From the NCBI GenBank assembly GCA_029054245.1, contig JAIDFQ010000019.1, positions 1 to 50,790 of the forward strand: 50,790 bases of DNA, written 5' to 3'. The notes beneath the pieces were generated by a model. It was not told the origin of the DNA. It did not search any database and saw only the letters and a list, made by a program, of their open reading frames with translations. Positions 1-50,790 of the stretch are shown here, piece by piece. The position numbers and the translations under genes are program-made. This stretch comes from Lachnospiraceae bacterium. Lineage in GTDB: Bacteria > Bacillota > Clostridia > Lachnospirales > Lachnospiraceae. The first letter of the stretch is position 1; every line of letters begins with the position of its first letter.

Positions 1-92
1 AAAGTACAGTTTTTCAATCTGTAAATTCCGCATATATCCTTTCCAAATGACTTGCGTCTTCATAGTTTAGGTACGAGGGAGAAAGATAAGGT

Positions 93-1193
93 ATGGACAG
101 AGAAAAACTGCGAATTGCTTTTTTTATTGGAAATATGGGAAGTTCTGGGGGGACGGAAAGAGTTTTGTCTGTCATTGCAAATGGATTATCAGAGCGAGGG
201 CATCATGTTTCTATTATGAGCTTAAGGGGAACGGGCAGGGTTTTCTTTCCGGTATCGGATGCAGTAAAGATTTATTGGCTGGAAAAAGAAGTTCCTAAAG
301 CAGGCATCATTAAGAAAATTCAATCACTTGCGGTCTTTCTAAATTTTGAGCATATAGATTTTCTAATAGATGTAGATATTATTCTTTGTTTCTATTCATT
401 GTTTCTAAAAAGGCTTAGGCCGCAAATGCACTGGATTTCCTGGGAACATTTCAACTTTTACTATCATTTCAGAAAAAATCATTTTCTTCGCAGCATGGCA
501 AGGAGGTTGGTTGCCCGTTATTCGGAATGCCTGGTTGTCTTGTCGGAAGAAGACAAAGGATATTATAAAGAAAAGTTGAATTTAAAGTGTAAAATCACCC
601 GTATCTACAATCCGAATCCTTATGAGGATAAGGCACCTAAGGAGATGGGGGAGCCAATGATTTTTGCGGCTGGAAGGCTGACGAAGGCAAAGGGATTTGA
701 TCTTTTGATTAAGAGCTGGAAGCTGCTTGAGGACAGATATCCAAAGTGGAAAGTTATGGTTGCGGGTGAGGGGACAGACAGAAAAAAGCTGGAAAAGGAA
801 ATAGAATCGGCAGGGATCAAGCGGTTTGATCTGGTTGGAAATACCGATCAGATAGAACAGTATTATAGAAGGGCAGAAATATTTGCGCTTCCCTCGAGGG
901 ATGAAGGGTTTGGCATGGTTTTGCTGGAAGCAATGGCTTTTTCTCTTCCGGCAGTGGGTTATGCCTGCAAGGCAGGACCAAAAGAAATTATCGAAGAGGG
1001 CGAAAATGGTTTTTTGGTTATACCGGGGGATGTGGAGATGTTTGCCCGCAAAATGGAGATTTTAATGCAGGATGCGCATAGGCGCAGAAAAATGGGGGAA
1101 AAGGCAAGGGAATCCACGAAGAGGTTCCAAAGGGAACAAATCTTAGACGCGTGGGAACTGTTATTGCATGAGATGGTGGAACAGACAGGATAG
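93..1193 (+). CDS. GT4 family glycosyltransferase
   Basis: A 366-residue soluble retaining glycosyltransferase with GT-B fold. The N-terminal domain opens with a glycine-rich loop (IGNMGSSGGTERVL, residues about 12-25) typical of GT4 enzymes. The C-terminal nucleotide-sugar domain has FAAGRLTKAKGFDLLI near residue 190 and the conserved acidic pair motif SRDEGFGMVLLEAM near residue 268. It would transfer a sugar from a nucleotide donor at the cytoplasmic face; donor and acceptor cannot be read from sequence. It is the first complete gene of the Pel-like operon, 11 bp ahead of the next gene. A possible tail of an upstream gene lies in bases 1-50, so the operon may start outside the window. Confidence 0.88.
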   Translation: MDREKLRIAFFIGNMGSSGGTERVLSVIANGLSERGHHVSIMSLRGTGRVFFPVSDAVKIYWLEKEVPKAGIIKKIQSLAVFLNFEHIDFLIDVDIILCFYSLFLKRLRPQMHWISWEHFNFYYHFRKNHFLRSMARRLVARYSECLVVLSEEDKGYYKEKLNLKCKITRIYNPNPYEDKAPKEMGEPMIFAAGRLTKAKGFDLLIKSWKLLEDRYPKWKVMVAGEGTDRKKLEKEIESAGIKRFDLVGNTDQIEQYYRRAEIFALPSRDEGFGMVLLEAMAFSLPAVGYACKAGPKEIIEEGENGFLVIPGDVEMFARKMEILMQDAHRRRKMGEKARESTKRFQREQILDAWELLLHEMVEQTG

Positions 1194-1204
1194 AAGGAGC
1201 AAAA

Positions 1205-2110
1205 ATGAACATTCTGGTGACGGTAGACAGTAATTACGTACGACCCTTGAAGGTAATGTTGACCTCTTTTTTCAGGTTTCATGACAATGAAAATAAGATA
1301 TATCTGTTATACAGTAACGTAAAGGAAACAGAGCTGAAAGAATTGCAGCAGCTGATTGAAAGAAATGGAAGCCGCTTTTTTTCTGTCAGGGTGGAGGAAA
1401 GCATTCTGTCGGATGTGCCGGTAATTCAGTATTTTACGAAGGAAATGTATTACAGGCTTTTGTCGGGAATGATATTTGCAAAAGAAAAAAAGATGCTCTA
1501 TTTAGATCCAGATATTTTGATAAGAGGTTCACTTCTGCCCTTATATGAGATGCCGCTTGAAGGAAAAGTGATGGCGGGAATCGCAGATGTTGCTGTAAAT
1601 ACCCTTTTGTCCGGACACAAGACAGAATTGGGCTTTGGGCAGGAAGAGCAGTATATTAATTCAGGTGTATTGCTGCTTGACTTGGATGAATTACGGAAAT
1701 GTTTCGGTCCGGAAGACATCAAAAAAGTAGTAGAGGAAAAAGGTGAGCTTTTGCGATATCCGGATCAGGATATCATCAATCTCCTTTTTAGAGAAAAAAT
1801 TAAGGTGGTGGAAAGGAAATACAATTATAACACTGGTTATGGGAACGCCGCCGGGATGTTAAAGTATATGGCTGGAGGATTTTTAAAAGAGAGAAAATAT
1901 CCAGTAATCGTACATTTTATGGGTCCCACGAAGCCATGGCACCTAGCGTATTATGGCAAGTTCGGCAGGGAATACCGACGTTATTTAAAGAAAAATCCGG
2001 ATTTAGGCATGGATGTAAAAGGGGAATGGATAAAACGTTATTTCGCGATTGGAAGACACTTATTGAAAGTGATACTTTGCAAAATGGGAGGATCAAATCA
2101 TGAAAAATAA
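1205..2110 (+). CDS. GT8 family glycosyltransferase (first copy)
   Basis: A 301-residue GT-A glycosyltransferase of family GT8 (LgtC/glycogenin type, retaining). The N-terminus begins MNILVTVDSNYVRPLKVML. The metal-binding DxD is in the motif MLYLDPDIL (about residues 97-105), and the C-terminal signature HFMGPTKPWH is present, so the catalytic core looks complete. AAGGAG precedes the start at proper spacing. It overlaps the next gene by 11 bp, indicating translational coupling. It is clearly paralogous to the GT8 gene at the far end of the same operon (16610-17494), sharing the KEMYYRLL and LYLDPD blocks. The sugar is unknown; galactosyl or glucosyl transfer is common in the family. Confidence 0.88.
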   Translation: MNILVTVDSNYVRPLKVMLTSFFRFHDNENKIYLLYSNVKETELKELQQLIERNGSRFFSVRVEESILSDVPVIQYFTKEMYYRLLSGMIFAKEKKMLYLDPDILIRGSLLPLYEMPLEGKVMAGIADVAVNTLLSGHKTELGFGQEEQYINSGVLLLDLDELRKCFGPEDIKKVVEEKGELLRYPDQDIINLLFREKIKVVERKYNYNTGYGNAAGMLKYMAGGFLKERKYPVIVHFMGPTKPWHLAYYGKFGREYRRYLKKNPDLGMDVKGEWIKRYFAIGRHLLKVILCKMGGSNHEK

Positions 2111-3005
2111 TAGTGTATCCATCATTATTCCTGCTTATAATGAAGCGGCAGCAATAGAGATGGTGTTAAAAGAGCTCCTTTTAGAAACTGCCCAATGGAA
2201 AAACGAGATGGTAGAAATTGTAGTGGTAAATGATGGGAGCAGCGATGATACAGCTAAGATTGTAGATGGTATAGAAGGCGTTCGGCTGATCAATCACCGA
2301 AAGAATAAAGGATATGGTGCAGCATTAAAAACAGGCATCCGGGAAGCCCGCGGAGATATCATTGCCTGGTATGATGCAGATGGACAGCATAGACCGGAAG
2401 ATCTGTTAAAAGTCATCAACAAAATGGAAGAGGAGAATCTGGATTATTGTATTGGAATAAGAGATAAGGATTCTTACGAAGAAAAGAGCAGGCGCTTTGG
2501 GAAAAAGGTTCTAAAATGCATCCTGCATCTTATCACAAAAGAGGAGCTTAAGGATTTCAACTCGGGAATGAGAGCATTTAAAAAGGAGGTCATACTTCCG
2601 TACCTTCCATTGCTGCCGAATACCTTTGGCGCTTCCACGGTAACAACACTTTTGATGCTGGAGCAGGAATATTACGGCGGAGAAGTGAGCATTACAGCAC
2701 AGAAGCGAAAAGGAAAAAGTTCTGTGAAACAAGTCAGGGACGGGTTCCGTACGATTGCATTGATCCTTCAGATCATCCTGTTGTTCCAGCCCATGCGCAT
2801 TCTTGGGAAAGCCGGCATCATCATGTGCGTGGCAGGAGGAATCTATGGAATACTGCGTGCTTTCCAGTGGTCAAATGGTATTCCAATCCTGGCATCCATT
2901 TTGATTATTTTTGGATTCCAACTGATCTGCTTTGGCGTTTTGTCGGATCAAATCAGTAAAGTTTGTAAGCAGGTATACGAAAAACGCTACATATATCCCA
3001 AATGA
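2100..3005 (+). CDS. GT2 family glycosyltransferase, polyprenyl-phosphate type
   Basis: A 301-residue inverting GT-A glycosyltransferase resembling dolichyl/undecaprenyl-phosphate sugar synthases. The start is SIIIPAYNEAAAIEMVL; nucleotide-binding VVNDGSSDDT follows near residue 44 and the DxD-like YDADGQHRPED near residue 91. Two hydrophobic segments at the C-terminus (about 235-285) anchor it to the membrane, as in GtrB/ArnC-like enzymes. It probably loads a sugar onto undecaprenyl phosphate for use outside the membrane, which would suit the GT-C-like membrane protein further down the operon (inference). GGAGG precedes the ATG. The stop overlaps an upstream in-frame ATG of the next gene. 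Confidence 0.87.
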   Translation: MKNNSVSIIIPAYNEAAAIEMVLKELLLETAQWKNEMVEIVVVNDGSSDDTAKIVDGIEGVRLINHRKNKGYGAALKTGIREARGDIIAWYDADGQHRPEDLLKVINKMEEENLDYCIGIRDKDSYEEKSRRFGKKVLKCILHLITKEELKDFNSGMRAFKKEVILPYLPLLPNTFGASTVTTLLMLEQEYYGGEVSITAQKRKGKSSVKQVRDGFRTIALILQIILLFQPMRILGKAGIIMCVAGGIYGILRAFQWSNGIPILASILIIFGFQLICFGVLSDQISKVCKQVYEKRYIYPK

Positions 3006-3019
3006 CAGGGGGAAGAGAA

Positions 3020-4498
3020 ATGCTGAAAATATCAGATTATCTGGCGATTATGGCTGGTTTTTTGGGGCTTTTAGTTTTTTATCTTATCTTTTCGGGAAAT
3101 CTGCAGATAAATTATGGGACTGAGAGCAGGCTGCCGGTGATTGAGCAGGAAACAGAAAAAGTCAGACCGCAGCCAGAGACAGCCCGGTATGTGGTTCTAT
3201 ATGGAAATGAGAAGGAGAGCAGGTTATCCTCTCAGATCATGCAGATGCTGGATAAAATGAAGAAAAGTTATGTTGCAGAGGGAACGGTTGCCCAGCTGAA
3301 TGAGGAACAAAAAAAAGAGGCAGATGTGTTTATTGTTACCACAGCTGGTTTAGAGGGGGTCGATGCACAGCACGAGCTTTTGGAATTGGCGAAAGAGGGC
3401 GGTAAATGCGTGCTCTATACAAATTTGTCAGGTGAAAGCGAAGAATACGAGAAAGAACTTGGCATCTTAGAAAGCCGGGAAGAAACCCAAATAGACGGCA
3501 TGATGATTTTTGAGGGCATAATGGTTCAGGGGATGGTGTACTATGGGGACCTGCCGATGAAGGTAAGAGACCTTTCTCTTGAGGCTTCCTGTACGAAATT
3601 GATTCAGGAGCAGAGCAAAGAGTTCAAGGAGCAGAGAAAGCTGATTCCGCTGCTGTGGAAAAAACAGTATGGGAAAGGGAAAATCTATGCCTGCAATGCG
3701 CCTTTTTTTGGGGAAGAATCGGGAATAGGAATTCTTACCGGTATTTTTTCCGATATGGAGGAAACGTTTTTATATCCTGTTGTGAACAGCAGCGCAGTGC
3801 TCTTGGATTTTTACCCTGATACCGAACATGCGGACAGGGAAGTTATATATAGACTTTACAGCAGGGAACCAGCCGCATATATCAGAGATGTCATCTGGCC
3901 CGCAATAGAGAAAATCAGTCATGAAGAGGGACTGGTTATTTCGGGAAGAAGCCATATGCAGAATAAAGACGATGACTTTTACGATATACAACGACAGATG
4001 CAGAGAAATAAAGGTATTGTGCTGGAAGCGGAAGAGGGTGGTCTTCTTCCGGTTATAAGCAAAGGACATATGCAGGGGGATGAAAAGCGTTTTTGTATGG
4101 AAAGCGCATCTTCCGGCTGGGGAATCGCCAGCTGCTATCTGGATATGCAGGAAATTATGGGGAGTAAGGGAGAGCAGGAGGCATTTGAGTGGGCGGCGTA
4201 TTCTCTTGAATTGACGAAGAATATGCGCGATCTTTATGGGAGGAACCGTTTCCTGGAGGCAGTCGACTGGTTAGAAGCACAGGAGCGGTTGAAGCGGTAT
4301 GAAAGAATCCAACCGGTAATCGATATTTCAGATGACAGTATACAGATTTGGGCAGATGGATTTGTGGATGTCTGGTATTGCATGGTAAGAACCAAAAAGT
4401 CGTTAGAGAGCGGTTCGGGATATGAGGTACAGAAAATCGGTGAGCATGCCTATCTGTTGGAAATCAGGCAGCAGGAAATCGTCATAACGATGCAGTAA
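3020..4498 (+). CDS. PelA-like / DUF2194-type extracytoplasmic protein
   Basis: A 492-residue protein with one N-terminal membrane segment (about residues 6-24, signal anchor) followed by a large extracytoplasmic domain. I chose the ATG at 3020 because GGGGGAAGA sits just upstream; an in-frame ATG at 3002 lacks a site. Length, topology and position directly before pelF match the DUF2194/PelA-type deacetylase component of Gram-positive Pel loci. The first half (YVVLYGNEKESRL, then DVFIVTTAGLEG) looks like a Rossmann-like accessory domain. In the second half I see an LDFYPD stretch but not a complete set of His/Asp motifs for a carbohydrate esterase, so a degenerate or non-catalytic form is possible. 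Family assignment is from memory and context. Confidence 0.55.
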   Translation: MLKISDYLAIMAGFLGLLVFYLIFSGNLQINYGTESRLPVIEQETEKVRPQPETARYVVLYGNEKESRLSSQIMQMLDKMKKSYVAEGTVAQLNEEQKKEADVFIVTTAGLEGVDAQHELLELAKEGGKCVLYTNLSGESEEYEKELGILESREETQIDGMMIFEGIMVQGMVYYGDLPMKVRDLSLEASCTKLIQEQSKEFKEQRKLIPLLWKKQYGKGKIYACNAPFFGEESGIGILTGIFSDMEETFLYPVVNSSAVLLDFYPDTEHADREVIYRLYSREPAAYIRDVIWPAIEKISHEEGLVISGRSHMQNKDDDFYDIQRQMQRNKGIVLEAEEGGLLPVISKGHMQGDEKRFCMESASSGWGIASCYLDMQEIMGSKGEQEAFEWAAYSLELTKNMRDLYGRNRFLEAVDWLEAQERLKRYERIQPVIDISDDSIQIWADGFVDVWYCMVRTKKSLESGSGYEVQKIGEHAYLLEIRQQEIVITMQ

Positions 4499-4516
4499 GG
4501 CAGGAGTTGTGTGCTT

Positions 4517-5914
4517 ATGAAAATAGCAATGTTTGCAGAGGGAAGTTATCCGTATGTGGCAGGAGGCGTGTCCGGCTGGATACAAATGCTTACGGAGGAA
4601 TTGAAAGAAAAAGATTTTGTCATATATACGCTGGTACCCACAAGGGAAGATGGAGGAAAATTCAAGTATCAGCTTCCTTCCAATGTATGCGAAATCAGGG
4701 AATCGTATCTGAATGGAACGGAATATGTGGAAAAGAAGAAAAAAGTAAGGCTCAAGGATAAGGAGAAGGAAAGCCTGTGGTCGCTCTTGCTTGGTGAAAA
4801 CATAGACTGGAGAGGGGTGTTCCGCTTTTTTGATGAAACAGAGTATTCCGTCAATGATCTTCTTATGAGTAAGGATTTTATGGAGCTGACCAGGCAGCTT
4901 TATATTGAAAAGTATCCGAATTGTGTGTTCACAGATTTTTTATGGAGCATCCGTTCTCTCTATCTGCCTTTGTTTCGGGTCCTTATGATACCGATAGAGG
5001 ATGCAGACTGCTTTCACGCCATTTCCACAGGGTATGCTGGAATTATGGCATGCAAAGCAAAATATCTTTACAACAAACCGCTGATTCTTACGGAGCATGG
5101 AATTTATACAAGGGAGCGGGAAGAGGAAATCATTAAGGCAGACTGGACGCAGGGAATTTATAAGAATCTTTGGATAAACTATTTTTATATGCTCTCTCAA
5201 TGTATTTATAATGAAGCCGATTTTGTGATTTCCCTATTTCAGACGGCAAGGCAGATACAGACAGAAATCGGATGTCCGAAGGAAAAAACAAGGGTGATAT
5301 CCAATGGCGTGTTCGCAAAGGAGATGGAGAAGCTCCCTGCAAGGGAAGAGGATGGCAAAATCAATATAGGGGCAATTTTAAGAATTGTTCCCATCAAGGA
5401 TGTTAAAACAATGATTAATGCCTATCGGATGGCGAAGGAGGAGATCCCCTCTCTTTGTCTTTATCTGATGGGACCTACGGATGAAAACGAAAAATATTAT
5501 AAGGAATGCCTGGATCTGGTAAAAGGTTTCCAGATTTCGGATGTGATTTTTACCGGTAGGATAAATGTAAAGGATTATCTGGGGAAAATGGACATCATTA
5601 TGCTGACCAGTATTTCAGAGGGGCAGCCGTTATGTCTGCTGGAAGCGATGGCGGCGGGAAAACCATGTATTGCAACGGACGTAGGAGGATGCAAGGAACT
5701 CCTTTATGGCGGAGAGCAGGATTATTTTGGACGCAGCGGGATTATTATTCCCACGATGAATGTAGACAAGGCGGCGGAGGCAATGATTCTTCTGGCGCAA
5801 AATAAGACCATGCGGCAGAAGATGGGAAAGAGTGGGAAGGCAAGAGTCTCCGAGTTTTATCGGAATGAAGAAGTAGTACGAAAATATAGAAATTTGTATG
5901 ATCTTTTGGCATGA
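4517..5914 (+). CDS. pelF: PelF glycosyltransferase
   Basis: A 465-residue GT4-type cytosolic glycosyltransferase. The N-terminus MKIAMFAEGSYPYVAGGVSG is the hallmark of PelF, the polymerising enzyme of Pel-type exopolysaccharide, which uses UDP-hexosamine donors in characterised systems. The donor-binding motif SISEGQPLCLLEAMAAGKP lies near residue 373. I prefer ATG 4517 over GTG 4511 because it gives the conserved start, with AGGAG at 4502-4506. It sits 15 bp before pelG, the standard order. The extra glycosyltransferases nearby mean the substrate may differ from classical Pel. Confidence 0.92.
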   Translation: MKIAMFAEGSYPYVAGGVSGWIQMLTEELKEKDFVIYTLVPTREDGGKFKYQLPSNVCEIRESYLNGTEYVEKKKKVRLKDKEKESLWSLLLGENIDWRGVFRFFDETEYSVNDLLMSKDFMELTRQLYIEKYPNCVFTDFLWSIRSLYLPLFRVLMIPIEDADCFHAISTGYAGIMACKAKYLYNKPLILTEHGIYTREREEEIIKADWTQGIYKNLWINYFYMLSQCIYNEADFVISLFQTARQIQTEIGCPKEKTRVISNGVFAKEMEKLPAREEDGKINIGAILRIVPIKDVKTMINAYRMAKEEIPSLCLYLMGPTDENEKYYKECLDLVKGFQISDVIFTGRINVKDYLGKMDIIMLTSISEGQPLCLLEAMAAGKPCIATDVGGCKELLYGGEQDYFGRSGIIIPTMNVDKAAEAMILLAQNKTMRQKMGKSGKARVSEFYRNEEVVRKYRNLYDLLA

Positions 5915-5928
5915 GGTGATGATTAAGG

Positions 5929-7404
5929 ATGGCAGGTATTGGATTTGAACTGAAAAGATTGTTTAATAAAGATGGAATTATTCATTCTGTTTTTGCAGGA
6001 TTATATGCAACGGTGGTCACGATCGGACCGACCATTATGGTAATCCTGACGATTAATGTGATGTATTTTCTTCTGCCTTATGTAAATATTGCATGGAAGC
6101 AGAGAGAGATGTTATCCTCCACCATCCTTTATGTATTCATTTTTTCACTTATTGTTGCTTCCCCGGTTAATATCATTCTTTCTCGATTTAGTGCGGATAA
6201 GATTTATATGGAGGACTTTGAAAGCATTCTGCCGGCGTTGGATATGGGAAATTTGATTCTGGCGATTCTTACGGCAGTTACAGGAGTGCCATTTGGTATT
6301 GTCATGTATTTTAGGGGAGGATTTTCCCTGGGGTACATTCTGGTTTCCTATTTGTTTTATGCGGGATTGGTGTTCACCTTTTACAGTATGACCTTTATCA
6401 CGCTTTTGAAAGAATATAGGAAGATTACATACAGCTTTCTATTTAGCTTGATATTGGGAATTTTGTTTTCCTGGGCAGCCGTATTTTGGTGGAATTTTTC
6501 TGTGGTGAATGCGATTCTTTATGGACTTGCAATCAGCTTTAACCTGATTGCAGTACTTTTGATGGCAAGGCTAAGACGGTCTTTCAAGAAACATAATGCA
6601 AACAACCGGGAAGTACTCACGTATTTTAAAAAGCATTGGAAACTTTTTCTTGCAAATTTGTTTTATACTTTGGGAATCTATACTCACAATTTTATCTTCT
6701 GGCTCCTATCGCCCTATCAAGTGATCGTGGCGAAGGTTTTTTGGTCGGCGCCGGTCTATGATGTAGTGACTTATCTGGCAATGCTGAGCAATTTGTCTAT
6801 TCTGGTCGTTTTTGTTGTCAATGTGGAGACGAAATTCCATACCGCTTATAAGGCGTATTGTGAATCCGTCATCGGCGCGGCGGGAAAGGATATCTTAAAA
6901 GCAAAAAATAGAATGATTGAAGTGCTTCGCAGGGAACTTTTATATATTATACAAACGCAGATGATTATTAATATCTGTGTCTTTGTGCTGGTGGTCGCAT
7001 TTGCGTCAAACTTGGGAATTGCAGGAAGAATCCTTACAATGTACCCGGTAATGTCGGTGGCATACATGATTATATATCTGCTTCAGAGTCTGATGATCTT
7101 CCAGTTTTATCTGGACGACGCGCCGGGGGCGTTGCTTGCAAGTGTACTGTTCCTGCTTGGAACGGCAGCAGGGAGTCTTTTGTCTGTGAGGTTTACGGCA
7201 GTCTTTGCCGGCGCCGGGGTTCTGTTTGGTGCGTTCCTAGGGTTCTCAACAGCCTTTTTCCGCATCAGACACAAACTGCTCCATCTGGATGAGCATATTT
7301 ATTGCAGAGGTAATATTGCAGGTATACAAATGAAAAAGCAATTAAAAGGGAAGAAAAGCATAAAGCCAGAAAAAGTTGTAGTTTATTCTTTTCATAAGCA
7401 ATAA
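5929..7404 (+). CDS. pelG: PelG polysaccharide transporter
   Basis: A 491-residue polytopic membrane protein with about 12 hydrophobic segments. The opening MAGIGFELKRLFNKDG is the PelG signature, and the protein belongs to the MOP flippase superfamily. In Pel systems PelG works with PelD and PelE in the membrane complex that activates PelF and moves the polymer outward. A basic cytosolic tail of about 40 residues follows the last helix (KKQLKGKKSIKPEK). AGGTGAT upstream provides the ribosome site. It is immediately followed by the PelD fusion gene, 14 bp downstream. Confidence 0.93.
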   Translation: MAGIGFELKRLFNKDGIIHSVFAGLYATVVTIGPTIMVILTINVMYFLLPYVNIAWKQREMLSSTILYVFIFSLIVASPVNIILSRFSADKIYMEDFESILPALDMGNLILAILTAVTGVPFGIVMYFRGGFSLGYILVSYLFYAGLVFTFYSMTFITLLKEYRKITYSFLFSLILGILFSWAAVFWWNFSVVNAILYGLAISFNLIAVLLMARLRRSFKKHNANNREVLTYFKKHWKLFLANLFYTLGIYTHNFIFWLLSPYQVIVAKVFWSAPVYDVVTYLAMLSNLSILVVFVVNVETKFHTAYKAYCESVIGAAGKDILKAKNRMIEVLRRELLYIIQTQMIINICVFVLVVAFASNLGIAGRILTMYPVMSVAYMIIYLLQSLMIFQFYLDDAPGALLASVLFLLGTAAGSLLSVRFTAVFAGAGVLFGAFLGFSTAFFRIRHKLLHLDEHIYCRGNIAGIQMKKQLKGKKSIKPEKVVVYSFHKQ

Positions 7405-7418
7405 AAAGGGGTACCGCT

Positions 7419-9578
7419 ATGAAAGTGTTGATTATAGGAAGTTATGGATTGGTTGTGGGAAATCTGATTGCCAGGATGCATAGGGAAAAATGCGATGTAT
7501 ATGTCCTGACCGGAAAAAGAAAAGTGGATAAGAGAAAAGGCATGCCCAGGCATATTGCGTTTTTCTTTCAGGAGGATTCGGCGGATTTAAAGTATGTCAT
7601 TCAGGGAATTATGCCTGATTATCTGATATTTGCAGGCGCATGGGATGAGAATTACGAATGGGAGAAAGAAGAATGCGCATCGGCATTCAGCAGTGCACTG
7701 GTGAATATCTTAAGCTGGGCAAAGGAATACAAAATACCGAAAGTCTGCTACCTTTCCTGCATGGATGCAGCAACAGAGCAGGAGGCGAGAGGAAAGATCG
7801 TAAGGGATGGGGAGCGGATATGTGAAACTTATGCGGAACCAGGATTTGAGATCACCGCTTTAAGGGTTCCCTACGTGTATGGCGCTTCCTTATGTGCAGA
7901 GGATACGCTTGATCTGCTGTCAGAACAATGTTTTCTGGCAAGAGGCGGAGAGGATTACCGGCTTCCATCGATAACATCAGAGCTTATCTACGTAACGGAT
8001 CTGGCAGATGCTGTTTTCCGGGTAGGGAAAGAATCGTTGGACCAGAACCCTTTTTCCTGCTATGAAGTAGGTGGAAAAGAACGTATAGATGGGAGTGCGT
8101 TTACGTCCTACATTGAAAAGCTCTATGAAAAAAGTGCAGCAAAGGCATCAGGGGAAATACAGCTTACGGATATACATACTTCGGAAAGTAGTGCCTTTAA
8201 CGAGGATTTTGGGTATACGCCCAGAATAGATGTGACAACGGGGCTGGAGAGAATTGAAAATTTCTTAAGTAAAAATCATAAGAAGATTGCGCAGATACGC
8301 AGGAACAAAAGGCAGGAAGAGCTGCAGGAAAAAAGCCAGTCGGTAAAAGCCCAAATCAAACAGGGCATGACAATCGTTATACACATTTTTGAAAATCTTC
8401 TTGTGTTTGCTGTTGCTTTTGCCGCTCAATATTTCTTAAATGGCGAGAACAGCGCGTTTTTACATGTGGATTTCCTGCTTTTGTACATTGTGCTGATGGC
8501 TTTAAAGAGGGGTGTCGGTGAAAGTATTTTGGCGGTTCTGCTTGCTGCTTCGGCAAATTTATGGATGGCGCTTTTAGAAGGAGGCACGGTAAGCAGCATC
8601 ATGTCTCAGTACCAATTTGTCCTGCAGGTCTTATTCTATTTTGTCATAGCGATTGGCATTTCCTATTCTTTCCTGCTTCATCGAACCAGGTTGAAAGAGC
8701 GGATGGACCAGCTTAGGGAACTGGAGGAGGAATATACAAGGATTATTGACATCAATCGGACAAATGTGGAAATCAAGAAAGCATTTGAAGACCGACTGAT
8801 CAATTATGGAGATAGTATCGGCAAGATCTACAATGTGGTTTCAGAATTGGATGTACTTGAAGTGGATAAGGTGATCATGGCGTCGTTACGTGTAGTCAGT
8901 AAAATTATGTCGGTGAAAGATGTGTCGATTTATTATGCCGGTACGGATCAGTATTTTCATTTCGTGGGCGCTACTACGAAGGAAACGGGTGGACTTAGGA
9001 CCATTCTTCTTAGCGAATATAAGGAATTGGAAGAAGCCTTGCTGGAGGGAGATGTATTTATTAATCATGAAATCGGCGGGGAACTTCCGCGTATGGCGGC
9101 GCCGATTTATTCGGGAAATAAGTTGATTTATATCATCATGCTCTGGCATATGGAATTTGAAGAGATCAATCTTTACAAAAAGAATCTGTTCCTTGTGTTG
9201 GTGAAGATCATCACGTCCAGTCTGGAAAAGGGATATCAGTATGAAAAGGTGGGACGGAATCAGGAATACTATGAAGACACCAATATTATGCTGCCGGATG
9301 CATTTCGGAATAGGATAGAAGAACAGCTTAAGGGCGTACCCCAGGAAGAGGCGGAGTATACCCTGGTCTGCGTAGCGGCAGAGGGAAGAGACCGGACGCA
9401 GCTTAACATGGAACTGAGCGGTCTGTTAAGGGACAGCGACAGGATTGGTTATTTGAAAGAAGGAAGTGATTATATCTATATACTGGCGCATACAAATTTT
9501 GATGGTGCAGAATTTGTGGTGCGGAAGCTTACAAGAGAAGGCTTTCGGTGTAAGGTGGTAACGAAAGATGAACATTAG
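7419..9578 (+). CDS. pelD: SDR-PelD fusion, c-di-GMP receptor
   Basis: A 719-residue fusion. Residues 1-285 form an NAD-dependent epimerase-like Rossmann domain beginning VLIIGSYGLVVG. About 318-420 hold four membrane helices, 421-460 a coiled coil, 460-610 a GAF domain, and 620-715 a degenerate GGDEF domain in which the catalytic signature reads EGSDY (681-685). Just before it an intact inhibitory-site RxxD, RDSD at 671-674, matches the c-di-GMP contact of PelD receptors. In the SDR domain the region equivalent to YxxxK reads around ARGKIVRDGE (123-132), without the Tyr or the aligned Lys, so it is probably not an active epimerase. Expected role: allosteric switch that activates PelF when c-di-GMP is bound. 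Confidence 0.85.
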   Translation: MKVLIIGSYGLVVGNLIARMHREKCDVYVLTGKRKVDKRKGMPRHIAFFFQEDSADLKYVIQGIMPDYLIFAGAWDENYEWEKEECASAFSSALVNILSWAKEYKIPKVCYLSCMDAATEQEARGKIVRDGERICETYAEPGFEITALRVPYVYGASLCAEDTLDLLSEQCFLARGGEDYRLPSITSELIYVTDLADAVFRVGKESLDQNPFSCYEVGGKERIDGSAFTSYIEKLYEKSAAKASGEIQLTDIHTSESSAFNEDFGYTPRIDVTTGLERIENFLSKNHKKIAQIRRNKRQEELQEKSQSVKAQIKQGMTIVIHIFENLLVFAVAFAAQYFLNGENSAFLHVDFLLLYIVLMALKRGVGESILAVLLAASANLWMALLEGGTVSSIMSQYQFVLQVLFYFVIAIGISYSFLLHRTRLKERMDQLRELEEEYTRIIDINRTNVEIKKAFEDRLINYGDSIGKIYNVVSELDVLEVDKVIMASLRVVSKIMSVKDVSIYYAGTDQYFHFVGATTKETGGLRTILLSEYKELEEALLEGDVFINHEIGGELPRMAAPIYSGNKLIYIIMLWHMEFEEINLYKKNLFLVLVKIITSSLEKGYQYEKVGRNQEYYEDTNIMLPDAFRNRIEEQLKGVPQEEAEYTLVCVAAEGRDRTQLNMELSGLLRDSDRIGYLKEGSDYIYILAHTNFDGAEFVVRKLTREGFRCKVVTKDEH

Positions 9579-10476
9579 TGAAACTATGATCGTATGGCTG
9601 GTGCTGATTGTAAATTTCATAATAGCTGTAGTTTACATGACAGTGATGTATTTAAGAACCAAAATGCGTTATGTATTTGTACGGGGGGCGATTATGCTGC
9701 TTTGTCCCGTTACGGCTTTATGCTGCTATCTGTTCAGCTATATTCTGAGCATGATCTTTAAGGAGGAGGACGTGGATTATGCCAATTTGAGTCTGGACAA
9801 AACGAAAAAAGAATTTGAGCAGGAGATTGATAAAGAGGCAGAAATGAAACGGCTTCCCATAGAGGAGGTGCTTACTGTTTCTACAGCAAAGGATAGAAGA
9901 GAGGCGATGATCAATCTGCTTAAGACAGACATCAGTGACAGCATGGGATTGATTCGGAAGGCAATCGATAATGAGGATCCTGAGACGGTCCACTATGCCG
10001 CCTCTGCGATGACGGACATTATGAGTAAGTTTACGGCAGAAGTGAATCGGCTGCAGGCAGTTTATGATGAGGACAGAACCAACCAGGAGGTCAATGAAGA
10101 ATTTATTGATGCAGTACTCCGAATTTTAGGCAGCGGCGCTCTGCTTGGCGTAGAGGAAATGATGTATCTCTATATGTATACAGGATTGATGGAGAACCTG
10201 GCAAAGTACTATCCAGCGGCTATTACAGGTGAGCAGTGTGCAATGATGGTGACTGCGCTTTATAAAGAGGGCAAAAGTCAGGAAGCAGAAAAATGGGCGG
10301 AATTATCCTTGGAGAAATGGCCGGATGCCGAGCAGTCCTATTTAAACGTATTATATATAAAGTATCATCTTGGAAAGGAAGAGGATTTTTACAGGTGTCT
10401 GAAAGAATTGGCAGGTTCTGGTCTGGCGCTTTCGCGCAAAGGACTGGATATCATGCGTTACTGGATGAAAAGATAA
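9568..10476 (+). CDS. pelE: PelE-like membrane-anchored TPR protein
   Basis: A 302-residue protein with two N-terminal membrane helices (about 8-30 and 38-65) and a helical cytosolic part with TPR-like repeats, for example ALYKEGKSQEAEKWAELSLE near residue 228. The stretch DNEDPETVHYAASAMTDI near residue 137 and the overall design fit PelE, the scaffold between PelD and PelF/PelG. It overlaps the pelD gene by 11 bp. The symbol rests mainly on position and architecture because PelE sequences are poorly conserved. Confidence 0.75.
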   Translation: MNISETMIVWLVLIVNFIIAVVYMTVMYLRTKMRYVFVRGAIMLLCPVTALCCYLFSYILSMIFKEEDVDYANLSLDKTKKEFEQEIDKEAEMKRLPIEEVLTVSTAKDRREAMINLLKTDISDSMGLIRKAIDNEDPETVHYAASAMTDIMSKFTAEVNRLQAVYDEDRTNQEVNEEFIDAVLRILGSGALLGVEEMMYLYMYTGLMENLAKYYPAAITGEQCAMMVTALYKEGKSQEAEKWAELSLEKWPDAEQSYLNVLYIKYHLGKEEDFYRCLKELAGSGLALSRKGLDIMRYWMKR

Positions 10477-10489
10477 AGGAGGGATGTCT

Positions 10490-12718
10490 ATGCAGGAGGC
10501 AGGCAGTATTGTTTATTTCATAATCTTGTATTTCGTACTGATGGTGCTTTTGCCGGCAAAGGTACTAAGGCTTCCCTTTGGGAAAAAGCAGACGGCAGAC
10601 AGCGTGGTTAAGGCGCTGGTGGTCAGCTATACGGTCTGTATTAGCTGGGTATATGCACTTGCTCTTTTTCATATTTATAATAGATGGACCTTGATCCTGG
10701 CGCTGGTGTTGACCTTGATCGTATACGGCTTAATAAAAAAAGTGAATTACAAGAAGAACATTATGGATATGTTCAAGGTGATGGCGCTTCTTGGGGGAGG
10801 ACAGTATCGCGCAGAGATTTTTATCAAAGACAGGATACGAAAGGGGTGTAAATCCCTAAAGGAAGGGGTCAAGGGATTTTTCAGAAATCTTACATTTGGA
10901 CGGGTCTTATATTTTGCGGTTTGTCTTGTTGCTTTTGTGATTTTGATGCAGCGCCGACTGCCTGCCTTTTTTGGAACCTATGCATACAGGACTTCTGATA
11001 TGTATGTGCACAATGAATGGATTAATTATATGGAGGCAGGGGATATTTTTTATGATGGTATTTATCCTTTCGCTATGCATAATATCCTATCCGCCCTGCA
11101 TTTTTTCAGCGGACTTCATATTAATCAGGTGATTCGCTATTATGGTGCACTGAACAGTGTTTTAACGGTAGCGGCAGCCGTCTATTTTCTACGCCGGGTG
11201 GGGCGCAGCAGGGCAGCTGTCCTGATTTATCTGGTAGTATATGGGGTGACAGATTTTGTAGGGAATATGTTTGCGTATCGTATGGCGTTTACGCTGCCAC
11301 AGGAATTCGCAATGCCCTTTTTATTTATTGGACTATTGTTTTTAGGGAAGTTTCTGGAGGATAAGAAGAGGGAGGATGGGATTTATTTTTCACTTGCCTC
11401 ATCGATTATTTTATCCACGCATTTCTTCACAGTGATTTTTGCTGTGGCGCTCTGCGGAAGTCTTGTACTGGTTTATCTGAGGAAAATCTGGAAAGAAAAG
11501 ATGATCTTACCCTTGCTCCGCTGCCTGCTTATCATCTGCTGTATTTCTTTGACACCTTTTTTGATTGGAAAGCTGGAAGGAAAGTATTGGCAGGGCTCGA
11601 TGACGTGGGCGTTAAACGTGATGCAGACAGAGGAATCAGCCGCATCAACTGATTCGGAGGAGGAAAACGAGGTCTCTGAAAATCAGGAAGAGGAAATTGC
11701 AGTTCCGGAAAAAAATCACAATATCCTTTACCTGTTCTTTCATATGATGATGGAGAAAATGTATGTAGTCTGGGGCTATGTATTTTGGGGCGGAATGCTC
11801 TATGCGGTCTTTTTCTTTCTCATCATAGGAAAAAGGTGGAGGGACTGGCAAAATAAGCAGCTTTTTGCAGTCTGGCTGACACTGGTCTTTTGTGTGATGG
11901 TGATGGGATACTGGATTCTTGGAATACCTCAGCTTATGAAGGAAGAAAGAGTCAGGATGTTCATTGGATATCTTGGACCGGTTCTTTTGGCGCTTCCCCT
12001 GGAAACACCGGCAGTTTATCTGGGAAAATGGGGAAAAAGGATTTCTGAATTGTTAGGGATTGCCGCAGCAGCCGCCTGTTTCTATGTTACTTACGGTTTG
12101 GGGAACGTTCCCATACAGACGTACTTTTATCTGGAAACATCTATGGCAGCCAAAGCATGTGTAGATATTTCCCAGGAATATAAGAAGAACACATGGACAG
12201 TGGTGTCTCCGGTAGAGGAAGTGTCTTTTATAAGGGGGCGGGGGTATCATTACGAATTGTGGGAATTTATTGAGAACATGGAATGCTATACGCCGGACAG
12301 ATATCTGGAGCTGCCTACGAAATATGTATTTTTTGTTCTTGAAAAAAAACCAGTACTATACAACGCGTACAGAATCATGGGGCAGCAATATGAAGACAGA
12401 CCAGTTGACCTAGCAGATGCAGACCTGGTGATGACCCGCGAAATGCTGGGAATTTCCGACACCGGTGCTATGAAGTATTACAATTCGGAAGAAAATCGAA
12501 GGGCATTAGAGGCAAAACTGGCGGCTTGGTTAAAGGTTTATTCGGAAATGTTTCCGGACCAGATGTCGGTGTACAGGGAATCAGAGGACTGTATCGTGTA
12601 TCGTCTTGAGCAGAATGAATATGCATTGAACAATCTGGCGGTAGATTATGGATATAATGTGATTTCAGAAGAAGCGTATGACAGGATGCTGGCTGAAAAG
12701 CACGGGCAGGAAGAATAA
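10490..12718 (+). CDS. large polytopic membrane protein, possibly GT-C-like
   Basis: A 742-residue protein that I do not recognise as a standard Pel component. The start at 10490 has AAAGGAGGG at 6-7 nt; an ATG at 10484 lies too close to that site. It has about ten or more hydrophobic helices in residues 1-540 and a soluble C-terminal domain (about 545-742). The first large loop holds RTSDMYVHNEWINYMEAG, an acidic residue with a nearby His in the place where GT-C enzymes keep their catalytic acid, followed by FAMHNILSALH. An acidic, low-complexity loop lies near residues 385-405. It could be a lipid-linked-sugar transferase using the product of the upstream GT2 enzyme, or a polymer-handling protein; both are inferences. 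Confidence 0.6.
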   Translation: MQEAGSIVYFIILYFVLMVLLPAKVLRLPFGKKQTADSVVKALVVSYTVCISWVYALALFHIYNRWTLILALVLTLIVYGLIKKVNYKKNIMDMFKVMALLGGGQYRAEIFIKDRIRKGCKSLKEGVKGFFRNLTFGRVLYFAVCLVAFVILMQRRLPAFFGTYAYRTSDMYVHNEWINYMEAGDIFYDGIYPFAMHNILSALHFFSGLHINQVIRYYGALNSVLTVAAAVYFLRRVGRSRAAVLIYLVVYGVTDFVGNMFAYRMAFTLPQEFAMPFLFIGLLFLGKFLEDKKREDGIYFSLASSIILSTHFFTVIFAVALCGSLVLVYLRKIWKEKMILPLLRCLLIICCISLTPFLIGKLEGKYWQGSMTWALNVMQTEESAASTDSEEENEVSENQEEEIAVPEKNHNILYLFFHMMMEKMYVVWGYVFWGGMLYAVFFFLIIGKRWRDWQNKQLFAVWLTLVFCVMVMGYWILGIPQLMKEERVRMFIGYLGPVLLALPLETPAVYLGKWGKRISELLGIAAAAACFYVTYGLGNVPIQTYFYLETSMAAKACVDISQEYKKNTWTVVSPVEEVSFIRGRGYHYELWEFIENMECYTPDRYLELPTKYVFFVLEKKPVLYNAYRIMGQQYEDRPVDLADADLVMTREMLGISDTGAMKYYNSEENRRALEAKLAAWLKVYSEMFPDQMSVYRESEDCIVYRLEQNEYALNNLAVDYGYNVISEEAYDRMLAEKHGQEE

Positions 12719-12742
12719 AGAGGCGGGAGTTTTACGAAAACT

Positions 12743-13933
12743 ATGAAAAAAAAGGTGTTGTTTGTAATCAATACAATGGGCAGGGCTGGGGCGGAGAGAT
12801 GCCTTTTACATTTGCTCAAAGCGTGGGAGGATGAGGAATATGACATCTCCCTGTTTTCCGTGCTGGGCAGGGGAGAATTGTTTCTGGAGGTGCCTCCCTT
12901 TGTGCGGATTTTAAATGAATCGCCGCAGGCAGTGTCTGTGTTCGATCAAGAGGCAAGGAAGAGTTTTGCCAGGGAGATTATGAAGGGAATGCTGCGAAGG
13001 GGGAATTTTTTTAAAAACTTCTTTTCAACCTTACGTCTCTTCCTATGGCAGGTAAAAGAAAAAAAAATAAACAGAAAACGGCTTTGCTGGAAATTGGTTT
13101 CAGATGCAGCGCCCATTTTGGAGGAAGAATTCGATCTGGCAGTAGGTTATATACAGGGAGCTGCTACTTATTATACGCTGGATCACGTGAAGGCAAAAAG
13201 GAAGGTAGTCTTTCTGCATAATGAATACGAGCTGAGCGGCTATTGTCATTTGGTAGACCGGTCTTATTATGAGAAGGCAGACAGGATATACTGTGTATCA
13301 AATCATATATCAGAGGGGATGAAAGAAATATTTCCCACCTGCGAGGGTAAGATAGAAACCTTTTATAATTTTACAGATGCAGATTGGATTAAAGAAAGGG
13401 CACAGGAGGGAACTGCGCCTGAACTTAAGCGGGAGGCAGGAGGATTGTGCCTCCTGACAGCGGCAAGACTTGAGCATGTAAAAGCATTTGACGTGGCAAT
13501 ACAGACCATGGCGCTCATGAAGCAGAAAGGGATGAAGGCGGCGTGGTATGTGATAGGCGAAGGTGCGCTTCATCATCAGCTGGAAAAGGAAATCAAAGAA
13601 GCAGGAGTCGATGACTGCTTCTTTCTGCTGGGGGCAAAGGAGAATCCTTATCCTTATATGGCAGCTTGTGATATTTATTTGCAGGAGACGCGGTTTGAAG
13701 GCTTTTGCACTGCCATTACGGAAGCGGTGATTTTGGGTAAAAAAGTGGTGGCTTCCGATTGTGGAGGAAACATAGAGCAGCTATCCTATTACGGAACGGG
13801 TGTGCTGACGAAGCTGGATCCAGAGTCTATCGTGGAGGGAATACAAAAGGCGATGCAGGAGCCTGAGATGTCAGTGGATATTATGTGCAGACAGCGCAAG
13901 GAGCTGGAACGTTTAAAGAAGGAAGCAGAATAA
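12743..13933 (+). CDS. GT4 family glycosyltransferase (second)
   Basis: A 396-residue GT-B glycosyltransferase. It begins VLFVINTMGRAGAERCLLHL, the glycine-rich loop of GT4 enzymes. The C-terminal half has LLTAARLEHVKAFDVAIQTM near residue 235, VIGEGALHHQLEKE, and the acidic donor motif ETRFEGFCTAITEAVILGKK near residue 315. The ATG follows a GGGAG at longer than usual spacing. It lies 24 bp after the membrane protein gene and 20 bp before the pullulanase gene, so it belongs to the same transcript. Donor and acceptor are not readable. Confidence 0.85.
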   Translation: MKKKVLFVINTMGRAGAERCLLHLLKAWEDEEYDISLFSVLGRGELFLEVPPFVRILNESPQAVSVFDQEARKSFAREIMKGMLRRGNFFKNFFSTLRLFLWQVKEKKINRKRLCWKLVSDAAPILEEEFDLAVGYIQGAATYYTLDHVKAKRKVVFLHNEYELSGYCHLVDRSYYEKADRIYCVSNHISEGMKEIFPTCEGKIETFYNFTDADWIKERAQEGTAPELKREAGGLCLLTAARLEHVKAFDVAIQTMALMKQKGMKAAWYVIGEGALHHQLEKEIKEAGVDDCFFLLGAKENPYPYMAACDIYLQETRFEGFCTAITEAVILGKKVVASDCGGNIEQLSYYGTGVLTKLDPESIVEGIQKAMQEPEMSVDIMCRQRKELERLKKEAE

Positions 13934-13953
13934 GGGCACAGGGTTTGTAGAAG

Positions 13954-16644
13954 ATGGGAAAGAAAGTTAAATTCTTTTTGTGGATGTTTTTTGTATGCTG
14001 GATAGGGTCTTATGCATGGGTGTGCGGGCAGGAAGAAGGAACTCTGACGCTGGAGGTTCATTACATCCGTCAGGAGGAGGACTATGAGGGATGGAACCTC
14101 TGGCTGTGGCAGGAGGGAGCGGAAGGGCAGGCGTATCCTTTTCAAATACAGGAGGGGGGAGCCTGCAGCGAGATTACGTTAAGTCATATAGACGAAAATA
14201 CACAGATTGGTATTTTGATCAGAAAAGGGGATTGGGAAGAGAAGGATATTGAGGAAGACCGGTTTCTTGATTTAAGTCAAATAAAAGACGATCATCTCAC
14301 GGTATGGTTGTGGCAGGGGGATGAGGTCATTACTTATGGAGAAGAGGGAGAGGCTGTCCGAATTTTGGATGCATCTCTGGAATCTGAAACAGAGATTATC
14401 TTTCAGGGGCTTGGACCTTCTGACGCTTCTTTTCTGGTAGTGGATTACCATGGAAAAGAATATGAGGTGGCGTCACAGGAAGTAGTGCAGAATGATAATC
14501 TGCTGTCTGGAAAGCTTACGTTAAAGGAGCCTGTGGTTTTGCCTAACACCTTTTACCTGGTGATGGGGGAAGCAAAAAAGGTCATCCGGTTCGGCGGCAT
14601 CTATGACACCAGGCTGTTCACAGACAATTTTGTGTATGATGGGAATGATTTGGGCGTCATCTGCGAGGAGGATAAAAGTGTTTTTAAATTATGGGCGCCT
14701 ATGGCGGAGAGCGTCACTTTGCTGCTTTATCAGGAAGGAAGCGGTGATAACCTGATCAAGTCGGAACCGCTGTCCTATACGAAGCAGGGTGTTTTTAGCG
14801 TAACCCTTTCAGGAAATTATGCAAATCAATATTATACGTATCTGGTGAATGTACAGGGGAGTGAATGGGAGGTGGTAGACCCTTACGCGAAAAGCACCGG
14901 TGTTAACGGAGAACGGGGAATGATTTTGGCAAAAGACGAGGGGATGCCGGAGGGATTTAAAGAAGATACGTATATTCAGGATACGCAGAGGGAAGATGTG
15001 ATCTTGTATGAGATGAGTGTAAGGGATTATACTTCTGATATTGATTCCGGGATTCTTCATAAAGGGAAGTTTTTAGGACTTACCGAAGAAAATACGGTTA
15101 ATTCTGCAGGGGACAGCACAGGGCTTTCGTATCTTGCAGAGTTAGGGATTACCCACGTGCATCTCCTGCCCATTCAGGATTTTGGCGGAGTGGATGAGGA
15201 ACATCCAGAGGAAGCATATAACTGGGGGTATAATCCAGTGAATTATTTTGTGCCGGAAGGGTCGTATGCTACGGATCCGTACCACGGTGAAGTGAGGGTG
15301 CAGGAACTAAGGGAAATGATACAAAGCCTTCATGGGCAGGGAATCGGAGTGGTCATGGATGTAGTATATAATCACACCTATTACAGCGCAGATTCCAATT
15401 TCAATCGCATTGTTCCCGGATATTATCACCGCATCAAAGAAGACGGAAGCTTTTCTGACGGCTCCAAATGCGGCAATGAATTGGCCACGGAACGGGCGAT
15501 GGTGAGAAAATATGTGATTGATTCTGTAAAATACTGGATGGAGGAATATCATGTAGACGGATTCCGATTCGATTTGATGGGGCTGATCGATGTGGAGACC
15601 ATGAAAGAGCTTGAAAAGGAAGTGTTCCGATTAAATCCTCACGCTGTTGTGTATGGAGAAGGCTGGGATGCAGGCGAGACCATTTACCAGGGGGAGAGGA
15701 TGGAATCTGCCAATGCGTATCTGACGCCTGGAATCGGAACTTTCAACAATGTATTCCGCAGGGCGGTGCAGAACTATATTTGCGGTTTTGTGGAGGAGGA
15801 AAGTACACTTCTGGGAATGAAGTTTGGAGTTGCTGGCGCTGGCAATCATCCAGATACGGTAGCGCGGATGGGAACATGGACGGCAAAGCCATTGCAGTGT
15901 ATTAACTATGCTTCTTGTCACGATGGGTATACGTTATGGGATCTGATTACGTTAAACTGCCCGGAAGAGGAGCAGGAGTTTTTAAAGAGAAGAGACCGCT
16001 TTGGGGCTGCCTGTGTGCTCCTGTGCCAGGGAACGCCTTTTCTTCACAGCGGAGAAGAATTTTTGCGGACCAAGGTCTCTCCCAATAATCCTGATGTAAA
16101 ATATGGAAATTCTTATGATGCAGGAGATGAAGTGAATGCCCTGGACTGGAAGAGCAGGACAGAAAATAAGGATGTGCTGGAATATTACAGAGGTTTGATT
16201 TCTTTCCGAAAGGAACACAGAGGGCTTCGTTACGTGACACAGAGGCAGCTGAACAAAAATCTCGTTTTTATGGAAGACCTTCCTGAAAATGTTATGGGTT
16301 ATTATGCAAGAGAGCCGATCAACCTTTTTATGGATAATCAGATCTGCCTTTTATTCAATCCGACACAGGAAGCGGTGGAATTTCTTCCGGCATCAGGTAT
16401 CTGGGAGATTTACGTAGATGACCACAGGGCAGGAACAGAGTGCCTTGAAGTGATAGCCGAAGGGGAGACGCTGTGCGTGGAGGGCGTATCGGCATTGGCA
16501 GCGGTGAGGACGGTAGTCAGGGTTGACAGGATCGTCATCACGATTATAGTGACACTTTTAACGATGGCTGTACTTTGTATAGTCATAAGAAAGAGTAGGA
16601 GAAAAAAGTATGAGCGGAATGAAAGTGGCGGTAACCATAAATGA
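13954..16644 (+). CDS. pulA: membrane-anchored type I pullulanase (GH13)
   Basis: An 896-residue secreted alpha-glucan debranching enzyme that hydrolyses alpha-1,6 links. It has an N-terminal signal segment (about 5-25), a CBM41-like starch-binding domain (about 30-120), a CBM48-like domain (about 225-320) and a GH13 barrel. The pullulanase marker YNWGYNP is at 422-428. Catalytic residues are in place: nucleophile D540 (GFRFDLMG), acid/base E569 (VVYGEGWD) and D657 (ASCHDG). A C-terminal helix (about 860-880) followed by RKSRRKK anchors it with the enzyme outside. It overlaps the next GT8 gene by 35 bp. A pullulanase inside a Pel-type operon is unexpected. Confidence 0.92.
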   Translation: MGKKVKFFLWMFFVCWIGSYAWVCGQEEGTLTLEVHYIRQEEDYEGWNLWLWQEGAEGQAYPFQIQEGGACSEITLSHIDENTQIGILIRKGDWEEKDIEEDRFLDLSQIKDDHLTVWLWQGDEVITYGEEGEAVRILDASLESETEIIFQGLGPSDASFLVVDYHGKEYEVASQEVVQNDNLLSGKLTLKEPVVLPNTFYLVMGEAKKVIRFGGIYDTRLFTDNFVYDGNDLGVICEEDKSVFKLWAPMAESVTLLLYQEGSGDNLIKSEPLSYTKQGVFSVTLSGNYANQYYTYLVNVQGSEWEVVDPYAKSTGVNGERGMILAKDEGMPEGFKEDTYIQDTQREDVILYEMSVRDYTSDIDSGILHKGKFLGLTEENTVNSAGDSTGLSYLAELGITHVHLLPIQDFGGVDEEHPEEAYNWGYNPVNYFVPEGSYATDPYHGEVRVQELREMIQSLHGQGIGVVMDVVYNHTYYSADSNFNRIVPGYYHRIKEDGSFSDGSKCGNELATERAMVRKYVIDSVKYWMEEYHVDGFRFDLMGLIDVETMKELEKEVFRLNPHAVVYGEGWDAGETIYQGERMESANAYLTPGIGTFNNVFRRAVQNYICGFVEEESTLLGMKFGVAGAGNHPDTVARMGTWTAKPLQCINYASCHDGYTLWDLITLNCPEEEQEFLKRRDRFGAACVLLCQGTPFLHSGEEFLRTKVSPNNPDVKYGNSYDAGDEVNALDWKSRTENKDVLEYYRGLISFRKEHRGLRYVTQRQLNKNLVFMEDLPENVMGYYAREPINLFMDNQICLLFNPTQEAVEFLPASGIWEIYVDDHRAGTECLEVIAEGETLCVEGVSALAAVRTVVRVDRIVITIIVTLLTMAVLCIVIRKSRRKKYERNESGGNHK

Positions 16645-17494
16645 AAATTATATCTATCCCCTTAAGGTGATGCTTCACAGTCTTTTTTCCACCCAGAAGG
16701 AGCCGGTTACAGTTTTCCTGATACACACCAGTATTATGGCAGAAAAGGTTGAAAGGTTGAAAGCCTTCTGCCGCTCTTATGGCGCTTTACTTACAGAGAT
16801 TCCGGTTTCAAATGAACTTTTTGACAAGGCGCCTGTTATGCAGCACTTTTCAAAGGAAATGTATTACCGTCTGCTCTGCCCGTGGATTTTGCCGGAGGAA
16901 GAAAGAGTGCTGTACTTAGACCCTGACATGATCATCAATGATTCCTTAAGTGATTTCTATCACATGCACCTGTCGGGTGTCGTGATGGCAGCAGGAAGAG
17001 ACCGTCCAACTGGAATGGATCATATAAAAAGGCTTAAGTTAAAGCCGGATACTGTTTATATCAACTCCGGCGTTCTGCTTATGGATCTTAAAAAGATGCG
17101 GGAAGAAAAAGAGGCGGAGGAGATTTGGCAGCTTTTACGTATACGGGGAGATGAGCTTTTGTTTCCGGATCAGGATTTACTAAATGTGATGTGGGAAGGG
17201 AAGATCAAATACGTAGAAGACGCCTATAACCTGAATGTGAATATTCTCTACTTAAAGGAATATTTCCTGACACGGGCACAAAAGAAATCGGTCTATAAGA
17301 TTATGCACTATATAGGTCCCCATAAACCTTGGAACGGCGGATACAGGGGTGGGTGCTATTCCTTCTGGGCAACGGCGGAATGGCATGTCAATCCATCCCG
17401 GAGGTGCCTGCTTGCGGCAAGGCTTCTCTTAGGTCCCTGGCGGTTTCTGTATGGTTTGTATTTGTTCTGGAAAAATCATAAATGGAAAAAATAG
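16610..17494 (+). CDS. GT8 family glycosyltransferase (second copy)
   Basis: A 294-residue GT8 enzyme and paralogue of the gene at 1205-2110. It begins MSGMKVAVTINENYIYPLKV, with the DxD motif in VLYLDPDMI (about residues 101-109) and the C-terminal HYIGPHKPWN. AGGAGAAAAAAGT precedes the ATG, which lies inside the end of the pullulanase gene, indicating coupling. It is the last gene of the operon. No clear intrinsic terminator follows before the carA promoter. Confidence 0.87.
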   Translation: MSGMKVAVTINENYIYPLKVMLHSLFSTQKEPVTVFLIHTSIMAEKVERLKAFCRSYGALLTEIPVSNELFDKAPVMQHFSKEMYYRLLCPWILPEEERVLYLDPDMIINDSLSDFYHMHLSGVVMAAGRDRPTGMDHIKRLKLKPDTVYINSGVLLMDLKKMREEKEAEEIWQLLRIRGDELLFPDQDLLNVMWEGKIKYVEDAYNLNVNILYLKEYFLTRAQKKSVYKIMHYIGPHKPWNGGYRGGCYSFWATAEWHVNPSRRCLLAARLLLGPWRFLYGLYLFWKNHKWKK

Positions 17495-17544
17495 TAATAG
17501 AATCATAAAGGAATACAGTCCCATAAATTTTTTGCAGATCTTAG

Positions 17545-17573
17545 TTGAAGCGGAGTAATTCTTGTGCTATAAT
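17545..17573 (+). promoter_or_regulatory. carAB promoter with extended -10
   Basis: TTGAAG at 17545-17550, a 17-bp spacer, and TATAAT at 17568-17573 preceded by TG at one base distance (TGCTATAAT). Only about 40 nt separate the expected start of transcription from carA, too short for a PyrR-type attenuator leader. Confidence 0.75.
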
Positions 17574-17618
17574 GAAACGATTTGCAAAAGAATATGAGAG
17601 AAAGGGAGCAGGGACTAC

Positions 17619-18804
17619 ATGAAAGCATTTTTAATTCTGGAAGACGGCACCACTTTTACAGGAACCCATATCGGTGCCGACAAGGAAATCATCAGTGAAA
17701 TCGTATTTAACACTTCCATGGCGGGTTATCTGGAAGTGCTGACAGACCCATCCTATGCGGGGCAGGCTGTCTGTATGACATATCCACTGATTGGCAATTA
17801 TGGAATATGTAAAGAAGATATGGAATCGAAAAGGGCGTGGCCGGATGGCTTCATAGTAAGAGAGTTGTCGCGCTTACCCAGCAATTTCCGAAAAGACATG
17901 ACGATTCAGGAATTTCTCATTCAGCAGGATATTCCAGGCATAGCAGGCATCGATACACGTGCCCTCACTAAAATTCTTCGTGAAAAAGGTACCATGAATG
18001 GTATGATTACCACCAATGAAGCCTACGATCTTAAAACAATTCTCCCTAAATTAAAAGCATATACCACCGGTAAAGTGGTGGAAAAAGTAACCTGTTCCCA
18101 GAAATATGAAATAAAAGGCGCGAAAACGCTTGCTGATAACGGTCCTCTTTCAGGGAGCGCTAAGTTTGTGCCAGAAGATTTTGCCGCTGGAAAACGTGAA
18201 ATGCGCCCCAGCCTCACAAAGGCGTTAAATGGGCTTGGTAAAAAGGTAGCGCTGCTGGATCTAGGCGCAAAGGGCAATATTGCCTTGTCTTTAGCACAGC
18301 GAGGCTGCTGCGTGACAGTTTATCCTGCATTTACGAAAGCGGAAGAAATTCTGGCGGATCGTCCTGACGGTATTATGCTGAGCAATGGACCGGGAGATCC
18401 GAAAGAATGTACTGACATCATAGAAGAGATCAGAAAGCTTTATGAAGCGGAAATTCCCATTTTTGCGATTTGTCTGGGGCACCAGCTGATGGCGCTTGCC
18501 ACGGGAGCAGATACCTTCAAAATGAAATACGGTCACCGCGGGGGCAATCATCCGGTAAAAGACCTGACTACCGGACGGGTCTATATCTCCTCGCAGAATC
18601 ATGGTTACGTAGTGGATATGGACAAACTGGATCCGAAGACGGCAGTTCCGGCGTTCGTGAATGTGAATGACGGAACCAATGAGGGGCTTTCTTATGTAGG
18701 AAAAAATATCTTTACGGTTCAGTTCCACCCGGAGGCATGCCCCGGACCGCAGGATTCCGGCTATCTGTTCGATAGATTTATTAAGATGATGGAGGTGGGG
18801 AAAA

Positions 18805-18812
<8 letters not shown>
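17619..18812 (+). CDS. carA: carbamoyl-phosphate synthase small subunit
   Basis: A 397-residue glutamine amidotransferase subunit that releases ammonia from glutamine for carbamoyl phosphate, feeding pyrimidine and arginine synthesis. The N-terminal domain has LEDGTTFTG and the typical EIVFNTSMAGYLEVLTDPSY. The class I amidotransferase domain has nucleophile C285 in FAICLGHQLM and the His/Glu pair in VQFHPEACPGP. It overlaps carB by 8 bp. It is somewhat longer than the usual 360-380 residues, with additional sequence around residues 160-205 between the domains. Confidence 0.97.
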
Positions 18813-21999
<3,187 letters not shown>

Positions 22000-22057
22000 A
22001 TTATGTAAAATTATAACAGTTTTTTAGGAACTTCACAGCGGTTAATAGAGAAGCTGG

Positions 22058-22092
22058 TTAAAGGCAGGGACAGGAAGACTCCCTGCCTTTAA
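22058..22092 (+). terminator. 13-bp stem-loop after carB
   Basis: Perfect inverted repeat TTAAAGGCAGGGA (22058-22070) and its complement (22080-22092) with a 9-nt loop. No T-tract follows, so it may stabilise or process the carAB message rather than act as a simple intrinsic terminator. It lies in the 317-bp gap before the sugar-binding lipoprotein gene; the rest of that gap holds the promoter and operator listed next. Confidence 0.55.
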
Positions 22093-22210
22093 CTTGGCGA
22101 AATGCTGAAAAAGGGAAATGAAACATGTACAAATTATACAAAAATATGCTGGATAAATTTGCGAAAGCGACGAAATTATTTGAAAAATCTTCAAAATTAA
22201 TAAACAAGCC

Positions 22211-22239
22211 TTGCAAAATTGTGCCATAAATGTTATCTT
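22211..22239 (+). promoter_or_regulatory. promoter of sugar ABC operon
   Basis: TTGCAA at 22211-22216, a 17-bp spacer and TATCTT at 22234-22239. The expected start near 22246 is followed within a few bases by a LacI-type palindrome. No other good promoter is visible in this gap. Confidence 0.55.
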
Positions 22240-22251
22240 ATGTATATGCGT

Positions 22252-22263
22252 GGAAACGTTTCC
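22252..22263. promoter_or_regulatory. LacI/CcpA-type operator
   Basis: Perfect palindrome GGAAACGTTTCC with the central CG typical of LacI-family sites, close to a catabolite response element. It sits just downstream of the -10 box, where a bound repressor would block early elongation. No LacI-family gene is in the window, so the regulator is either CcpA or a distant local repressor. Confidence 0.7.
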
Positions 22264-22316
22264 GAAACACTTCCACAAAACACAATAATCCAATAAAGGA
22301 GAGGAAAGGTATTATT

Positions 22317-23729
22317 ATGAAAAAGAAAGTAATTAGTGCATTACTTTGTGTTGCAATGGTATCTAGCATGCTGATCGGCTGCGGATCTGGCAACACAACA
22401 ACAACGGAACCCGCAGACGATGCAGGAACCGAAACCGAAGCAGAAGCACCTGCAGATGATGCAGCAGAAGCGCCTGCAGATGATGCAGCAGCAAGCGCAG
22501 AAGGCGGATCTGTATACTATCTGAACTTCAAACCTGAACAGGCTGATGACTGGGTTGCATTGGCAGCTAAGTACACAGAGCAGACAGGCGTACAGGTTGA
22601 CGTTGTTACAGCAGCATCTGGAACATACGAATCAACCTTAAAGTCAGAAATCGCTAAGACAGAAGCTCCTACACTGTTCCAGGTAAACGGACCTGTAGGT
22701 ATGGCTACATGGAAAGATTACTGCTATGATTTATCAGGCAGCGAGCTTTACAAGAATGTAAAGAGCGATGACTTCGTATTAAAAGAGGGCGATGCAGTAA
22801 CAGGTATTGCTTACGTTATCGAAACTTACGGTATCATCTACAACAAGACAATCATGGCTGACTACCTTACAAAAGATTACGCTGTAATTTCTGATGTATC
22901 TGAAATCAACAGCTTTGATCAGTTAAAGGCAGTTGCTGAAAGCATTCAGGCTAACAAAGAAGACTTAGGTGTTGAAGGTGCATTTACTTCAGCTGGTATG
23001 GATTCTTCCTCTGACTGGAGATTCAAGACACACCTTGCAAACCTTCCTATCTACTATGAATTTGAAGGAAATGGCTACAGCTCAGTAGCAGCTATCGAAG
23101 GTACATACCTTGATAACTACAAAGCAATCTGGGATCTTTACATCAACAATTCTACATGCGCACCTACCCTTCTTTCCAGCAAGACTGGTGATGAAGCAGA
23201 AGCTGAATTTGCTTTAGGTGAGGCTGTATTCTTCCAGAATGGTACATGGGAGTATGGTAACCTGATCAGCGCTGGCATGACTGATGATGATCTTGGAATG
23301 CTTCCTATCTTCATCGGAGCTGAAGGCGAAGAGAACCAGGGACTTTGTACAGGTTCTGAAAACTACTGGTGTGTAAACAGCCAGGCATCAGAAGCTGATA
23401 TCCAGGCAACACTTGATTTCTTAGCATGGGTTATCACATCTGACGAAGGTAGAGATGCAATGGCTAACACAATGGGATTCTTAACACCTTTCTCAACATT
23501 CGATGATGGTTATGTTGCAGAGAACGCTCTGATCAAAGCAGCAGATGAATACATCGCAGGTGGAAAGACATCCGTAGCTTGGTGCTTCCCTACAATCCCT
23601 TCAGAGACATGGAAGGATGGCGTTGGTTCTGCACTTACAGAATACGCAGCAGGAACAGGCGATTGGGATGCAGTTGTAACAGCATTCGTTGATGGTTGGG
23701 CTACAGAATATCAGGCAGCTAATAACTAA
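22317..23729 (+). CDS. carbohydrate ABC transporter substrate-binding lipoprotein
   Basis: A 470-residue extracellular binding protein of the CUT1 family. A lipoprotein signal ends in the lipobox LIGC with the modified Cys at residue 22, followed by an acidic Ala/Pro/Asp linker (APADDAAEAPADDAA) built of short repeats. The mature domain has the expected hinge-type layout (QVNGPVGMATWKDYCYD; AVFFQNGTWEYGNL). The start at 22317 follows AAAGGAGAGGAAAGG; an in-frame ATG 87 nt upstream would precede this site and wreck the signal peptide. Codon choice is strongly biased compared with its neighbours, as in abundant proteins. The sugar cannot be told from sequence. Confidence 0.92.
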   Translation: MKKKVISALLCVAMVSSMLIGCGSGNTTTTEPADDAGTETEAEAPADDAAEAPADDAAASAEGGSVYYLNFKPEQADDWVALAAKYTEQTGVQVDVVTAASGTYESTLKSEIAKTEAPTLFQVNGPVGMATWKDYCYDLSGSELYKNVKSDDFVLKEGDAVTGIAYVIETYGIIYNKTIMADYLTKDYAVISDVSEINSFDQLKAVAESIQANKEDLGVEGAFTSAGMDSSSDWRFKTHLANLPIYYEFEGNGYSSVAAIEGTYLDNYKAIWDLYINNSTCAPTLLSSKTGDEAEAEFALGEAVFFQNGTWEYGNLISAGMTDDDLGMLPIFIGAEGEENQGLCTGSENYWCVNSQASEADIQATLDFLAWVITSDEGRDAMANTMGFLTPFSTFDDGYVAENALIKAADEYIAGGKTSVAWCFPTIPSETWKDGVGSALTEYAAGTGDWDAVVTAFVDGWATEYQAANN

Positions 23730-23765
23730 TTGATAATGATATAGTTAAAAGCCCTAAGGACATAT

Positions 23766-23797
23766 AAGAGGGTGAACGATTTTTCGTTCACCCTCTT
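23766..23797 (+). terminator. strong intercistronic hairpin
   Basis: A perfect 14-bp stem AAGAGGGTGAACGA / complement around a TTTT loop, placed between the binding-protein gene and the first permease gene. No T-tract follows. Such hairpins usually protect the upstream message and cut downstream expression, giving more binding protein than permease. Confidence 0.65.
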
Positions 23798-23817
23798 GGA
23801 TTAGGAGAGAGGATATC

Positions 23818-24660
23818 ATGGAGAAAACTATAAAAAAATATTTCCCTATATTTGCATTGCCCACAGCGGCAGCATTTACGGTATTTTTTATAATCCCCTT
23901 TATTATGGGTGTATATTTATCATTCTGCAGTTTTACAACAGTAAAAGATGCGAAATTGATAGGATTTAGCAATTATACTAAAATTTGGGGCGATCCTACT
24001 TTTGTTCATGCATTATGGTATACAGCTTTATTTTCGGTGGTTGCAGTTATATCGATCAATGTTCTGGCATTTGCAGTTGCCCTTCTGCTTACAAAAGGTA
24101 TAAAGGGGACGAATGTATTTAGAACAGTATTTTTTATGCCGAACCTAATCGGCGGTATCGTACTTGGTTATATATGGCAGCTGATTCTTAATGGTATTCT
24201 GGCAAGATATGATCTGACCTTAACGTTCAGTGAGAAATATGGTTTCTGGGGCTTAGTTATTTTGCTCAACTGGCAGCAGATCGGTTATATGATGATCATA
24301 TACATTGCAGGTATCCAGAATGTCCCAGGGGATTTGATTGAAGCAGCAAAAATTGACGGGGCTACAAAACTCCAGACACTTAAGAGTGTAACAATTCCAA
24401 TGGTAATGCCTTCTATAACGATTTGTACCTTTTTAACATTGACAAATGCATTTAAGCTCTATGACCAGAACTTGGCGCTGACCGCAGGTGCACCGTCAGA
24501 CAGGTCAGAGTTGCTTGCCCTTAATATTTATAATACCTTCTACGGCAGAAATGGGTGGGAAGGTGTAGGACAGGCAAAGGCGGTCGTATTCTTTATTTTA
24601 GTTGCGGTGATTGCAATTATACAGCTTCGTGCAACAAGGTCTAAGGAGGTGCAGCAATAA
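23818..24660 (+). CDS. sugar ABC transporter permease, MalF type
   Basis: A 280-residue membrane protein with six predicted helices. The inner-membrane EAA loop reads DLIEAAKIDGATKLQTLKSVTIPM (around residues 173-196), the docking site for the ATPase. It belongs to the CUT1 permease family (MalF/UgpA type). GGAGAGAGGATATC precedes the ATG. The stop codon shares its last base with the start of the next gene (TAATG), so the two permeases are translationally coupled. Confidence 0.93.
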   Translation: MEKTIKKYFPIFALPTAAAFTVFFIIPFIMGVYLSFCSFTTVKDAKLIGFSNYTKIWGDPTFVHALWYTALFSVVAVISINVLAFAVALLLTKGIKGTNVFRTVFFMPNLIGGIVLGYIWQLILNGILARYDLTLTFSEKYGFWGLVILLNWQQIGYMMIIYIAGIQNVPGDLIEAAKIDGATKLQTLKSVTIPMVMPSITICTFLTLTNAFKLYDQNLALTAGAPSDRSELLALNIYNTFYGRNGWEGVGQAKAVVFFILVAVIAIIQLRATRSKEVQQ

Positions 24661-25502
24661 TGGAAAATGCAAGAAAAGCAAAACATGGCTGGGCGCTTAC
24701 ATTATTTTTTACGATTTTATCCGTAGTGTATATCCTCCCCATTGTCATTGTTGTATATAACTCTTTTAAAAGCAAAGTCTGGATCAATAAAACACCCTTT
24801 GCACTTCCCAATGAAAAGTCATTTGTAGAGTTTTTGAACTATACAAAGGGTATTGAAAAAACCAATTTCTTTGGCGCTTTTGTGGTATCGCTTTTCATTA
24901 CCGTTATATCCGTGCTTTTAATCTGCCTTTGCACTTCTATGTGTGCATGGTATATTGCACGTGTAAACAGTGCTTTTTCAAGAACCTTCTATATGCTGTG
25001 TGCGTTCTCAATGATCGTACCCTTCCAGATGGTAATGTTCACGTTATCCAAGATCGCAAATATGCTGCATTGTTCTAATCCTTTTGGTATTATATTTGTC
25101 TATCTTGGATTTGGAGCTGGACTGGCAATCTTTATGTTTGTTGGTTTCGTTAAATCTATACCCCTTGAGATAGAAGAGGCGGCAATGATCGATGGCTGTA
25201 ACCCTCTGCAGACCTTTTTCGGAGTGGTTCTTCCGATTATGAAGCCTACGATGATTACCGTTGCCATCCTCCAGGCAATGTGGATCTGGAACGACTATCT
25301 GCTTCCGTATCTGGTGCTTGACCAAAGAAAATGGAAGACGATTCCCATTGCGGTTCAGTACTTAAAGGGTGGTTATGGTGCAGTTGAGATGGGACAGATG
25401 ATGGCAATGCTGGTTCTGGCAATTATTCCGATTGTTATTTTCTATCTGGCATGTCAGAAATACATCATTGAAGGTGTTGTAGCAGGTGCAGTAAAGGGTT
25501 AA
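24660..25502 (+). CDS. sugar ABC transporter permease, MalG type
   Basis: A 280-residue six-helix permease partnering the preceding gene. The EAA loop is PLEIEEAAMIDGCNPLQTFF, around residues 168-187. It resembles MalG/UgpE-type CUT1 permeases. No ATPase gene follows; a terminator lies about 130 bp downstream. The transporter therefore probably borrows a shared MsmK/MsiK-like ATPase encoded elsewhere, which is common in Firmicutes. Confidence 0.93.
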   Translation: MENARKAKHGWALTLFFTILSVVYILPIVIVVYNSFKSKVWINKTPFALPNEKSFVEFLNYTKGIEKTNFFGAFVVSLFITVISVLLICLCTSMCAWYIARVNSAFSRTFYMLCAFSMIVPFQMVMFTLSKIANMLHCSNPFGIIFVYLGFGAGLAIFMFVGFVKSIPLEIEEAAMIDGCNPLQTFFGVVLPIMKPTMITVAILQAMWIWNDYLLPYLVLDQRKWKTIPIAVQYLKGGYGAVEMGQMMAMLVLAIIPIVIFYLACQKYIIEGVVAGAVKG

Positions 25503-25549
25503 ACAGATGGATTAATTCGATTAACAATACTTGTACTCCCGCTGCGGAG

Positions 25550-25575
25550 GGCGGAATATGGAAGTATATTCCGTC
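25550..25575 (+). other. stem-loop after the permease gene
   Basis: GGCGGAATAT (25550-25559) pairs with ATATTCCGTC (25566-25575) with one wobble. An outer pairing of GCTGC (25541-25545) with GCAGC (25582-25586) extends it. There is no T-tract. It lies in the 377-bp gap 25503-25879, which also holds a terminator and a possible promoter, with no credible gene. Confidence 0.45.
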
Positions 25576-25628
25576 CGAAAAGCAGCAGGAAAATAGAATG
25601 CATCGTTTTTCATATTAGAAAATATATA

Positions 25629-25653
25629 GGTGTGCTGTCATGCACACTTTTTT
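25629..25653 (+). terminator. intrinsic terminator of sugar ABC operon
   Basis: GTGTGC (25630-25635) pairs with GCACAC (25642-25647), followed by six T residues. Confidence 0.75.
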
Positions 25654-25706
25654 CTTATTCGGTTGCGACTCGTTTACCGGAAAATCTTAATTTTGTATTG
25701 TAAATA

Positions 25707-25735
25707 TTGTTAAACATTGATAAAATATGTATAAA
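25707..25735 (+). promoter_or_regulatory. possible chemoreceptor gene promoter
   Basis: TTGTTA (25707-25712), 17-bp spacer, TATAAA (25730-25735) in a very AT-rich stretch. It would give a leader of about 140 nt before the chemoreceptor gene. No clear sigma-D (flagellar) promoter motif was seen. Confidence 0.35.
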
Positions 25736-25879
25736 TAATTTAAAAATTATGGTAATAAATGCTAGACAGCAGTGAAACATATTTTTATACAATTGTTTCA
25801 TTTTTGTTGACAGTCATTTACAGATGATGACTTTTGCAGTTCCAGGACATCTATAAAGAGATGAAAAGCGAGGTAGGAT

Positions 25880-28108
25880 ATGGCAAAGAAAAAGGTGCCC
25901 GATAAACAGTTAAATGAAAAGAAAATAATTGGAATACGAAAACCAGAAAAGATAAAACCAGAAATGAAAAAAAGGGAAAAGGTGAAACCGGAAAAGAAAA
26001 AGCCCGTAAAGGTTAAGCCTGAAAAGAAAAAAACGGAGAAACAAAAACAAGAAAAGATTAAGCCCGAGAAGATAAAAATAGAAAAAGTACCCGGGCAATC
26101 CCAGCATCTTAGAACAAAGCTGATTATTGCTTTTTTTGCACCGATTTTTTTGTTTATTCTGACAATTGCGCTGATTTATTCTGTAAGCAGCACTACGCTT
26201 GAAGAAGCTTATGAGGATGCTGCAAACAGCAGTGTGGTGACTCTTGGAAAGTATTATGATCTGGTATTTGAAAATGTGAAGCTGATGTCCACCAGGTTGT
26301 CTGTGAATGAGACCCTTACGGATTATTATTCTGGTGGAGGCAAGCAGACGGAATCTATGCTTATGAATACCAAGCTTGTGATTAACGGTGAGTTAGTTGC
26401 CGACGAGTACATAAGTCAGATCGTGGTAATTGCCCAGACCGGAAAGGCGTGTACGGACAAAGGACCGATCAATGATGATGTGTATACAGCGTTCTGCGAG
26501 TCAGAGGAAGGAAAATACGTCCAGGAAAACATCGGGGAGGATATGTGGATAGAATCCCATCCGTCTATTGATGAATTTACGGGAAAAGGGACGGATGTGT
26601 ATGGTTTGTCCTACGTCAGGATTTTAAGAAGCACGAATAATAAACCGGTGGGATATATCATCATAGATGTAAAACGGGATTTCTTACAGAATATTCTGGA
26701 TAACGCAAAAATCAGCGATCAGAGCGTACAGGGGCTGGTGATGGGCAATGGCGCTCAGATTGTAAGTGGAAATGAACAGATAGCTTTTACCGAGACAGAG
26801 TTTTATCAAAGGGCAGCATCTCTTGAAGAAGAGCAGGGAAGGGAATATGCTGCTTATGCTGGTAAGGAGATTTTGTTTACTTATCGTAAACTGGAAAATA
26901 ACATGATGGTATGTGCGGTGATGCCTAAAGAGGAAATTATGGCGGGTGCACAGCGAATCTTACAGTATGCCATTGTTTCAGTGTTACTTTGTGCGCTGGC
27001 AGCGATCTTATTGGGAATCATTATATCAGGCAGCATTTCCAAAGCACTCAACAGTGCCAACAGGGCGCTTAAGAAGACGGCAGATGGGGATCTGACAGGT
27101 CAGGTTGCAACAAAGCGCAAAGATGAATTCCGTGCATTGACTGCCAACATTGCTGAAATGATTAAGAGCATGAAGGGGCTGATTAAAAAGATGACCAATG
27201 TCAGCAGCTATGTGTCAAGTTCAGCGGAAGCGGTCCGTGGAAATTCGCAGGTATTGTTGGAAGTTGCAAACCAGATGAATGGCGCTGTTATGGATATCAA
27301 TGGCGGAATCGTGCAGCAGACGATAGATACGGAGCAATGCGCAAGCCAGATGGAAGACCTTTCTAATAAGATTGAAGAGGTGCATAAGAGAGCGACACAG
27401 GTAAATGAACTTACAACTGAGGCAAGGAATGCGGTAAATGAAGGAATGGTCATCGTTAAGGATCTAGAGGAAAAGGTAGACAATTCGACAGAGATCACAA
27501 GAGAGATCATTGCAGAAATTGATGAACTGAGCAAGGAATCATCGGCAATCGGCAGCATTATTGAGACCATAAACGAAATTGCGGAGGAGACAAACTTACT
27601 TTCATTGAATGCTTCCATTGAAGCTGCAAGAGTTGGTGAGGCAGGAAGAGGATTTGCGGTGGTTTCTTCAGAAATTAGAAAGCTGGCTGATCAGTCAGGG
27701 AACGCAGGTATGCAGATTGCTGAAATCATCAGCCATATTCAGGAGAGGATGGCAACGACTATTAAGACGGCGCAAAAAGCAGGCGATATCGTAGTGACAC
27801 AGTCGGCAGCATTAGGAAGTACAATCAATGTATTTCATAATATCAATGAGCAGATACAGGAGCTGGGCGAGAATATCACCCATATTGTCTACAGCGTAAA
27901 CGGAATTGAGGAGGCAAAAGAAGACACGATGGCGGCAATTGAGAGTATTTCTGCTACGTCTAATGAGACAGAAGCGGCGTCTTCTGAATTGGGCAACAGC
28001 AGCCAGAGGCTGATGAATGCGGCGCAGGAATTAAACGATGCTGTAATCAGACTGCAGGATGGCGCAGAAGATCTGGATAGTTCTGTAAAGATATTTAAAA
28101 TCGAGTAA
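25880..28108 (+). CDS. methyl-accepting chemotaxis protein with lysine-rich N-tail
   Basis: A 742-residue transmembrane sensor. Residues 1-75 are an unusual cytosolic tail of repeated K-P-E-K units. TM1 is about 78-100, an extracellular Cache-like sensor domain about 105-355, TM2 about 368-392, HAMP about 393-445, and a signalling coiled coil to the C-terminus. The conserved hairpin tip includes ETNLLSLNASIEAARVGEAG and GRGFAVV near residues 570-600. It would bind a small extracellular ligand and control CheA/CheW, or a related output. No chemotaxis or flagellar genes are in the window. The ATG follows AGGTAGGAT closely. Confidence 0.92.
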   Translation: MAKKKVPDKQLNEKKIIGIRKPEKIKPEMKKREKVKPEKKKPVKVKPEKKKTEKQKQEKIKPEKIKIEKVPGQSQHLRTKLIIAFFAPIFLFILTIALIYSVSSTTLEEAYEDAANSSVVTLGKYYDLVFENVKLMSTRLSVNETLTDYYSGGGKQTESMLMNTKLVINGELVADEYISQIVVIAQTGKACTDKGPINDDVYTAFCESEEGKYVQENIGEDMWIESHPSIDEFTGKGTDVYGLSYVRILRSTNNKPVGYIIIDVKRDFLQNILDNAKISDQSVQGLVMGNGAQIVSGNEQIAFTETEFYQRAASLEEEQGREYAAYAGKEILFTYRKLENNMMVCAVMPKEEIMAGAQRILQYAIVSVLLCALAAILLGIIISGSISKALNSANRALKKTADGDLTGQVATKRKDEFRALTANIAEMIKSMKGLIKKMTNVSSYVSSSAEAVRGNSQVLLEVANQMNGAVMDINGGIVQQTIDTEQCASQMEDLSNKIEEVHKRATQVNELTTEARNAVNEGMVIVKDLEEKVDNSTEITREIIAEIDELSKESSAIGSIIETINEIAEETNLLSLNASIEAARVGEAGRGFAVVSSEIRKLADQSGNAGMQIAEIISHIQERMATTIKTAQKAGDIVVTQSAALGSTINVFHNINEQIQELGENITHIVYSVNGIEEAKEDTMAAIESISATSNETEAASSELGNSSQRLMNAAQELNDAVIRLQDGAEDLDSSVKIFKIE

Positions 28109-28131
28109 AGATGGAATCCTGTCATTAAATA

Positions 28132-28179
28132 GGGCTGCTGCAAAAGTAGACAATTGTTTACTGGAGCGGCGGCTCTTTT
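28132..28179 (+). terminator. terminator after chemoreceptor gene
   Basis: GGGCTGCTGC (28132-28141) pairs with GCGGCGGCTC (28166-28175), using three G-U wobbles, followed by TTTT. Inside it the sequence AGTAGACAATTGTTTACT forms a second, nearly perfect inner stem, giving a long hairpin. Confidence 0.7.
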
Positions 28180-28216
28180 CGGGTAATTTTAAGTATGGAT
28201 TTAGGGAGCGGATGGT

Positions 28217-28723
28217 ATGGAAATGCTGCTAAAGATGAATTTGAAAAACGCGGTAGAGCGGGTATTGCATGTGCCGGGAAATTATACAGGCGGCATCTTG
28301 GAAATGACGCTGGTCATTGACTGTGCGCTGGATAAGGATTATGTGAAAACCATGGCATCAGATGTGGCGGGAACACTGCGCGCTCACAGTGATATTTTCC
28401 GAAATGTGAGATTAAATCTGTTATTTTGGGTGAGTGATGTGAAATTTGAAAATCATGTGATTCCTATTTCTTTTTTGCAGATGGGCAGTTGTTTTGAAGA
28501 ATATTTGCCATCTGGGCAGGATAAAAGTCTGGATGTATTGACAGCCAAATTAAAGCTTCTCCATGCAAGATCCAAATTGATTATTGTTCTTGCGGGGAAT
28601 GAATTGCAGATTCGGGACAGAGAGGAAGTAAAAAGAAATATGTATCCCTTTCTCGGCAAAAAGAGTCTTTTTCTGTGCAGGAATGATGCAGAACGAAAAT
28701 GGAGAAGAGGAGATGAACTATAA
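28217..28723 (+). CDS. conserved-looking hypothetical protein
   Basis: A 168-residue protein of unknown function. It has no signal peptide or clear membrane helix. It shows alternating beta/alpha character: MTLVIDCALDKD (about 30-41), LNLLFWVSDVKF (about 62-73) and KLIIVLAGNELQIRD (about 119-133), which could suggest a Rossmann or VWA-like fold, but I see no complete metal or nucleotide motif. It stands between a terminator and a LysR gene 33 bp downstream and may be cotranscribed with it. The start has GGAG at suitable spacing. Confidence 0.7.
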   Translation: MEMLLKMNLKNAVERVLHVPGNYTGGILEMTLVIDCALDKDYVKTMASDVAGTLRAHSDIFRNVRLNLLFWVSDVKFENHVIPISFLQMGSCFEEYLPSGQDKSLDVLTAKLKLLHARSKLIIVLAGNELQIRDREEVKRNMYPFLGKKSLFLCRNDAERKWRRGDEL

Positions 28724-28756
28724 AGGCATGCTTACAGTGAAATAGAAGGTGATTTT

Positions 28757-29656
28757 ATGGCGGAAAATCTTGAATATTATAAGATATTTTATTATACTGC
28801 AAAGTATGGAAGTTTGACGGCAGCAGCGTCTGAGCTGTCTATTTCCCAGCCGGCAGTAAGCCAGGCGCTTAAGCAGTTGGAAAGTGCTTTGTCGGCAAAG
28901 TTATTTGTACGTGCATCGCGCGGCATCAGGCTGACTCAGGAGGGACAGGTTTTATATGAATATGTGAAGGAAGGTTATGAGCGGATTCAGGCGGGGGAAA
29001 GGAAGCTTGCCTCCATGCTGCAGCTTGATTATGGCGAGCTGAAAATCGGAGCCAGCGATATGACTCTAAAATACTACCTTCTTCCTTTTTTACAAAAATA
29101 TCACGAGCAGTTCCCAGGAATCAAGGTGACGGTCATGAATGCACCTACCCCGGAAACTTTAAAATTATTACGGCAGGGAAAGATTGATTTCGGAGTGGTA
29201 AGTACCCCTTCCTGCAAGGAACCGGAATTTCATTTGATGCCGGTGCGGGAAATTGAGGATGTATTTGTGGCAGGACGAAAATTCATCCAGTACAAAAATC
29301 GTATGCTTGATTTTAGGGATCTGGAAAAACTTCCAATCATATCTCTTGAGGGGAATACCAGCACGAAAGCTTATATGGATACCTTCCTGAAACATAACGG
29401 TGTGGAGCTTCATCCGGAATTTGAACTGGCAACCAGCGATATGATTGTGCAGTTTGCGCTGCGCAGTTTGGGTGTGGGGAGCGTGGTGCGGGATTTTGCT
29501 GCTGAATATTTAGAGGATGGGAGATTGTTTGAATTTCGCTTTAATAAGATGATTCCCAGAAGGGAGATTTGTGTCGTGACGGATGCAGGAGGACTGCTGT
29601 CAAGAGCAGCAGAGGAACTTCTCAAAATGCTTCGCAGTGGTGGGAAGGTGGAATAA
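28757..29656 (+). CDS. LysR family transcriptional regulator
   Basis: A 299-residue LysR-type regulator. The N-terminal winged helix-turn-helix reads YGSLTAAASELSISQPAVSQ (about 15-34) followed by ALKQLESALSAKLFVR. The C-terminal co-inducer domain (about 90-295) has the periplasmic-binding-protein fold pattern, for example LKIGASDMTLKYYLLPFLQ. AGAAGGTGATTTT precedes the ATG. Regulators of this type usually control a divergent neighbour, but here the upstream gene is in the same direction, so the target is unclear. The HAD gene follows 34 bp downstream. Confidence 0.93.
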   Translation: MAENLEYYKIFYYTAKYGSLTAAASELSISQPAVSQALKQLESALSAKLFVRASRGIRLTQEGQVLYEYVKEGYERIQAGERKLASMLQLDYGELKIGASDMTLKYYLLPFLQKYHEQFPGIKVTVMNAPTPETLKLLRQGKIDFGVVSTPSCKEPEFHLMPVREIEDVFVAGRKFIQYKNRMLDFRDLEKLPIISLEGNTSTKAYMDTFLKHNGVELHPEFELATSDMIVQFALRSLGVGSVVRDFAAEYLEDGRLFEFRFNKMIPRREICVVTDAGGLLSRAAEELLKMLRSGGKVE

Positions 29657-29690
29657 AATGTATAAAACGCTTTATGGAATGGAGGAAAAA

Positions 29691-30293
29691 ATGATTCAGA
29701 ATATTGTGTTTGATATTGGAAATGTGTTGGCGGGGTTTGCATGGCAGGATTATTACCGCAGCTTCGGTTTTTCGGAGGATATTTTTGAGAAGTTGGCGGA
29801 TGCCACCGTCAGAAGTGATCTATGGAATGAGATGGACAGGGGAAAATTAAGCGACGATCAGCTTCTTGAAGGCTTTATCCAAAATGATCCGTCCATAGAA
29901 AAAGAAATCCGGGAAGTATTTAAGAATATTAAAGGCATTATACGGCGGTATGACTATGCAATTCCATGGATCAGGGAATTAAAGAGCAGGGGATACGGCA
30001 TATATGTTATTTCCAATTTTGCGCGCAAGGCATATGAGGAATGCATAGAAGCGCTTGACTTTCTGGAAGAAACGGATGGCGGTATCTTGTCTTATCAGGT
30101 AAAGCTGATTAAGCCATCTCCTGAAATATATCAGCTTTTATGCAGTCGGTATGGACTGCAGGCGGAGGAATGTGTCTTTATTGATGATACGGTAAAAAAT
30201 GTAGAGGCGGCAATCAAAGAAGGCATGAAAGGAATCACCTTCCATACGCTTGACCAAGTGAAAGAAGAACTTGAAAAACTACTTGCCTGTTAA
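29691..30293 (+). CDS. HAD superfamily phosphatase (subfamily IA, YihX-like)
   Basis: A 200-residue HAD hydrolase. Motif I is IVFDIGNVL, with Asp followed by Ile-Gly as in YihX/epoxide-hydrolase-like HADs. Motif II lies in YVISNFARKAYEE, and motifs III/IV are KPSPEIYQLLC with ECVFIDDTVKNVEAA. The ATG at 29691 has GGAGG six bases upstream. An alternative in-frame ATG at 29658 would add 11 residues before the catalytic strand. Its 3' end overlaps the convergent small membrane gene by 15 bp. Substrate is probably a sugar phosphate (family inference). Confidence 0.88.
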   Translation: MIQNIVFDIGNVLAGFAWQDYYRSFGFSEDIFEKLADATVRSDLWNEMDRGKLSDDQLLEGFIQNDPSIEKEIREVFKNIKGIIRRYDYAIPWIRELKSRGYGIYVISNFARKAYEECIEALDFLEETDGGILSYQVKLIKPSPEIYQLLCSRYGLQAEECVFIDDTVKNVEAAIKEGMKGITFHTLDQVKEELEKLLAC

Positions 30294-30479
30294 TTTGCCG
30301 TAGCACCAGATGAAGATCCATAAGAGGATTGGAAGACCGATGGTTGCCATCAGACAGGCGGCGAACAGCTCCTCTGAACCTGGGAAATCTAGAAGAGAGA
30401 CTACCAGAGTGGCTACGTATAAAAGAACCAGCAGTATAATGCAGATGATAGCTGCGATTTGTTTGGGTTTGCGCTTCAT
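30279..30479 (-). CDS. small two-helix membrane protein
   Basis: A 66-residue protein with a basic start (MKRKPKQ), two hydrophobic helices (about 8-28 and 38-58) and a short basic tail. It has its own AAAGGAG site seven bases before the ATG and a TATAAT-type promoter upstream, which support it as a real gene. Function is unknown. Confidence 0.7.
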   Translation of the reverse strand: MKRKPKQIAAIICIILLVLLYVATLVVSLLDFPGSEELFAACLMATIGLPILLWIFIWCYGKLTGK

Positions 30480-30513
30480 AAATCAGCTCCTTTTAGAAAA
30501 ATATTTATGTTTT

Positions 30514-30522
30514 ATTATAACA
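30514..30522 (-). promoter_or_regulatory. extended -10 promoter for the small membrane gene
   Basis: On the minus strand TGTTATAAT gives an extended -10 (TATAAT at 30514-30519). No good -35 is seen, as expected for this promoter class. It leads into the AAAGGAG-ATG of the 66-residue gene. Confidence 0.45.
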
Positions 30523-30542
30523 CAGAAGCTTGGTTCCTTTTA

Positions 30543-31574
30543 TTAAGTTTCTGTTAGAAATTTAAAAATTTCCTGATAATAATTTTCCAAGATGGCGGCA
30601 GGACTGTTATAGATTTCATGTCTACTTCCGTCAAAAGCAATCAGCCTTGAGGAAGGCGTGTTTTTTACAAAGCGAAGAATGCCGGATGGCTCTACTACAC
30701 CGTCGTAAAGGGAACGGAATACAAGAATGGGGACTGTGATCTTATCACAGTTTCTTTTTTGCGTTATAAAGCGACAGGCATTTAGGGAGCGATAAGCCCA
30801 CCCATAGCTGGAACCGGAGTTCTGAAAGCAGGGGGAGGACTCTCTTTTTTCTTGATAATAATAGAAGCGTTCAGGGCAGGAGGAACCGCTTTTCTCAAAA
30901 GACCTTCCAGGGGAAAAGGCGTGCTGACCAGGGGCGTAATTTCCATCGCGGTGCAGGCAGATCATGATGCGCCCTAAAGCCATTGCCCATGGCACAGGAA
31001 ATGGTTTCATGGAGAGGGCAAGCATGGGGGCGCTCAAAATTGCACGGGTAAAAGTTTCCGGATAAGTTTCAAGGTACAGAGCGCCAATCGCGCCGCCCAT
31101 AGAATGAGCAAACAGATAAAGAGGCATGTCGTTCGTGTGAGGTTTTACGATGGTGTTTATAAAGGTGTGGAGATCCGTTACATAATTGTTGAAATCGGAA
31201 ACATGAACCATGTTGGGATGTGGAGTTTCCCGGAAGGAACGACCATGACCGCGATGTTCTGCAATATATACTTCATATCCTGCCTGGGTGAAATAATAAA
31301 TGACTTCTTTATATTTTTCGGCAGATTCGCAGTAACCATGGCTGATAACCACAGCGCCCACAGACAAAGCAGGGCGGTAGGCTTCATAGTAGAGAGAGCC
31401 TTCTGTATTTAACATAGAACTGTCCTCTGAAGGGAGGCAGCTGTTATTTATAGGAAGGTATCCATGTTGGCAGATGGACTGTAGATAAGGCAGAACCTTC
31501 TGATTCATGTTATTTTTAAATTGTTCGTCAGGGATGATTTTTATAGCTGGTGTAGAAGTGCTGTATTCATTCAT
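30543..31574 (-). CDS. alpha/beta hydrolase (monoacylglycerol lipase/lysophospholipase type)
   Basis: A 343-residue serine hydrolase of the Hydrolase_4 type. The oxyanion region is VVISHGYCESAEKY, with GHGRS downstream. The nucleophile elbow is FAHSMGGAIGALYLE, the acid is the Asp in RSLYDGVVEP, and the His is in FDGSRHEIYNSP, so the triad is complete. It likely releases acyl chains from monoacylglycerols or lysolipids. I prefer the ATG at 31574, which falls after the stop of the upstream DtxR-family gene with AAGGA ahead. An ATG at 31628 would overlap that gene by 35 bp. It is probably cotranscribed with the regulator. Confidence 0.9.
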   Translation of the reverse strand: MNEYSTSTPAIKIIPDEQFKNNMNQKVLPYLQSICQHGYLPINNSCLPSEDSSMLNTEGSLYYEAYRPALSVGAVVISHGYCESAEKYKEVIYYFTQAGYEVYIAEHRGHGRSFRETPHPNMVHVSDFNNYVTDLHTFINTIVKPHTNDMPLYLFAHSMGGAIGALYLETYPETFTRAILSAPMLALSMKPFPVPWAMALGRIMICLHRDGNYAPGQHAFSPGRSFEKSGSSCPERFYYYQEKRESSPCFQNSGSSYGWAYRSLNACRFITQKRNCDKITVPILVFRSLYDGVVEPSGILRFVKNTPSSRLIAFDGSRHEIYNSPAAILENYYQEIFKFLTET

Positions 31575-31593
31575 ATAAAAGAAAATCCTTGCA

Positions 31594-31959
31594 TTATTTG
31601 AGTTTGACATGGGCTTTAATTGCATCAAAGCTTTCCCGGCTTAAATCATGCTCTATTCTGCAGGCATCCTGTGCTGCAATTTTTGCATCTACGCCTAGTG
31701 TAATCAGCCAATTGGTGAGAAATTCATGGCGTTCATAAATCATTTCAGCGATTTCTTTGCCGGAGGGGGTAAGATAAATGAACCCCTCTTTAGTGACGGT
31801 GATCAGTTCTTTTTCACGGAGATTCTTCATGGCAACACTGACACTGGACTTTTTGAAGCCCAGTTCTTCAGCAATATCCACGGAACGAACGACAGGATGC
31901 GATTTACCGAGGATTAATATAGCTTCCAGATAATTTTCAGAGGATTCGTTGGTGTGCAT
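31594..31959 (-). CDS. DtxR/MntR family metal-dependent repressor
   Basis: A 121-residue winged-helix repressor without the C-terminal SH3-like domain, the short form. The recognition region is DIAEELGFKKSSVSVAMKNL (28-47), and the dimerisation/metal part ends RIEHDLSRESFDAI. Compared with MntR, candidate metal ligands are E12, H78, E103 and H104. The residue at the MntR Glu99 / DtxR Cys102 position is Cys (C100), and the first ligand position is Asn (N9). Metal preference is therefore uncertain between manganese and iron. It would repress its own operon through the palindrome upstream. Confidence 0.88.
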   Translation of the reverse strand: MHTNESSENYLEAILILGKSHPVVRSVDIAEELGFKKSSVSVAMKNLREKELITVTKEGFIYLTPSGKEIAEMIYERHEFLTNWLITLGVDAKIAAQDACRIEHDLSRESFDAIKAHVKLK

Positions 31960-31996
31960 AATGACTCTCCTGTATAGATGCCTGATTGACCATTAA

Positions 31997-32015
31997 TTTA
32001 TAGTACATTGTACCA
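31997..32015 (-). promoter_or_regulatory. dtxR-family gene promoter with palindromic operator
   Basis: On the minus strand TATAAA at 31997-32002 is a plausible -10. Immediately upstream, inside the spacer, lies the near-perfect palindrome TAGTACATTGTACCA (32001-32015). Placement fits autorepression by the metal-dependent repressor. Confidence 0.5.
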
Positions 32016-32197
32016 TAAAAATGAAATAAAAAAAATATGAATTTTAATTCTGATTAATGCAGTAGCTTGGTTATCAGAAAAAAACAGAATAGAAGAAAGT
32101 CAAGTATCTGTAGCCGAGCGGCGGTTGTGGCATTGCAGCCATAAACATGAGATTGTTGAAATGTACTAAAAAACATAGTAAATTAGATACGTTTTTG

Positions 32198-32226
32198 TTG
32201 AATGTGCCCTTTTTCTGTGCTATAAT
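32198..32226 (+). promoter_or_regulatory. promoter of the EAL-protein gene
   Basis: TTGAAT (32198-32203), 17-bp spacer, TATAAT (32221-32226) with TG one base upstream (extended -10, the same TGTGCTATAAT as the carA promoter). The roughly 95-nt leader contains a 6-bp stem ACGGCT/AGCCGT at 32272-32293 or so. The 369-bp gap 31960-32328 holds this, the divergent repressor promoter and no gene. Confidence 0.7.
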
Positions 32227-32328
32227 CATCCATGTAGTAAATTGCATTTTTTCCAACGCAGAACGGCTGATGTTGATGAGCCGTCGGGAGGATGGAATTG
32301 GTTTTTGATTGTGTAAGGGGAGGGCAGT

Positions 32329-34014
32329 ATGCAAAATAATAAACATGTTTCAATTGATAAGTTTCAGGAAGTGATCAATATCTTCAACCCTTGCATAGAT
32401 GATTATCTTTACATTATGGACATCAAGAATGACTTTTATTATATATCGCCCAATGCGGTAGAACGTTTTGATTTGTCTGAAAATCAATTTTATCATGTAG
32501 TAGATCGTTTGAAAGAAATTGTATATCCTTCTGATTTTGATCTTTTGGTGCAGGATGTGGAACAGATTATTAATAAGGAAAAGGATTTTCATAACCTTCA
32601 ATACCGTTGGCTGGATAAGAAGGGCGAGCCGCTATGGATCAACTGCAGGGGGATGGTGTTGAATGACGAAGACGGGGAACCGGAATTTCTCGTGGGATGT
32701 ATCAATGAAATCGGCCGTAAGCAGAAGGCGGACAATGTAAGCGGTCTTTTAGGAGAATCTAGTCTGCGCAATGAATTGATGGTAGAGAACGATGAGCATC
32801 TGAGTGGTTTCCTGCTTCGTCTCGGTATAGATAATTTTAAGGAAATCAATGAAAACAGAGGAATGGATTACGGAGATATGGTTTTAAAGCGGACGGCAGA
32901 ATGTATCCAGGAAGCCATTCTTCCAGGGCAGAAGTTATACAGAATCGTAGCGGATGAATTTGTGGTCATTGACTTAGAGGGACGCAGTGTAGACGATGCG
33001 CTGCAGCTTTACAAAAATATTCAGGGGAGAATAGACCACTTTATAGAAGAGAACTTGTATGAAGTGTTTTATACGATTTCTGCGGGAATATTAGATTTTG
33101 CCGCTGTTGAAGACCATTCTTACTATCACCTGATGCGGTATGTGGAATTTGCACTGAATGAGGCGAAGAATGGAGGCAGAAATAAGAGCTATGTATATGT
33201 TCAGACCGATTATGATTTGTTCCAACGCAAAAAGGATTTGATTCATATTATGCGGCAGGCAGTCAATCATGATTTTGAGGGGTTCGAGGCATATTTTCAA
33301 CCTATTGTGGATATCAGCAGAAACCGCCTTTTCAGCGCAGAAACGCTGCTTCGATTCAAAACGCCAGAAACAGGAGTGATTGCGCCAAGTGAATTTATTC
33401 CGCTCCTGGAAGAAAGCAATTTGATCATTCCAGTGGGGAAGTGGGTGCTGTATAAGGCAATGGAGGCATGCAGCATCATCCAAAAAAAGATACCGGATTT
33501 TAGAATATCGGTGAATTTATCCTATATCCAAGTCTTAAAGAGCAATATATTGGAGGATATTTTAGCCGGAATTAAGAAGTATCAGCTGAAAGAAGGCAGT
33601 ATTTTGATTGAGTTGACGGAAAGCGGTTTTTTGGAGTCGAATACCTTTTTCCTGAATTTTTGTGAGGGACTTAAGGAAAACGGCATCCCGCTGGCGCTGG
33701 ATGATTTCGGGACGGGTTATTCTAACTTTCATTATCTGTATAATTTAAATCCAAGTACGATTAAGATCGATCGTTCCTTTACTTTGAAGGCACTTAGCAA
33801 CTCCTACGAACGCAGCCTGCTTCAGCACATGATCGATATGACACACAGCATCGATTTAAAGCTTTGCGTTGAGGGTATAGAGACAAGGCAGGAATTAAAT
33901 GATATATGTGAAATGGGACCGGATTACATACAGGGATTTTATTTCGGAAAGCCTTATCCGTTAGAACAGTTTATGACGGACTTTGTGGAGGATACAGAAT
34001 CCATTCGGACGTAA
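32329..34014 (+). CDS. PAS - degenerate GGDEF - EAL protein, probable c-di-GMP phosphodiesterase
   Basis: A 561-residue cytosolic signalling protein. A PAS-like sensor covers about 10-130, a GGDEF-type domain about 140-295 whose signature is degraded to VADEF (207-211), and an EAL domain about 305-555. EAL residues look intact: E338 (SAETLLRF), the Asn in SVNLS, the Glu in IELTES, D458 and D459 (LDDFGTGYS), the Lys in TIKIDRSF, the Glu in CVEGIET and the Gln in YIQGFYFGKP. It should hydrolyse c-di-GMP, with the GGDEF remnant perhaps sensing GTP. GGGGAGGG precedes the ATG. Two hairpins follow. It is well placed to oppose PelD activation, though not in the same operon. Confidence 0.9.
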   Translation: MQNNKHVSIDKFQEVINIFNPCIDDYLYIMDIKNDFYYISPNAVERFDLSENQFYHVVDRLKEIVYPSDFDLLVQDVEQIINKEKDFHNLQYRWLDKKGEPLWINCRGMVLNDEDGEPEFLVGCINEIGRKQKADNVSGLLGESSLRNELMVENDEHLSGFLLRLGIDNFKEINENRGMDYGDMVLKRTAECIQEAILPGQKLYRIVADEFVVIDLEGRSVDDALQLYKNIQGRIDHFIEENLYEVFYTISAGILDFAAVEDHSYYHLMRYVEFALNEAKNGGRNKSYVYVQTDYDLFQRKKDLIHIMRQAVNHDFEGFEAYFQPIVDISRNRLFSAETLLRFKTPETGVIAPSEFIPLLEESNLIIPVGKWVLYKAMEACSIIQKKIPDFRISVNLSYIQVLKSNILEDILAGIKKYQLKEGSILIELTESGFLESNTFFLNFCEGLKENGIPLALDDFGTGYSNFHYLYNLNPSTIKIDRSFTLKALSNSYERSLLQHMIDMTHSIDLKLCVEGIETRQELNDICEMGPDYIQGFYFGKPYPLEQFMTDFVEDTESIRT

Positions 34015-34023
34015 ATAAGAGGG

Positions 34024-34059
34024 CGGCTACACCAGAGAATGTGGTGTAGCCGTTTTTTT
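34024..34059 (+). terminator. intrinsic terminator
   Basis: CGGCTACACC (34024-34033) pairs with GGTGTAGCCG (34043-34052), followed by seven T. It ends the EAL-protein gene. Confidence 0.9.
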
Positions 34060-34063
34060 ACAT

Positions 34064-34092
34064 AAGGATGTCACGCGAAGCGTGGCATCCTT
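34064..34092. terminator. second tandem hairpin
   Basis: AAGGATGTCACGC (34064-34076) pairs over 13 positions with GCGTGGCATCCTT (34080-34092), one wobble, loop GAA. It lies five bases after the first terminator. It may be a backup terminator or a small palindromic repeat element. Confidence 0.5.
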
Positions 34093-34155
34093 TGTTATGT
34101 ATTTTTTGTCACGTCGCCAGTCGGTTCCGCTAAAAAAGCAGCTTTTTCTTCCTTA

Positions 34156-34183
34156 TTGACAAAAAGTCAGTAAGCATTATAAT
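34156..34183 (+). promoter_or_regulatory. promoter and operator of TetR-M60 operon
   Basis: Consensus -35 TTGACA (34156-34161), 16-bp spacer, consensus -10 TATAAT (34178-34183). Overlapping the -35 and spacer is the inverted repeat TGAC-AAAAA-GTCA (34157-34169), the kind of short dyad bound by TetR-family repressors. Autoregulation by the next gene is likely. Confidence 0.75.
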
Positions 34184-34222
34184 AAAAATTAGCTGTAATC
34201 AGCTGTGAAAGAAGGACATAGA

Positions 34223-34813
34223 ATGCCGAAAAGAATCAATGACACAAAATTACGAAAGCAGCAGATTCTAAAGTCTGCCCGAAAGGTCTTTTTGGAAAAG
34301 GGATTTCAGGGAGCTACGATAGATGATATCGCGAAAGAAGAAGGTGTTGTCCGGGGAACGATTTTATACCATTATAAAAGTAAGGAGCATCTCATGGAAG
34401 CAGTGTTAGAGGAAGAGGATGAGGCGTGGGCGCCATTTCTCGCTTCCCTCGTAACAAGGCATGAGATACCTGTTATGGAGCGTATTGATAGGATGTTTGC
34501 GCTGTGCGAGATGTATTTTGTCAACGAGAAGGCAGAGATCGATCAATATAAGGAAAACCCAGCAGAAACAAGGTTTCTGCTAGATCAGATGCGTCTTAAA
34601 AATTTTTATCGGCAGGCGGAAGGGCTGACCGCGCTTTTGGAAGAAGGAACAAAGGCAGGCGAATTTTCGCTTGAGAATCCCAGGATACAGGCGGCATCAG
34701 CTATGTTTGCCGTATTTGGAATAACGGGAACCGATATTTCACCGGAGGAGTTGAAGGCGGAATTGCAGATTATCAAAGAGCAGCTGCTCTCATCCTGCGG
34801 AAATGATAAATAA
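34223..34813 (+). CDS. TetR family transcriptional regulator
   Basis: A 196-residue TetR-type repressor. The N-terminal helix-turn-helix lies in KGFQGATIDDIAKEEGVVRG and TILYHYKSKEHLMEAVLEEE (about residues 25-64). The rest is a helical ligand domain with no obvious ligand clue. The ATG at 34223 has AAGGA six bases upstream; a GTG at 34205 would sit before that site. The metallopeptidase gene begins 32 bp downstream with its own AAGGAG, so the regulator probably controls itself and the surface-protein genes. Confidence 0.9.
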   Translation: MPKRINDTKLRKQQILKSARKVFLEKGFQGATIDDIAKEEGVVRGTILYHYKSKEHLMEAVLEEEDEAWAPFLASLVTRHEIPVMERIDRMFALCEMYFVNEKAEIDQYKENPAETRFLLDQMRLKNFYRQAEGLTALLEEGTKAGEFSLENPRIQAASAMFAVFGITGTDISPEELKAELQIIKEQLLSSCGNDK

Positions 34814-34845
34814 GTAAAAAGCGGCTAAAGAAAAGGAGAAGATGT

Positions 34846-37800
34846 ATGAAACGAATGACAGCATGGCTGGTAGCAGTTTGCCTAATCGCAACGTGCATCC
34901 TTCCGGTTCGGGCAGCAGAAACGAGCGGAACGGATATTGTTGGAACAACACAGAATAATGCAGATTCAGACAGCCAGCAGAACGAAAAAAATCAAGAAAT
35001 TAGGACCCAGGACGGGGCAAAAAGCGTTGCAAGTCCCAGCCAAAGTCCTTCTGATTGGAACCAGCCAAAGGAACCCCAGACAACATCCGAGGCAACGCCT
35101 TTGGCAACATCCGAGGCAACGCCTCTGGCAACACCTACGGCAGCGTCTGAGGCGACACCTCTGGCAACACCTACGGCAACATCCGAAGCAACGCCTCTGG
35201 CAGTACCTACGGCAACATCTGAGGCGATGCCTCTGGCAACACCTTCAGCAGCCCAGGCATCACCTACTGTGACACCTTTAGCAACGCCTTCGGCATCACC
35301 GCTGGCGACACCTTCGGCGCAGCCCTTTTCTATAGCGGATAGCAGCTGGAATGACAGGCAGGTTTCATCCGATGTGAAAGGCGGTATTGAGGTCATTTTG
35401 ATGAATGCCCTTCCAATACATGAAAGCAGCAGGATTATTTTAACAGTTACGCTGGAAAATGAGGACAGTAAGGAAGTGGTGCTTGAACGCAATGCAGAGA
35501 AGCATCTGGTTTCATTTGATGATCTTCCATCAGGCACCTATCATTTGAAAATATATGAAAATGAAAGTAACCAGACAGGATTTGGCTTTCTTGCCTACGA
35601 ACAGGATATTGAGGTAAAGGGAGATGTCAGGACGGCGGAGGTTTACACAGGTTTTGTGGAACTGGACGGCGTTGCGTATACAAAGGATGCACCACATCCA
35701 GGGGTCATGCTGATTGGAGATGTCAATCGGGATGGAAAGATTGACGAATCTGATAAGGATGCCATTATGGAAGCCATAAGCAGGGGAACAAATGGCGCTC
35801 TTACAGGAGATCCTGCGCAGAATCTCACTGATTTAAATAAAGATGGCAAAACAGATCTTGTGGATCTACAATATTATACCAACAGCAGGGCGAGAATAAA
35901 CGAGGGCGCAGATACAGCTGCCTCCCTGTATAGCAGGGTATCCCCCGGTGCAGTACAGGTAAACGTCAATACAGGCAGTACAGAAATCATAGGAGATGCT
36001 GCGGAGATTCTAAAAGACAATGGCAGTTTAGTAAGGCTTAAGAGCATAGATGGATCAGACATTTCGGAAGCTTCACCGGTGGAAATTGGCTTTAACCTGA
36101 TCAGTGGGGAGGAGCAGTCCCGACGCGTAGAACAGATAACAATTTCCATGGGAGAGAATTCTATTGAAAGTGGATTGCTTATGGTGGAGACGGAAGATCA
36201 GCCTGATCCGATGCCCTTAGAGATTAATAATGGCAGAGTAGAGGTAAACAGCCGTATGATGTCTGCCCGTGAGGAGGAGCAAAGCGGCGTATTGACAATC
36301 GACCTTGGAGGGCAGATTGCCGTTAAAAAGGTGACGCTGATCATTACAGGAATGAAATACGGTGGAAATCTGGCGGAAATCTCCAAGGTGGAATTTTTAA
36401 ATGATATGGAAAGCCGGATTCCTGCGCCTACCATGAATATACCGGACGGACTGATCTTGACGGGGGCAAATAAGTCCTTTGAGGTGACATGGAACAGCCA
36501 GGTAAATATAACCGGTTACGAGGTGAAAATCAGCTATGAAGGACAAAGTGAGACAAGGCGCGCAGCGTCCAACCATCTGGAAGTGAAATCTTTTCAAGGC
36601 GGCAGGCTGAAAAATGGTGAAATTTATGAAGTAAGCGTGCAGTCTGTAAACGGCACCTGGGTCAGCGGCTTTTGTGCACCTTCCACGGTGAGCCCGGTAA
36701 TCTCAGGCAAGCCGGATGCACCAGATAATCTGAAGGCAGTGGGAGGATACCGCCGTATTTCCTTAACATGGAAAAATATGGAGGATACGGATTCCTATAA
36801 TGTTTATTATATGGCAGAAGGAGAAGATGTCTATAGTAAGATTACGGGCGTAACACAGAATCGCCATGTGATTTCCAATCTTAAGGATGAAACCAGATAT
36901 GAAATTTATGTGACAGGTGTAAATGAATTGGGAGAAAGCAATCCATCTATTCATTCAGAGGCGCGGACGATTACTATCAAGCCGGCACAGATGCCTGCCT
37001 ATAAGCTAATAAATGAATCCAATGGGACAGGGAAGGTGAGTGCACATATCGTAAGTGTCACTCATGGAAGAGGAGCCATGGAATCCAGTCCTTTGGATAC
37101 AGACAAAAACAGTGCGCTTGGAACAGTGGATAAAGACGCGGCTTCATACTACCAGGTTCTGGACTGGGATGATGGGGCAAGTTATCCGGCTCCCACCAAG
37201 GGGCTTTTGTTTACTTTTGATGATTATTATGAGATGAATTATATTGCTTTTGCAGAAGTCGAAGATATCGGTTATTATAGCGGAGCGTATGTATATTATT
37301 ATGATCAGGAGCATCCAGACGGGGTGAGCGCGCGGAATGTATCTCTTTTGCAGAGAACGGATGCAAACGGAAGAAAATATTATATGATTAAGCTGGCGCA
37401 GCCGATTCGGACAAACAAAGTAAGGCTTGGATTTACCAGAGGAAATAATCAGAGGGATATTGTTATTTCAGAAGTGAATTTTTATTATTATGACAGCCTT
37501 GAAAGTGATATCTTTGCATTGTATGCAGACGATCTTCATACCATGCTTAAGTCAGATGTGACAGAGGCGTCTATTGATGTCCTGCAAAAACGCCTGGATA
37601 CGAAGGATGCCAAAAGCGGGGAGTATCATCCTGAAAGAGAGATGCTTCAGAGAGAGCTGGATAATGCCAGAGGTCTTTTGTCATCCGAGTTTCAAGATGT
37701 GGTGGAGATTCATGCAAAAATAACCGCGGCTAAAGACAGACATTTGGGATTTAGCGGTCTGAATGCATGGCAGCCTCTTGGCATCACCGCCTATGAGGGT

Positions 37801-40389
37801 GAGCAGATTGTGGTGTACGTAGGGCACAACCAGTTAAAGACTGGGTCGAACGCAGCGCTAAAACTAATTGCCACCCAGTATCATGCAGAGTCCGGCGCGT
37901 TTGCCACAGAGGTGGCTAGTTTGAAGGTGGGGCGGAATGAAATTACCATACCTGCCATCCAAAGCCTTGCATGTGAAGGCGGCGGAGCGCTTTATATTCA
38001 ATATACCGGCAACAATGAAAATGACCAGTATGCAGTGCGGGTAAGCGGCGGCGCAAGGGAACCGGTGCTTGATCTTTACGGTGTCACAGATTCTGCAAAG
38101 AGGATGGAACGTATCACCTCTTATGTGAAGGAGCTGGAAGAGCATGTGGCGACACTGGAAGAAAAACACAGACAGATCCACGAAGGAACTGAAGAAGGAA
38201 ATAAAGTGAACCGTAGTTACGATAAGCAGAATTGTATTCTGGGGGCAACAGATATTATGCTGGATCAGATGATGCTGTCTGTATCAGCAGAGCAGATTTT
38301 AGCAGGGCTTGGAAAGGGGACTGCTGAGGAGCGTGCACAGCGCCTAGATCAGTCGCTGCAGGCAATGGAGGAGATGATGGCGCTGTTTTATCAGCACAAG
38401 GGGCTAGGCAGCGGTTCATCTGTGCCGGCAACGGACCAGATACCGGCGCAGCATCTGAACATCCGCTATATGAGGATGTTTGCAGGGGCATTTATGTATG
38501 CCGCGGGAAATCATATCGGAATCGAATGGGGATCCGTCTCTGGCTTATCTTCGGCTGTGCCAGTACAGTCAGATGAAAATGGCAGATACATAAGCGGAAG
38601 ATATTTTGGCTGGGGAATCAGCCATGAGATTGGGCACAATATTAATCAGGGAAGCTATGCCATTGCGGAGGTGACGAACAACTACTTTGCGCAATTGACG
38701 AAGTCAGAGGACAGCAATGATACGGTACGGTTCAGTTATGATAAGGTTTATGAAAAGGTGACGTCTAATACGGTCGGAAAACCTTCTAACGTATTTACCC
38801 ATCTTGCTATGTACTGGCAGCTGCACCTCGCCTATGACAGAGGCTATAATTATAAGACCTATGACAGCTATGAGGAGCAGCAGGCAAATCTGTTCTACGC
38901 AAGAGTTGATTCTTATAGCAGAGATCCGTCCCGGGCAAGGGGGAACTTAAGGCTGGACGGCGGCAGTGACCAAAATATCATGCGCCTTGCCTGTGCGGCA
39001 GCTGAGAAGGATTTGACGGAGTTTTTCATACGCTGGGGGCTTGTGCCTGACGAATCAACAATCAGCTATGCTAGTCAGTTTGAAAAGGAAGAAAGAGCCC
39101 TGTATTATCTCACAGATGATGCAAGAGTTTATGAGATCGAGCACGGCGTTGTCGGATCCTTAAAAGGAAAAGATGTGATAAGTTCCGAAAGCACAGTAAA
39201 GGCAGACAGCAAAATACCAAATGAAGTGACGGTTTCCATTCAGAGTACAGCCAGTCCGGAGGTGGTATTGGGATATGAAATTGCCAGATATCACTATGAA
39301 GACGGCATGCCGGTGCGTCAGGTCATTGGATTTACCACGGGGACGACTTATGTGGATCATATCTCCACAATTAACAATAGAGTCATGACGTATGAAGTCA
39401 CAGCGGTGGATCAATTTGGCTATCGCTCCAACACCGCAAAGATTGGTGATGTAAGGATTTCTCATGATGGCAGTCAGGATAAGTCCATGTGGACCGTGAC
39501 AACGAATATGCTATCTGTCAGTGATGTACAAGGTGAGGCAGCAGAAGATGATCCCTGTGCGCCTGTTCCTACTCCAGGTGTCTATAAAGTGATTGACAAT
39601 GATTATAGGAGTGACTATGAAGGGCTTACGCCAGGCAGCGAGGCATTTATCCTGATTCAGATGAATCAGGTGATTGAAGTGTGCGGATTAAAATATACCG
39701 TTAAGTCGGGAACGCCAATCGGTAATTATGTAATTGAGGTGAGCACGGATGGCAGCACTTGGACCACGGTAAAGACAGGAAGTTTTGAAAATACGACCGG
39801 AAGTCAGACCGTTTATTTTGAAAATGCCCAAAAAGATCCGTGGGTATGTACTTATGATGCAGCTTACTTAAGAATAAAGGCGACGGGACAAACTGGAATG
39901 TGTGTTGCAGAACTTGATCTACTAGGACCTTCCGGGGACAGTATTTCCTTTGGCGTAAAGGCGGACAGTACACAGGCAGCAGTGGGGATTCTGAATGCAG
40001 ATTATACCTATGAGCAGGGAAAGACGATTCCCAAAGATTCTTTGATCTTTACCGGAAGTTATAAAGGCAATCCTGCCTATAATGTAGTAGTTATCTATGA
40101 TGAAAATGGAAATATTGTAGGGGGCGTAGATGAAGATAATGTGCTCAAAGCAGAACAGATTATTCTTGCCAAGGTGCCTGAAAACGGATTGCTGGGTGAA
40201 GTGAGTGACGGAATCTGGATTTACTGGATCGAGCCGGATAAAATTCCGAATGATCTGAAAGGAAAAAATGTGCGTGCACAGTTGTACCGTGTAGATCAGG
40301 CGCTGACCAATGAGGGACAAAGGCTTGTAAGCGATACGCTGCCCCTGCGCATTCCGTATACGCTGGAACATATTACAATAAGTAAATAG
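34846..40389 (+). CDS. secreted M60-family metallopeptidase with internal dockerin
   Basis: A 1847-residue secreted protein. Visible parts are: signal peptide (1-25), Thr/Ala/Pro repeats (about 79-160), a beta-rich domain (about 170-275), a type I dockerin with two calcium loops (GDVNRDGKIDESD at 291-303; TDLNKDGKTDLVDL at 328-341), a beta domain to about 520, two fibronectin III domains (about 526-712), a discoidin-like domain (about 720-885), a helical linker, the M60 gluzincin domain and a C-terminal discoidin-like domain (about 1555-1694). The zinc site is HEIGH at 1260-1264 with a likely third ligand E1275. M60 enzymes cleave O-glycosylated mucins. There is no wall anchor, so the dockerin may dock it to the next gene product. 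Confidence 0.92.
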   Translation: MKRMTAWLVAVCLIATCILPVRAAETSGTDIVGTTQNNADSDSQQNEKNQEIRTQDGAKSVASPSQSPSDWNQPKEPQTTSEATPLATSEATPLATPTAASEATPLATPTATSEATPLAVPTATSEAMPLATPSAAQASPTVTPLATPSASPLATPSAQPFSIADSSWNDRQVSSDVKGGIEVILMNALPIHESSRIILTVTLENEDSKEVVLERNAEKHLVSFDDLPSGTYHLKIYENESNQTGFGFLAYEQDIEVKGDVRTAEVYTGFVELDGVAYTKDAPHPGVMLIGDVNRDGKIDESDKDAIMEAISRGTNGALTGDPAQNLTDLNKDGKTDLVDLQYYTNSRARINEGADTAASLYSRVSPGAVQVNVNTGSTEIIGDAAEILKDNGSLVRLKSIDGSDISEASPVEIGFNLISGEEQSRRVEQITISMGENSIESGLLMVETEDQPDPMPLEINNGRVEVNSRMMSAREEEQSGVLTIDLGGQIAVKKVTLIITGMKYGGNLAEISKVEFLNDMESRIPAPTMNIPDGLILTGANKSFEVTWNSQVNITGYEVKISYEGQSETRRAASNHLEVKSFQGGRLKNGEIYEVSVQSVNGTWVSGFCAPSTVSPVISGKPDAPDNLKAVGGYRRISLTWKNMEDTDSYNVYYMAEGEDVYSKITGVTQNRHVISNLKDETRYEIYVTGVNELGESNPSIHSEARTITIKPAQMPAYKLINESNGTGKVSAHIVSVTHGRGAMESSPLDTDKNSALGTVDKDAASYYQVLDWDDGASYPAPTKGLLFTFDDYYEMNYIAFAEVEDIGYYSGAYVYYYDQEHPDGVSARNVSLLQRTDANGRKYYMIKLAQPIRTNKVRLGFTRGNNQRDIVISEVNFYYYDSLESDIFALYADDLHTMLKSDVTEASIDVLQKRLDTKDAKSGEYHPEREMLQRELDNARGLLSSEFQDVVEIHAKITAAKDRHLGFSGLNAWQPLGITAYEGEQIVVYVGHNQLKTGSNAALKLIATQYHAESGAFATEVASLKVGRNEITIPAIQSLACEGGGALYIQYTGNNENDQYAVRVSGGAREPVLDLYGVTDSAKRMERITSYVKELEEHVATLEEKHRQIHEGTEEGNKVNRSYDKQNCILGATDIMLDQMMLSVSAEQILAGLGKGTAEERAQRLDQSLQAMEEMMALFYQHKGLGSGSSVPATDQIPAQHLNIRYMRMFAGAFMYAAGNHIGIEWGSVSGLSSAVPVQSDENGRYISGRYFGWGISHEIGHNINQGSYAIAEVTNNYFAQLTKSEDSNDTVRFSYDKVYEKVTSNTVGKPSNVFTHLAMYWQLHLAYDRGYNYKTYDSYEEQQANLFYARVDSYSRDPSRARGNLRLDGGSDQNIMRLACAAAEKDLTEFFIRWGLVPDESTISYASQFEKEERALYYLTDDARVYEIEHGVVGSLKGKDVISSESTVKADSKIPNEVTVSIQSTASPEVVLGYEIARYHYEDGMPVRQVIGFTTGTTYVDHISTINNRVMTYEVTAVDQFGYRSNTAKIGDVRISHDGSQDKSMWTVTTNMLSVSDVQGEAAEDDPCAPVPTPGVYKVIDNDYRSDYEGLTPGSEAFILIQMNQVIEVCGLKYTVKSGTPIGNYVIEVSTDGSTWTTVKTGSFENTTGSQTVYFENAQKDPWVCTYDAAYLRIKATGQTGMCVAELDLLGPSGDSISFGVKADSTQAAVGILNADYTYEQGKTIPKDSLIFTGSYKGNPAYNVVVIYDENGNIVGGVDEDNVLKAEQIILAKVPENGLLGEVSDGIWIYWIEPDKIPNDLKGKNVRAQLYRVDQALTNEGQRLVSDTLPLRIPYTLEHITISK
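35080..35320 (+). repeat. imperfect ~36-bp tandem repeats in M60 gene
   Basis: Repeated coding units for S-E-A-T-P-L-A-T-P-T-A and variants, giving a Thr/Pro-rich flexible stalk. Similar unit DNA suggests unit number can change between strains. Confidence 0.85.
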
Positions 40390-40430
40390 CACAGAGGAAA
40401 GAGCATATAAGCAAATGGCAGGTGATGGAA

Positions 40431-41645
40431 TTGAAACGGATTCAGAAGAAATTATATATGGGACTGGCTGTACTGGGCTTGCTTGTTCCGTCGCAGGTGT
40501 ATGCGGCGGGACAGGACCGGGTAGACTTAAGCCAGGACGAGTCTGATGTAGGTGTTTCGCTGGAAATGAGCAATGCGGTGGAAGAAAAAATAACTGCTGT
40601 TTCTGTCTCGCTTGAAATCAAGACGCAGGGGCAGGAACAGATTATAGTGGATTTTCAGTTTTCTCCGGAATTAAATGGAACGGAACATGGCTATGTGTAC
40701 AATGAGGAAACGGGAAGACTGGATATTTATGCATCTTCTACTAAATGTCTGTTTGAGGAGGAACGGCTTAATCTGGGAAAGGTTCAGATTCTGCCGGCAG
40801 ATTCCAAGAAGACAGTTTCAGCAGATATCAGTTATTGTCAGGATTCCTTTCAGACAGCAAATGGATCTTATGGAGACAAGACACCGGTTGTGGAGGGGGA
40901 AGTCGCATCTGTGAATATACAGATTGGCAATGGAACAAAGCCCCCTCCTCCTGACGCAGATACGCCGGGAGAAAATATCGGTACAGATCCGGGAATTAAT
41001 ACTGGCGGCAATCTGGGAAATACCGATACGAAACCGGGAGGAAGTACGGGCGAAGATTCCGGGAAAGATAACCGGAATGATGGACTGTATGATGAGACGA
41101 CGCAGTTTGTAAACGATCCAGCAAATGCGCAGGTGATTTCCACAGAAATTGTTAAAAGCGACGCTGCAGGAACGAAGTTGGTGGATTTGACGACAAAAGT
41201 ACCCACTGGTATAAAAACCGGTGCCGGTTCAGCAGCAGGGCAGGTAAAGACAAGAGGAAATGTATCTGTGGTAGCGCCAAAGGACGGGCCGTCCAGCATT
41301 TTTATTTCTAAAGAGGAAAATGAATTTCTGACGGGAAGCCAGCCGGGGAATCTTTTGGGTGAGATGTCAGGAGATGGCCTTGCAAAAGATGAAAATATGG
41401 AGGAGATTGTGCTGGATCAGGAAAACGGCGGTGCGGTGGATACGCAAAGGAATAAGAGGAAAAATCTGCTGATCATCGTGGGTGTAGTTTTAGCGGCAGG
41501 TCTTATTGCAGGAGGAGCCATTTTTTTCTTTGTGAGAGATAAGGGTACAGAACCAGCAAGAAGGAAGAGAAAGAAGAAAAAGAAGCATAGGGCGAGAAGA
41601 AAGCATATAGATGGAAGGAGAAGAAAGAGACCTGTGCGCAGATGA
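40431..41645 (+). CDS. membrane-anchored cohesin-like protein
   Basis: A roughly 404-residue surface protein. I favour the TTG at 40431 because AGGTGAT (40420-40426) is a near-ideal ribosome site for it; GTG 40422 and ATG 40425 lie within that site. A signal peptide (about 1-26) is followed by a beta-rich domain (about 35-160) with a cohesin-like pattern: VGVSLEMSNAVEEKITAVSV, IVDFQFSPEL, GRLDIYASS, RLNLGKVQI. Next come a Pro/Gly/Asp/Asn-rich linker, a further extracellular segment, one membrane helix (about 340-362) and a long Lys/Arg-rich cytosolic tail. Placement 41 bp after a dockerin-bearing enzyme supports cohesin function, but that assignment is inferred from pattern and context. Confidence 0.6.
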   Translation: MKRIQKKLYMGLAVLGLLVPSQVYAAGQDRVDLSQDESDVGVSLEMSNAVEEKITAVSVSLEIKTQGQEQIIVDFQFSPELNGTEHGYVYNEETGRLDIYASSTKCLFEEERLNLGKVQILPADSKKTVSADISYCQDSFQTANGSYGDKTPVVEGEVASVNIQIGNGTKPPPPDADTPGENIGTDPGINTGGNLGNTDTKPGGSTGEDSGKDNRNDGLYDETTQFVNDPANAQVISTEIVKSDAAGTKLVDLTTKVPTGIKTGAGSAAGQVKTRGNVSVVAPKDGPSSIFISKEENEFLTGSQPGNLLGEMSGDGLAKDENMEEIVLDQENGGAVDTQRNKRKNLLIIVGVVLAAGLIAGGAIFFFVRDKGTEPARRKRKKKKKHRARRKHIDGRRRKRPVRR

Positions 41646-41689
41646 TAGGAGAATCATGATGGAAGTGTGGAAGATATAATTTTTTAAGA

Positions 41690-41739
41690 AAAACGTTTTT
41701 TCTCGGGAAATGTGAGAGAAAAAGACGTTTTATATATAT
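41690..41739. terminator. terminator after cohesin-like gene
   Basis: AAAACGTTTTTTCTC (41690-41704) pairs, with one mismatch, with GAGAAAAAGACGTTTT (41716-41731), followed by an AT-rich stretch. It is A/T-flanked on both sides and could work in both directions. Confidence 0.6.
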
Positions 41740-41792
41740 CATAAATAACGTGTTTAAAACCAAAATTAGCAGGGCGGAAAATAGAACGCATA

Positions 41793-41801
41793 TGGTATAA
41801 T
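41793..41801 (+). promoter_or_regulatory. extended -10 promoter
   Basis: TGGTATAAT, an extended -10 (TATAAT at 41796-41801), about 40 bp before the truncated response-regulator gene and able to drive the NUDIX gene coupled to it. Confidence 0.5.
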
Positions 41802-41841
41802 AAGTACGATTGTATCAAATTTCACAGAAGGAATGATGTTT

Positions 41842-41982
41842 ATGAGGATAGCAGTCTGTGGTGACTGCATGGAGGACACATTGTCCCTAAAGAAATTCAT
41901 GAGAGGACATGAGGTCAGGGGATATTTTGACAATAAACAATTGGGACGAATTAAGGCGGCGAATGGAGAAATGCGGAAATGA
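41842..41982 (+). pseudogene. truncated LytTR-type response regulator remnant
   Basis: A 46-codon reading frame. Its first 30 residues (MRIAVCGDCMEDTLSLKKFM, then RGHEVRGYFD) match the start of AgrA/LytR-like receiver domains, where an acidic cluster normally follows the first strand. The sequence then changes character and stops, so the phosphorylated Asp and the DNA-binding domain are missing. It retains a start codon, a ribosome site and a promoter. Its stop overlaps the NUDIX start (ATGA), so it may now act as a leader peptide for that gene. Confidence 0.6.
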
Positions 41983-42407
41983 CTGAGGTTAAGTTTTATG
42001 AAAATATGAAGGATGAACTGCTTAAATTTGCTGTGATAATATCCAAAACACAGAATAAATATGTCTTTTGTAAACACAAGGAGAGAGATACATGGGAAGT
42101 TCCCGGAGGTCATCGGGAGCATGGGGAAAATATTATAGATACGGCAAAGCGAGAATTGTATGAGGAAACAGGCGCTTTGGAATTTGATATAGAGCCTATC
42201 TGTGTCTATTCTGTTACAGCATCAGATAATTTTGATGGCAAGGAAACTTTCGGAATGTTATTCTTTGCCGATATAAAACATTTTGAAGCAGAGTTACATA
42301 GTGAAATTGAAAAAATTGCAATAATGGACAAAGTGCCGGAAAGATGGACATATCCAGATATTCAACCTCATTTGATGAAGGAAGCAAAAAAGCGAGGATT
42401 TCTATAA
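41979..42407 (+). CDS. NUDIX hydrolase
   Basis: A 142-residue NUDIX protein with a complete box, GHREHGENIIDTAKRELYEE followed by TGA (about residues 44-66). It hydrolyses a nucleoside diphosphate linked to another moiety, using a divalent metal; the exact substrate is not readable. The ATG overlaps the stop of the response-regulator remnant, and an internal ATG at 42006 is an alternative start. It is the last intact gene before the relic-rich zone. Confidence 0.88.
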   Translation: MTEVKFYENMKDELLKFAVIISKTQNKYVFCKHKERDTWEVPGGHREHGENIIDTAKRELYEETGALEFDIEPICVYSVTASDNFDGKETFGMLFFADIKHFEAELHSEIEKIAIMDKVPERWTYPDIQPHLMKEAKKRGFL

Positions 42408-42408
42408 A

Positions 42409-42448
42409 ATGAAAGGAACTTACTGAGAGAACAGGAATCAAGCAGGAT
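42409..42448 (+). pseudogene. fossil XRE helix-turn-helix fragment
   Basis: Bases 42412-42447 closely match bases 43702-43736 of the HigA-like gene: AAAGGAACTTACTGAGAGA here against AAAGGAACTTGCTGAAAGG there, continuing as ACAGGAATCAAGCAGG against ACAGGAATTAATCAGG. One frame reads ERTGIKQD, the recognition-helix region of XRE proteins. Nothing else of that gene is recognisable, so this is a decayed second copy. Confidence 0.5.
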
Positions 42449-42450
42449 AA

Positions 42451-42744
42451 GAATTATCAAATCAGAGTAATCTTCCCGATGCAGAGAGTATAGCGGCAGT
42501 TTATCGTGACATTTATGAGGAAGCGGTAGATGAAAAGAAAAATGTAAAGCTGGCAATTATAGTGATTGAGATTTGTCTTCAGTATGTATCGAATCAGAAG
42601 ATTCCTTTGGATGATGATTGTGATATTTTGAAGCCTTGTATGTTTGAAGATATTTACCGGATATATACCGGAGTAAATTTAAAGACGGAAGACGGGAGAA
42701 TACCTGCGGACACATATGAATTGGCAACACCCCAAAATCCCTAA
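42451..42744 (+). pseudogene. C-terminal fragment of an unknown gene
   Basis: An open frame of about 98 codons without a credible start or ribosome site. It contains AVYRDIYEEAVDEKKNVKLA and ends in GRIPADTYELATPQNP. The only ATG (42562) would give a 60-residue product with no ribosome site. It looks like the tail of a lost gene. I do not recognise the family. Confidence 0.35.
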
Positions 42745-42870
42745 AAAAAGCACCAAACGCCCGCTTCGCAAACGGGCTTATTGAATCAAACATAGCGGAA
42801 GCCCCTGAAAATGCGGCTTTGGCATTCCCAGAGGCTTCCTTAGGGGAGGATATATCCTCCTGGGAGGATA

Positions 42871-43118
42871 AGTATGCTGGAATGAATTCCTAGAAACCTG
42901 ATAAACAGGGCATTTGCGCGTCCTCTAAAGGTGTTGGCAACACTTGGCAACAGTTTTTTTGCAGGTGTGGGAGAGGTTAAGTTTTTGATATGTTGAGGAT
43001 TAAAAAACTGAATATGGAATAGCGTACCGGAGTGGATGAAGTGAATAGGAATAGCAATTCTTTGGTGGTATGTGATGGGATATCCCATGTGCTGGTGGTA
43101 GTGCATGGGGTATTTTTA
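42871..43118. repeat. direct repeat, copy A (~250 bp)
   Basis: An imperfect copy of 47748-47995 in the same orientation. Both start at AGTATGCTGGA, share GAATAGCGTAyCGGAGTG (43017-43034 and 47892-47909), and end near GTGCATGGrGTAT. Spacing between matching points stays about 4876 bp, so few indels separate them, and most differences are single bases. Both copies read similarly in one frame (FARPLKVL against FARPLMVL), interrupted by stops in copy A. The repeats bracket the HigBA-like pair and the 1232-residue gene. No gene is predicted inside. Upstream, 42745-42870 contains several short hairpins, including the palindrome at 42845-42860. Confidence 0.8.
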
Positions 43119-43213
43119 ATAAGGCGTAAAGATATAACTAGCGTGAGGATACTTTGTTGACAATATGGCATATTTGCCATATGCTAAATGTAGAAAATAA
43201 ATTGGAGATTACA

Positions 43214-43574
43214 ATGGATAAATTTGAAGTGGAATTTTATACTAAAGATAACAGTGAAAAACCGGCTAAAGATTTTATCCTTGGTCTGGATGTTAAAATG
43301 CGAGCAAAAGTATTGGGGATAATTAATGTACTGGAGGAAAAAGGAAACCAGTTGCGAGAGCCATACAGTAAGCATTTAGATGACGGAATATTTGAAATTC
43401 GTGGAAAAGTGGGGACAGATATAACAAGGGTTCTTTATTTTTTCTATTATGGGAAAAAGATTGTAATAACAAATGGATTTATCTAAGAAAACACAGGAAA
43501 CGCCAAAGCGGGAAATAAAGTTGGAAAAGTCATATCGTAAAGATTATTTGGAAAGGGTGAAAAATAATGAGTGA
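43214..43574 (+). pseudogene. higB: HigB/RelE-type toxin gene with frameshift
   Basis: The first 90 codons encode a phage-derived Gp49-like/HigB mRNA-cleaving toxin (MDKFEVEFYTKDNSEKPAKD, GIFEIRGKVG, VLYFFYYGKKIVITNGFI). They end at TAA 43484-43486. Skipping one base (T 43484) opens a frame reading KKTQETPKREIKLEKSYR and on to 43574, exactly the expected C-terminus, overlapping the antitoxin start by 8 bp as in intact operons. The repaired protein would be 119 residues. So a 1-bp insertion, or a sequencing error, truncates it by 29 residues. The ATG at 43214 has GGAG upstream. Confidence 0.8.
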
Positions 43575-43860
43575 ATTTCAGGAATTTCTAAATGAACAAT
43601 TTCAGGATGATGAGTTTAGAAAAGAGTGGGAAGATATTCAGCCGGAAATGGATGTGATCCGGGCAATGGTAGATGCAAGGATATCACAAAATCTTACTCA
43701 AAAGGAACTTGCTGAAAGGACAGGAATTAATCAGGCAGATATAAGCAAGCTGGAAAACGGAACAAGGAATCCATCGCTCAAGTTATTAAAGCGTTTGGCG
43801 GATGGAATGGGGATGACCTTAAAATTGGAATTCATTCCTAAAAATTCAGTGAAGAATTAA
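43567..43860 (+). CDS. higA: HigA-like XRE antitoxin
   Basis: A 97-residue protein with a central helix-turn-helix of the XRE/Cro type: LTQKELAERTGINQADISKL (about 43-62), then ENGTRNPSLKLLKRLADGMG. It should neutralise the upstream HigB-like toxin and repress the pair. GAAAGGGTG precedes the ATG. With the toxin apparently truncated, it may persist as an orphan regulator. A fossil copy of its helix-turn-helix lies at 42409-42448. Confidence 0.88.
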   Translation: MSEFQEFLNEQFQDDEFRKEWEDIQPEMDVIRAMVDARISQNLTQKELAERTGINQADISKLENGTRNPSLKLLKRLADGMGMTLKLEFIPKNSVKN

Positions 43861-43934
43861 GCATGTATAGCTATACACGAAGGTGTTTCATGCGGTATTT
43901 ATTAAGCGGTAAAATATAAAAAGGATGGAAAGAT

Positions 43935-46900
43935 ATGTTACTTCACAGACATAGTATGGAAATTGAAAATCAGAAAATGCAAATAATCCGTTTGTTAGAA
44001 ATGGCTAATATGGGAAATTATCATGTTTCCTGCGAAGCCGACTGTATTGGAGAAAGAGATATTATATTTGAACATAGTGGGGTGGCATGTAAGATGCTTG
44101 CGTTATTAAAAAGCTCCATATCTCCAGAAAACGTTTATCAAATGGAATATTTGGATGAGGCATACTGCAAGTTTAAACAAGAGACGCCTGTATTATTTTC
44201 AAAACAGGAATTATTTGATGAGGGATGGCTGATTGCATGCGGAGAAGAATGGCTCTTTAATATTTCGTACCAACATTTCTATGAAAGAATAGAACGTTTG
44301 TCATCTGAAAAAGAAACCCAAATCCTTTCTTTTTTGAAAGAATTGTCAAAGATTCCTTATCGCTCCCAGATATGGTTACGTGTATCAGATCAGATAGTAT
44401 GTGAAGAATTGGAAGGTGTTTTAGCAATCATAGATGGTATGGTTTACTTAGATCCACATGGGAAATATTGGTTACAGTACGGAAGTGCTATCTTTGGCAA
44501 ATGGTGGGATGAAATTATTGAAACGGGAATTCCAGAAACGGTTGAAATGTACCAGCAGATAGAACATTGGTTTTCATGTTGGGAGTTTTTTCAACGATGT
44601 TGGGAACCAGATTGTTATTGCGAACATGTCGAAGAATTATTTGAGATATGCTTAAAAAAACTGGAGGTAGAATTAGAAAATACTTCTTGGGAATTGGTGG
44701 AGAAAATTTTCAGAAGAAGATTATATTTAGAACATAATTTAGAAGGAAATAGGCAATATACAGATTTTTTGCAGGATTATCCGGAAACCTTGATTGCGCG
44801 CATATTGTATGTGAATGAAAATATAAATTATAACCTTTCAGAACCATTGGAAAGGTTAAAACGGCTTTATTATCTGTGTCTACATCAATATAAGAATGTG
44901 AATAAAGAGTATCAAATTCGATTTCTTAAATGTATGCAAAATCCATGGTTATACGTAAATTTTTCCACATTTGCCGCTAAAATAGAAAATGTTGAATTCC
45001 TTATAGATTGCCTTGGGTGTCCAAAACTGTACGTGGTTGCGGCAGATGTTATATGGGAAATGAACTATGACATAATGACAAAAATTCCATCTATTGGGGA
45101 AAAAATTCTGGAAGAATTAAACCAGAATATGTTCGAAATAATAGATTATGGATTGGGAGGAGAAAATCAGGAAGAATGGCTTTCAGTAGTGAAAGACATA
45201 ATCTGGTATTTAAATGAGAAAAGTAATTGGTATTGTAAAAATACGTATATGAGTAAAACCGGTATTCAAAAATATATGCAGCTCATCCATAACGATTACA
45301 TTAAATGGTATGAAAAAAATATTTCACATAAAAATTTGTTACATGATAAAGTTTTAGAATATTTTTATGCTGAATTTGAAAATAGTAGTGAAAGAGATAT
45401 AGTTAAATCATTTGCGCGATATACTATTTTACTAGGGAGGCAATGCAAAGAAGAAAGAAACTGGCAGCTTTTTGAAACATTACTAAAATTTTTAGAACGG
45501 GTACAGACAGAAGATACGCTTATTTCTGTACTTCCATGGTCTTTTTGGCAAGAGAAAATCTGGATCTTTATGATGAAGGGAGTGGCTGAAAACCCAAAAG
45601 AAACAACTAGATTTTTAAAGTTGTTGAAGCCAGAATTTTATAGAGAACATGTGGATATGCAAAAAAAAGAAAACTCTGCTTTGTCAAGAATTGGTATGGC
45701 TGCTATGATTCAGATTTACCTAATGACAATACTTCTTATGGAAGGGAGAGTAGAAACAGGGGAAAAAAACAGAAGCGAGATAGAAAAAGCTTTTGTGGAA
45801 TGTATCTTAGGGGTTCAGATAGAACAATGTGATTTGTTGGATCCCGAATTCGTTCGTATTTTAGAGGCAGAAGTTGTGATACATAGGTGTATGGAGATCA
45901 TACCTATGTTAAATGTCCAAAATCAAACAACGATTATGAACGAAATGGTTAAAAAGTCGCCAGAAAAGTTGATATTTTTGTTACGGTATGTTCAGAATCC
46001 TAATATTCGTCAAAAATGGATTCAAATATTAGTGCAACGAATAGAGGAAGATTTTTCAGAGAACCTCTTTTATATTCCTACCTATATGCAGATAATTGAC
46101 TATCTAATGGAAATATGTTTTCAGGGTGAGGATAAAGAACAGAAATTGGTACTGAAAGCCGATGAGTTATTGAAACAGTTCCAGCAGAAAATAGAAAAGA
46201 AAGGGTTACGGATAGAAAAACAATATGCATCTTGGATTCAGTCTGCAAAATTTCGGCTGAAGTTGTTGATGGGAGAGGAGCAGGATATTTTATCTGATGA
46301 GAAGAATCCTTCATCAATATTTTATAAAGCACTTATATATCTTAATAAGGATGATTTGGAAAGCCTAAAGAATGCAGAACAATTATATTATACTTGTATC
46401 AGCCATAAGAAAACAAATGCAAACAGTGCGTCATATATTAACTATTTTGTGGCATGCGTTAGAATTTGTACTCATACAGATATTTCAGAAGCGGAAAAGA
46501 GTAAATACATACAAAAAGCAGAAAATTTGGCAAAAGAAATACGTAATAGAGATGTTCTATTGATTCAGGATCAAAAAGTTTTGTTTATAAATGAAATGCA
46601 TTTATATATTATGTTGAATGACCACTTGAAATTTTGGATATCTGCTTCAAGGCTCCCAGCGGAACTGAAATATGATTTTTCATGTGCAAAGTTTGTTATA
46701 CAGATGCTTATTTCAGAAAATAAATCTAAAAGGGCAGAGGAATATATTAATGAACTTATTTTGCGTTACGGAGAAACGAATGAAATACTACAGCTTCAAC
46801 GAGAATTAGAAGAGGCGGTTGTTTCTTTGGAACGAAATACACCAACAGCACGATATAATGAGTTACCAGAGATTGAAAAATATAGATACGCTTTGAATTG

Positions 46901-47633
46901 TCTTAAAAATCTATCAGAGATGGAAAGTGCGCTCGTGAGATTGAATAAGGATAATTTGGAAAATCCGGCAGAGGCAAATTTATTGGAATTTGTGTTAAAT
47001 GCAGTACAGCAGATGGAGCAATATAGTGACTATCTGATATGTAATTCAGAAACGCGAAATGAAGACACTTATAATAAATTTGTGCAGATTTTGTTCAATC
47101 AACGCGGTAAGGATATTTGGGATTATTATCTTAAGGATCAGACTTTTGAAGGCACAGCAAATGATAAATTGAAGAGTGGTTTTCAGAGCGTTGGGAGGAT
47201 AGATTTATTGATATGTCATAAGAATGATTCGATAGGTATTATAGAGACAATAAAGTTAAAAAATGCAGACTATAAAAATATACAGAAACATATACGGAAA
47301 ATTTTTGGGTATAATTCTGCAAATGTTCCAACAGCGTTTTTTCTAATTTTGGCGGACATGTCAAAGCCGGGAAAGTTCTGGGAAAAATATGAGAATATTA
47401 TTTTACCCAGAATGATTGAAGAGACCAAAGGCAATGATTGGCATATTACAGAAAAAAAAACTCAGAGAGATATTGAACTGATTAAACATAGCATAGTACG
47501 TAAGCCAATGTATCTATGCATGACATGTCATGCTTGCGACAGTACGAATCAAACTCTGCATTTATACCATATAATGGTAGATATTCAAAAAGCTGCGGCT
47601 AAAAAAGAAGCTGTTGATGCACGAAAAAGTTAA
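43935..47633 (+). CDS. giant helical protein with nuclease-like C-terminus
   Basis: A 1232-residue protein that I cannot assign to a named family. Residues 1 to about 1030 are almost entirely helical and rich in Glu, Lys, Tyr and Trp, with TPR/HEAT-like stretches (for example around 780-1000), and no signal peptide or clear membrane helix. From about 1040 the character changes. DTYNKFVQILFNQRGKDIWD, then GRIDLLI with D1090, a strand IIETIKL with E1104 and K1107, and KHIRKIFGYN resemble PD-(D/E)XK-type nuclease domains, although the spacing is ExxK rather than ExK. AAGGATGG precedes the ATG, 74 bp after higA. It lies between two direct repeats. A defence or conflict role is inference. Confidence 0.75.
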   Translation: MLLHRHSMEIENQKMQIIRLLEMANMGNYHVSCEADCIGERDIIFEHSGVACKMLALLKSSISPENVYQMEYLDEAYCKFKQETPVLFSKQELFDEGWLIACGEEWLFNISYQHFYERIERLSSEKETQILSFLKELSKIPYRSQIWLRVSDQIVCEELEGVLAIIDGMVYLDPHGKYWLQYGSAIFGKWWDEIIETGIPETVEMYQQIEHWFSCWEFFQRCWEPDCYCEHVEELFEICLKKLEVELENTSWELVEKIFRRRLYLEHNLEGNRQYTDFLQDYPETLIARILYVNENINYNLSEPLERLKRLYYLCLHQYKNVNKEYQIRFLKCMQNPWLYVNFSTFAAKIENVEFLIDCLGCPKLYVVAADVIWEMNYDIMTKIPSIGEKILEELNQNMFEIIDYGLGGENQEEWLSVVKDIIWYLNEKSNWYCKNTYMSKTGIQKYMQLIHNDYIKWYEKNISHKNLLHDKVLEYFYAEFENSSERDIVKSFARYTILLGRQCKEERNWQLFETLLKFLERVQTEDTLISVLPWSFWQEKIWIFMMKGVAENPKETTRFLKLLKPEFYREHVDMQKKENSALSRIGMAAMIQIYLMTILLMEGRVETGEKNRSEIEKAFVECILGVQIEQCDLLDPEFVRILEAEVVIHRCMEIIPMLNVQNQTTIMNEMVKKSPEKLIFLLRYVQNPNIRQKWIQILVQRIEEDFSENLFYIPTYMQIIDYLMEICFQGEDKEQKLVLKADELLKQFQQKIEKKGLRIEKQYASWIQSAKFRLKLLMGEEQDILSDEKNPSSIFYKALIYLNKDDLESLKNAEQLYYTCISHKKTNANSASYINYFVACVRICTHTDISEAEKSKYIQKAENLAKEIRNRDVLLIQDQKVLFINEMHLYIMLNDHLKFWISASRLPAELKYDFSCAKFVIQMLISENKSKRAEEYINELILRYGETNEILQLQRELEEAVVSLERNTPTARYNELPEIEKYRYALNCLKNLSEMESALVRLNKDNLENPAEANLLEFVLNAVQQMEQYSDYLICNSETRNEDTYNKFVQILFNQRGKDIWDYYLKDQTFEGTANDKLKSGFQSVGRIDLLICHKNDSIGIIETIKLKNADYKNIQKHIRKIFGYNSANVPTAFFLILADMSKPGKFWEKYENIILPRMIEETKGNDWHITEKKTQRDIELIKHSIVRKPMYLCMTCHACDSTNQTLHLYHIMVDIQKAAAKKEAVDARKS

Positions 47634-47747
47634 TTAATTTGTATTAGGGTGAAGCATGCAAGGTATGATTCTAATAATTCCGATAAAATGTGCATTTCCT
47701 TAACAAGTAAATCTAAGCAATTAGAGAAGGTAGAGATATATTATCAG
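47634..47747. other. gap between giant gene and repeat B
   Basis: A short reading frame at 47649-47840 runs from here into repeat B, but it has only a weak start context and its tail is repeat sequence, so I do not call it a gene. The whole 47634-48123 gap holds this, repeat B and a possible operator for the following antitoxin relic. Confidence 0.4.
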
Positions 47748-47995
47748 AGTATGCTGGACAGAAGTCTGAGAAACCCGATAAACTGGATATTTGCACGTCC
47801 TTTAATGGTGTTGGAAACATTTAGCAATAGTTTTTTGTAGATGTGTAAAAGGTTAGGTTTTTGCTTGGCTGAGGATTAAAAATCGAATATAGAATAGCGT
47901 ATCGGAGTGAATGAAGTGGGTAGGAACAGCAATTCTCTGGCGGTATGTGATGAGATATCTCATGTGCTGATGGTGGTGCATGGAGTATCTTTATG
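47748..47995. repeat. direct repeat, copy B (~250 bp)
   Basis: The partner of 42871-43118 in the same orientation, beginning AGTATGCTGGACAGAAG and ending at GTGCATGGAGTATC. Divergence from copy A is spread over the whole length, so the duplication is not recent. Immediately after it come the antitoxin relic and the AAA ATPase gene. Confidence 0.8.
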
Positions 47996-48084
47996 AGATG
48001 AAATTCTTATGAATGGAGAATGAAAAATGCATGAAAATGATTTTGCATAAGATAAAATAATTAGGTTGGATTTATCCTAAAACG

Positions 48085-48096
48085 TAGTATGTACTA
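48085..48096. promoter_or_regulatory. small dyad upstream of antitoxin relic
   Basis: TAGTA-TG-TACTA, a 12-bp dyad about 28 bp before the antitoxin start. It may be the old autoregulatory operator. The nearby TTAGG/CCTAA dyad (48061-48080) may belong to it. Confidence 0.3.
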
Positions 48097-48123
48097 TCAT
48101 TACAGACAAAAAGAAGAGTGTGT

Positions 48124-48366
48124 ATGTATATTGATTTAAAGAATCTGGTGTCTATTTCAGAAGCAAACCCCAATTTTTCAGAGATAGCAAGAATGGTGGA
48201 TGAGAATGGTGCTGCTGTGATACTAAAGAATAATTCACCCTGATATGTTTTGATTGGTTACAGCAAGTTGCATGAAGATTCGGACGCAGATAATGAAGCA
48301 TTGGAAGTTGTTGCAACTCGCATATTGCAAAAGAATAAGAAGGTGTTTGAAGAATTAGCAAAATGA
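48124..48366 (+). pseudogene. Phd/YefM-like antitoxin gene with in-frame stop
   Basis: A frame of 80 codons. It starts MYIDLKNLVSISEANPNFSE, the N-terminus of Phd/RelB-type antitoxins of Firmicutes, and continues IARMVDENGAAVILKNNSP. TGA follows at codon 40 (48241-48243). The same frame then carries on with YVLIGYSKLHED and VVATRILQKNKKVFEELAK. The family usually has Arg or Lys at the interrupted position, so one CGA-to-TGA change explains it. No toxin gene follows; the 259-bp gap to the ATPase gene shows only a 22-codon frame. Confidence 0.7.
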
Positions 48367-48625
48367 TAGCTTTGTTTATGAATGTGATATCTTGTACTCT
48401 GTTATATTGGTTTAGAGAGTGTGAGATGTGATATTCTCTTACTGATGTATGGTAGGTTATTCAACAATGAGTATTATGGTGTTGTAAAAGAAAATAGAAA
48501 GTGTTATATGGTTTGCTATTGGAGCTGAAAGTTGCATGAATACCCCTTTTTTTGTTATAGTAATGTTGTGCTTTTTAGTTGGTAAAAGCTTATGATGAAT
48601 ATAGAAGTGTATATGGAGATAAACT

Positions 48626-50317
48626 ATGAATATAAATGATGCACGATTAGATAAATTAATAAATTTTATAGAGACATATCGTAGAAGATTAGTTAGTAAC
48701 AATGGAAAGCATGGTGGTGTAGAGTATATTGCTACTGGTAACGAAAATGAAAAAATAAAAGCCCCATGTTGCCATATAATAGAAGCGAGACGAGGATGTG
48801 GTAAAACAACATTCATTAGCAAAGCTTTATTTGAGGAAGAAAATGTTTTGCAAGTATATATTGATTGTCAGAAATATAACGGTATACAGGCTGATACTGT
48901 TATATTGCAAATATGTAGTGATATTTTAGAAGAAATGAATCAGTTCTTGAATCAGGAGGAGATTCAGAAATATAAAGATATATATATAAATAAGACAAAA
49001 GGAGTTTTTGGATTTATAAGAAAGAAATTTAAAAAAGTTGATTCGGATATTGTAGCTGATTATGGAAATTATATTTCTATAAAAAAATCTGTTGAAATGT
49101 TAAAGAATACGATTAAGGATATTTTGGCGCGACCAGAAGAACAAAAATTTGACTATAAGGATAGCAGAGATAATACCAATGCAAAAACGCAGAAGAGTAG
49201 TAGAAATGTTCATAAGAAAATTTTCGTAGAGGGCAGCGCAGATGGCAGTTTTCCAGTGTCTGAATTACTTGTTAAGATTCAATCGGTTACCAGTTACCAA
49301 AACGTAAAAGAAAATATATATGAAGAGATTGATGAAAGTAAAAATATCAAGAGAATAGACACTAATTATAGTAAGACTGTAAAAAGAACAGAACTTATCG
49401 ATGAATTAAAAATATGCTTTGCGAAATTATATGATTTTGTTAAAGAAAAATATGGTGAAAGAATTGTATTGTTTTTAGATGATTTTTATCAAATAGAATT
49501 TGACTATCAACCTAGAATTTTGCAATATTTTCATGGTATATATAAGGAGAGTGGAGGTGCATTTTGCTTTAAGGCTGTTGCAATTCCGAATTCTGTAAAA
49601 ATTAATTATGATGGACAAAGGCTATTTAGCAAGAAAGATGATTTTCCAACGATTGTTCTGAATTACGATCTTATAGATATGGATAATTTAGTTATTAAAT
49701 TAGTAAAAATACTTATTTCAATAGAAAAGAATATAGGATTGTCTGATAACGATATTTATTCTTTATTTACTAGTGGTACATTATATTATCTTGTGATGGC
49801 TTCTGGAGGAATACCACGAGATTTTATGGCATTATTTTCAAATACATTAATACATGCTAGAGATAGAAGGAATGAGCAAATAACAAAAAATGATTTATAT
49901 GCAATAATTTCAGAGTTAAAGAAGGAAAAAGAAAGTGATCGAGAAGTTGATTTGATAGGATTTACAAATCAGGCAATAGATGATGCATTGGATTGGTTGG
50001 AAGATTGGGTAAAAGATTCTAAGATAAATGTAATGCTTTACCCAGTAGTTTCTTACAAAAAACATGAAAAAATACTAAAAGCTTTGGTAAACTTAAGATA
50101 TATACATATTATTAATGAACATGTAACTCCAGAAGGGAAAAACTTTGAAGCTGTTGGCATTTTGCTGGATATGACATTGTATGCGACAAGTGGTAGGTTA
50201 CCTAATTACTTTAATATGTGTGAATTTTGGGTCAAGGATCGACATTCAAGTAAGCTTAGACAAGCTAAAATAGGTAGTTTTTCGGATGAATTTGTTAACG
50301 GTCTGGAAAGAATATAA
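48626..50317 (+). CDS. ORC/Cdc6-like AAA ATPase
   Basis: A 563-residue P-loop ATPase. Walker A is EARRGCGKTTF (53-63), with Ala in place of the first Gly. Walker B is IVLFLDDF (281-288), followed by a sensor-like strand FCFKAVAIPNS (about 315-325). GGIPRDF near residue 390 fits the arginine region after the lid. The C-terminal part (about 450-563) looks like a winged-helix domain. The fold resembles bacterial ORC/Cdc6-like or KAP/NACHT-type ATPases often found in mobile or defence loci. GGAGATAAACT precedes the ATG. The DNA is markedly AT-rich. No partner gene is complete within the window. Confidence 0.75.
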   Translation: MNINDARLDKLINFIETYRRRLVSNNGKHGGVEYIATGNENEKIKAPCCHIIEARRGCGKTTFISKALFEEENVLQVYIDCQKYNGIQADTVILQICSDILEEMNQFLNQEEIQKYKDIYINKTKGVFGFIRKKFKKVDSDIVADYGNYISIKKSVEMLKNTIKDILARPEEQKFDYKDSRDNTNAKTQKSSRNVHKKIFVEGSADGSFPVSELLVKIQSVTSYQNVKENIYEEIDESKNIKRIDTNYSKTVKRTELIDELKICFAKLYDFVKEKYGERIVLFLDDFYQIEFDYQPRILQYFHGIYKESGGAFCFKAVAIPNSVKINYDGQRLFSKKDDFPTIVLNYDLIDMDNLVIKLVKILISIEKNIGLSDNDIYSLFTSGTLYYLVMASGGIPRDFMALFSNTLIHARDRRNEQITKNDLYAIISELKKEKESDREVDLIGFTNQAIDDALDWLEDWVKDSKINVMLYPVVSYKKHEKILKALVNLRYIHIINEHVTPEGKNFEAVGILLDMTLYATSGRLPNYFNMCEFWVKDRHSSKLRQAKIGSFSDEFVNGLERI

Positions 50318-50790
50318 TAATTAAGAGAAGTACCTGTAAATTAAATGCTCTTACAGATTATTGAATTAACAAGGTTTGGAGTAGAGTTCTGGACGGAACT
50401 GGACAAAATCAAAAATCTATATGGAATATATTGCAGCTGGAACTGGCCGGAGTCTGCTTCTTTATTATGAAGATAAAAGCCAGAAATATCAAGAGGTATA
50501 GTAATAATGTGATGGAAAGGTGATGTTAGACAGGGGGATTTTTAACAGTATTGATGCTGCTAATGTAGCATCGAGACACCATTAGAAAGCAGTATAACAG
50601 CGGCAAACTGCTTTGTATATTAAATTGAATAGAGATAAGCCAAAGGGCATTTCATCTTGTGCTGGATGGATGTCCTTTTTCATGCAGATTTTTAGGAGGA
50701 AGGGAACGCATGGAACGTAAGCGTCAAATATTCCTGCGGATTTCCTGATCCTCAAGTTTCCCCTATAATTGTAGTGGATAGATATTTAGA
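50318..50790. other. non-coding or relic tail of window
   Basis: Only short frames are seen here; for example 26 codons from MEYIAAGTGRSLLLYYEDKS, without a clear ribosome site. A GGAGG-preceded ATG at 50710 yields just 12 codons. I see no tRNA, no transposase and no complete gene. The stretch contains one hairpin, listed separately. Confidence 0.4.
50642..50680 (+). terminator. possible terminator
   Basis: AAAGGGCAT (50642-50650) pairs with ATGTCCTTT (50670-50678) using one wobble, followed by T residues. It may end the ATPase transcript. Confidence 0.4.

Follow-up and report, generated by a model that had tools for sequence, protein, structure and literature searches.

The window, that is the whole stretch of 50,790 nucleotides analysed here, corresponds to the entire contig C11 of its genome. 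Two direct repeats of about 250 bp were verified on the same strand and in the same orientation, the first at 42871-43118 (LE1) and the second at 47748-47993 (LE2). They agree in 205 of 248 aligned columns (82.7% identity) with two gap columns, and the longest identical run between them is 13 bp. In local alignment the two copies scored 359, whereas 200 shuffles of one copy reached at most 105. The first-pass annotation had described a colinear, nearly indel-free pair bracketing higBA and a gene of 1232 residues, and this pair is real; its boundaries for the first copy hold, while the second copy is 2 bases shorter than given, ending at 47993 and not at 47995. No open reading frame of at least 90 aa covers either repeat in the list made for the window. 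Family searches of the three enclosed proteins also bore out that no transposase or integrase family is found among them.

The first two enclosed genes encode a HigB-like toxin (Gp49/DUF891; 43154-43486, plus strand; Pfam Gp49 3.4e-15) and a HigA-like antitoxin (43567-43860, plus strand; Pfam HTH_3 4.8e-15). With a toxin and an antitoxin family in one apparent operon, the pair has the predicted make-up of a type II toxin-antitoxin (TA) module. A promoter-like site is located outside the repeat at 43157-43185 on the plus strand (TTGACA at 43157, spacer 17, TATGCT); its spacer is occupied by an inverted repeat of 20 bp (43163-43182). Such sites numbered 3 in the region upstream of higBA, not above the shuffle mean of 2.3. 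Since this site overlies the listed TTG start, higB probably begins at ATG 43214. The inverted repeat recurs ahead of HigBA in stretch L154 and in genome G010. The third gene (43935-47633, plus strand) encodes the 1232-aa protein, for which no Pfam, PADLOC or NCBIfam family, no relative in a wider collection of genome contigs and no solved-structure match was found. Its residues 1042-1154 show a weak likeness to a protein of G015 (34%, 2.2e-7), the one weak match in the genus.

Ahead of LE1 lies the sequence GGGAGGATAAGTAT (42862-42875, plus strand), a core and putative crossover site. It is preceded at 42720-42860 (plus strand) by the sequence that stands 3' of an integrase gene in relatives, here apparently what is left of a preceding element's right end (RE): it holds one arm motif TTGGCAACA (42721), a hairpin (42797-42839; 1 found, 0.7 in shuffles) and the partial core TTAGGGGAGGATA, and the integrase gene is missing. 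LE1 is followed by HigBA and the giant gene, and LE2 by a phd antitoxin pseudogene (48118-48366, plus strand; 85.5% aa identity to the Phd of contig C46 of the same genome, one in-frame stop), a 563-aa gene and a 34-bp match (50683-50716, plus strand; 94%) to the region where the element gene DUF5720 begins in C46. No doc match was detected 3' of the pseudogene within the window, and a search of the other 36 genomes of the genus at E 1e-10 gave nothing for the 563-aa gene. A stretch of 35 bp to the left of LE1 (42412-42446) is 86% identical to part of higA (43701-43735), in line with a further TA remnant in the preceding unit. A 16-bp palindrome, GGAGGATATATCCTCC, is formed at 42845-42860 by a doubled core; doubled or tripled cores were also seen in G008, G029, G034, G010, G028 and G216.

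The first-pass annotation had proposed either a cassette exchanged by recombination between the repeats or a mobile unit moved in trans, for both of which copies elsewhere, other cargo behind them and empty sites in relatives would be expected. The search for the repeat was positive. A third copy occurs in the same genome on C46 and is nearer to LE1 (93%) than LE2 is (83%). Within the genus, 8 of 37 genomes contain matches, the window's own among them (all genomes searched consist of 20 or more contigs), and so does one genome of another genus, G216; the matches in G028 extend over 33-37 bp only. Among 12 stretches of named genomes holding a 19-mer of core and repeat start, 11 contain the repeat directly after the core, and by record these belong to Lachnospiraceae (nine), Clostridia (one) and Bacillota (one); contig ends truncate two of the 11, and three are genomes already counted. 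A gene-order search, in which 2 candidates per genome were scored, gave 2 of 295 genomes (own genome included), which is a lower bound. The window copies are not a stand-alone pair, as further matches exist in the same genome and in relatives. No match to the repeat was obtained in phage and plasmid collections at E 1e-5, and an origin from a phage or plasmid was rejected on this basis.

A hairpin and the core GGGAGGATAAGTAT precede the repeat in most of the copies whose left flank can be read; the core stands immediately ahead of LE1 and of the copies in G008, G006, G032, G014 (G014a) and G015 (G015a and G015b). The same hairpin and core also close a segment with a tyrosine integrase (Phage_integrase 2.1e-21), after which a conserved chromosomal leader follows and not the repeat. 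Relatives of this integrase (at least 87% identity) occur in 11 genomes, among them that of the query; G027 and G031 have fragments. The chromosomal gene after the leader encodes a SEC-C motif (3.6e-9), and the gene after it matches C_GCAxxG_C_C (3e-36).

The SEC-C gene was found once each in 34 of the 37 genus genomes, and at 31 of these 34 loci the core (at most 1 mismatch) lies 190 to 411 bp before it. Integrase sequence is present upstream of the core at 14 loci. At 8 further loci the family hairpin and core were found, with the integrase absent from the DNA fetched; of the remaining three, G005 is without core and two contigs end too soon. Nine loci in sister species (G003, G007, G012, G013, G016, G017, G024, G026 and G033) have the core and neither integrase nor left end over the 562-8405 bp read, and the repeat is absent from these nine genomes as a whole at E 0.001; the expected empty sites thus exist. 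In five of them the hairpin before the core has a family-like loop, which G007, G013, G016 and G026 lack by the same test, so that an earlier visit of an element is possible at these five sites; further weak matches were obtained in G012, G013 and G017. The comparison of loci indicates that the core is the likely attachment site of the family, the integrase side its right end and the repeat its left end (LE). Contig C78 of the window's own genome carries a full-length family integrase (433 aa, Phage_integrase 1e-21), together with the integrase end and the chromosomal gene. C11, C46 and C78 are unlinked in the assembly; they may form one array. The suggestion of a unit moved in trans came close, as the repeat appears to be the end of an integrase-driven element and that integrase is encoded in the same genome.

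One relative encodes conjugation genes. In G015, about 42 kb run from core, LE and a ParM-like gene to integrase, hairpin, core and chromosome, with the core at both ends. Relaxase (1.3e-37), coupling protein (T4SS-DNA_transf 4.6e-52), VirB4-like protein (P-loop_TraG 8e-15) and integrase (Phage_integrase 2.5e-20) lie between these sites, the gene set that defines an ICE; this is the one element examined in this way. It is preceded by a smaller unit in the same orientation. A 1994-aa protein of the 42-kb element (L162 4278-10262) matches Pfam NACHT (3.4e-6) within the first 1074 residues (scanned as L022 12778-15999).

Shorter arrangements were found at other loci. The order in G008 is integrase, hairpin, core, LE, ParDE, an ApeA-like HEPN protein, a right-end piece, core and chromosome. 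In G006, core, LE, Phd, truncated Doc, hairpin, core and chromosome follow each other, with 928 bp from core to core. L156 and L159 hold core-closed LE-ParDE units before the same chromosomal gene or its neighbourhood. In G216, an RE arm-LE fusion is followed by ParDE, a transposase gene (DUF772 8e-17), an RE arm, a doubled core and the same chromosomal gene; by eye, the right-end arm is fused to the LE at a shared 19-bp arm motif (L188 7689-7870). In G010, complete HigB and HigA genes (92.7 and 92.8% aa identity) with the same inverted repeat stand directly before hairpin and core (L116 5475-6280, minus strand), and no LE is detectable at this chromosomal site.

The arm-type sites of integrases typically appear as pairs of direct repeats within the two ends of an element. 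The motif TTGGCAACACTTGGCAACA was found exactly in both right and left ends. Paired TTGGCAACA (at most 1 mismatch) is present in 11 of 11 right ends and in 7 of 9 left ends examined, including LE1 (42934 and 42944), while LE2 and the G006 left end retain one degenerate copy; at the same tolerance, 15 single nonamers occur on one strand of the 50.8-kb window. CCTGATAAACA is exact in all 11 right ends and is found with at most 1 mismatch in 3 of the 9 left ends. The LE probably carries putative arm-binding sites of the integrase.

Taken together, the repeat is very probably the left terminus, namely the arm region beside the core, of a tyrosine-integrase ICE family and of shrunken, CIME-like derivatives, which stack at the core GGGAGGATAAGTAT, and the window would hold such an array in decay. 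From left to right this begins with the RE remnant and the core, continues with LE1, HigBA and the giant gene, and ends with LE2, the broken phd, the 563-aa gene and the match to the DUF5720 start. Core, sites without element, shared arm motifs, the conjugation genes of one relative, the position of the TA genes and the reshuffling described below were all seen by comparing sequences; we infer that the integrase binds, that elements excise and are mobilised by the integrase of this genome, and that the TA genes act by addiction. The interval between the repeats is no ICE itself, as it encodes HigB, HigA and the family-less protein only and holds no integrase or conjugation genes of its own. 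Like a CIME, 42871-47747 is free of integration and transfer genes; a CIME keeps both attL and attR, and here a core is found at 42862-42875 and none before LE2, in contrast to G008 and G006, where cores stand on both sides of the unit. With no transposase family in the three enclosed proteins, a composite or IS-bounded transposon is not indicated either. Judged by its sequence, the window holds a set of decayed, accreted element ends and not one transposon.

Eighteen LE copies have readable downstream DNA, and 12 of them have as first cargo a type II TA module, which begins 36 to 193 bp after the LE as aligned and shares its strand. HigBA (Gp49, HTH_3) stands behind LE1 and in L154, and Phd with or without Doc (PhdYeFM_antitox 1.5e-7; DOC_P1 1.5e-18) behind LE2 (broken) and in C46, G006 (Doc truncated) and L152. 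ParDE (ParE_toxin 3.5e-11) was found in G008, L155, L156, L159, L161 and G216; the ParD-like antitoxin matches no Pfam family and owes its name to its position ahead of ParE. The other six copies are followed by IetAS (G014b; PADLOC IetA 8.1e-131, IetS 1.6e-297), an actin-like ParM (G014a, G015b and, decayed, G032), a flavodoxin-like gene (G015a) and an FMN-reductase-like gene (G027). This count includes partial copies: G014b begins a contig and retains the 3' part of the LE, G032 has the first 207 bases and G027 about the last 70, and the copy in G216 starts at the arm motif. It does not include L153 and L158, whose contigs stop within the LE, L160, which has the 19-mer but no match to the LE, or G031, where the LE is truncated and TA remnants begin about 1.9 kb in. 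Short matches of 33-38 bp, two of them in G028 and others on contig C12 of G006, were likewise omitted; L150, L151 and L157 repeat G014a, G008 and G015 and were counted once.

Near-identical copies with different cargo were found, as had been anticipated: LE1, with HigBA, is 99% identical to the LE of L152, with Phd-Doc, but 85% identical to that of L154, which precedes the same HigBA (92.7 and 94.8% aa identity). LE and cargo are therefore not inherited together, and ends and cargo reshuffle. The gene after HigBA encodes 1232 aa in the window and 544 aa in L154, with no match between the two, and a bSEFIR protein is encoded further on in L154.

The regular place of the TA genes, which in 12 of 18 copies start on the same strand 36-193 bp past the LE, together with a conserved hairpin predicted at the 3' edge of the LE (about 43078-43115 in LE1), could suggest that the repeat is a common promoter or RNA leader of TA operons that was copied along with them. 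This is very unlikely, since the same LE precedes three unrelated TA families and non-TA genes, HigBA occurs without it in G010, and the likeness of LE1 follows the Phd-Doc copy more closely than the HigBA copy. Moreover, the promoter-like site and inverted repeat of higBA lie outside the LE (although promoter-like sites are no commoner there than in shuffles), and the arm motifs recur at the integrase end. Covariation is weak, with double changes in 4 of 70 predicted pairs. Rfam gave no match at gathering score in the window, the four matches at a relaxed threshold lying far below their gathering scores, and an RNA reading of the repeat was rejected on these results.

In one of the two readings offered in the first-pass annotation, the block could be a single cassette with a repeat at each end, exchanged through homologous recombination of these repeats. 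The block is indeed bracketed by direct repeats, and a near-identical LE with other cargo exists, but both copies appear to be left ends, each of its own element and each with its own TA genes, those behind LE2 being the broken phd. The HigBA unit lacks a closing core or right end within the window, and the LE-TA units of G008, G006, L156 and L159 are closed by a core and not by a second LE. At 82.7% identity with no identical run above 13 bp, recombination between the two window copies would be unlikely today, and the reading as a whole is scarcely tenable; past recombination by way of the LE would fit the reshuffling of cargo. The first-pass interpretation is thus partly supported. Least probable is a MITE-like or IS-derived insertion scattered on its own: dispersed non-coding copies with a sharp left edge and the core-free junctions of LE2 and C46 would suit it, but the integrase core stands ahead of most copies with a readable left flank, and the integrase end has the same arm motifs.

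These two junctions have the same edge, as LE2 and the C46 copy both begin precisely at AGTATGCTGG, which lies inside the core of other copies, and the rest of the core is absent. Insertion by the integrase at secondary sites would explain the common edge. The C46 copy interrupts a DUF6017 gene whose 3' part was not found elsewhere in the genome, and a degenerate core before LE2 was rejected, because that stretch was no better than shuffles in any of five comparisons with core regions; both results make such insertion a tentative reading.

For the ICE family with decaying, stacked derivatives, the following course is proposed. An element would arrive by conjugation, as suggested by the genes of one relative, and its integrase would recombine core with core in the leader of the conserved chromosomal gene, using the arm sites in LE and RE. 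Later arrivals would enter the same core and stack head-to-tail, giving the order right end, core, left end and cargo, and resident elements would decay to LE-cargo-RE units. By analogy, the TA modules inside the LE would penalise loss and so probably stabilise the element by addiction. A more doubtful proposal, which we put forward only tentatively, is that interchangeable addiction cassettes could dock at the LE. One TA pair would replace another at the 3' edge of the LE, and derivatives as small as ~1 kb (core-LE-TA-hairpin-core; G006 is an example) might thereby stabilise themselves, persist at the site and be mobilised by whichever integrase of the family is present; TA and defence arrays would build up at a single locus.

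Tn916-type tyrosine-recombinase elements have direct repeats inside both ends, which are possible arm-type integrase sites. Direct repeats inside both ends, as candidate arm-type sites, are likewise found in this family, which differs from these elements in its one specific core before one gene (31 of 34 loci). Accretion and cis-mobilizable elements are already known, and this family is a further case; no description of it was found in the literature searched (open-licence PMC papers). As outlined in the parts of the reports on streptococcal ICEs, IMEs and CIMEs that bear on this point, decayed elements keep their att ends, elements stack head-to-tail at one target through a common att site, and CIMEs carry cargo (PMC5704250, PMC7563491). 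The arrangements in G015, G008, G006, L156, L159, G216 and G010 fit such tandem accretion and CIME-like decay at one target. In contrast to the streptococcal elements as outlined there, the hosts of this family are mostly Lachnospiraceae among the named records, the target is the leader before a gene and not the 3' end of a gene, and TA genes lie just inside the left end. TA genes on an ICE are also found in SXT, for which the relevant part of the report proposes a role in maintenance (PMC2654960). Unlike what is given there, three TA families alternate here at one position beside the element end, and their role is assigned by analogy.

With this reading, an odd pair of repeats becomes a readable hot spot, with one core before one gene at which conjugative elements stack in a gut lineage. 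It offers element-free sites for comparison, and its cargo comprises TA and anti-phage genes (ApeA-like, IetAS, bSEFIR). The fixed place of alternating TA families inside the left end makes it a testable case for TA modules that keep shrunken elements in place. Several blocks of DUF5720, DUF6017 and actin-like genes, from these or related elements, were seen in G000 on C58, C50, C20 and C46. In several elements (L103, L101 and L100), genes for a large surface-like and a small membrane-like protein stand alongside the integrase end, as judged by eye. In the window itself, left of the array, an 1847-aa protein is encoded at 34846-40389 with Peptidase M60, fn3 and F5/8 type C domains, and a dockerin just below the cut-off.
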